Shown here: positions 1-31,251 of the stretch, piece by piece
How positions within the stretch are numbered: the first letter of the stretch is position 1
How the letters are laid out: each line of letters opens with the position of its first letter
Origin: a virus
Virus record (IMG/VR): IMGVR_UViG_3300028392_000211
Coordinates: 1-31,251 of that record
Reading direction: 5' to 3' (one strand)
DNA length: 31,251 bases
Translations under genes and position numbers: made by a program
Notes under the pieces: generated by a model
What the model was told of the DNA's origin: nothing
Databases searched by the model: none
Seen by the model: the letters and a program-made list of their open reading frames with translations, nothing else

Positions 1-473
1 ACAACTGGCGCAGCTTTTACAGCAGGCTTAGCAGCCTTTTGTTTTGCAATCTGGCCTTTGATGTATTCGTGAGCATTGTAGACTTTACCGCCAAATACAC
101 CCTCAGCTGTTCCGCTTAGTGTGAAGTGAAGGTGGCAACCAAAACTGGCTGAACCGGTGTTACCTGCTTTACCGACTACGTCGCCTGACTTCACGACTGT
201 TCCAACCTTAAGTGGTGATGGTTCATTCATGTGGCAGTAACCGAAGTAGTGGCCGTTATCTGTTTGTAGTACTACGACATTGCCGAGTACCTTGCTTTGT
301 GCTAAAGGTCTGTTAAGTACGATTGTTCCATCATTTACAGCAAGCAAAGGCTCGCCAATAGCAAAACCGTTATAATCGGTTCCACGGTGACCAGGAGCTT
401 TGTGCCACTGGTCTACTGCGCCAAATAGTGATCCGAGTTTGACCTTCTTTACTGGGAAAATCCAGTTACCCAT
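1..473 (-). CDS. M23 (LytM-type) peptidase, likely endolysin; 3' end beyond window
   Basis: The frame is open from an ATG at 473 to the left edge, so the C-terminus is missing. The visible 157 residues hold a full zinc-peptidase core: HRGTD near residues 29-33, YCHMN (His81) and HLH (114-116), the pattern of M23 glycyl-glycine or DD-endopeptidases that cut peptidoglycan cross-bridges. No signal peptide is seen, which fits a holin-released endolysin. The segment after about residue 135 is Lys/Ala/Pro-rich and looks like a linker to a further domain, perhaps a cell-wall binding module. An AAAGGA ribosome-binding site lies just upstream. It is the last visible gene of the minus-strand lysis group. 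Confidence 0.88.
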   Translation of the reverse strand, partial: MGNWIFPVKKVKLGSLFGAVDQWHKAPGHRGTDYNGFAIGEPLLAVNDGTIVLNRPLAQSKVLGNVVVLQTDNGHYFGYCHMNEPSPLKVGTVVKSGDVVGKAGNTGSASFGCHLHFTLSGTAEGVFGGKVYNAHEYIKGQIAKQKAAKPAVKAAPV

Positions 474-521
474 AGTGGGATTCCTTTCGAAGGGTTGGAG
501 GGACACTTCTATTGTCGCTTA

Positions 522-683
522 TTAATCCCTATTTCGCAGTGGATACGTGGCTATCCAGATGGCTAGCGAGCCGATGATACACCAGCCAACAACGACTTTA
601 GCGGACCCTTCTAGGACTACCCAGGCCACAAACATGCCCAAAAGCGTCCATAATTGGCCTAGGAGGTCATTTAAGAACTTCAT
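522..683 (-). CDS. 53-aa membrane protein, holin-like
   Basis: This ORF begins at an ATG that overlaps the stop of the preceding ORF (ATGA), so it is probably translationally coupled; AAGGAAAG sits in front of it. The protein has two hydrophobic stretches (about residues 8-24 and 29-47) separated by a short turn with Glu and Lys, and ends in a basic tail (LRNRD). Size, topology and position directly upstream of the endolysin fit a second holin or an antiholin. No family signature is recognised, so the role rests on context. Confidence 0.6.
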   Translation of the reverse strand: MKFLNDLLGQLWTLLGMFVAWVVLEGSAKVVVGWCIIGSLAIWIATYPLRNRD

Positions 684-919
684 TTAACTTTCCTTCGATT
701 AGAGCCAGATGAGCCCGAAGAGGCGCTTCCAGCGGCATTAGCTGCGGCACTAGCAGCACTTTGAGCTGCCATTAAACCGGCTTGAGTAGCTACTTGTGTA
801 ACAATGATAGCGGAGATAACGACCTTTTGGGCCTTCTTACGGACAGCAGGCGGCAAATCTGCACCGATGTTATTCAAAGCATTGAAAGCATCGGACAATC
901 CTTGAAATGCTGCCCCCAA
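680..919 (-). CDS. 79-aa membrane ORF; probably the -1 frameshift extension of the PA14 protein
   Basis: One hydrophobic helix (VVISAIIVTQVATQAG, about residues 33-48) follows a basic turn (VRKKAQK), then an Ala/Ser-rich stretch and a basic end. That would suit a membrane anchor or a small holin-like protein. The only candidate start in the listed span is a TTG at 917-919 with no ribosome-binding site; the frame stays open up to 997 without ATG or GTG. It lies in the -1 frame relative to the upstream PA14 gene, and a TTTAAAA heptamer sits exactly at that junction. My preferred reading is a 97-residue C-terminal extension made by frameshifting; an independent TTG-started gene is the alternative. 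Confidence 0.6.
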   Translation of the reverse strand: MGAAFQGLSDAFNALNNIGADLPPAVRKKAQKVVISAIIVTQVATQAGLMAAQSAASAAANAAGSASSGSSGSNRRKVK

Positions 920-979
920 CAGTGGAATTGACGCAACTGGATTATTGTTGGAAAAGTCCTTTGGGGGTATTATTTTAAA
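913..979 (-). promoter_or_regulatory. Candidate programmed -1 frameshift signal
   Basis: On the minus strand the PA14 gene ends TAT TTA AAA TAA. The heptamer T TTA AAA (plus positions 973-979) fits the X XXY YYZ slippery rule and is followed at once by the stop. After a 5-nt spacer (TAATA), CCCCCAA (plus 961-967) can pair with TTGGGGG (plus 913-919), a perfect 7-bp GC-rich stem enclosing 41 nt. Slipping back one base continues straight into the open frame of the 79-aa membrane ORF, reading I-I-P-P-K-D-F. Geometry and frame are seen directly; frameshifting itself is inferred. Confidence 0.6.
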
Positions 980-2433
980 TATAGAACGTATTGTTGTCTA
1001 GAAAGATACGCACCATCTGCGTAGTACTTTGACGTGCCTTTCTTTGGTCGTCTCTTATCAGCGGCAGTTGGTTTAGGAATGTTTGCCAAGTCAATTTTTG
1101 CCTGAGCAATTTGTGTTTCCAAACTATCTACTTGCTGTGCAGCAGAGTCAATAGCATTGAATGTGCTACTGTATTGAGCTTTTAGGTCACGAAGGTTAGC
1201 GTCGGCTACTGCTTTAGTGTCGCTACTGGTTTGCCAGTTATTTTCGGCGTCAGCCATAATATTTTCTAAAACGCCCATTGTCGTTCGTTTATTTGCTAAC
1301 TCATTTCCTAAATACCCATAGGTAATCTGTTTACCGTCATAATCGTCACAAGCATTTTGGTAAACCACGTTTGCCTGTTCTTCAGCAGCTACTGCTTGAA
1401 CATAAAGAGCAGTCTTGGTGTTTAGTATTGCAAGTAGTGCTGGGTCTTTTACCAAAGTTGGCACAGCGTCTTGTGTAAAGAAAGCTGCCGGAGCTACTGC
1501 GTAAGAGTTACTACCTAGAGGCTTGTAGTTAAGAGTAGAACAAGCGCCACCAGTCCATTCGTAGAACCACACGTCAATAGCATAAGATTTTCCGCCAGTA
1601 AATGAGAACAAACCAGTTGAGTTTGCTCCACAGCCCTTTAGAGACCAGTCATTAATTACAACTTGACCGTTGATGACCATGTAAAAACCATCATCAGCAG
1701 GGGCTTGGAAATATACTTTAGTAGTGGTTGGATAAGTGATATAACCGTGGTAGTGAAGCATGATGTAATCAGACCCACAACCAAGAATGTCACCGCCACC
1801 CCAGTTAGCGTCAATGTTGTTTACAGTAACTGTCTTACATTTGGTGTAAGCAGTGTCTGACTTTTGTGGAGGGTTTCCATAACGACCAACACCTGTATAA
1901 ACATCGACTTTCAAACCAGGAGTGCTACCTGTACCACCGGCATTAATTAACTTTGTATTGTAGTCATTTTGAGCTTGGTTCATAGCAGATTGAGCATTGT
2001 CAGCATTCTGCTGCGCTGTTACATAATTATTGTAAGTAGAATCTACAACATCAGCAGCAGCGTTTACTGCATCTATTGCTCTACCTACAGCCGCTTCTGC
2101 AGCCTGTTCGTCAGCGTAAGCCGCGTCATAATTAGCTCTTTTATCAGCATAGTCAGCAGCAGCAATATCTAAAGCGTCTTTGGCTTCAGTAGCGGCAGTC
2201 TGAGCTTCGTTAATCTGATTGGCCTGGTCATTAGATGAGTTGGTCCAACTGTCTAGGTTAGCCTGTGCCTGACTTAGTTGATTTTGAAGGTCTTGAATCC
2301 TAGCTTGAGCATCAGCGACTTTTTGATTGTAGTCAGTAGTGCTGTCAGCCATTGCCGGACTAGACATACCAAATATAAGAAATAGCGATGTAGCCGCTAC
2401 AAATAAGGTAGCAAATTTACGCATTTTTTTCAT
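970..2433 (-). CDS. Secreted coiled-coil protein with PA14-like domain
   Basis: The start is placed at 2433 because AAAGGA lies eight bases upstream; the frame extends to 2460 without a better site. The 487-residue product opens with a Sec signal peptide (basic N-terminus, hydrophobic core, likely cleavage after SSPAMA near residue 29). Residues about 30-165 are an Ala/Gln-rich coiled coil. About 175-315 resemble a PA14/GLEYA beta-sandwich, with APADDGFYMVINGQ as the clearest segment. A second coiled coil (about 330-455) and a basic tail follow. PA14 domains often bind carbohydrate. Lying between two holin-like genes, it may act outside the membrane at lysis or be displayed on the cell. The 3' end carries a -1 slip site into the next ORF. 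Confidence 0.7.
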   Translation of the reverse strand: MKKMRKFATLFVAATSLFLIFGMSSPAMADSTTDYNQKVADAQARIQDLQNQLSQAQANLDSWTNSSNDQANQINEAQTAATEAKDALDIAAADYADKRANYDAAYADEQAAEAAVGRAIDAVNAAADVVDSTYNNYVTAQQNADNAQSAMNQAQNDYNTKLINAGGTGSTPGLKVDVYTGVGRYGNPPQKSDTAYTKCKTVTVNNIDANWGGGDILGCGSDYIMLHYHGYITYPTTTKVYFQAPADDGFYMVINGQVVINDWSLKGCGANSTGLFSFTGGKSYAIDVWFYEWTGGACSTLNYKPLGSNSYAVAPAAFFTQDAVPTLVKDPALLAILNTKTALYVQAVAAEEQANVVYQNACDDYDGKQITYGYLGNELANKRTTMGVLENIMADAENNWQTSSDTKAVADANLRDLKAQYSSTFNAIDSAAQQVDSLETQIAQAKIDLANIPKPTAADKRRPKKGTSKYYADGAYLSRQQYVLYLK

Positions 2434-2713
2434 TAGTTTTTTCCTTTTCATTTTCGACATTTTTTAAAGACACGGTTTGCTGGAAGGCAGCATTAATTTC
2501 ATTAAGGGTTAGCTTTCCATCTTCTAAGAAAGCCAAAGCAAGCAGTTCAACTACTTTAGCTACAGCCATTACACCACCCATTACAGCGCTAAACCAGATA
2601 GGAATTTGGATACCGCTCATAGAACCCGCGACTGTACCAGCACCGATTACGCCCAGTGCCGAAGCGACAAATGTTGCAAGTACGCGCAACATTACATTGC
2701 CAAAAAGTTTCAT
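2417..2713 (-). CDS. Phage holin, r1t-like
   Basis: This 98-residue protein has two hydrophobic segments (about residues 8-30 and 37-62), then FLEDGKLTLNEINAAF and a charged tail rich in Glu and Lys. The pattern of two helices, a DGKLT/S-x-x-EIN motif and a charged C-terminus is that of r1t-type holins of phages of Gram-positive hosts. It would form membrane lesions that release the endolysin and start lysis. It is the first gene of the minus-strand lysis group and overlaps the PA14 gene by 17 nt. No clear Shine-Dalgarno is seen before its ATG. Confidence 0.8.
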   Translation of the reverse strand: MKLFGNVMLRVLATFVASALGVIGAGTVAGSMSGIQIPIWFSAVMGGVMAVAKVVELLALAFLEDGKLTLNEINAAFQQTVSLKNVENEKEKTNEKNA

Positions 2714-2850
2714 AATAATTTTCTAAACTAAAGGTTTATAAGGGAGTTTAGGTGTAGAGACGCGGATGTTAAGCAGGTAACTGCGCGATTAATTTGACAA
2801 ATAGGGTCAATTCCATTGTCCAGCATACAGGTGTGTTTTTCTCGGTAAAC

Positions 2851-2881
2851 TTGACAACCTCCCCAGGTTATGTGCTACGGT
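2851..2881 (+). promoter_or_regulatory. Sigma-70-like promoter upstream of NlpC/P60 gene
   Basis: TTGACA at 2851-2856 is followed by TACGGT at 2876-2881 (TAnnnT type), with a rather long 19-nt spacer. It lies in the 246-bp gap between the divergent lysis and NlpC/P60 genes and would give a leader of about 70 nt. A second TTGACA at 2794-2799 has no convincing -10 partner. Direct evidence is limited to the hexamers. Confidence 0.45.
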
Positions 2882-2959
2882 ATTACCTACAACTGAATAA
2901 AGTGTCACTTCGACAATAAACGACCCCAGTACTAAAGAAATGAAAGGTAAGGTCGCCAA

Positions 2960-3484
2960 ATGAAAAAGTACGTAATCATAGCCAGCGTAATTTTAACTCT
3001 CGCTGGTTGTTCTGCATCTGCAGCAACTGCTGTAAGTACAGGCACACACCAAACACAAACACAGGTTTCACACATCTCGTTTAACCAGGCTTTAAAAACA
3101 GGAGCCAACACTAAAAACATGAAGCATGTTGTGAAGTACCTAATCTCACGCGTAGGAAGAACCTCCTATGTATTTTCAGGAGCAACCCCATATGGTTGGG
3201 ATTGTTCTGGAATGGTCCGTTGGACCTATAAACAATTTGGTATCACGCTCCCGCACTCCGCTAATAAGCAGGGGCACCTGGGAGCCCGTGTAACCACTCC
3301 AAAGCTAGGCGACATAGTCGTATTTGCTTATGAGGGTCGTACGGATTTCTACCATGCCGCCATTTATATTGGCAAAGGCAAAATAATCAACGCGAACTAT
3401 GGCTCAGGTACCACTATCATCCAGCCATTATCGGATTACAAAGGCAGCCAAATTCGGTTTATCCGAGTGCTACCTACGCTATAA
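2960..3484 (+). CDS. NlpC/P60 cell-wall peptidase, predicted lipoprotein
   Basis: The 174-residue protein starts with a lipoprotein signal (basic start, hydrophobic core, lipobox LAGC with Cys17), so it should be exported and anchored to the outer face of the membrane. An NlpC/P60 domain fills residues about 55-172: catalytic Cys82 in WDCSG, His132 in FYHAAIYIG, and a polar residue in the KIINANY segment. Such enzymes cut gamma-D-Glu-diaminopimelate links in peptidoglycan. A lipid-anchored hydrolase transcribed away from the lysis genes is unlikely to be the main endolysin; it could remodel the wall or alter the surface during infection. AAAGGTAAGG precedes the ATG. Confidence 0.88.
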   Translation: MKKYVIIASVILTLAGCSASAATAVSTGTHQTQTQVSHISFNQALKTGANTKNMKHVVKYLISRVGRTSYVFSGATPYGWDCSGMVRWTYKQFGITLPHSANKQGHLGARVTTPKLGDIVVFAYEGRTDFYHAAIYIGKGKIINANYGSGTTIIQPLSDYKGSQIRFIRVLPTL

Positions 3485-3485
3485 T
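3480..3485 (+). promoter_or_regulatory. -10 element for tRNA-Thr
   Basis: A perfect TATAAT overlaps the end of the NlpC/P60 gene and stands nine bases before the tRNA. No -35 match is visible at the usual distance. Confidence 0.4.
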
Positions 3486-3493
3486 ATAACGGT

Positions 3494-3567
3494 CGCCTCA
3501 ATAGCTCAGTTGGTAGAGCGCAATACTTGTAATATTGATGTCGCGGGTTCGATTCCTGCTTGAGGCT
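3494..3567 (+). tRNA. tRNA-Thr(TGT)
   Basis: Full cloverleaf by eye: acceptor GCCTCAA/TTGAGGC, D-arm GCTCAGTTGGTAGAGC, anticodon stem CAATA/TATTG closing the loop CTTGTAA (anticodon TGT), and T-arm GCGGG TTCGATT CCTGC. CCA is not encoded. It reads ACA codons, which appear frequent in the plus-strand genes, so it may support late or high-level translation. Confidence 0.95.
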
Positions 3568-3585
3568 CTAAATATGTGTGTTTTT

Positions 3586-3599
3586 GATAAACTTTAACA
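3586..3599 (+). promoter_or_regulatory. -10 element of a leaderless start
   Basis: TAAACT at 3588-3593 is six bases from the ATG at 3600, so transcription would start at or next to the initiation codon. The -10 resembles an extended type (TGATAAACT). No Shine-Dalgarno is present, in agreement with leaderless initiation, which is common in Actinobacteria. Confidence 0.4.
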
Positions 3600-3785
3600 A
3601 TGGTTAACAAAGACTTTGATTATTGCAGCACATGTGGTGCGCCAGAGCATCCTATTTGCTCTGAGTGTAATAAAACTTTTTGGCATCGCGAAATGGGTGC
3701 AAATTTAAATGCTGAAAAAGGCTCAGCTACGCCAGTAAGATTATGCAAAACTTGCAATTCTAAACGGCCTTATAAGAAAAAATAA
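3600..3785 (+). CDS. Small zinc-binding protein (three CxxC pairs)
   Basis: This 61-residue protein has three CxxC pairs (CSTC, CSEC, CKTC) plus histidines between them, and a basic Lys-rich tail. Two treble-clef or zinc-ribbon sites are likely. It could bind nucleic acid or protein; nothing more specific can be read. It lies alone between tRNA-Thr and hsp20, and its ATG has a TAAACT hexamer six bases upstream in place of a ribosome-binding site. Confidence 0.6.
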   Translation: MVNKDFDYCSTCGAPEHPICSECNKTFWHREMGANLNAEKGSATPVRLCKTCNSKRPYKKK

Positions 3786-3795
3786 ACATAGATTC

Positions 3796-3804
3796 TGCTA
3801 TAAT
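3796..3804 (+). promoter_or_regulatory. Extended -10 promoter for hsp20
   Basis: TGCTATAAT is a perfect extended -10 (TGn-TATAAT). It gives a leader of about 85 nt before the Hsp20 start. No -35 is evident, as is usual for extended -10 promoters. Confidence 0.5.
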
Positions 3805-3895
3805 CTATACAGGTACGCCAATTGGGTACCGCAAATAATACTGTGCTACGGGCAGTAAAAGTACCAAGGCACAGTTGTCGTCTAAAGGAGACAAT

Positions 3896-4453
3896 ATGAC
3901 AAAAACATTAAACGGCCAGTTCCCAGACCCATGGGACAACCACAAAAACCCATATGATCCATATGGTAAGGCAATTCCAAGCCCTCATTCGCCAGAGGAC
4001 ATTTACGAAAAATGGAAAAAGCCTATTGTTATGACTAAGTCAATTACCATTAATGATGTATTTCCGTCATTAGACCGTTGGGCTATTGGCTATTCGTCAA
4101 TACTAGAACAACTTAAGGAAATGTCCGCTGTAAAGGCGAGCTACCCTCCTTATGACATTATTGACCAAAAAAATGACTCCACCCTCATCAACGTCGCTGT
4201 GGCCGGGTTTACTAAAAAGGACCTTACAATCACAGTCGAAGAAAGGACGTTGAAAATTGAAGGAACAAAAGAAAAAGAAACAGAAGGAACGCTCGTTCAC
4301 AACGGCATTGCTGGACGCGATTTTAAACTCACCTTTGCCTTGGCTGAGTTTTATGAGGTAGAGTCAGCAAACATTAAAGACGGTATCCTATCGGTCAAAC
4401 TCATCAAGAATATCCCTGATGAAAAGAAGCCAAAGGTTATTGACATCAAGTAG
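3896..4453 (+). CDS. Hsp20/alpha-crystallin small heat-shock protein
   Basis: The start at 3896 follows a strong AAAGGAG. The 185-residue protein has a long Pro-rich N-terminal arm and an alpha-crystallin domain from about residue 80: YPPYDI, the VAVAGFTKKDL segment, the LKIEGTKEK strand, HNGIAGRDF, and a final GILSVKLIKNIP that replaces the usual IxI anchor. It is an ATP-independent holdase that keeps unfolded proteins soluble. Small heat-shock proteins are known in cyanophages, where they are thought to help virion assembly under stress; in an actinophage they are less usual. An 11-bp hairpin follows the stop. Confidence 0.9.
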   Translation: MTKTLNGQFPDPWDNHKNPYDPYGKAIPSPHSPEDIYEKWKKPIVMTKSITINDVFPSLDRWAIGYSSILEQLKEMSAVKASYPPYDIIDQKNDSTLINVAVAGFTKKDLTITVEERTLKIEGTKEKETEGTLVHNGIAGRDFKLTFALAEFYEVESANIKDGILSVKLIKNIPDEKKPKVIDIK

Positions 4454-4472
4454 TTTTGATGTAAACTAGAAA

Positions 4473-4507
4473 TCTCCCGGCAAGCTTTCGACGTGTTTGC
4501 CGGGAGA
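4473..4507 (+). terminator. 11-bp hairpin between hsp20 and tRNA-Asn
   Basis: TCTCCCGGCAA (4473-4483) pairs perfectly with TTGCCGGGAGA (4497-4507) around a 13-nt loop. There is no U-run behind it, so it may be a weak terminator or a processing site that frees the tRNA five bases downstream. Confidence 0.45.
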
Positions 4508-4511
4508 ACTT

Positions 4512-4583
4512 TGACCTTTAGCTCAATGGCAGAGCAGAGAGCTGTTAACTCTAAGGTTCCTGGTTCGAGTCCAGGAAGGTCAG
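4512..4583 (+). tRNA. tRNA-Asn(GTT)
   Basis: Acceptor TGACCTT/AAGGTCA, D-arm GCTCAATGGCAGAGC, anticodon loop CTGTTAA (anticodon GTT), and T-arm CCTGG TTCGAGT CCAGG. The first pair of the anticodon stem is a G-A mismatch; the other four pair. CCA is not encoded. The 3' end runs directly into the RNA-like segment that follows. Confidence 0.93.
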
Positions 4584-4880
4584 CGCAAGGCAAAGGTCTG
4601 AACAACCTTTGTGACTGCTGTCTGCATCCGAAACCGACTTTGGTGGCGTGATAGATAAAAGGCCCGTAGTCCGTTCAGGGATGAAAGTACAGCGGCCATC
4701 TAGGATGTAGAGCCCGTGGGAATAGTTGGGGTAACCAAACCCTTGACCACGACGGGCCCTTAAACTCTAGGCTCTTTACTGCAGAGTCCACAAAACCAAC
4801 CTGCAGAGCGAAAGCTTGAGACGACTCGCAAGAGTGGGAACCTCCGGAACCAAGGTCCAAACTTGGGAAAGGTCAGTACT
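4584..4880 (+). ncRNA. Candidate structured RNA of unknown class
   Basis: About 300 nt with no credible gene but with many complementary stretches: AAAGGT/ACCTTT at 4592-4610, the long-range pair GGCCCGT (near 4661) with ACGGGCC (near 4752), TTGG/CCAA around 4726-4738, CTGCAG with CTGCAG (near 4780 and 4801), AGC-GAAA-GCT near 4806, ACTC-GCAA-GAGT near 4824, and CCAAG/CTTGG near 4850-4866. Two hairpins end in GNRA loops, which is typical of folded RNAs. GGTCAG, the end of tRNA-Asn, recurs near 4871. No tmRNA tag, RNase P or group I intron core was recognised. Co-transcription with the tRNA is likely. Confidence 0.5.
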
Positions 4881-4898
4881 AGGTTTTCCAACTTTTTA

Positions 4899-4913
4899 TG
4901 GTAAAATATAGGT
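4899..4913 (+). promoter_or_regulatory. -10 element of a leaderless start (RHH gene)
   Basis: TGG-TAAAAT forms an extended -10 ending at 4907, and the ATG begins at 4914, about where transcription should start. The same hexamer-to-ATG distance of six bases is seen at 3600 and 17656. Confidence 0.45.
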
Positions 4914-5078
4914 ATGCCAAACGCACCTAAAACCCCGACACGTACCGTAAGAGTACCTGATGAGCTCTGGCTTGCCGCTCAAAAAGAAGCCGCTAAACAG
5001 GGCGTTACCGTCACCAGTGTGCTAATTGAAGCCCTGAAAAAATTTGTTACTGACGGACTTGACAAAGTCACAGAATAG
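4914..5078 (+). CDS. Arc/CopG-type ribbon-helix-helix DNA-binding protein
   Basis: This 54-residue protein has the ribbon-helix-helix layout: beta strand TRTVRVPDELW, helix A AAQKEAAKQG, turn VTVTS, helix B VLIEALKKFV. Such proteins dimerise, place the paired strands in the DNA major groove and usually repress promoters, often their own. It precedes the long replication operon, so it is a fair candidate for its regulator. It appears to start from a leaderless transcript. Confidence 0.8.
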   Translation: MPNAPKTPTRTVRVPDELWLAAQKEAAKQGVTVTSVLIEALKKFVTDGLDKVTE

Positions 5079-5081
5079 ATG

Positions 5082-5121
5082 TTAGCTTTGTACAGCTAAA
5101 ACATAGCGTCCCCCACGGGGG
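5082..5121 (+). other. Two hairpins ahead of the replication operon
   Basis: TTAGCT/AGCTAA (5082-5087 with 5094-5099, 6-nt loop) is followed by a C5/G5 hairpin (5110-5121). There is no U-run. They lie between the RHH gene and the first gene of the next operon and may be an attenuator or processing sites. Confidence 0.35.
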
Positions 5122-5139
5122 TTAGACTAAGAGGTACAA

Positions 5140-5574
5140 ATGCCAATTATCAATGAAAATCCAGACCCAAGCCTGGAACCAATCCGTAAAGAAGTTCAAC
5201 AGTACGTCTTTTTAAAAGACGAAGTTACTGCTATGGAAAACCGTGTCGGTGTCCTTAGAAAAAGAATTTTGTCAGCCGTAGAAGATCTAGGCGAGGCAAA
5301 TGACAAAGGAAGCATTGTTCTTCCTATCAACGATGAGGTATCAAATACAGCCAGCGTAATTAAACAGCGCCGTGTCTCTAAAGTATTTGATGAAGACAAA
5401 GCAAATAATCTACTCGCAGAAAAAGGCTTAGCCGACTCTTGCACAAAAACAATCACAGTACTTGACCAAGACGCTGTCATGGCTGCATACTATGATGGTA
5501 AGCTAACCGATGCAGATATCGAAACAATGTTCCCTGAGAAAGTCTCATGGGCCCTAATTTTGGAGAAGAACTAA
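5140..5574 (+). CDS. Hypothetical phage protein, helical
   Basis: The product has 144 residues, with a probable coiled coil near 17-50 (VQQYVFLKDEVTAMENRV) and a mixed C-terminal half that contains VSWALILEKN at the end. AGAGGT precedes the ATG. It opens a run of overlapping genes that leads into replication functions, so a role in DNA metabolism or as an accessory factor is possible. No family is recognised. Confidence 0.7.
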   Translation: MPIINENPDPSLEPIRKEVQQYVFLKDEVTAMENRVGVLRKRILSAVEDLGEANDKGSIVLPINDEVSNTASVIKQRRVSKVFDEDKANNLLAEKGLADSCTKTITVLDQDAVMAAYYDGKLTDADIETMFPEKVSWALILEKN

Positions 5575-5651
5575 TGGCTAAGATGGCAGAACTACACGCA
5601 GAACTAACTGAACTACCTGACTCAGAAAAGGAAAAACAATCCAATGAGTGA
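5574..5651 (+). CDS. 25-aa mini-protein
   Basis: A short acidic/Lys-rich ORF whose ATG overlaps the stop of the gene before it (TAATG) and whose end overlaps the start of the next. GGAGAA stands seven bases upstream. The double coupling argues for translation, though the ORF may mainly serve to pass ribosomes on to the next gene. Confidence 0.4.
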   Translation: MAKMAELHAELTELPDSEKEKQSNE

Positions 5652-5850
5652 TATAAATGAATTAATCCACACTACTTCTGTTCATGCCTATAACAACGGC
5701 GTTAAAGAAGAGCGTGCCCGCATTAGAGTTCTTTTGGGCGACCTTGGTATGCTGCTGGAAAAAGAAGTTTCTGATGGCGATTCTTATTCGCTAGGGAAAC
5801 ACGATGCAGTTTGTGAAGTTATTGCGATACTTGAAAGTAAGACCAATTAA
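5644..5850 (+). CDS. Small hypothetical protein, helical
   Basis: 68 residues, mostly helical, with the segment YNNGVKEERARIRVLL followed by an acidic region and HDAVCEVIAILE. Similar small proteins with a GxxxERxRI segment are frequent in phage early regions; their function is not known to me. It overlaps the methyltransferase gene by 47 nt. Confidence 0.6.
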   Translation: MSDINELIHTTSVHAYNNGVKEERARIRVLLGDLGMLLEKEVSDGDSYSLGKHDAVCEVIAILESKTN

Positions 5851-6289
5851 CCAAGTAAACTCCGGTTTATTTAGCAGTGCTACAGACGACTGGGGTACAC
5901 CTCAAGCTTTGTTTGATGATATTAACGCAGAGTTTGGATTTACCCTGGACGCCTGTGCCAGTGCTCATAACTTTAAAGTAGATAATTACTTTACTAAAGA
6001 AGACAATGCGCTAGTGCAAGACTGGCCAGGAATTGTATGGATGAACCCGCCCTATGGTAGAACTATAGGTAAATGGATGGAGAAAGCCTACAAAGAATCT
6101 CAATCTGGTAGTATAGTAGTATGTCTAGTACCCGCTAGAACAGATACTGCTTGGTGGCATGATTATGCCGTAAAAGGTGAAATACGTTTTTTACGTGGAC
6201 GCCTTAAATTTGAACAGCCAGGATTTGTAAAAAATAATTCAGCACCATTTCCGAGTGCTATAGTCATCTTTCGAGGAGATACAAAATGA
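5804..6289 (+). CDS. Phage DNA N6-adenine methyltransferase (Dam-like)
   Basis: The 161-residue protein matches the phage Dam family: DDWGTPQALFDDINAEFGF near residues 28-46, LDACAS, catalytic NPPYG (81-85), then a segment with LVPARTDTAWWHD and a closing SAIVIFRG. It should transfer a methyl group from S-adenosylmethionine to adenine N6, which may protect phage DNA from host restriction or mark its own genome. AGGGA lies before the ATG, which supports this start although it overlaps the previous gene. No partner restriction enzyme is seen. Confidence 0.88.
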   Translation: MQFVKLLRYLKVRPINQVNSGLFSSATDDWGTPQALFDDINAEFGFTLDACASAHNFKVDNYFTKEDNALVQDWPGIVWMNPPYGRTIGKWMEKAYKESQSGSIVVCLVPARTDTAWWHDYAVKGEIRFLRGRLKFEQPGFVKNNSAPFPSAIVIFRGDTK

Positions 6290-6534
6290 ACGTAACCGTT
6301 TATACAAATAAAAACTGCGTACAGTGCGATGCAACGAAGCGTTGGCTAGAGCAGAACAAGATTAATTTTGAAACGGCACTTATCTCAGACTCTCCGGAAG
6401 TTGATGCGCTAATTAAAGAAAAGAATTTTCAAGCCGCTCCAGTAGTAGTAGCTGGCGAAATGTCATGGTCAGGGTTTAGACTAGAAAAGCTTAAGACAAT
6501 TAAGAACATGATTTTTTCAGAGGACCGCAAGTGA
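6286..6534 (+). CDS. nrdH: NrdH-type glutaredoxin
   Basis: 82 residues with a thioredoxin fold: active-site CVQC (Cys11, Cys14) after the first strand, the cis-Pro segment APVVV, and WSGFR near the C-terminus, a hallmark of NrdH redoxins. NrdH supplies electrons to class Ib ribonucleotide reductase and so supports dNTP supply for phage replication. No reductase gene lies in the window, so it may serve the host enzyme or one encoded elsewhere in the phage. Confidence 0.88.
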   Translation: MNVTVYTNKNCVQCDATKRWLEQNKINFETALISDSPEVDALIKEKNFQAAPVVVAGEMSWSGFRLEKLKTIKNMIFSEDRK

Positions 6535-6713
6535 GCGACCGTATTGAGCTAACTAAAAAAGATGTAATTGGATTTGCTATCATCTTGTTTCTTATGGTAG
6601 GCTCACTAGTCTACGGTTATTTTTTACTAAAGAAAGAAGCTCCGTCTAACTGCTGGTCTCAGTACGCAACTGAAGATGAGGCAATTATGCACTGCGAGAA
6701 ACATAATGGCTGA
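6531..6713 (+). CDS. Small single-pass membrane protein
   Basis: 60 residues from a GTG that overlaps the NrdH stop (GTGA). One membrane helix (VIGFAIILFLMVGSLVYGYFL, written here only in part as VIGFAIILFLMVGSL) is followed by a soluble tail with NCWSQYATEDEAIMHCE, where two Cys could form a disulfide outside the cell. Unknown function. Confidence 0.65.
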   Translation: MSDRIELTKKDVIGFAIILFLMVGSLVYGYFLLKKEAPSNCWSQYATEDEAIMHCEKHNG

Positions 6714-7173
6714 AAAAGATTTTATTGACGACATGTTTGGTGAACTTGACGTTTACTATCCAGGTAGTAAGCGCAAGCGCAAAGAACCTGTTGAAAAACC
6801 GGTTGTCGATAACACTTGGGAAAAAGATTTTTTCCTAAAAACTTTGCCAAATGGTAGAGAGCTGCAAGTTTATACGATAGGCTCTTTAGCTAAAGCATTA
6901 AACCGTACAATTCCAACGCTAAGGCAATGGATGCAACGAGGAAAGCTTCCTCAGTCGCCGTACCGTTTACCGTCTAAAACAGACAAGAACGGTAAGGTAG
7001 CTGAGGGAAGGCGTCTTTATAGTAAGGCGATGGTAGAAATTACAGTCGAATTGTTTACAAAAGCTGGACTTTTGGACGCAGATCGTATAGACTGGGATAC
7101 ACACCGGAATTTTACTAGTAAGATAGCCGAGGCGTGGGAATCAATCCGCGCAGAAGAATCACAATCAAATTAA
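6706..7173 (+). CDS. MerR-like helix-turn-helix protein
   Basis: The start is taken at 6706 (MAEKDF); an ATG at 6676 in frame would add ten unlikely residues. Residues about 54-130 read as a winged helix of MerR/excisionase type: VYTIGSLAKALNRTIPTLRQ, then WMQRGKLP, a basic wing with Lys and Arg, and GRRLYSKAMVEI. An acidic and Lys-rich N-terminal arm precedes it. It is likely to bind DNA, as a regulator or as a replication accessory factor, given its place just ahead of the SSB and polymerase genes. Confidence 0.7.
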   Translation: MAEKDFIDDMFGELDVYYPGSKRKRKEPVEKPVVDNTWEKDFFLKTLPNGRELQVYTIGSLAKALNRTIPTLRQWMQRGKLPQSPYRLPSKTDKNGKVAEGRRLYSKAMVEITVELFTKAGLLDADRIDWDTHRNFTSKIAEAWESIRAEESQSN

Positions 7174-7186
7174 TTAAGGAAAATAA

Positions 7187-7840
7187 ATGCCAATCAACAA
7201 TGCCCCAGATGCCGCTAGCTACCTTGCCGACGACATCGATGCCCGTCCATCACAGGCCACAGCAACATCATCAGTCCAATCAGGCTGGGATGCAGCTGGT
7301 AGCCTAAGCACCTCAAGTGACTTCCCAACAGAAGTTAAGTTTGAGGAAAACAAGCACCAGGTATTCAAGTTCTTAGATGAGAGCGGACCTTTTGCTATTT
7401 ACAAGCAGCACTTCCTAAAGCAGAAGACAAGCGGTAAGCGCTCGTATGTCTGCATCGGTGCTAACTGCCCACTCTGTGTCAAGCTTGAAGACAGACCAGA
7501 GAACAAGCGCGCATTTACAGTTGTAACCCTAAACTCACCAGAGGGTATGCAGCGTCAGATGCTAATTTCAGGTGCACGCCTATACCAGGCCTTGCACGCC
7601 GCACACTACTCACCACAGGGTCCTTTGACTAAGGGATACTGGGCTGTTGTACGTATCGGTAAGGGTCCACAGACCAATTACACAGTAACTCCAATTAAGG
7701 AACGCGACCTTGATGAGGACTGGAACCTAGATGCAGCAGCAGCTGCAAAGGTTGTAGAAGCCTCAGAGGTTTACACTCGCGGTCTAATCAAAGAGCACTC
7801 ATTCGAAGAGCTCGACGAAATCGCAGATTCTTTAATCTAG
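7187..7840 (+). CDS. Probable ssDNA-binding protein (gp32-like)
   Basis: 217 residues. A Ser/Thr-rich N-terminus leads into VFKFLDESGPFAIYKQHF, then a zinc-site-like cluster YVCIGANCPLC (Cys89, Cys94, Cys97), and an OB-fold-like part with VVTLNSPEG, YWAVVRIGKGPQ and NYTVTPIKERDLDEDW. The end is acidic (EELDEIADSLI), as in SSBs that recruit partners. The layout recalls T4 gp32, a cooperative ssDNA binder. Its position next to PolA and RecA supports the call. Codon choice is notably uniform, which suggests high expression. Confidence 0.65.
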   Translation: MPINNAPDAASYLADDIDARPSQATATSSVQSGWDAAGSLSTSSDFPTEVKFEENKHQVFKFLDESGPFAIYKQHFLKQKTSGKRSYVCIGANCPLCVKLEDRPENKRAFTVVTLNSPEGMQRQMLISGARLYQALHAAHYSPQGPLTKGYWAVVRIGKGPQTNYTVTPIKERDLDEDWNLDAAAAAKVVEASEVYTRGLIKEHSFEELDEIADSLI

Positions 7841-7853
7841 ATTCGATAGTAGT

Positions 7854-7891
7854 GGGCGGGGATTTGACATCTCCGCCCATTACGCTATTGT
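7854..7891 (+). promoter_or_regulatory. Promoter with -35 inside a hairpin loop, upstream of PolA
   Basis: TTGACA (7864-7869) and TATTGT (7886-7891) are 16 nt apart and stand ten bases before the polymerase ATG. The -35 falls in the loop of a 10-bp stem, GGGCGGGGAT (7854-7863) with ATCTCCGCCC (7869-7878), with one G-T wobble. The stem could end transcription from the SSB gene while the promoter restarts it for PolA, or could be an operator. Confidence 0.5.
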
Positions 7892-7900
7892 GGAGTTATT

Positions 7901-9883
7901 ATGAATATTATTACTACTGCCGAACAACTTGCCGAGATGGTAGATTACTACCTAACTCAAGATGCGTTTGCCTTTGACGTTGAAACCGTAGGCCCTCGCC
8001 GAGGTATGACCCCTGTGAACGAAGTCCTTTGGATTACGTTTGCTACCAATGGCCGATGTGACGTTATCCCCATGGGACACCCGCACGGTGACTTTATTGA
8101 AGAAGTTTTCCCACTGACTGGCCAGGGCGAAGTTCGCAAGGAAAAGGGATTGCCCCTTAGACCTAGCGACTACAGCCGTGACTCAAAGAAAGCTACTAAA
8201 GTTTTTGGGCCTGCACCAGAGCAGCTGTATCCAGCTGAGGTGTTCAAGGCCTTAGAGCCACTAATGTTTTCAGAAACTATCCTTACCATTGGACACAATC
8301 TAGTGTTTGACCTTACGTCAGTTGCAAAGTACTACGGCGGACGTGTTCCAGCTGGCCCTTACTTTGACACGATGATTGCATCATTTATTTCGGACAACCG
8401 CAATAAAAATAAATGCGGTCTTGCTGACTGCCTTAAGCGCGAGTTTGGCTATGAGATGGAAAAGGGCGTTGGTAAAGAGGTTGAGGTTTATGACTTCAAC
8501 ACTGTAGCCAAATACGCATATCTAGACTCAAAGTACACTTTCCTATTGTGGAAGTCACTTGTGCCAAAATTAGAAGCTGGTGACCTTAACCGCGTTTTCA
8601 GTTTAGAGATGGACGTTTTACGAGTCCTTTGTGACATGAAGCTAACCGGTGCCGTAATTGACACTGACTCACTAGAGCAGTTAAAGATTGACCTAGAGGC
8701 TAAGGTAGACGAGGCTCGTGGAAATATCTATAAAGCTGCGGGTCGTGAGTTTAATATCAACTCTAACCAGGAAAAGCAGGCTTTACTGTACGGCTCTAAA
8801 GAAGACGGTGGCCGTGGTCTAAAAGCTAAGGTATTAACTACTAAGGGTAATCAGAAAGATAAAGATGGTACAGAGCTATCTGCGTCCGATTACTCAGTAT
8901 CAGCCGAGGCACTAGAGCCTTACCGCGACAAAGACCCATTAGTTACCGCACTGTTAGAGTACGCCGATTATAATAAGCTTCTTTCAACTTATGTAATCCC
9001 ATATCTAGGCGGAGAGATTGAGCGTACAACTTCTGGAAAAACGCGTACAGAGACCAAGGACACCCTTTTAATTAATGGGCGACTACACGGTGACTTTGTG
9101 CAGCACGGGGCTGAGACAGGCCGTTTCTCAAGCCGTAACCCTAATCTGCAGAACGTACCGGCACCGCACACGCCACATGGTAAAGCTATCCGTAACTTGT
9201 TCGTAGCTCCTCCAGGTCACAAACTGGTTGTTGCGGACTACTCACAGATTGAGCCACGCGTTATTGCGTCTTTCTCAGAAGACCCAATTATGATGGACAA
9301 CTACCTAGAGGGCAGAGATATCTATACGACCATCGGTGACACTATGGGCGTAGACCGTAAGGCAGGTAAGGTACTTGTTCTAGCCATGGCCTATGGTGTT
9401 GGACCAGACAAGATTGCTTCATCTATCGGGTGTACTAAGACCGAAGCTAAAAACCTATTAGATCGTTTTGCTAAGGAGTTTCCTGCAATTTCTGCTTATC
9501 GTTCTAAAGTTATTTCAGCTACTCGTGCAGGTAAGCCCGTAGCGCACATTAAAACCCTTACAGGACGCCGTCGCTACTTGCCAGAGATTATGTCAAGAGA
9601 TAACGGAACTCGCGCCCAGGCCGAACGTCAGGCGTTTAATACTAAGATTCAGGGCAGTGCTGCAGACATCATTAAGATTGCTATGGTGCGGGCCTGGTCA
9701 ATGATTCCAAAAGAAGCACGTCTAATCCTTACAGTTCACGATGAACTTGTATTGACTACTCCTGCTGAACTAGCGGATGAAACCGCAGAAATCCTGCGTC
9801 AAGCAATGGAGGATATTCAAGTCCTAAAAGTACCATTGATTGCAGATATCAAGATAGTTGATAGATGGGGAGAAGCAAAGTGA
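7901..9883 (+). CDS. Family A DNA polymerase with 3'-5' exonuclease
   Basis: The 660-residue protein has a proofreading domain (AFDVETVG with Asp26/Glu28; GHNLVFDL; YAYLDSKYTF) and a polymerase domain: motif A VVADYSQIEPR (Asp446), motif B RKAGKVLVLAMAYG (486-499), motif C VHDELV (His613-Asp614-Glu615). No 5' nuclease domain is present, as in T7-like and other phage enzymes. It is the replicative polymerase of the phage. The residue matching Phe762 of E. coli Pol I is Leu494, a variant reported in virioplankton and associated with slower, more accurate synthesis and with temperate lifestyles. GGAG lies seven to ten bases before the ATG. Confidence 0.96.
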   Translation: MNIITTAEQLAEMVDYYLTQDAFAFDVETVGPRRGMTPVNEVLWITFATNGRCDVIPMGHPHGDFIEEVFPLTGQGEVRKEKGLPLRPSDYSRDSKKATKVFGPAPEQLYPAEVFKALEPLMFSETILTIGHNLVFDLTSVAKYYGGRVPAGPYFDTMIASFISDNRNKNKCGLADCLKREFGYEMEKGVGKEVEVYDFNTVAKYAYLDSKYTFLLWKSLVPKLEAGDLNRVFSLEMDVLRVLCDMKLTGAVIDTDSLEQLKIDLEAKVDEARGNIYKAAGREFNINSNQEKQALLYGSKEDGGRGLKAKVLTTKGNQKDKDGTELSASDYSVSAEALEPYRDKDPLVTALLEYADYNKLLSTYVIPYLGGEIERTTSGKTRTETKDTLLINGRLHGDFVQHGAETGRFSSRNPNLQNVPAPHTPHGKAIRNLFVAPPGHKLVVADYSQIEPRVIASFSEDPIMMDNYLEGRDIYTTIGDTMGVDRKAGKVLVLAMAYGVGPDKIASSIGCTKTEAKNLLDRFAKEFPAISAYRSKVISATRAGKPVAHIKTLTGRRRYLPEIMSRDNGTRAQAERQAFNTKIQGSAADIIKIAMVRAWSMIPKEARLILTVHDELVLTTPAELADETAEILRQAMEDIQVLKVPLIADIKIVDRWGEAK

Positions 9884-10323
9884 ACGGCGACGAAAACGGC
9901 GGAAAAGAAATACATCAAGTACCAGTATCTACTTTGTACAGATGGTATTTGTATGACATTATCGGTGATGATGCCGATAAACATGTTGACATATTTAGCC
10001 TGTCCCACGTAAGTATTGAAGGACATGAAAAAGAATTGGAAGATTCAGAGCTTAGAATTTTAGAGATTGAGCCTCTATTTCCATTCCTTAGTTTGTATGC
10101 AGGCATGAACGCAGAGTACTCATACGAAGTACACAAAGCACAAATGATGAAGATTCCGGGAATCTCAGAATCTATGATAGAATCAAGCTCCGATAACTTA
10201 AAAGAGTTTTATAGCAACCTGGCTTTTAATGCATTAACTGCTGCATTAGCTTCTGCTGTTAGCCTTAAACTAGTTGAGTTACGCGGACTTTTTACAGGAA
10301 TAAAGGAGCAAGAAGATGAATAA
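9880..10323 (+). CDS. Conserved-looking hypothetical phage protein
   Basis: I take GTG at 9880, which overlaps the polymerase stop (GTGA) and follows GGGAGA; an ATG at 9865 lacks a ribosome-binding site. The 147-residue product begins with VSTLYRWYLYDIIGDDADKH, then a strongly acidic helix region and a C-terminal helix rich in Ala/Leu. It is all-helical by appearance. Location between PolA and the RecA group suggests a replication accessory role, which remains a guess. Confidence 0.65.
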   Translation: MNGDENGGKEIHQVPVSTLYRWYLYDIIGDDADKHVDIFSLSHVSIEGHEKELEDSELRILEIEPLFPFLSLYAGMNAEYSYEVHKAQMMKIPGISESMIESSSDNLKEFYSNLAFNALTAALASAVSLKLVELRGLFTGIKEQEDE

Positions 10324-10744
10324 CAATTCATGGTGGGCAGATAAACTTGGTGTACCAAGACAGACTCAATCACAACCAAGATTGCCGGAGCAACAGGTTC
10401 CGGTAGTAAACCCAGGAGTAACCCCACAGTACCCTGGATACACCCCTAATCAGGGTTATCCGCCAGTAACACAGCAGCCTCCTTATAACCCAGAACTGGC
10501 AGGACATATGTTGCCAGCCAGTGCTATGAATCCAGGCCGTTGTCCTAACTGTTCCAGCGGCAATTATGGAAAGATGACACCAGAGACAGCCCCTCGATGC
10601 TATGACTGCGGTTATCCTATTCAACAGTCAGGCTCAGGTATGCCAGGAGTTAGAGTACCTACTAATGGAAACACTGCAGCCGCTAAACAAATCAGTACAG
10701 CAAATAATTTCAACCCCGGCACAATTGTAGATAGGATTGGCTAA
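10316..10744 (+). CDS. Proline-rich zinc-ribbon protein
   Basis: 142 residues: a Trp-containing N-terminus (NSWWADKLG), a Pro/Gln/Tyr-rich disordered stretch (about 20-65), a zinc ribbon of two pairs (CPNC near 77-80 and CYDCGYP near 95), and a Gly/Ser/Thr-rich tail ending NPGTIVDRIG. AAAGGAG lies upstream. A disordered linker with one zinc ribbon suggests an adaptor that binds protein or nucleic acid near the recombinase. Confidence 0.65.
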   Translation: MNNNSWWADKLGVPRQTQSQPRLPEQQVPVVNPGVTPQYPGYTPNQGYPPVTQQPPYNPELAGHMLPASAMNPGRCPNCSSGNYGKMTPETAPRCYDCGYPIQQSGSGMPGVRVPTNGNTAAAKQISTANNFNPGTIVDRIG

Positions 10745-11760
10745 TGTCACTTCAAAAAGTTCTAGCACAAATCAATAAGAAGTATGGCGAAAACACCGTT
10801 GTACTAGCATCAGACGTAGCTGCACCAACTCGTTTCACATCAGGCTCATTGTCGCTAGATATGATTTTGGGTGGCGGTTGGCCAACTAACCAGTGGCACG
10901 AGATTATCGGTGAGGCAAGCAATGGTAAAACCGCATTAGCACTTAAGACCATTGCTGCTAACCAAAAGCGTGACCCTAATTTTACAACTATTTGGATTGC
11001 TGCTGAGCAGTGGGTACCAGAGTACGCAGAGATGTGTGGCGTAGACCAAACACGCGTTCACGTATTTACCAGCAACGTCATGGAAACAGCCCTTACAGCG
11101 GTCCTAGAGTTCATTGAGACCAAAGAAGTAGACTGTGTGGTAATTGACTCACTTCCAGCCCTTGTGCCTTCAGCAGAAGACGAGAAAGAGATGGATGAGT
11201 TTACCGTTGGCCGTGGCGCAATGCTTATGGGCAAGTTTTTCCGCAAGATGGAAAAAGCCGGCAAGCGTGACCTACTAGGTGGCGAACGCCCTTTTATTGG
11301 TCTAATCATTAACCAGTTCCGTATGAAGATTGGTGTCATGTACGGTGACCCTCGTACTACCCCAGGTGGTGAAGCTAAAAACTATTTCTTCTTTACTCGT
11401 ATTGACGTTAAGCGTGACGAGTGGATTGAGATTGGCACAGGTCAGGAAAAGCGTAAGGTCGGTCAAACTATCAAGTTCCAGACTAGAAAGAACAAGTCAG
11501 CCCCTCCGGGACAGACTGCCTTTGTAGACTTCTACTTTGATGATGGTGCCGGCATTGACAAGGGAGAGTATGACTTTGCTAAAGAAATAGTATCCCTAGC
11601 AATCATTAATAAGATTGTTACACGAGCTGGTGCCTATTATCGTTACTCAGAGCGTCAGTGGCAGGGTGCAGATGCATTGCTTAATTCAATTCGTGAAGAG
11701 GTTGATTTGCAAGAGCAGTTGACTAAGGACGTGATGAGCACCCTAAAGGGAGTTCTATAA
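10744..11760 (+). CDS. RecA/UvsX-like recombinase
   Basis: The 338-residue protein carries the RecA core: SLSLDMILGGGWP, Walker A GEASNGKT (56-63), a strand with the catalytic acidic residue in IAAEQW (about 85-90), Walker B VVIDSLPAL (132-140), and an L1/L2-like region with NQFRMKIGVMYGDPRTTPGG. Such proteins form filaments on ssDNA and drive strand exchange, used by phages for recombination-dependent replication and repair. It is shorter than bacterial RecA and lacks an obvious C-terminal domain. Its ATG overlaps the stop before it (TAATG). Confidence 0.93.
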   Translation: MSLQKVLAQINKKYGENTVVLASDVAAPTRFTSGSLSLDMILGGGWPTNQWHEIIGEASNGKTALALKTIAANQKRDPNFTTIWIAAEQWVPEYAEMCGVDQTRVHVFTSNVMETALTAVLEFIETKEVDCVVIDSLPALVPSAEDEKEMDEFTVGRGAMLMGKFFRKMEKAGKRDLLGGERPFIGLIINQFRMKIGVMYGDPRTTPGGEAKNYFFFTRIDVKRDEWIEIGTGQEKRKVGQTIKFQTRKNKSAPPGQTAFVDFYFDDGAGIDKGEYDFAKEIVSLAIINKIVTRAGAYYRYSERQWQGADALLNSIREEVDLQEQLTKDVMSTLKGVL

Positions 11761-11963
11761 TGCCTAGAGTTAAGTTTATTAGGGCCTGTGCCATCCTTGA
11801 TTGTTCTGTAGACCATTACGCTAAGGGATACTGCAAGCAGCATTACATGGCTGCAAACAGGGAGAAGTTTAATCCCAGCAAGAAACAGGATAAACCAGCA
11901 CCGCCAGAGTTTGACTACGAAGACTTTTGGCAGTTCGTAAAGAAAGAGCTACAGATTGGCTAA
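11760..11963 (+). CDS. Small zinc protein (CxxxxC...CxxHY)
   Basis: 67 residues. An N-terminal CAILDCSVDHYAKGYCKQHY pattern gives three Cys and one or two His, as in small phage zinc knuckles or the zinc half of HNH proteins. The rest is Lys/Pro-rich and ends in an aromatic-acidic helix (FDYEDFWQFVKKEL). It may contact the recombinase or resolvase encoded on either side. AAAGGGAG lies before the ATG, which overlaps the RecA stop. Confidence 0.65.
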   Translation: MPRVKFIRACAILDCSVDHYAKGYCKQHYMAANREKFNPSKKQDKPAPPEFDYEDFWQFVKKELQIG

Positions 11964-12300
11964 ATCAGAAGGACAGAAACAGTCCCTTAAGCATGAGAAA
12001 CGCTTAGCCAAAGCCATCGGAGGTCAACGTAATGTTGCCTCCGGTGCCTTTTGGTTTCGTAAAGGTGACGTAAGGTCACAAGACCTTCTAATTGAGCATA
12101 AATGGACCGGTAAGAAGTCATTTACCCTTAAGTCCGATATCCTAGAGAAGATAACTACAGAGGCCCTCCTGGACAGTCGTACGCCCGTTTTGGGCATAAG
12201 TTTGAATGACATCAACTATGTAGTCATGGACGAAAATGACTTTTTGACTATGCGTGAGTTTCTGTTACAATGTATAGAGGAGCACACGGAAGAGAAGTAA
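11956..12300 (+). CDS. Hjc-like Holliday junction resolvase / PD-(D/E)xK nuclease
   Basis: It starts at TTG (11956), overlapping the previous stop. The 114 residues follow the archaeal Hjc type: EKRLAKAIGG (Glu14), SGAFWFRKGDV (Ser29, Asp38), IEHK (Glu47, Lys49), then TLKSDILEKI and LGISLNDINYVV. These residues bind Mg2+ and cut branched DNA. A RuvC-like enzyme is also encoded 2 kb downstream, so the phage seems to carry two junction nucleases of different folds. One may act on replication forks and the other on recombination or packaging intermediates. Confidence 0.75.
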   Translation: MAKSEGQKQSLKHEKRLAKAIGGQRNVASGAFWFRKGDVRSQDLLIEHKWTGKKSFTLKSDILEKITTEALLDSRTPVLGISLNDINYVVMDENDFLTMREFLLQCIEEHTEEK

Positions 12301-12320
12301 GCTCACTAATTGGAGTACAC

Positions 12321-12698
12321 TTGTCTAACCCGTTTTTTAACCCATCGTCAGAGTCTGACCCTTGGGAATATAACGCTAAATGCGGAGCCGGAACATACGA
12401 TTCGGAAAATAAAAAGTTTTCGTTCGTGTACGACCCTGATCTTTGGTTTCCTCCGCGCGATAAAAAACTATATAAACCAATAGCTGATAAAGCTAAATCA
12501 ATTTGCTTTGGCCGTGACGGCAAGGGCGAATGCCCAGTTAGACTTCAATGTTTAATGGCCGCAGATAAGAATGAAGAAGTGCACGGTATCTGGGGCGGAA
12601 TGAGTCACCGTGAAAGAAATGCCTTAAAACGTAAGGCAGAACGACTAGGAACTACCTTAGAAGAACTTGCTAAAAAAGCTAGTAGACAATCGCAATAA
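12321..12698 (+). CDS. WhiB-family transcription factor
   Basis: A TTG at 12321 with GGAG five bases upstream is chosen; an in-frame ATG at 12270 has no ribosome-binding site and lies in the previous gene. In the 125-residue product the cluster ligands are Cys21, Cys62, Cys71 and Cys77, followed by the signature GIWGG (89-93) and a basic helix SHRERNALKRKAER. WhiB proteins hold a [4Fe-4S] cluster and act on the sigma factor region 4. The middle spacing is CX8C rather than the usual CX2C, so the cluster loop is six residues longer. Actinophage WhiB proteins are known to reprogram host transcription and block superinfection. Confidence 0.85.
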   Translation: MSNPFFNPSSESDPWEYNAKCGAGTYDSENKKFSFVYDPDLWFPPRDKKLYKPIADKAKSICFGRDGKGECPVRLQCLMAADKNEEVHGIWGGMSHRERNALKRKAERLGTTLEELAKKASRQSQ

Positions 12699-12732
12699 AG
12701 TGTGCTATGTTCTTCAGTGGAGGACATAAAAC

Positions 12733-13608
12733 ATGCCAGAGAAAAAACTAAAAAGATTGCCTGCCGGTGCATTGAAGAACTTTGTAGACGCAGGTAAATC
12801 AACTACTAGAGTGATTAGCAAAGTTGAACGCTTTGTATTATCACAACCAATTGATAATTCCCGTTCGTTTGATGGGCTACATCCATCAGCTATGGTGAGC
12901 CCTTACTGGTGCCACAGAGCATCGTATTTTCATCTAAAAGGTAATCACCCTACACCAGAAGCTCGGCAGTTTAAGCGCGAACTTATTTTTGCGCAAGGTC
13001 ATGGTATTCACCACACTTGGCAAAACTGGTTACGCGACATGGGTAAGCTGTACGGTGTATGGAAGTGTCTTAACTGTGATACGCATTTCTGGGACACTAG
13101 CCCAGTTAACTGTGACGCCTGCCAATCAAACGGCCCATTGGTTTACAAAGAAGTACCAGTAGAAAGTAAAGAGCTAATGATTACCGGCCATTCAGATGGT
13201 TGGCTAAAAGGATTTGGCGATGACCTAATGCTTGAAATTAAGTCAGTAGGTGCCGGTACATTTATGTGGTATGACCGGTCTAACTGGTTTGCGTCAGACC
13301 AAAATTTTGATGCGGCCTGGAAAAACCTTAAGTCACCGTTTGAGTCACACATTGCTCAGGTACAGTTGTACATGAAAGTACTAGAAGTATCTGGACGTAC
13401 AGATGTACCGCAAGAGGCAGTGCTAATTTATGAAGCAAAGCCTACGCAAGAAGTAAAAGAATTTGTAGTCCGTAAAGATGATTGGGCAATTCAGCCGATT
13501 ATTGACGGAGCAAAACTTGTGGTAGACTCACTAAGTAAGAATGTCGCCCCAGACTGTAATGTCGGTGGAGCGCTAAAGTGCAAACAATGCGGAGGGTTCA
13601 ACGAATGA
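12733..13608 (+). CDS. Cas4/RecB-like exonuclease with zinc ribbon and probable Fe-S cluster
   Basis: This 291-residue nuclease has a PD-(D/E)xK core: His93/His94 in GHGIHHTW, Asp155 in GHSDG, EIK (168-170) and the helix HIAQVQLYM with Gln209 and Tyr213. Cys60 (YWCHR) together with Cys275, Cys283 and Cys286 at the C-terminus match the split [4Fe-4S] arrangement of Cas4 and AddB. Between motif I and the catalytic Asp, a zinc ribbon (CLNC 112-115, CDAC 127-130) is inserted. It probably resects DNA ends to make ssDNA for the RecA-like protein. No Cas genes or CRISPR array are present. Confidence 0.85.
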   Translation: MPEKKLKRLPAGALKNFVDAGKSTTRVISKVERFVLSQPIDNSRSFDGLHPSAMVSPYWCHRASYFHLKGNHPTPEARQFKRELIFAQGHGIHHTWQNWLRDMGKLYGVWKCLNCDTHFWDTSPVNCDACQSNGPLVYKEVPVESKELMITGHSDGWLKGFGDDLMLEIKSVGAGTFMWYDRSNWFASDQNFDAAWKNLKSPFESHIAQVQLYMKVLEVSGRTDVPQEAVLIYEAKPTQEVKEFVVRKDDWAIQPIIDGAKLVVDSLSKNVAPDCNVGGALKCKQCGGFNE

Positions 13609-14102
13609 CAAAACTAATCACAAACGACACTAGCAAGTACGTACTAGACATGCTGGATGAGCAAGGTCTGGTGGTTGACCGTGAGACACATATACCTAGA
13701 CCAGAACTACCGGCCGACATCACTGAACTAGACGACGAAGACCTAATGCGTTTATATACACATTTGTCAGCGTACAGTGACTTCCTTAACACACAGCTGG
13801 CCTGCGCAATCATTGATGAAAAAGAAGCGGAACGTAATAAGGATTACGCTGAGTCAGAAGCGATGTTGCGTCACCAAACAAATAACGCAAAGACCACAGT
13901 TACTATTATTAAAGCCCTGGTTGATGGCGACCCTACACTGGGCGATGTTCGTCAGGATGCCTTAGTTAAGTACTCATATCGTAAGATGCTAGAGACCATG
14001 GTAAATAACTATGAGCGTAGCACTGCCGTATGTAGCCGTGAACTAACCCGCAGAACATCTGGCGATAACTTTAAGACCAGAAGTCGTAAGTTCACAGCAT
14101 AA
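13605..14102 (+). CDS. Hypothetical helical protein between exonuclease and RuvC
   Basis: The start at 13605 overlaps the nuclease stop (ATGA) and follows GGAGGG. The 165 residues are predicted largely helical: LDDEDLMRLYTHLSAYSDFL, then a region rich in Ala/Glu with many charged residues, and a basic C-terminus (ELTRRTSGDNFKTRSRKF). The layout suggests a coiled-coil protein that may help the neighbouring recombination enzymes. No catalytic motif is seen. Confidence 0.7.
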   Translation: MTKLITNDTSKYVLDMLDEQGLVVDRETHIPRPELPADITELDDEDLMRLYTHLSAYSDFLNTQLACAIIDEKEAERNKDYAESEAMLRHQTNNAKTTVTIIKALVDGDPTLGDVRQDALVKYSYRKMLETMVNNYERSTAVCSRELTRRTSGDNFKTRSRKFTA

Positions 14103-14683
14103 TGGCAAAAGATAAGGCATTTGGTCCAGGCTTAAGTTTAGACGCAGAAAATGTAGCAATTGGTATAGACCAGTCTTATTCTGGATTTGGCATAACTATT
14201 TTAAACGCGGATAACCCAGACGAATATACCGCCCTAGTATTTAAAGCCGAGCAGATGCACATTGACCGATTAGTCTGGGTGCGCGAAAAGCTAAAAAAAA
14301 TGTTTATATTACTAGGCGGGTTTGAGTCGGTAACGGTGGCTATGGAAGGCTATGCGTTTGGTACAACAATGGCACATATGCTAGGCGAACTCGGTGCCAT
14401 AGTAAAACTAACCTGTTACGAAGAACTAGATAAGTTTGAAGGCAAATACCCATATATTATTCCGCCAACTACTTTAAAGAAGTATATAACCGGCAAAGGC
14501 ACAGGAGTACAGAAAAACCAAATCCTGTTAAGTGTGTACAAGAAATGGGGCGTAGAGTTTAACGATGACAACGCCGCAGATTCCTACGCCTTAGCTATGC
14601 TAGCTGCCGGTAAAGGCGACCTGGCTTACGAGTTAGAAATCCTGGAAAAGATTAAGGGACCTAATTTTAGGGAAAAGCCATAA
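14102..14683 (+). CDS. RuvC-like Holliday junction resolvase
   Basis: 193 residues of RNase H fold: Asp23 in IGIDQSYSGFG, Glu82 in VAMEGYAFG, and a C-terminal acidic group DDNAADSYALA (Asp155-Asp160). The segment PPTTLKKYITGKG plus VQKNQ matches the usual substrate-binding part. It should cut four-way junctions and thus clear branched DNA before packaging. The ATG overlaps the previous stop. Together with the Hjc-like protein it gives a pair of resolvases. Confidence 0.9.
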   Translation: MAKDKAFGPGLSLDAENVAIGIDQSYSGFGITILNADNPDEYTALVFKAEQMHIDRLVWVREKLKKMFILLGGFESVTVAMEGYAFGTTMAHMLGELGAIVKLTCYEELDKFEGKYPYIIPPTTLKKYITGKGTGVQKNQILLSVYKKWGVEFNDDNAADSYALAMLAAGKGDLAYELEILEKIKGPNFREKP

Positions 14684-14832
14684 TGTGGTCAGCGTTTAAT
14701 TCCGGAGTAAAAAAACGATTGTTTGCAGTGCGCATATTTGCCTATTTATTAGCCAGAAGTTATTTGACTATTCACAAACAAGATGCAAGAATAAAAGAGT
14801 TAGAAGAAGAATTAAAAAGTAGGAGAAGGTAA
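14683..14832 (+). CDS. 49-aa basic protein
   Basis: The ATG overlaps the RuvC stop (TAATG). An amphipathic or weakly hydrophobic stretch (FAVRIFAYLLARSYL) is followed by a charged coiled-coil segment ending in three Arg. It could lie on the membrane surface. Unknown function. Confidence 0.5.
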   Translation: MWSAFNSGVKKRLFAVRIFAYLLARSYLTIHKQDARIKELEEELKSRRR

Positions 14833-14973
14833 ATGTTAGAGACAATTGCAGCAGTAGTGTTGGCCATAGCAGTATTGGTTTTAAGTATTATTTTATTAGC
14901 CGCAGTGATGACGTTCCTAGGCGTAGTAAAAGGCGTAGACCTAGAGCATTTGCACGACGATGACCTCGAATAA
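14833..14973 (+). CDS. 46-aa single-pass membrane protein
   Basis: AGGAGAAGG precedes an ATG that follows the last stop directly. Nearly the first 30 residues form a hydrophobic helix (IAAVVLAIAVLVLSIILLAA), followed by an acidic tail with HLHDDDLE. It may be a holin-like or membrane-anchoring small protein. No family recognised. Confidence 0.6.
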   Translation: MLETIAAVVLAIAVLVLSIILLAAVMTFLGVVKGVDLEHLHDDDLE

Positions 14974-15112
14974 AAATTTAAAGGGCACAGGACTAACAGG
15001 CTGGTGCATAACCGGCCATCACACTACCTGCCCAGTAGTGATAAAATTTACTACAGGAACAATAGATGAAAAAGTGTGTAGCTGCGAATGCCACACAGAA
15101 CAAGGAGAATAA
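14960..15112 (+). CDS. 50-aa cysteine-rich mini-protein
   Basis: The ORF overlaps the membrane protein end by 14 nt. It has Cys16, Cys24 and a terminal VCSCECH cluster with two further His, a likely zinc site. Ribosome-binding sequence is weak. One of many small Cys-rich proteins in this genome. Confidence 0.5.
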   Translation: MTSNKNLKGTGLTGWCITGHHTTCPVVIKFTTGTIDEKVCSCECHTEQGE

Positions 15113-15113
15113 T

Positions 15114-15548
15114 ATGTATACCACAAATATCCTAGGGTCATTTGAAGAACTAGATGAAGCACAGCAGGAATTTATACGTAAATCCGGACCTACCACAGAA
15201 GAGCTAAAAGAACAGATTATCCAAGATAATTTTGAAAAAGCACTAGCAGCTAAGTTTTTAGAGGCTGAAGAATTATTGATTAAGAAGCACAAAGACTATG
15301 GACCAAAGAACATTAGTCAAAGTCCTGGTGGGCCATTGAACGGTCTTAGAGTACGTATGCACGATAAGTTGGCCAGAATCAACCACCTATACGATAGCGG
15401 AGCAACTCCGGAAAATGAAAGCCTACGGGACAGCTTTATCGACCTGGCCAATTACTCGATTATTGCCCTTATGGTACTAGACGGTGACTGGGATAATAGA
15501 ACTATTGAGCCTCAGCCCGACCTTAGAGAAAATTTGGATTGGGCCTAA
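15114..15548 (+). CDS. Nmad1/DUF1599-like protein
   Basis: The start at 15114 follows AAGGAG. The 144-residue helical protein shows the family pattern: LIKKHKDYGPKNIS, GLRVRMHDKLARINHLYD, and ESLRDSFIDLANYSIIALM. Nmad1 (nucleotide-modification-associated domain 1) was defined in phage and bacterial loci linked to modified bases; some members resemble MazG-like NTP pyrophosphohydrolases, and the acidic and Lys residues here could bind a metal-nucleotide. It could adjust the dNTP pool or take part in base modification, but no clear base-modifying partner is seen nearby. Confidence 0.75.
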   Translation: MYTTNILGSFEELDEAQQEFIRKSGPTTEELKEQIIQDNFEKALAAKFLEAEELLIKKHKDYGPKNISQSPGGPLNGLRVRMHDKLARINHLYDSGATPENESLRDSFIDLANYSIIALMVLDGDWDNRTIEPQPDLRENLDWA

Positions 15549-15567
15549 ATAAGGGGTAGTTTACCTT

Positions 15568-15591
15568 TATAGTAGTAAGTACGGGAGTACT
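15568..15591 (+). promoter_or_regulatory. Possible promoter and small inverted repeat upstream of spoVS
   Basis: TATAGT (15568-15573) is followed by AGTAC-GGGA-GTACT (15578-15591). A very similar TTATAGTA sits upstream of the next gene at 15921-15928, which suggests a shared promoter type. No -35 is clear. Confidence 0.35.
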
Positions 15592-15612
15592 AACATAATT
15601 TAAGGTAATTAA

Positions 15613-15894
15613 ATGTCTGAATCACAAGATGAAGCAGTATTGCGCGTCAGCGCATCCAGTAGTCCCCAATCCGTAGCCTCGGCAATTGCCCATGCTATTT
15701 ACGAAAAAGGAACCTGTAAAATCCGTGCCGTAGGCGCGGGACCAGTTAACCAGGCCGTAAAGGCAATTGCAATCGCTAGCGGTTATACCGCCCCACGTGG
15801 AATAAGCCTGGTTTGTATTCCAGGATTCCAGTCCGTTGAGATTAACGGCGAAAGCATCAGCGCTATAGTGTTTAAAGTAAATTCGGTTAATTAA
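15613..15894 (+). CDS. spoVS: SpoVS-like protein
   Basis: The 93 residues match SpoVS along their whole length: LRVSASSSPQSVASAIAHAI, IRAVGAGPVNQAVKAIAIA, and ISLVCIPGFQSVEINGE. SpoVS has an Alba-like fold and in Bacillus affects sporulation and cell division, probably by binding nucleic acid. In a phage of a presumably non-sporulating host it may bind DNA or RNA, or alter host cell-cycle or development regulators. AAGG stands upstream, and the gene appears to have its own promoter, set apart from the replication operon. Confidence 0.88.
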   Translation: MSESQDEAVLRVSASSSPQSVASAIAHAIYEKGTCKIRAVGAGPVNQAVKAIAIASGYTAPRGISLVCIPGFQSVEINGESISAIVFKVNSVN

Positions 15895-15921
15895 GCATAT
15901 TTAGCTGATTTACTGTACCGT

Positions 15922-15927
15922 TATAGT
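15922..15927 (+). promoter_or_regulatory. -10 element upstream of the 15958 gene
   Basis: TATAGT within TTATAGTATC, about 30 bases before the gene. Same core as the one before spoVS; no obvious -35. Confidence 0.3.
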
Positions 15928-15957
15928 ATCAACCATCTTAGGCCAAAGAGGTAATTC

Positions 15958-16269
15958 ATGGAACAACCAAACAGCAAGTTTCCTACAATTGGAACCAGCG
16001 CAACCAGCAGCGTTAAGAACGCGTCAGGTAAGCCTCTAAAGGGCACACTTGTTAAGCGTAAAAACACAGCTGCCGGAGATTTAAATGGTAAGAAGGGCGC
16101 ACACGTCCTAAAGCACGCGACTGCAAAGCGCGCGTACGGCATCACCACAAAGATGCCATCCTACAAGGACCCACAAATTGGTCCTACACAGGGTAATGGT
16201 AAAATCCTTCCAGCGGCAACTAACCGCTCATTGGGAGAGTTTACTGACGGAATGTCAGATCACAACTAA
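15958..16269 (+). CDS. Small basic hypothetical protein
   Basis: 103 residues, strongly basic (Lys-rich, with KGTLVKRKNTAAGDLNGKKG) and low in hydrophobic residues, so probably largely disordered. Basic, Gly/Ser/Thr-rich proteins like this may bind nucleic acid or coat DNA. AGAGGT is the ribosome-binding site. A strong terminator follows. Codon use is biased to frequent codons, consistent with high expression. Confidence 0.65.
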   Translation: MEQPNSKFPTIGTSATSSVKNASGKPLKGTLVKRKNTAAGDLNGKKGAHVLKHATAKRAYGITTKMPSYKDPQIGPTQGNGKILPAATNRSLGEFTDGMSDHN

Positions 16270-16286
16270 CCCCGACAAGGTATAGG

Positions 16287-16315
16287 AAAAGCCCCCATCG
16301 CTGGGGGCTTTTTTA
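16287..16315 (+). terminator. Rho-independent terminator
   Basis: AGCCCCC-ATCGCT-GGGGGCT followed by a run of T (TTTTTAT). Strong stem and U-tract; ends the spoVS group. Confidence 0.92.
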
Positions 16316-16321
16316 TTCCCC

Positions 16322-16350
16322 TTGACAAACCAAAAATTATCAGCGATAAT
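16322..16350 (+). promoter_or_regulatory. Promoter with overlapping palindromic operator
   Basis: TTGACA (16322-16327), 17-nt spacer, GATAAT (16345-16350). The perfect palindrome ATTATC-AGC-GATAAT (16336-16350) covers the spacer end and the -10, the place where a repressor would block polymerase. It drives the 16398 gene and metallophosphoesterase. Confidence 0.75.
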
Positions 16351-16397
16351 CAGTGTAGGTCACAAATGAGTGTGACCCTAAAACCGGGAGAAGGTTT

Positions 16398-16640
16398 ATG
16401 TTAATCGATGAGTTAAAAGCACTATCCGCTAAATCCGATATGGTCGGTTGTATAGTTGGCGTTTGGGTAGTTGAACAAGACAAAGAGTTTCAAGAAGTAT
16501 TTGGCACCCTTATAGGTAAGCCTAACTTGAACATGTCAGAGGCATTTAAATTAATTAAAAAGTACTATCCAGATGTGCCGTTTAAACAAACGTCATTTAA
16601 TTACCACATCCGAGGAGTCTGCACTTGTCTGACAGCTTAG
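16398..16640 (+). CDS. Hypothetical protein upstream of metallophosphoesterase
   Basis: 80 residues after GGGAGAAGG. A helix (DELKALSAKSD), a strand-rich middle (VGCIVGVWVV), then helices and FKQTSFNYHIRGVCTCLT, with two Cys at the end. It overlaps the next gene by 16 nt and is the first gene after the operator-covered promoter. It might bind DNA (the C-terminal part resembles a recognition-helix pattern), but this is weak. Confidence 0.65.
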   Translation: MLIDELKALSAKSDMVGCIVGVWVVEQDKEFQEVFGTLIGKPNLNMSEAFKLIKKYYPDVPFKQTSFNYHIRGVCTCLTA

Positions 16641-17635
16641 CCAAAGAACTAGCGAAACTTTTAAGGGAAGACCCAGTAAAAGAATTTCCAATCCTACAGG
16701 CACAAAAGATGACAATTAAACCGTCAACTATTACTAAGCCTAAAAAAGGAAAGAACGAGTGGAAGTTAGCTGCGTTGTTGCCAGATACCCAAATCGGATA
16801 TCGCGTATATGAAGATGGGACCGTAATTGAGTTTCATTCTGAAAAAGCAATTGATATTGCCCTACAGATTCTAAACTACGCCCATCAACAGTTTGGCGTG
16901 GATACTGTAGTAAACCTAGGAGATACCCTAGACCTACCGGCACAGAGTCGCCATCACCAAGAGATTGCGTTCCAAAACTCGACTAACCTAGCTATCCAGC
17001 GTGGTTACGAGTATCTAGCCGCACAGCGTGCAACCGTACCGGACGCAGAGATTGTATTCCTAGAAGGTAACCACGACTGCCGTATATATAAGTATCTGGC
17101 AGAAAACGCCCCAGCCGTATCAAATATGCGTCAGGCAGGCACCACACCAAGCGATTGGCCAGTAAACAGCCTGCCACACCTATTGCGTATGGACGAGCTA
17201 AATATTAAGTATGCCAGCGGATATCCAGCGGGCGAATACTGGTTGAACGAGAACCTGCGTTGTATCCACGGAGATCGCGTTAATTCAGCTGGTAGCACAG
17301 CCATGAAGTATATTAATTCAAATCACCATGTTTCCGTAATTTACGGGCACATCCACCGTATTGAAATGCTATATCACACGAACCACACAAGCACTGGTCC
17401 AGGCCGTAACGCTGCGTTCAGTCCTGGATGCCTATGTCGCGTAGACGGGTCTGTACCGAGCGTTAAAGGCGGAATTACCCCTAATGAGAAGCCAGTTAAA
17501 TACTGGGAGAACTGGCAACAGGGCGTTGGATTTGCCTGGTACAAAGACACGGGTGAGTTTACCTTGCTATCAGTGCCTATCCTAGATGACTGGGCGGTAT
17601 TTATGGGCCAAGAGTTTAGAACACAAATTAGTTAA
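16625..17635 (+). CDS. Calcineurin-like metallophosphoesterase
   Basis: It starts at TTG after AGGAG. The 336 residues contain the metal-binding motifs in order: PDTQIGY (Asp54, Gln56), GDTLD (100-104), GNHD (148-151), IHGD (His215) and GHIH (241-244). The usual first motif DxH is DxQ here; Gln can still bind metal in several phage members. The fold is that of Mre11/SbcD-type and other phosphodiesterases, but the length and single domain fit a phage enzyme whose substrate (DNA end, RNA or cyclic nucleotide) is not evident. It shares a promoter with the short gene before it. Confidence 0.88.
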   Translation: MSDSLAKELAKLLREDPVKEFPILQAQKMTIKPSTITKPKKGKNEWKLAALLPDTQIGYRVYEDGTVIEFHSEKAIDIALQILNYAHQQFGVDTVVNLGDTLDLPAQSRHHQEIAFQNSTNLAIQRGYEYLAAQRATVPDAEIVFLEGNHDCRIYKYLAENAPAVSNMRQAGTTPSDWPVNSLPHLLRMDELNIKYASGYPAGEYWLNENLRCIHGDRVNSAGSTAMKYINSNHHVSVIYGHIHRIEMLYHTNHTSTGPGRNAAFSPGCLCRVDGSVPSVKGGITPNEKPVKYWENWQQGVGFAWYKDTGEFTLLSVPILDDWAVFMGQEFRTQIS

Positions 17636-17643
17636 TTAGTCCC

Positions 17644-17655
17644 TAAACTAGACGT
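17644..17655 (+). promoter_or_regulatory. Possible -10 of a leaderless start
   Basis: TAAACT (17644-17649) lies six bases before the ATG at 17656, the same spacing as at 3600 and 4914. No ribosome-binding site is seen before this ATG. Confidence 0.3.
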
Positions 17656-17805
17656 ATGCCAAGTCAAAATACACAAAGCCTGGGTGCCGGGGGATTATAC
17701 GGCACCTACACCAATTATGGTGGCGGAGGCGTTGCTGTTGCTCGTTCGGAACTCGACTACCTGCGCATGGGCGTAGGACGCGAGCCGAGTGCGGAGTATC
17801 CCTGA
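17656..17805 (+). CDS. N-terminal part of a gene with a probable +1 frameshift
   Basis: 49 codons (Gly/Tyr-rich start, then ARSELDYLRMGVGREPSAEYP) end at CCC TGA. The next ORF is open across this point in the +1 frame, and the joined product reads AEYP-DGYLG without a break. I therefore regard this and the 17789 ORF as one 173-residue protein. It has no ribosome-binding site; a TAAACT hexamer suggests a leaderless start. An assembly error of one C in the CCC run is the main alternative. Confidence 0.6.
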   Translation: MPSQNTQSLGAGGLYGTYTNYGGGGVAVARSELDYLRMGVGREPSAEYP

Positions 17806-18178
17806 CGGATATCTTGGCACTATCAGAACTCGCCGCGATGATCGTGGACGCCCTAATAGCGTATCTGAGCAAGTCCTTAACGGCCTAAAAGTACGCCAAA
17901 CGCAACGTGGTTATCAGCGCGGCGTTCATCGCGGTGAGAGAATTGACCCAGGTGATTACTATTTACCGCAAGGATTTGCCGCAGACAGAGGGATTAGACG
18001 TCAGATGGCAGCTGCCAAGAAGGGCGTACCAGTACCTAAGTTCGCTCCAGCATTTAAGTTAGCACCAGCGCCTCACCTAGTAAATGACGGTAAGGCAAAC
18101 ACACGTTCATCTAGCCCGCTAGAAATGAACAATGTGCGTAAGTCACAGCTTCGTGGCTTAAGTCCACAGTGGAGATAG
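17789..18178 (+). CDS. C-terminal part of the frameshifted gene; hypothetical
   Basis: As an isolated ORF it would begin at a GTG (17789) without a convincing ribosome-binding site. Only about 124 residues downstream of the shift would be part of the joined protein. They are basic and rich in Arg/Gln (GYLGTIRTRRDDRGRP, TQRGYQRGVHRGERIDPGDY) with a Lys/Pro/Ala tail. The composition suggests a nucleic-acid- or virion-associated protein, unproven. Confidence 0.6.
   Translation: MRSIPDGYLGTIRTRRDDRGRPNSVSEQVLNGLKVRQTQRGYQRGVHRGERIDPGDYYLPQGFAADRGIRRQMAAAKKGVPVPKFAPAFKLAPAPHLVNDGKANTRSSSPLEMNNVRKSQLRGLSPQWR
17791..17806 (+). promoter_or_regulatory. Candidate programmed +1 frameshift site, prfB-like
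   Basis: GGAG-TAT-CCC-TGA-C: an internal Shine-Dalgarno-like GGAG stands three bases before a slippery codon, followed by a UGA stop in a weak C context. The E. coli prfB site has the same geometry (SD-like, UAU, CUU UGA C). tRNA-Pro could slip from CCC to CCU, reading on as GAC GGA TAT. Confidence 0.55.
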
Positions 18179-18179
18179 T

Positions 18180-18323
18180 ATGGAAAACCTACAAGTCGGA
18201 AGTATGAACGACCGCAAGGACGATAGCCAGATGCAAGCTGCAGATGGAGCAGCTGTCGCCACCCCGCCTAAAGAAGGCAGAAACGAAGCCTTTAATACAG
18301 GCATGGGTAAAGGAGAATACTAA
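18180..18323 (+). CDS. 47-aa hypothetical protein
   Basis: A short hydrophilic ORF right after the previous stop with GGAG six bases upstream. It is rich in Asp/Gln/Ala/Gly with no hydrophobic core (likely disordered). It ends directly before the next ATG, and its last codons supply that gene's ribosome-binding site (AAAGGAG). Confidence 0.55.
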   Translation: MENLQVGSMNDRKDDSQMQAADGAAVATPPKEGRNEAFNTGMGKGEY

Positions 18324-18518
18324 ATGCCACTTTATGAAGTAAATTGCAACCTTTGCAGTAATCGTACCTTGCACCAGGCAAAGAGCGATGAGCACGCGCA
18401 AGAAAAGCACGCAGCACAGCCAGGACACCTTGACGCTAAAAAGCAATGGGATGAGCTAGTTGCAGGCGCAGAAGCCAGATTAAAAGAGTTTACTCACGGC
18501 AAGGAACATAATGCCTAA
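18324..18518 (+). CDS. Small zinc protein, first of a tandem pair
   Basis: 64 residues: CNLC (8-11) plus His-rich segment HAQEKHAAQPGH make a C2H2-like zinc site, followed by a helix and the tail EFTHGKEHNA. The next gene ends in the near-identical EFGHGKEHNA, and both have an N-terminal CxxC, so they are probably diverged duplicates. Function unknown. Confidence 0.65.
   Translation: MPLYEVNCNLCSNRTLHQAKSDEHAQEKHAAQPGHLDAKKQWDELVAGAEARLKEFTHGKEHNA
18495..18518 (+). repeat. 24-bp direct repeat, copy 1 (copy 2 at 18757-18780)
   Basis: The two copies differ at two positions. Each encodes HGKEHNA and stop, and each contains the ribosome-binding site (AAGGAAC) and ATG of the following gene, so the repeat doubles as a translation-coupling module. 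Confidence 0.75.
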
Positions 18519-18780
18519 AAAAGTAAATATTAAATGCGCGCATTGCGGTGAGGCTCAAGAATTAGTTGAGGACATGTCTGCTATTCCAGGCGTACCAGGG
18601 ACATACGTGTCTGCGGGCGAAGAGCAGCACTTAAATAGTGCTGGTCATGGGGCAGAAGTAATGAAGAAAGAAGCAGTTGATAAAGGATTGCGCGAAGCTG
18701 GTATGACCCCGTCGGAGGTTAAAGAGTCAGCAACTGGCCGACTAGAAGAATTTGGACACGGTAAGGAACACAATGCCTAA
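18511..18780 (+). CDS. Small zinc protein, second of a tandem pair
   Basis: 89 residues with CAHC (9-12), a His-containing middle (EEQHLNSAGHGAEV), a helical region and the tail EFGHGKEHNA shared with its neighbour. The start overlaps the previous stop by eight bases. It is about 25 residues longer than its partner, mostly in the middle. The pair likely arose by tandem duplication. Confidence 0.65.
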   Translation: MPKKVNIKCAHCGEAQELVEDMSAIPGVPGTYVSAGEEQHLNSAGHGAEVMKKEAVDKGLREAGMTPSEVKESATGRLEEFGHGKEHNA

Positions 18781-19129
18781 TACCGCAAATGGTAAATATG
18801 GATTTAGAGCGTGGGATAAGCCTGTAGGCGTCCCAAAAGAGGCTGCAATGCCTCCACAAGAGTATTTAGGCCCTTTTGCGAGTAATAGTGAGCGTATGCT
18901 CGCTCAGGCCCTTAGAGTGGGTAATTTGAGCGCTTCTGAGATACAAGAGTATGTCCGCCCACCCTTGCCACAAGTACAATTGTTCCCGAATAGATTTGGC
19001 TATGAAGTGTACGAATACGGCATTAAAGATATAGTTGAAATGACAGGTAGAGTACAAGAGCGCGTGGACTATTCACAGCAGCCGACTACTACAGAGTCAA
19101 CCAGCAGAAATGCGTTAGGAAATACTTAA
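18773..19129 (+). CDS. Hypothetical protein
   Basis: The start at 18773 overlaps the previous stop and follows AAGGAAC. 118 residues: KYGFRAWDKPVGVPKEAAMP at the start, a helical middle, FGYEVYEYGIKDIVEM near residue 75, and a Ser/Thr/Gln tail. No family recognised. Confidence 0.65.
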   Translation: MPNTANGKYGFRAWDKPVGVPKEAAMPPQEYLGPFASNSERMLAQALRVGNLSASEIQEYVRPPLPQVQLFPNRFGYEVYEYGIKDIVEMTGRVQERVDYSQQPTTTESTSRNALGNT

Positions 19130-19130
19130 T

Positions 19131-19343
19131 ATGGATTTATCGTCAATTGACCCAAATGGTGAAGGTATGGCATTTCCTACACCATACCCAGCAGATATCA
19201 ACCGCACAAGCTATAATGGTGATAAAGGTTGCACAGACTGTGGAATTATCCTAAACCCTGTACAAGCCCTAAACTCAGACATCTGCCCGTCTTGCTCAAG
19301 ACGTAAGGCAGTAAAACTAGTTAAGAACAGAATGGCAGGATAA
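19131..19343 (+). CDS. Small zinc-ribbon protein
   Basis: 70 residues. CTDC (34-37) and CPSC (52-55) form one zinc ribbon, followed by a basic helix (RRKAVKLVKNRM). May bind nucleic acid or a protein partner. Confidence 0.65.
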   Translation: MDLSSIDPNGEGMAFPTPYPADINRTSYNGDKGCTDCGIILNPVQALNSDICPSCSRRKAVKLVKNRMAG

Positions 19344-19345
19344 CC

Positions 19346-19585
19346 GTGACGCATTTTAAAGACAAACGCATAAATAAAGTCACGGACATCAATAACCCTA
19401 TGGGATTTAAAATGTCAGAGTCTCGTAAGCCATCAAAAAAAGCGCCAAAAGTTAAAAAGCATGAACATGATTTTGATGCAGTTTGGCCGAATGACGGGCC
19501 TTGCGTAGTTGACGGTTGCAAAGCTTACCTTAAACGAAGCATGGAAGATAACGGCAAATGGACCTCAGAAATTAAGGATAAGTAA
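19346..19585 (+). CDS. Small basic protein with CxxxxC
   Basis: 79 residues from a GTG with AGGA upstream. The N-terminal half is Lys-rich (ESRKPSKKAPKVKKHEHDF), the second half holds CVVDGC and a short helix. Possible zinc site with the His pair. Unknown function. Confidence 0.55.
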   Translation: MTHFKDKRINKVTDINNPMGFKMSESRKPSKKAPKVKKHEHDFDAVWPNDGPCVVDGCKAYLKRSMEDNGKWTSEIKDK

Positions 19586-19587
19586 TT

Positions 19588-19794
19588 ATGGCAGTTAACG
19601 AAACACGTTCATTGAACGAAAGCCTAGAGAACGGCGCAACTGACGGCAAGTACAAGAAGCGCCGTCCAAATACAGAAGTAGCCCAAGGACAGGGTGACCA
19701 GACTGTGGTTCAGAACCGAGCTGGTTTACACCCATACATGAACTACGGTTTTATCAACAGCGAAGACCCTAACAAAGTAAACCCAGGAAAGTAA
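19588..19794 (+). CDS. Small hypothetical protein
   Basis: 68 residues, hydrophilic and likely disordered, with a basic KYKKRRPNTEV segment and an aromatic LHPYMNYGF near the end. AAGGA precedes the ATG. Frequent codons are used. Confidence 0.55.
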   Translation: MAVNETRSLNESLENGATDGKYKKRRPNTEVAQGQGDQTVVQNRAGLHPYMNYGFINSEDPNKVNPGK

Positions 19795-19799
19795 TCATC

Positions 19800-20111
19800 A
19801 TGGCAGATTTTCACGATAAACGCGATGGTATTATCAAAAGAATTGGTAATGCCATTAAAGGCGTAGCAAATGGTACAGGCGCATCTTACGAGAAGCAAAA
19901 CCCTAATTACAAGGGCCTTTACAGCAAAAATCCTAAAAAACAGCAAAAAGCTGCCGAGATGTACAATAACGACCGCCGCCGTAGAGGCCTAGTCGGAGAA
20001 AACACGTACAACGACTATAGCCCTAATCCTGACTCAAAACCAACAGTAGCAGTTCCACCACATGGTAGCTACAAGCAGCCTAAAGAAGTACAGCGTCCCC
20101 CAGGTTACTAA
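19800..20111 (+). CDS. Small basic hypothetical protein
   Basis: 103 residues: an amphipathic start (DGIIKRIGNAIKGVAN), then Tyr/Lys/Asn-rich sequence and a Pro-rich end (HGSYKQPKEVQRPPGY). Likely nucleic-acid- or virion-associated on composition alone. No family recognised. Confidence 0.55.
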   Translation: MADFHDKRDGIIKRIGNAIKGVANGTGASYEKQNPNYKGLYSKNPKKQQKAAEMYNNDRRRRGLVGENTYNDYSPNPDSKPTVAVPPHGSYKQPKEVQRPPGY

Positions 20112-20128
20112 TACAAAAACAAAATAAT

Positions 20129-20144
20129 GTGATAGGCTAATCAC
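20129..20144 (+). promoter_or_regulatory. 16-bp palindrome, possible operator
   Basis: GTGAT-AGGCTA-ATCAC in the 53-bp gap before the 20165 gene. Nearby AT-rich hexamers could be a -10 but no clear -35 is present. Confidence 0.4.
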
Positions 20145-20164
20145 TTGTCTAATAGGAGCACTAT

Positions 20165-20662
20165 ATGTCTAAAAAAGAAGAGCAAGAACCGTATTTCCGT
20201 TTACTTGTATGTAAGAACTGCCGTACCATTGACGAATTGCCCTCAGCCGAGGAAGACCCAGGCGATACCCTTTTAAATATTACGGTAGAGCGCCACGGTG
20301 ATATGCACTATGGCCGTCTATGGAACGTGCCTAAAGCCGTTTGGATGACCCCAGCCCTTAAAGAAGATGTTGTAAAGCAACTATCAGGTGGCGAGGGTGA
20401 TGGTCTAGGACTACCTTTCTACAATACCCGTATGCAATTTGCGGAAGACGCTATGACCTGTTACAGTATTCATAACCGCCCAAAGGGTCAATGTGCTGAT
20501 TACAAGTCAGACAAAAAGAAACTTTCGGCAGGCACTGAACAACAGCGTAAGGCCGAAAACCTAAATAAGTATGCGGGACCTACAGTGTATCTATGCGACT
20601 TCTGCCCAGTTAAATCATTCAATATGATAAAAACCCACGACCAAATCAAAGCATTCGACTAA
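20165..20662 (+). CDS. Cysteine-rich hypothetical protein
   Basis: 165 residues. CKNC (16-19), a mid-protein pair in MTCYSIHNRPKGQCADY, and CDFC near the C-terminus give at least two possible zinc or Fe-S sites. Strands and a Trp-rich middle (GRLWNVPKAVWMTP) separate them. AGGAGC stands upstream. A regulatory or nucleic-acid-binding role is plausible, unknown. Confidence 0.65.
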   Translation: MSKKEEQEPYFRLLVCKNCRTIDELPSAEEDPGDTLLNITVERHGDMHYGRLWNVPKAVWMTPALKEDVVKQLSGGEGDGLGLPFYNTRMQFAEDAMTCYSIHNRPKGQCADYKSDKKKLSAGTEQQRKAENLNKYAGPTVYLCDFCPVKSFNMIKTHDQIKAFD

Positions 20663-20674
20663 AAGGAATATAAA

Positions 20675-20944
20675 ATGTCAGAAGAAACACAGAACGAAAC
20701 AACAACCGAAGCACAGCCAGAAGTAACCACCTTTGAAACAGGTTTTTTAGTAGTTAAGGCTAAATCAGGCGCTTGGCATGTACTGACAGACTTGTCAGCC
20801 CCTCTAAGCATTGAGCGTGAAACTACCCTTAATGAAGTCCGTGTAGGCTCCTCAGAAGTAGCCTATTCACTGGGTCAGCAGCAACTAGCGGCTTTGATTA
20901 TAACCGCGTTAGCACCCCAGCCTGAAGGTACAATAGAAGAGTAA
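20675..20944 (+). CDS. Hypothetical protein
   Basis: 89 residues. A Glu/Thr-rich disordered start (about 1-20) leads into a small mixed domain (FETGFLVVKAKSGAWHVLTD, then AYSLGQQQLAALIITAL). AAGGAA lies upstream. Unknown function. Confidence 0.6.
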   Translation: MSEETQNETTTEAQPEVTTFETGFLVVKAKSGAWHVLTDLSAPLSIERETTLNEVRVGSSEVAYSLGQQQLAALIITALAPQPEGTIEE

Positions 20945-20963
20945 ACCTACTCTAGGAGAACCT

Positions 20964-21173
20964 ATGTTTATCGAAATGTCCTGCAAGTGCGGTGCAATGA
21001 TACAGGTTGATGGTTTTAACGAAAGTTTTACCCAATTAACCACTATAAGGTTCTTAGACGCCCACGTTAATTGCGGGTTCGTCACACCTGTTAAAAAAGA
21101 AATGCCTGACCGAACTGTTCGTAAAGAGTTTGATGTTAGACAAATTGTTCCCCTAGACGATGACGAGGATTAA
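20964..21173 (+). CDS. Small Cys-containing hypothetical protein
   Basis: 69 residues, with CKCG near the N-terminus and a lone Cys in VNCGFV, enough for a partial zinc ribbon. Acidic end (LDDDED). AGGAG precedes the ATG. Confidence 0.55.
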   Translation: MFIEMSCKCGAMIQVDGFNESFTQLTTIRFLDAHVNCGFVTPVKKEMPDRTVRKEFDVRQIVPLDDDED

Positions 21174-22067
21174 GTGTTAGAGCCATCGGAAACATCATAC
21201 TTTAGTGAGCCTTCGGCTACACTTGACCCCCGTCTGTTTAAGGGAAATAAACTAAACCCTACAGTTCGCTCAGCAGTTCTTCAACTATTATTTAATTATT
21301 TAGATAGCGAGTACACTGGGGCTAACGCATGGTCACACGTTTGGCTTGCCGGATCTGGAGTGTCCCATCACTGGGCCGCTCATCGTGACCCAGGCGACTT
21401 AGATTGTTTAATCGGAATTGACTATCGCAGTTTTAGGGCATCAAATAATAAATTTGCTGGACTAAGTGACCAAGAGATAGCATCTACGCTTAATGAAGGC
21501 TTCAGAGAAAAGTTACATCCAATTACAGATAGATTTCTTGGCGCGTTTGAACTTACATTTTATGTGAACGTTCGTAGCAACATTGTAGATATTAAACCCT
21601 ACGCTGCCTATTCACTTACTAATGACAACTGGACAGTTGAACCAGAGCCTCTACGCATCCAGGTCAGTAACGCCTGGACTAACGCTAGTGAGAGCGACAG
21701 AATTCAGGCAATTGATATCCTAACTAAATATCAAAATGCTAAGACTAAATACGAACAAGCAAGTAATGACGCAATTAAAGCCAATGCTAGGTCAGAAATG
21801 CGTATCGCTATGTCGCAGGGTATAGCTCTATATGAAAGCGTACATACTGCCCGTTCCTATGCCTTTAGCCCATCAGGCGAGGGATATTCAGATTTTGCCA
21901 ATTATCGTTGGCAAGCAGGTAAGCAATCTGGAGTAATCCAGGCTTTACGCTCATTAAAAGATGAGATGGACGCTCAAGACGAAGCACTAAATAGGAAAAC
22001 ATACGGTGTAGATTTGCCAGACGCTGATACTCTAATCAGACGCGCTGCAATTCGCCGCTTCATTTAA
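21174..22067 (+). CDS. Nucleotidyltransferase-like protein
   Basis: From GTG after GAGGA. 297 residues; the polymerase-beta-type signature is visible: HVWLAGSGVSHHW (Gly60-Ser61) followed by GDLDCLIGID (Asp75, Asp77), and a likely third acidic residue in NIVDIKPY. Such enzymes transfer a nucleotide to RNA, protein or a small molecule. The helical second half (about 180-295) is unassigned. Substrate unknown; it may act on tRNA, a host toxin target or a metabolite. Confidence 0.7.
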   Translation: MLEPSETSYFSEPSATLDPRLFKGNKLNPTVRSAVLQLLFNYLDSEYTGANAWSHVWLAGSGVSHHWAAHRDPGDLDCLIGIDYRSFRASNNKFAGLSDQEIASTLNEGFREKLHPITDRFLGAFELTFYVNVRSNIVDIKPYAAYSLTNDNWTVEPEPLRIQVSNAWTNASESDRIQAIDILTKYQNAKTKYEQASNDAIKANARSEMRIAMSQGIALYESVHTARSYAFSPSGEGYSDFANYRWQAGKQSGVIQALRSLKDEMDAQDEALNRKTYGVDLPDADTLIRRAAIRRFI

Positions 22068-22076
22068 GGATTAATC

Positions 22077-22538
22077 GTGGCAATTGTATTGTTCATGGAT
22101 GGCGTATTGCGGTCATCCAGTAGTAAGGTCCCTATTTACGAGGGCGTTGCTCTATATAAATCCTTAAATGTAAATGGCACTGTTGTACTTGCCTGTGATG
22201 ACCAAGAAGAAGCTCAGCGTTGGTGTAAGGAGCATAAACTTACTGACGTGGATGGCTTTATTTCTAATAAAACTGTTGGTGAATATGAGGATAAAGACTT
22301 TCTTAAAATCCAGCACCAACAGGCTTCGGGGCCCTTGTTTATGGTAATCCTGGCTGATGTTGAATTGGCTATAAAGTGCCTACAAAATGGCATTAAAACC
22401 CTACTATGGCTACACCCTATATATCAAAGTGCTAAGTTTAGACCAGATGGCAGAGTGGGGCGTAAAAGTTGGGACGACCTTGTAGGTGAACTTGACAGAC
22501 AAATAGATATGATGGCAGAGGATAACCGCATTGAGTAA
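22077..22538 (+). CDS. Possible HAD-like protein
   Basis: 153 residues from GTG after AAGGA. IVLFMDGVLRSS recalls the first motif of HAD hydrolases (DxDGVL) but has Met in place of the first Asp, so catalysis is doubtful. A Rossmann-like pattern follows (VVLACDDQEEAQ, MVILADVELAIKC, KTLLWLHPIY). It overlaps the next gene by 8 nt. A degenerate phosphatase or a binding protein is possible. Confidence 0.5.
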   Translation: MAIVLFMDGVLRSSSSKVPIYEGVALYKSLNVNGTVVLACDDQEEAQRWCKEHKLTDVDGFISNKTVGEYEDKDFLKIQHQQASGPLFMVILADVELAIKCLQNGIKTLLWLHPIYQSAKFRPDGRVGRKSWDDLVGELDRQIDMMAEDNRIE

Positions 22539-23979
22539 GATTATATTTTTAGGCTCCGAAGTCCCTAGTAATAAAACTATTCTAGGACAAATGAACGCAA
22601 AAAGCGTTGGCTTTAGTTACTGGGGTGCTGTTAAGCGTGGACTACCTACCACAAAGAAATATTTATTAAATGAGCGTTTCCCAGATGATGTAGACATCTA
22701 TGTCTTCCCAGGCATCCCAGCCGCGACAGCTCTGACTGAGGCCGAGATGGAGGAGTTTTCTGCCGATTACGAGGAGTTTATTTCGGATAATCTGAATAGA
22801 ATTACTCTTTTTATTGAAATACAGCACCCTTCTCTTTCTGCCGAAGCAGTTAATCAGCAGCGCCTCTCCGCATGGAACGAGGTAGACGAGGCTAAGTTTG
22901 GTGTAGTATTTACCGCTGGTGACTTGGAAGACCTTGCTGTAAGGTATTTAAATGTTTTCTTATCAGGTGAAATGGCTGAAGTAATGGCTCCTGTGTGTAG
23001 GAAGCTCTCGGCTCAACACGGTACTCGCTTTCACGTAATGGGTATGGCTAAGCCAGACCTCTTGCGTAATTCTCCTTACGCTACTACTAGCACTCTCTCG
23101 TGGCTCTCACCTATGATGAGAGGTGAAACTATCGTATGGTTTGCTAATCAGTTACACCGCTACCCTAAGCGTATGAAAGACCAGGCCCGCTCTCGCTACA
23201 AGGTTTCCTATGAAGAAGCAGGGCTAGACTTTGACAAGATACTAGCAGATGACGCTGTTGAGGTATCAAAACTGGCTGTGTGGTCTTATCAACAACTAGA
23301 AAAGTGGATGGAAAACCCTTCACATATATCAGATACATCTATGGAAAATCAACCCAACAATTTCTCTCAAACTACCCCCGCTAATGCTGATATATCAGCA
23401 TCGGAATCAAACAAACTTATTACACGAAATCCTGCCGAAATGAGGGTTCTCCCTGTGCTTGGGGTAGAGGTTTCTAGGGTCATTGAGCAAGATGAAACTG
23501 GGCGTGATGTGATTAAAGATGTGCCTGTGCTACGGTCTAACAGCACTAGCCTACGTCAGTGTAACTCTTGTTTTGTCAAGGACAACTGCCCTGCGTTTAA
23601 GGTGGATAACCCTTGTGCTTTCTCTCTCCCAGTTGAGGTAAAAACCAAAGACCAACTAAAGGGGTTAATCAACTCTCTCCTTGAAATACAAGGGCAACGA
23701 GTGGCATTTGCTAAGTTCACAGAGGACTTAAATGGTGGATACCCTGACCCAAATACGGGCTTAGAAATGGACCGTTTTTTTAAAATGTTAAAGGCAATTA
23801 AGGAATTAGATGAGAGTAAAGAAATGATGAAAGTTACGTTTGAGCGTAACGGCTCAGCAGGAGTTCTCTCTAGTTTGTTTGGTGACAGGGCTCAAAAGTT
23901 AAATGAATTGCCTAATAATGGCTACAACGAGGAACAGACTAACGAGATAATTAAGAAGATAAATCCCGACAGTATATAG
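22531..23979 (+). CDS. Large hypothetical protein with Cys cluster
   Basis: From TTG after GAGGA, overlapping the previous stop. 482 residues. The N-terminal 240 (FLGSEVPSN, SYWGAVKRGLP, HVMGMAKPDLL, STLSWLSPMMRGE) hint at a TIM-barrel protein of the kind sometimes labelled tRNA-ribosyltransferase-like in phages; this is weak. A low-complexity linker (about 265-295), a four-Cys cluster near 347-365 and a helical C-terminus follow. TCTCTC hexamers, nearly absent upstream, become frequent in this gene. It ends the plus-strand operon. Confidence 0.45.
   Translation: MSKIIFLGSEVPSNKTILGQMNAKSVGFSYWGAVKRGLPTTKKYLLNERFPDDVDIYVFPGIPAATALTEAEMEEFSADYEEFISDNLNRITLFIEIQHPSLSAEAVNQQRLSAWNEVDEAKFGVVFTAGDLEDLAVRYLNVFLSGEMAEVMAPVCRKLSAQHGTRFHVMGMAKPDLLRNSPYATTSTLSWLSPMMRGETIVWFANQLHRYPKRMKDQARSRYKVSYEEAGLDFDKILADDAVEVSKLAVWSYQQLEKWMENPSHISDTSMENQPNNFSQTTPANADISASESNKLITRNPAEMRVLPVLGVEVSRVIEQDETGRDVIKDVPVLRSNSTSLRQCNSCFVKDNCPAFKVDNPCAFSLPVEVKTKDQLKGLINSLLEIQGQRVAFAKFTEDLNGGYPDPNTGLEMDRFFKMLKAIKELDESKEMMKVTFERNGSAGVLSSLFGDRAQKLNELPNNGYNEEQTNEIIKKINPDSI
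23385..23400 (+). repeat. 16-bp perfect palindrome within the 22531 gene
   Basis: TGCTGATATATCAGCA. Related TGATATAT motifs lie near 23322 (as CACATATATCA) and 23981 (TGATATATGTG). It could be a binding site, or a chance effect of the low-complexity linker coding sequence. Confidence 0.3.
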
Positions 23980-23989
23980 TTGATATATG

Positions 23990-24013
23990 TGCCATTTTTA
24001 TCCTGAAATGGCA
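23990..24013 (+). terminator. 8-bp hairpin after the 22531 gene
   Basis: TGCCATTT pairs with AAATGGCA around an 8-nt loop, ten bases after the stop. No U-run follows, so termination here would be weak; the stronger stem at 24122 follows. The rest of the 180-bp gap holds TCTCTC runs and nothing else recognised. Confidence 0.35.
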
Positions 24014-24121
24014 TAGTCCAAATTGTCTCTCAATTTCGTATTTAAATCTCTCTCTCCCGAACTCTCTCAGCTCACAGAATCCCAGGACCAGATCCGGCAG
24101 CGTAGTATACAGGGTAAGAAA

Positions 24122-24145
24122 AAAGCCCCTATTGCTAGGGGCTTT
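24122..24145. terminator. Bidirectional terminator between converging operons
   Basis: AAAGCCCCTA-TTGC-TAGGGGCTTT, a 10-bp stem with a 4-nt loop. A-rich on the left and T-rich on the right, so it can stop both the plus operon and the minus operon, whose last gene ends 17 bases away. Confidence 0.9.
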
Positions 24146-24161
24146 AATACTTTATTAGGGT

Positions 24162-24629
24162 TTATTTAATCAGATACAGTATGACCACAAAGCCTACATA
24201 GGCTACTGGGCTTAGTTTCAGAACATCAAAGCCTAGATACTTCAACACCAGTATCGCTAGGAATAGCCCTACTAATAGAACTATCGGCAAGAACGCAAAG
24301 CCCAGACCGATATTGTGCCAGCCGATAATCATAGATAAGGCTATGAATAACTTGACATCACCCATACCTATAAAGCCTCGCTGATTAACCAGCGTGCCTA
24401 CAAGTAAAGTAACTATGGCTATCAGCATTACCATACCGAACCTGAACCAAAGACCTTGCCAAATTGCCAACCCAAGCATAGACACAAGGTTAAGCAGGAT
24501 TAAAGGTAGCGTAATCTTATTAGGAACTCGGCTCTGGGTGATGTCAGTGGCTACGACAGGGATAGCAGAGGCTATCGCATAGGCAATCGGTAAAAGGCTT
24601 ATTAGTAAATAAATGTTGTATTCGGTCAT
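24162..24629 (-). CDS. A24-type prepilin peptidase (stand-alone, TadV/CpaA-like)
   Basis: 155 residues, nearly all hydrophobic, with about six membrane helices. The two catalytic aspartates of the aspartyl prepilin peptidases are there: Asp29 in TDITQSRVPN and Asp91 in the GxGD motif GMGDVKLF. The N-terminal methylase domain of PilD/PulO is lacking, as in TadV/CpaA. The enzyme cuts the leader peptide of type IV pilins or related proteins. No pilin or pilus gene is visible here, so the phage may process a host or phage substrate elsewhere. It is the last gene of the AAA+/VWA operon and starts right after the previous stop. Confidence 0.85.
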   Translation of the reverse strand: MTEYNIYLLISLLPIAYAIASAIPVVATDITQSRVPNKITLPLILLNLVSMLGLAIWQGLWFRFGMVMLIAIVTLLVGTLVNQRGFIGMGDVKLFIALSMIIGWHNIGLGFAFLPIVLLVGLFLAILVLKYLGFDVLKLSPVAYVGFVVILYLIK

Positions 24630-24869
24630 TTAATAGTCCTCATCTCTTTCTGGCATATTATCTAAATAGTCTTGCTTGTGTTCACCCTCGCTGGCTTGCT
24701 CGGAAAAGTAATTACCCGCACCCTCGCACTCAGGGCAGGTAACTCCGTCTAACTCTCCCAAAGTGTCACACTCTTTACAATCTCTCCAGCATAGAGAGCA
24801 ATAGTCCTCGCTACAATCTCTTTCTGGGTCTGTATATGGACCTTCTAACCAAGCGTCATAACTACTCAT
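24630..24869 (-). CDS. Small cysteine-rich, DnaJ-like zinc protein
   Basis: 79 residues, very acidic. Cys spacing resembles repeated CxxCxGxG-like units: DYCSLCWRDCKEC and CPECEGAG, so two zinc centres are possible. AGGAGG precedes the ATG. Its role in the operon is unknown. Confidence 0.6.
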   Translation of the reverse strand: MSSYDAWLEGPYTDPERDCSEDYCSLCWRDCKECDTLGELDGVTCPECEGAGNYFSEQASEGEHKQDYLDNMPERDEDY

Positions 24870-24993
24870 TTGTTTCCTCCTCTAACTTTTCTTGACATTT
24901 AGAACAATACACATCATCATTTTCCCAGTAGGCAGGGCGACCACAATGCCACCACGAAATATCTTGGTCGGCTTTAAACTCCCAGTTACTCAT
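24862..24993 (-). CDS. 43-aa zinc mini-protein
   Basis: Starts at 24993 after GAGGAGAG and overlaps both neighbours by about eight bases. Contains WWHCGRPAYWENDD and CSKC (30-33), with His16/Cys17 as the other likely ligands. Too short for a family call but well coupled. Confidence 0.55.
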   Translation of the reverse strand: MSNWEFKADQDISWWHCGRPAYWENDDVYCSKCQEKLEEETNE

Positions 24994-25186
24994 TTTCACT
25001 CTCCTCATCAGGTTCGCCCTCAATGTCAATGACTTCTACATCTTGGCTAAATAGGGTTACTTTATCTACTTCTACACCAGTAGTGTAGTAAAGTTTCAAG
25101 GCGTTATCTAAGACCTCGCCCCAATCCTCGTCAAGGTTAGCCTCAACCTCGTAGATTTGTCTAATCTCAATAGTGTATTTAGGCAT
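24986..25186 (-). CDS. Small acidic hypothetical protein
   Basis: I take the ATG at 25186 (MPKYTIEIRQIYEVEA), which follows GAGGAG; a TTG at 25216 would add ten residues. The 66-residue protein has strands followed by a helix and an acidic end. The look (KYTIEIRQ..YEVEA) recalls small phage proteins of unknown function. It overlaps both neighbours. Confidence 0.6.
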   Translation of the reverse strand: MPKYTIEIRQIYEVEANLDEDWGEVLDNALKLYYTTGVEVDKVTLFSQDVEVIDIEGEPDEESENE

Positions 25187-25509
25187 TATTCGTTCTCCTC
25201 TTTTAGTTGTTGGCAACTCTCACATAGACCGTCATTACCAGCCCTCTCTAGGGCAGATAACGGTTCTTCACAGTCCTCGCACATAAACTCTCGCATATGT
25301 TCATAGACCTCATCACTTATCGCCTCGCTGACTTCGCTGAACAGGTCATACTCCTCTAGCACCTTAGCAACCTTACCAAACACTTCTGGCGTAGGGGCTA
25401 CTCCATTACCAAACTCCATAGTTTCGGCAAGCCAGTAGGCACATATAATAGGCTGGTCTTGGTTCTCAATAGCCGATAGTTCGGCTATCACATCTTTAAT
25501 AGTTATCAT
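25186..25509 (-). CDS. Hypothetical protein with C-terminal zinc ribbon
   Basis: 107 residues: helical N-terminal part (IKDVIAELSAIENQDQPI, LAETMEFGN), an acidic middle, and CEDC plus CESC near the end, one zinc ribbon. Overlaps its upstream neighbour by ATGA. Function unknown. Confidence 0.6.
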   Translation of the reverse strand: MITIKDVIAELSAIENQDQPIICAYWLAETMEFGNGVAPTPEVFGKVAKVLEEYDLFSEVSEAISDEVYEHMREFMCEDCEEPLSALERAGNDGLCESCQQLKEENE

Positions 25510-25721
25510 TTGTAATCACTTTCCCACTCGGTCAAGTCTTTACCGTTGATAATAGCCTTGATATATGGTTGCTTATCGCTGTCGGCTAGGTTGTCTAGCA
25601 CCTGCCATTGAAAGTCGCTTACGGTGCTAGGGTCAAAGACCGTCACAGAACCGTAGCCATACGAGCCGTCAGCAGATACCCAGCCGACATCTGGCATATC
25701 TAAATAAACTAATTTAGCCAT
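25506..25721 (-). CDS. Small hypothetical protein
   Basis: 71 residues after AAAGGAG: LVYLDMPDVGWVSADGSYG, FDPSTVSDFQWQVLDNLADS, and a short end. A mixed alpha/beta small domain. The ATG overlaps the preceding stop (TAATG). Confidence 0.6.
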   Translation of the reverse strand: MAKLVYLDMPDVGWVSADGSYGYGSVTVFDPSTVSDFQWQVLDNLADSDKQPYIKAIINGKDLTEWESDYK

Positions 25722-25885
25722 TAGTTACTCTCCTTTAATTTCTTTAGCATAACTTCGTAGGCATTGTAAGCACCTTCGGCATAAGCATAATCATAATCTA
25801 GGTTATGCTTATCGGCTACTTTCATATCCTTTTTAAACTCTCGCATAGCCTTTTTAATAAACTTGATTAGTTCTTTAGTTTCCAT
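25721..25885 (-). CDS. 54-aa helical basic protein
   Basis: Starts at 25885 after AGGAG. Nearly all helical: KELIKFIKKAMREFKKDMK, then YDYAYAEGAYNAYEVMLKK. Alternating Tyr/Ala may form an amphipathic helix. It is coupled to both neighbours by overlaps. Unknown function. Confidence 0.6.
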   Translation of the reverse strand: METKELIKFIKKAMREFKKDMKVADKHNLDYDYAYAEGAYNAYEVMLKKLKESN

Positions 25886-26072
25886 TTGTTTCTCCTGTTT
25901 TCTTATTTCCGATAGTTACTTCTACATTTACCTCGTAGAACCGTTCTACAAGTTCTCTCGCTGTTTCCCAAGTGCCTAACTCAATGTAAGTTCCATTGTG
26001 TAGGTCTGCCAGTTCATCTGCCAAGCGTTCTGCCAGTTCTGGTAGGGTCTGGTGCTTTACATATTTACTCAT
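25875..26072 (-). CDS. Small hypothetical protein
   Basis: 65 residues after AAGGAA. Acidic helix (LPELAERLADELADLHNG), then WETARELVERFYEVNVEVTIG. Looks like a compact helical domain with a final strand. Function unknown. Confidence 0.6.
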   Translation of the reverse strand: MSKYVKHQTLPELAERLADELADLHNGTYIELGTWETARELVERFYEVNVEVTIGNKKTGETNGN

Positions 26073-26445
26073 TTGATTTCCTTATTTCCTCAATTAAATC
26101 AGGGTCACCGAACTCGCTGATTAACTCCTCAACTGTATAAACTCCACCTTGATACGCAACCATAGCAGTATCTAGGCTCAGAACGATAGGCGGGTTATCG
26201 TCAGAATTGCTTAGGCTATCCACAGAGCCGATACCAAAGCCAGTAGAGCCTGTATAGCCCCCCTGTATGACCGCAAACTCGTAGAACAACTGGGCTACTA
26301 AGTAAGTAGGGTCACCGAGCCTATCAGTTTTGATAAGAACACTGATAACTGACGAGAGATTATCCTCGCCTGACCAGTGACCGTAAAGGTGTATTGGGCT
26401 TGATAAGCCCTTGCTTGTAATGTAGATAGAACTTCTATCGCCCAT
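26065..26445 (-). CDS. MGDR-type hypothetical phage protein
   Basis: 126 residues, starting MGDRSSIYITSKG and continuing with a strand-rich domain (IHLYGHWSGEDN, AQLFYEFAVIQGG, VLSLDTAMVAYQGG) and a short helical end. Proteins that begin MGDR and have this H-x-G/W pattern are common in phages and plasmids; none is characterised to my knowledge. GAAAGG lies upstream. Confidence 0.6.
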   Translation of the reverse strand: MGDRSSIYITSKGLSSPIHLYGHWSGEDNLSSVISVLIKTDRLGDPTYLVAQLFYEFAVIQGGYTGSTGFGIGSVDSLSNSDDNPPIVLSLDTAMVAYQGGVYTVEELISEFGDPDLIEEIRKSNE

Positions 26446-26587
26446 TTGTCTTGCCTTTCTTATTTGATTTGTTGTGTTGGTTGTTTTTTAGGTCAGTTGT
26501 TTTGTAAAGCCAGATTGAGAGGGCTAGTGTTTCTAGCCCAAACAATCCAACTGGGATAATTACCCCAAAAATAATAGCGTTGTTCAT
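26435..26587 (-). CDS. 50-aa membrane protein
   Basis: One hydrophobic helix (IIFGVIIPVGLFGLETLAL) followed by a Lys/Asn-rich basic tail. It overlaps the next gene by 11 nt and follows the VWA gene by 19 nt. May anchor or regulate something at the membrane; ribosome-binding site weak. Confidence 0.55.
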   Translation of the reverse strand: MNNAIIFGVIIPVGLFGLETLALSIWLYKTTDLKNNQHNKSNKKGKTNGR

Positions 26588-26606
26588 AACGGTAGCCTAC
26601 TACTTT

Positions 26607-28703
26607 CTAGTGCTTAATGCTACTTTTTGTGTGGTGTTTTACAACATCTTTAGCAACTTTTACCAACTCACTAGGGGATTGGATAGTCCTAAACGAGTTA
26701 GCGTTGTGGCTGTATTGCTCAATGCTCTTAGGGTCAGACATAATTCGTTGAGCATATTCTTTATCGCCTAACCATACAACGCTTACATAACAGCCTTGTT
26801 TAATTAGTTCAGCGATTTTATTGTCAGCGAGGGTAGAGCCTGACCAAGCACCGTCAGTTAGAATAAATACTAATTTAGTTTTAGCAGTTGTATTATCCAT
26901 AATTCGTGCTGTTTCGCTTAGGCTGTGATTAGGATTAGTTCCGCCACCCGCCTCAACGATACGAACCACACTAGCACTGGCAACCGTATCTCTGTCGTAA
27001 AGTTCTTTAGCACCGTCATTAAAGACCGATACAGACACCTTACCGTTAATTCGTTCTATGGCACGCTTGATTACCCAAGCAGACCTACAAGCCGAACCGA
27101 TTTCCCTAGACATAGAGCCAGACCTGTCAATCAAGATACTAGCCTCAATGTCGTAATCGTCATTACCCTCTTGCCAACGGTCAAACAGCGTATCTATCTT
27201 GTTAATATCTGCGTTCATAGCACGCTTAACATTTAACTTGCCAGTTGGCTTTTCCCTATTCCAAGCAGGGTCACTTTCAATTCGTAGCAGTTCTAGTTCT
27301 TGGGCGAACAAGCGACTAGCGGTAACCTCTGACATCTCTGGGGTATAGTTGCCAGCCCTACTTTTATCTAAAATAGACTTGCTAGAACGGTCTTTGATAA
27401 TTGCCTTGAGAGTGTCATTAACCTTACGCTGTAAAGACTTATCAGCCTTAGCACGATTAACGACCTCTTGTAATTGCTCAATTACATTTTCCGATTTAAT
27501 ATTAAAATCAGCAGTATCAGGGTCAATCTCACCAGTTTCACTAAAGCCCTCTGTGCCAGCACTCAAGCCCTTATCAAACTCGTCACCTAACTTATCAGAC
27601 TTATCAGGGTCATTACTTACTAGCCCCTCTTGGTCTTTCTCGCTAGTTGGTCTACCATTACGCATAGGGTCACGATATACACAACCGTTAGGCGTGTCTT
27701 TAATCGGTCTTGGATTACCCTGTGCGTCTTTTGGTAATAGGGCTATTAGGGCTGTGATTAGTTCTTTGGCTCGGTCATACTGGCGAGGGAATACTAAGGT
27801 GCGATACTCACTCGTAATGTCATAGATAGCCTTAGCCTTATCTGCCCCATACTTGTCCGAGAACATCTTGGCAGACAATCTACGCAATTCTATTGAAAAA
27901 TACTTACGACCAGCGAGCAGGATAAACTGTTCGCCCAAGTTATCCACCTTGTTCTCAATGAGGTAATCACCTAATAGGGCTATCATAAACGGTCTAACGC
28001 TAGGATATTTTAGCGTTAGGTAATGTTCGGCTCGGCAATCCTCTAGGATATTGAAAGCAACTTGGCGAGCAGGGTTTACAAGTTCCTCTCGTTCCCAACT
28101 ACGAGTGTATTGCTCGGTTTCCATAGTTTCCCAGTTCACAACTCGTTCACCGACCTCGCTTTTAATAAGTATGTGCTTTTCTGTTAGCCACTTACCGAGA
28201 GCAGTTCCCACTCTAGGTGTGAATAGCAGGTGACCGAGTTCGTGATAATTAAGGCCCTGTAAAGACAATATTGTATTTTGGTCAAGGTCTTTAATTAGTG
28301 TTCCACTAAATACAATGTCTTTACCGTCATTGTAAGCAGGGGCTACCTTATCCTCTGTGACCGATACGATAACATCTAGCCCTGTCAAAATCCTATCGGC
28401 ACGCTGATAAACTGAAACAACGCTATCAAGCGTGTTGTTACGAACTTGGAATACTGTGCCAGCGACAGACTTTTCGTTTTCAATATAGATATCGTAAGCC
28501 TCTGATAAGGCTTGGCGATACTCATACTGTTCTTGAGATATCTGTTCTTTGGTCTTGCCAGTTTCTTTAACAAGTTTTTCTAACTCAGCATTATCCATAT
28601 AATAGGCATTATTATCTACACCTTGTTCTGCCAGCCAATCCCAGTAGCCCTTGCCGATTGAAGTGCTTTCTATGTTGTGTCTTATTACTCTAGGCTTAGG
28701 CAT
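26607..28703 (-). CDS. CobT-like VWA protein with HExxH metallopeptidase motif
   Basis: 698 residues. N-terminal half: HELGH at 154-158 (HExxH zinc site) with EDCRAEHY (Glu221-Glu226) as a plausible third ligand. A low-complexity, acidic linker (about 355-405) follows. The C-terminal VWA domain carries a complete MIDAS: DRSGS (526-530), Thr589 in GGGTN, Asp617 in LTDGAW. This pairing is typical of VWA partners of MoxR/CobS AAA+ ATPases, such as CobT and NorD. The ATG overlaps the stop of the ATPase gene (TAATG). The pair may remodel or process a protein target, with the HExxH centre perhaps adding proteolysis. Its phage role is unknown. Confidence 0.85.
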   Translation of the reverse strand: MPKPRVIRHNIESTSIGKGYWDWLAEQGVDNNAYYMDNAELEKLVKETGKTKEQISQEQYEYRQALSEAYDIYIENEKSVAGTVFQVRNNTLDSVVSVYQRADRILTGLDVIVSVTEDKVAPAYNDGKDIVFSGTLIKDLDQNTILSLQGLNYHELGHLLFTPRVGTALGKWLTEKHILIKSEVGERVVNWETMETEQYTRSWEREELVNPARQVAFNILEDCRAEHYLTLKYPSVRPFMIALLGDYLIENKVDNLGEQFILLAGRKYFSIELRRLSAKMFSDKYGADKAKAIYDITSEYRTLVFPRQYDRAKELITALIALLPKDAQGNPRPIKDTPNGCVYRDPMRNGRPTSEKDQEGLVSNDPDKSDKLGDEFDKGLSAGTEGFSETGEIDPDTADFNIKSENVIEQLQEVVNRAKADKSLQRKVNDTLKAIIKDRSSKSILDKSRAGNYTPEMSEVTASRLFAQELELLRIESDPAWNREKPTGKLNVKRAMNADINKIDTLFDRWQEGNDDYDIEASILIDRSGSMSREIGSACRSAWVIKRAIERINGKVSVSVFNDGAKELYDRDTVASASVVRIVEAGGGTNPNHSLSETARIMDNTTAKTKLVFILTDGAWSGSTLADNKIAELIKQGCYVSVVWLGDKEYAQRIMSDPKSIEQYSHNANSFRTIQSPSELVKVAKDVVKHHTKSSIKH

Positions 28704-30172
28704 TAGTTAGCCACCTCGTCAGCCTGTAACTCAACATTAGAGGTAATACCAAAACCACTAGCGATATGTGCCTTAGCGGTGTCAAAAACCAACTTGACAG
28801 CCTCTCGTTCATCATCAGCGAAACTATTTAGATAAGTTTCAATGGCGTAATCAAGATTTACGGTCTTGGTGTTCTTGACAAAAGCCTCAAGACCTCTGGT
28901 AGAGATAGGCGTGTCAATCTCGCCTCTTTCGTGCTGTTCTCGCAACTGGTTAGCGACCTCAATCAACATAGCGTTACCGATAAGTTTTTTCTCAATAGCC
29001 TTATCATACTCAAAATCCCACTTGTGAGCAAAACGGTCTTTCCACGCTTGGTTCATTGGGCGTGAGCCACGATAGTTAGGGTTGTGGTCACCGATTACAA
29101 CTAGGTCAGGGTGAGCCTTGATAACCTCGCCACCGTTCTCTAGCAACTGGATTTCTCGTCTATCGTCTAGCAAGCCAAACAAAACTGTTGTAATGCGTTC
29201 TGGCATAAAGTCAATCTCGTTGAGCAACAGCACGCCACCGTTTCTTACCAAGTCTGTTACAGGACCGTCTTGCCACTTGAATACACCAGCGTTCTCGGTA
29301 GGTGTCCACATACCGAACAGGTGACTAGGCTCTAGTCCAATGTTGCTAGAGATGTTGTAGTAGCGGTATTCTCTGGAACTAGCCCACGCCACGATACACA
29401 TAGTCTTACCAGAACCAGCGTGACCTCTGATAAGTAGGTTCTGGTTGTTCGCCTTGATAATGTCAAGCATTTCAAAATCGGTCTTGCCAGACTTGCCAAC
29501 ATTTTTTCTGTTGAGGTAACGGTTAGCCCAAGACTTATCTGGCACGCTTGCCATTTCGGTATGACCCTGTGAACGAGTAGGCATAGGGATTACATTTGTA
29601 ACAGGCTCGTTAAGTGTTGCCATAACTGGCACGAAAGCCATTTCTAGTTCTGGCTCTACCTCTGGCTCGGCAACGATAGGGCTAAGCACGATAGGGGAGT
29701 TCCTACGCTTATCCTGAACATAATTGTTTAGTTTATTGTCACCAGCGATAAGCATAGCGATAAGTTTATCCACCCACTCGGAGTGAGATATCTTATCCTC
29801 ACCTGCCCAGACAATCTCGCCAGATAGATTAGTCATACGACTAGATAGGGCTGTTACATTGTTAAAGTTGGCGTTGAATACATCTGTGCTGTTGATAGCA
29901 ACTGCGACAGGCTTATTTTCCATTTGTGTTTTAGGCAAGGTAGATAGGTTCGTGACCTTGTTCCAAGCCTGACCACGACCACGACCACCAGTAGAAAGAC
30001 GGTGAAACACTAGAACCTCTTTATCGGTAGGGATAAGTAGGGTCTGTTCTTTACCGTCAGTTGCGGGGGTTGATACCATAAGGGCGATACTCATAAGATT
30101 TGATACTTTCTGATTTAGTGAGGTCAGCGTTTCCGACCTCGTTAGAACGAGCCTATCACCGTAATAGGACAT
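28703..30172 (-). CDS. MoxR/CobS-like AAA+ ATPase
   Basis: 489 residues. The N-terminal 160 are an uncharacterised domain; 160-210 is a Pro/Glu-rich linker. The AAA+ module covers about 215-430: Walker A GHAGSGKT (250-257), Walker B GVLLLNEID (Glu319), sensor 1 GDHNPN (Asn364), and Arg380 in KDRF. The call to MoxR/CobS rests on the LLNEIDxMPE signature and the coupled VWA gene. These ATPases act as hexameric chaperones that insert metals or remodel complexes together with VWA partners. It is the first gene of the minus operon; no clear ribosome-binding site precedes its ATG, so the true start may be elsewhere. Confidence 0.85.
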   Translation of the reverse strand: MSYYGDRLVLTRSETLTSLNQKVSNLMSIALMVSTPATDGKEQTLLIPTDKEVLVFHRLSTGGRGRGQAWNKVTNLSTLPKTQMENKPVAVAINSTDVFNANFNNVTALSSRMTNLSGEIVWAGEDKISHSEWVDKLIAMLIAGDNKLNNYVQDKRRNSPIVLSPIVAEPEVEPELEMAFVPVMATLNEPVTNVIPMPTRSQGHTEMASVPDKSWANRYLNRKNVGKSGKTDFEMLDIIKANNQNLLIRGHAGSGKTMCIVAWASSREYRYYNISSNIGLEPSHLFGMWTPTENAGVFKWQDGPVTDLVRNGGVLLLNEIDFMPERITTVLFGLLDDRREIQLLENGGEVIKAHPDLVVIGDHNPNYRGSRPMNQAWKDRFAHKWDFEYDKAIEKKLIGNAMLIEVANQLREQHERGEIDTPISTRGLEAFVKNTKTVNLDYAIETYLNSFADDEREAVKLVFDTAKAHIASGFGITSNVELQADEVAN

Positions 30173-30476
30173 TTGATAGAGGGTTTTTGTATTTGTTTAC
30201 CTATTGTTCACCTTGTCCTGCCACACCTGCGAAGCCACCCCCCCGAACTAAAAAATCGGGGGCTTTGCTTATTTCTTTGTTTCTACTACATAGAGAGAAC
30301 ATAGATAGAGAGGGATAGGTAGCCTCTCTCTCTCTCAATCTCTCTCAAGCCTTATAGCAACTACATAACCAGCGACCCTAGCCCACATCTGGGCTTATCC
30401 CTGCTTGCTCAATAGGCTTATTAGGCAGTAGCCTAGCGTGGCATACCATACCTCTCTCTCTCTATGTCAATAGGTA

Positions 30477-30490
30477 TAACGAAATCGTTA
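30477..30490. promoter_or_regulatory. Palindromic operator-like site
   Basis: TAACGA-AA-TCGTTA, a perfect 14-bp palindrome, sized for a dimeric repressor such as the XRE protein encoded next door. Confidence 0.4.
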
Positions 30491-30520
30491 CAATCAAGGA
30501 ATTAAGCCCGATTTCTCTCT

Positions 30521-30541
30521 CTGTTTACCTGCTGTTTACCT
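30521..30541. repeat. Tandem CTGTTTACCT repeat (iteron-like)
   Basis: Two copies with an 11-bp period (one helical turn). A related pair, TTGTTTACCT/ATTGTTCACCT, is at 30194-30212. Same-face spacing suggests protein-binding iterons. Confidence 0.4.
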
Positions 30542-30567
30542 TTGTGTGCGTGGAAAAGCGTAATAAT

Positions 30568-30658
30568 CTTGTTAGGTTGGAAGCCTTTAGCCTTTACTGC
30601 TTGAAAAGCAGTGCGCGCGCACGGCACGGCTAAGGCTAAAGGCTTCCAACCTAACAAG
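30568..30658. repeat. 27-bp perfect inverted repeat with inner hairpin
   Basis: Arm 30568-30594 is the exact reverse complement of arm 30632-30658. The 37-nt spacer contains a second hairpin, ACTGCTT-GAA-AAGCAGT (30596-30612), and GCGCGCGCAC. It may extrude as a cruciform or fold into a long RNA stem. No U-run follows either side. Confidence 0.85.
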
Positions 30659-30672
30659 CCTGATAAGCCGAA

Positions 30673-30703
30673 ACCCCCAGCCAAGAGAGAGGTGGCTGGG
30701 GGT
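30673..30703. repeat. 11-bp GC-rich hairpin
   Basis: ACCCCCAGCCA pairs with TGGCTGGGGGT around a 9-nt purine loop (AGAGAGAGG). Directly follows the 27-bp inverted repeat. Confidence 0.7.
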
Positions 30704-30708
30704 CGGTA

Positions 30709-30768
30709 GGGATAGGCACAGAAAGGGGTGAAACAAGCCTATCCCAGCGTGTAAAGGGCATTACACGC
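30709..30768. repeat. Two further hairpins next to the XRE gene
   Basis: GGGATAGGC/GCCTATCCC (30709-30717 with 30737-30745) and GCGTGTAA/TTACACGC (30747-30754 with 30761-30768). The second sits right behind the XRE stop and may contribute to termination or mRNA stability, though no U-run follows. Confidence 0.55.
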
Positions 30769-30771
30769 ACA

Positions 30772-31113
30772 TTATAGAGGCACTATCTCCTGTCCTCTAG
30801 GGTCGTAGTAGCCTAGTTCTGATAATAGCACATTTGGCGTTAGTTTCAGGGTGTGGCATAGGGTGTTTATCTGATACATAGGGATAGGAACATAGCCTCT
30901 AATGTAATTAGCCAATGTTCCAGATGTAACAGGATAGTTAGTTTCCCTTACGAACTGGGCAATAGACTTGTAACCTAAGTGCTTTAGGCGTTCTTTGAAC
31001 CAGTTATAGTTCGTTTGGGCTTGTGTTTGTCGCTGTTGCCAGTGATTTTGGTAGGTATCGTGGATTTGTTCGTGGCTCATCTCTGGGCTAACGACTGGGC
31101 GAATAAGTGTCAT
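30772..31113 (-). CDS. XRE-type helix-turn-helix regulator
   Basis: 113 residues. After a Gln-rich N-terminal arm, residues about 38-98 show a Cro/CI-type HTH: FKERLKHLGYKSIAQFVRET, the second and third helices with TSGTLANYIRGYVPIP, then INTLCHTLKLTPNVLL. It should bind DNA as a dimer, and palindromes nearby are candidate targets. AAGGAG stands before the ATG. It may be the repressor governing the hairpin-rich region and the AAA+/VWA operon. Confidence 0.8.
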   Translation of the reverse strand: MTLIRPVVSPEMSHEQIHDTYQNHWQQRQTQAQTNYNWFKERLKHLGYKSIAQFVRETNYPVTSGTLANYIRGYVPIPMYQINTLCHTLKLTPNVLLSELGYYDPRGQEIVPL

Positions 31114-31123
31114 TTGGTTCTCC

Positions 31124-31147
31124 TTGTAATAAGTTTGGCTTGTAATA
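31124..31147 (-). promoter_or_regulatory. TTGTAATA direct repeat at the XRE gene start
   Basis: Two TTGTAATA copies (31124-31131 and 31140-31147), 16 bp apart, one touching the ribosome-binding site. Could be an autoregulatory site; evidence is the repeat only. Confidence 0.3.
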
Positions 31148-31188
31148 CGGATAGTTGAATAATGATAAGGCTTAGTAGTTTTATTAGG

Positions 31189-31251
31189 CTATTCATAGTC
31201 GTTACAGCACTCCAAGTTACAGTAACCACGCAGTTCCATACCGAGTTCGTG
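31189..31251 (-). CDS. C-terminal end of a Cys-containing ORF, 5' end outside window
   Basis: The last 20 codons are open to the right edge and include GYCNLECCNDYE. The Cys pattern resembles the other small zinc proteins here, but so little is visible that it may be spurious. Confidence 0.35.
   Translation of the reverse strand, partial: HELGMELRGYCNLECCNDYE

Follow-up and report, generated by a model that had tools for sequence, protein, structure and literature searches.

A conserved −1 frameshift signal links a PA14-domain gene to a probable membrane-anchor extension in uncultured phages

Genes and features of the locus

The window analyzed here is the whole of a 31,251-nt stretch of viral DNA (positions 1 to 31,251 of IMG/VR record IMGVR_UViG_3300028392_000211). 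On its minus strand, a 496-aa CDS with a PA14 domain (970-2460) ends in TAA; codon by codon, the 3' end of this gene is GTT CTA TAT TTA AAA TAA. The heptamer T TTA AAA (973-979, minus strand) fits the slippery pattern X XXY YYZ and is in the 0-frame register, and the 0-frame stop (970-972, minus strand) is located immediately 3' of it. A 5-nt spacer, TAATA (968-972, minus strand), separates the heptamer from a downstream stem-loop (913-967, minus strand), the outer stem of which pairs CCCCCAA (961-967) with TTGGGGG (913-919); the inner stem is variable. The −1 frame forms an extension of 97 codons plus TGA (680-973, minus strand; TGA at 680-682) that reads IIPPKDF after the heptamer. It comprises a short linker, a conserved module with the pattern (N)IGADLPPAVRxKAQK, a weakly hydrophobic helix, and a Ser/Ala/Gly tail ending in RRK.

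An earlier note, made from the sequence alone, had described this junction (heptamer, adjacent stop, stem, and open −1 frame), and all of its parts were verified on the minus strand. The note had also stated that the membrane ORF has no ATG and that its start-like TTG is buried in the stem. The second claim held: the listed 79-aa ORF (680-919) starts at a TTG within the 3' stem arm. The first held in part; there is no ATG near the beginning of the −1 ORF, and one is present deeper in it (Met69 of P0002). Taken alone, the window is weak evidence for a structured signal. Its RNA fold had a z-score of −1.24 (−1.55 relative to synonymous-codon shuffles), and its own stem is only mildly above chance.

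Two other accounts of the junction were considered and rejected. An alternative genetic code was dismissed: the frames are offset by one base, and TGA serves as a stop that overlaps the next ATG. Readthrough of the TAA was also rejected, because the 0 frame past this codon is closed within a few codons.

The genes around the junction occur in a conserved order: a 92-98-aa holin-like membrane protein, the PA14 gene, the extension, a 53-aa membrane protein, an M23 peptidase (missing or displaced in a few loci), and a further small membrane protein. In the window, the first cassette gene (2417-2713, minus strand) encodes a 98-aa membrane protein that is holin-like in size and hydropathy; its PHROG match to phrog_443 (holin) had an E-value of only 0.054, and phrog_26427, labelled nuclease, was matched at 4.5e-21. 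The ATG of the 53-aa gene (521-683, minus strand) overlaps the TGA of the extension (ATGA), and translation of this gene is therefore probably coupled to that of the extension. The M23 peptidase (3-473, minus strand; PF01551, E 2.8e-18; PHROG endolysin/peptidase families) has no signal peptide, is endolysin-like, and runs off the window. The region thus resembles a lysis cassette, but this is an inference; the holin assignment is weak, and there are no data on lysis function. Divergent from the cassette is a gene for an NlpC/P60 cell-wall peptidase with a lipoprotein-type signal (2960-3484, plus strand), which is also kept in loci L007 and L009.

The hosts are very likely Actinomycetota, as inferred from two features of the sequences. 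The window encodes a WhiB domain (12432-12626, plus strand), a marker of Actinomycetota and their phages that has been used for freshwater actinophages (PMC6802176); such domains were present in 17 of the 19 records examined, the window among them. Also, the DNA polymerase is nearest to those of Streptomyces phages (ca. 40% identity).

Several other genes in the window were recorded. Two tRNA genes (3495-3567 and 4512-4583, plus strand) flank a gene for an Hsp20-type protein (3875-4453, plus strand); the Rfam scan that identified these tRNAs returned nothing else. A type IV prepilin peptidase (24162-24629, minus strand; Pfam A24, E 4.2e-11) might act on host pili. The ORF at 22531-23979 (plus strand) matched a PHROG queuine tRNA-ribosyltransferase family (E 1.7e-40). 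Finally, a gene pair (26607-30172, minus strand) encodes an AAA ATPase (PHROG “porphyrin biosynthesis”, CobS-like) and a large protein that has a VWA-like C-terminal part, judged CobT-like by inspection.

Conservation of the slip site, the stem, and both frames

Relatives of the PA14 protein were found at 25 loci and relatives of the extension at 43; a search of IMG/VR with the 53-aa protein yielded at least 597 relatives, 80 of which were kept. After removal of duplicates, 40 non-redundant, readable junctions remained, all from uncultured phages and from many samples. Neither the extension nor the 53-aa protein had a match among cultured phages, and the sole such match to the PA14 protein was in Pelagibacter phage HTVC008M, over the PA14 part. 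In bacterial and archaeal genomes, 359 stretches fitting the pattern were encountered; none was related, and thus no prophage or host copy was found.

An in-register XXXAAAA heptamer was present at all 40 junctions (TTTAAAA in 16, CCCAAAA in 23, AAAAAAA in one). The X triplet alternates among TTT, CCC, and AAA as a whole unit, without a single intermediate. Elsewhere in the same genes, an in-frame XXXAAAA occurred at 1 of 17,411 codon positions, or at 1 of 1,025 positions at which the second codon specifies Lys. The codon that precedes XXA specifies nine different amino acids, yet its third base always matches X (T in all 16 cases before TTA and C in all 23 before CCA); elsewhere in these genes, T precedes TTA in 131 of 282 cases and C precedes CCA in 73 of 218. 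These counts derive from related sequences and are not independent events. With the slip region excluded, a tree of the 0-frame protein implied at least two to three switches of the X triplet.

The position and type of the 0-frame stop are less strictly maintained. It lies directly after the heptamer in 34 loci and one codon farther in six, and it is TAA in 38 loci and TGA in two; the heptamer has therefore remained constant while the stop has drifted. In 15 loci a −1-frame stop is found immediately 5' of the heptamer, and 11 of these also have the 0-frame stop immediately 3' of it. In those 11, a change of frame is thus possible solely inside the 7-nt heptamer.

The RNA 3' of the slip site was evaluated by folding the sequences one by one with synonymous-codon controls instead of by a single consensus. 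All 37 sequences tested folded better than synonymous-codon shuffles of the −1 frame (z < −1 for each; mean −2.66). Over nucleotides +6 to +12 after the heptamer, the mean pairing probability in 40 sequences was 0.90, compared to 0.38 in the controls, and across the family the stem begins ca. 5 nt 3' of the heptamer, which falls in the 5-9 nt range expected of a stimulatory structure. Its sequence changes between subgroups with retention of pairing: CCCAACAGA/TCTGTTGGG in L059, CCCAGC/GCTGGG in L052, and CCGAA/TTCGG in L097. A column-based RNAalifold consensus of the 40 sequences recovered only four outer pairs, two of them with double changes, because the stem register shifts by one base and different subgroups have different inner stems. 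There were two exceptions: per-sequence folding of L043 gave no surplus pairing at the expected position, and the predicted stem of L045 starts farther downstream.

Synonymous conservation was consistent with these results. Among codons at which the amino acid is kept, identity was 100% for the slip codons, 29/29 for CCC (as the codon for Pro) and 29/29 for AAG, and it was raised for TTG-GGG-GCA; the high values coincide with the slip site and both stem arms. CCC and GGG are otherwise rare in the genomes concerned. The AAG is extension codon 5 (window 961-957 region) and was kept in all 29 sequences with Lys there, the Lys codons being otherwise mixed. It creates the motif AAGGA, which may either belong to the inner stem or represent an SD-like sequence 3' of the slip site.

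The −1-frame protein is conserved right from the slip site. Between the heptamer and the TTG, differences at codon positions 1, 2, and 3 were 0.27, 0.16, and 0.44, respectively, a pattern typical of a translated frame and found here upstream of the only start-like codon. Both reading frames are under purifying selection.

These data bear on three rival explanations of the junction. In the first, the extension would be a separate small membrane protein made by reinitiation, either downstream of the TAA or at the TTG that lies within the stem. The presence of TTG or GTG at extension codons 19-20 in 27 of 40 loci favors this idea, as does the overlap of adjacent genes, which is expected under translational coupling. 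However, the first candidate starts across the 40 loci vary in type (TTG, GTG, ATG) and place (codons 3 to 49), none is conserved, and only two loci have an SD-like sequence upstream. Further, codons 0-18, upstream of the TTG, are conserved as protein in the −1 frame; the heptamer, kept in every junction, would have no role; and more distant relatives join both parts in frame. Reinitiation is thus considered very unlikely.

The second rival is an error of assembly or sequencing, or a decayed frameshift mutation. Indels may indeed occur in metagenome contigs, but the same offset recurs across many samples, at all 40 non-redundant junctions; selection on both frames is purifying, and there are no intermediate heptamers. 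The comparison refutes this explanation and all but excludes it.

In the third, transcriptional slippage within the A run would yield a second mRNA with a fused frame. One locus (L097) does have an A7 run; all others have only A4, and the model needs neither the conserved X triplet nor the downstream stem. It is likewise nearly ruled out.

Comparison thus shows that two coding frames are joined by a conserved −1 frameshift signal and that the arrangement shares descent with in-frame fusions (see below). The earlier note had suggested checking whether homologues keep the heptamer, stop, and stem and whether the downstream ORF always lacks a start. These expectations were met: the heptamer was kept in 40/40 with the stop zero to one codon downstream, the stem persisted at the same spacing through changes of sequence (L043 and L045 excepted), and no start was conserved (2/40 SD-like). 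None of the observations that the note had regarded as refuting appeared, among them homologues with a good start for the short ORF and loss of the heptamer with both frames kept. Its frameshift interpretation is very strongly supported by the comparison, while slippage in cells and the efficiency thereof remain inferred.

The PA14 protein, its extension, and the in-frame relatives

By inspection, the 496-aa protein has an N-terminal signal sequence that is probably cleaved after …SSPAMA, at about residue 38. The PA14 domain (residues 200-316; window 1513-1863, minus strand) matched Pfam PF07691 at 29.6 bits (cut-off 24). An AlphaFold2 model calculated from 29 natural sequences contains a helix (41-169), a PA14 beta-sandwich, a second helix (340-459), and a low-confidence tail; the mean pLDDT was 81.6, and the domain and helices were mostly above 85. 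The closest structures in the PDB were PA14 domains and adhesins of the PA14/Flo type. With 0.15 nm per residue, the two helices would be 18-19 nm long if straight, and we infer that both pack together as a single stalk, the tip of which bears the PA14 head.

The sequence Ala-Asp-Asp-Gly-Phe (255-259) is invariant in the 29 sequences, and Asp256-Asp257-Gly aligns with the DDG of a solved PA14 domain. In PA14 lectins, the DcisD motif binds Ca2+ and sugar (PMC8092209). By alignment, Asp256-Asp257 occupies the position of this motif; the cis bond and sugar binding itself are inferred.

The candidate transmembrane helix in the extension, VVISAIIVTQVATQAGLMA (767-823, minus strand), has a mean Kyte-Doolittle value of 1.77 over 19 residues; in four members, the mean for the module helix ranged from 1.6 to 1.9 over the same length. 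This helix is short, contains two Gln residues, and was assessed by hydropathy alone. Together with the flexible tail ending in RRK that follows, it has the pattern expected of a type I membrane protein. The extension therefore likely anchors the protein in the membrane, although only hydropathy supports this and spanning has not been shown. In a model of the fusion protein from L062 (described below), confidence in the module was low, and the structure thus neither proves nor disproves the anchor.

At most loci that were reached via the 53-aa protein, the upstream gene consists of one ORF of ca. 275-943 codons; it encodes a signal sequence and, in frame, the same C-terminal module. One of these (L062, contig IMGVR_UViG_3300032224_001411) encodes a 621-aa in-frame fusion of PA14 and module. 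A profile of the module matched in-frame ORFs with E-values of 1e-34 (L062), 8e-33 (L089), and less strongly down to 1.6e-9 (L105); the ORFs matched at 1e-34 and 8e-33 span 631 and 780 codons. In a tree of the module plus the 53-aa protein, a branch recovered in 98% of bootstrap trees (support 99/93) separated all frameshift loci from the rest, and the in-frame pair L062 and L089 stood next to them. The simplest history that we infer is that the frameshift arose once from an in-frame ancestor and has long been kept since. Two limits apply. The order of the deep branches is unsure because the C-terminal module tree has few columns (118), and the direction from in-frame to frameshift is an inference because midpoint rooting was used.

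The in-frame relatives exchange the outer domain (PA14, SUEL lectin, FN3) on a constant C-terminal module. Loci L068-L142 (e.g. L073:1394-2995, L090:549-2993, and L129:200-3004) represent a family that is very common in aquatic phage contigs; its members are secreted, often have Pro-rich or coiled-coil spacers, and retain the module ending in RRK, with the 53-aa partner in at least 597 contigs. Insertions are also found. In L070 (2419-3000) and L071 (242-820), a gene with amidase-like motifs (DCASGFSYASG, HDHIGLC) is located between the extension and the 53-aa protein; the part tested had no Pfam match. In L086 and L133, an extra small two-helix membrane protein (MKEKTMLVLAAGVMVAILFAIVGDY…) is situated between the module and the 53-aa gene.

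Proposed role of the frameshift and comparison to known systems

The overall reading that we prefer is that the balance between released and membrane-anchored forms of a stalked lectin is set by −1 programmed frameshifting. We consider it likely (ca. 0.85), in the absence of protein or ribosome-profiling data. Most ribosomes would stop at the TAA and produce the 496-aa secreted protein, with a PA14 lectin-type head between two long helices; this form would be free once the signal peptide is cleaved. A minority would slip back one base on X XXA AAA, aided by the stem-loop 5 nt downstream. The slipped product would gain 97 residues, the helix of which would most likely lie in the cytoplasmic membrane and leave the short RRK tail on the inner side, and the 53-aa membrane protein, with its overlapping start, would be a probable partner of the anchored form. 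If termination gives the free form and slippage the anchored one, the efficiency of frameshifting would set the ratio of the two. Slippage in cells, sugar binding, and a late envelope role, most likely in lysis of an actinobacterial host, are all inferred.

The chief functional rival retains the same frameshift and differs in purpose. The lectin would act at the surface in superinfection exclusion or receptor masking, or it would attach debris or released virions to glycans, and its adjacency to lysis genes would merely reflect shared late expression. In its favor, relatives swap ectodomains (PA14, SUEL lectin, FN3) on a constant module in an adhesin-like manner, and PA14 lectins usually act in adhesion. 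Against it, the arrangement of the gene with those of the M23 peptidase and the small membrane proteins is conserved, and the protein has a signal sequence, unlike typical tail proteins. We judge this rival to be possible but less likely than not.

Among tailed phages, most known cases of frameshifting concern tail chaperones and capsid proteins. The tail assembly chaperones of the lambda G/GT type (Xu et al. 2004, cited in PMC10885494) resemble the PA14 locus in that −1 slippage on a heptamer near the 0-frame stop gives long and short products from one start. The PA14 locus is unrelated to them in sequence and place, however; it adds a probable anchor to a secreted protein, and it has relatives with an in-frame version. 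Identity as a tail chaperone was tried and rejected: the PHROG matches of P0001 and P0002 included no chaperone family, and the neighbors are membrane proteins and a peptidase. In T7 gene 10 (10A/10B) and other phage structural proteins, a −1 shift also lengthens the C terminus of a minority of the copies, but these proteins are part of the virion and have no signal peptide. In E. coli copA/CopA(Z) and alphavirus 6K/TF, frameshifting alters membrane status or a C-terminal membrane region. The shift in copA yields a shorter, soluble product, whereas that at the PA14 locus would yield a longer, probably anchored one, and the proteins are unrelated.

Among functional analogs, the PA14/Flo-type lectins (MpPA14, Flo5, Epa; PMC8092209) share the PA14 fold and the Asp-Asp motif at the sugar site; to our knowledge, none is carried on a phage stalk with a frameshift-dependent anchor. 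LysZ of Corynebacterium phages is a 177-aa lysis protein with a single membrane helix and a proposed N-in/C-out topology; it is proposed to contact lipid-anchored envelope glycans outside the membrane (PMC13056207). It is comparable to the PA14 protein as an actinophage protein with one membrane helix, but it has no PA14 domain, no frameshift has been reported, and its topology is the reverse of that predicted for the PA14 protein (signal peptide, C-terminal anchor). A late envelope role akin to that of LysZ may be inferred for the latter. Rz-type spanins, to which there was a weak PHROG match (E 0.0013), likewise have a long coiled coil; they are membrane-anchored, as is probable for the extended PA14 protein, and their genes belong to lysis cassettes, which the PA14 region resembles. 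They differ in that the PA14 protein would be anchored at its C terminus and its host is very likely actinobacterial. Nor is the arrangement that of a two-component spanin, in which an i-spanin anchored at its N terminus pairs with an outer-membrane lipoprotein: the PA14 protein begins with a signal sequence and carries its candidate anchor at the opposite end, and no Rz1-like outer-membrane partner is found in the cassette.

No description of a frameshifted PA14 phage protein was found in the literature searched. In the passages of the PRFect study (PMC10885494) that were consulted, the genes for which frameshifting is known or possible include lysins among others, and this gene is absent from them. 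The earlier note had known of no such arrangement in a phage lysis cassette, and the literature search likewise found none. Recoding by −1 slippage is a known mechanism; no account of it giving a secreted phage lectin a probable anchor, and having natural controls in the form of in-frame relatives, was found in that literature.

Gene callers miss or mis-start the 97-codon extension, as in the mechanical ORF list, which opens at the internal TTG; such mis-calling probably hides a conserved protein module that is present in hundreds of contigs. The last step of lysis in Actinobacteria is poorly understood. A bolder reading, which is no more than possible, is that frameshift efficiency sets the ratio of released to tethered wall-spanning lectin in abundant aquatic actinophages and that, in hosts with a single membrane, the tethered form and its 53-aa partner perform the last step of lysis in the manner of a spanin or of LysZ. 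On the preferred reading, the frameshift would control the addition of a probable membrane anchor to a secreted lectin across a large group of uncultured phages. More distant relatives, including the tree neighbors of the frameshift clade, encode both parts as one protein, and evolution has therefore supplied the constitutive control. The family would offer a direct way to test what an envelope lectin does when free and when tethered as infection of Actinobacteria ends.
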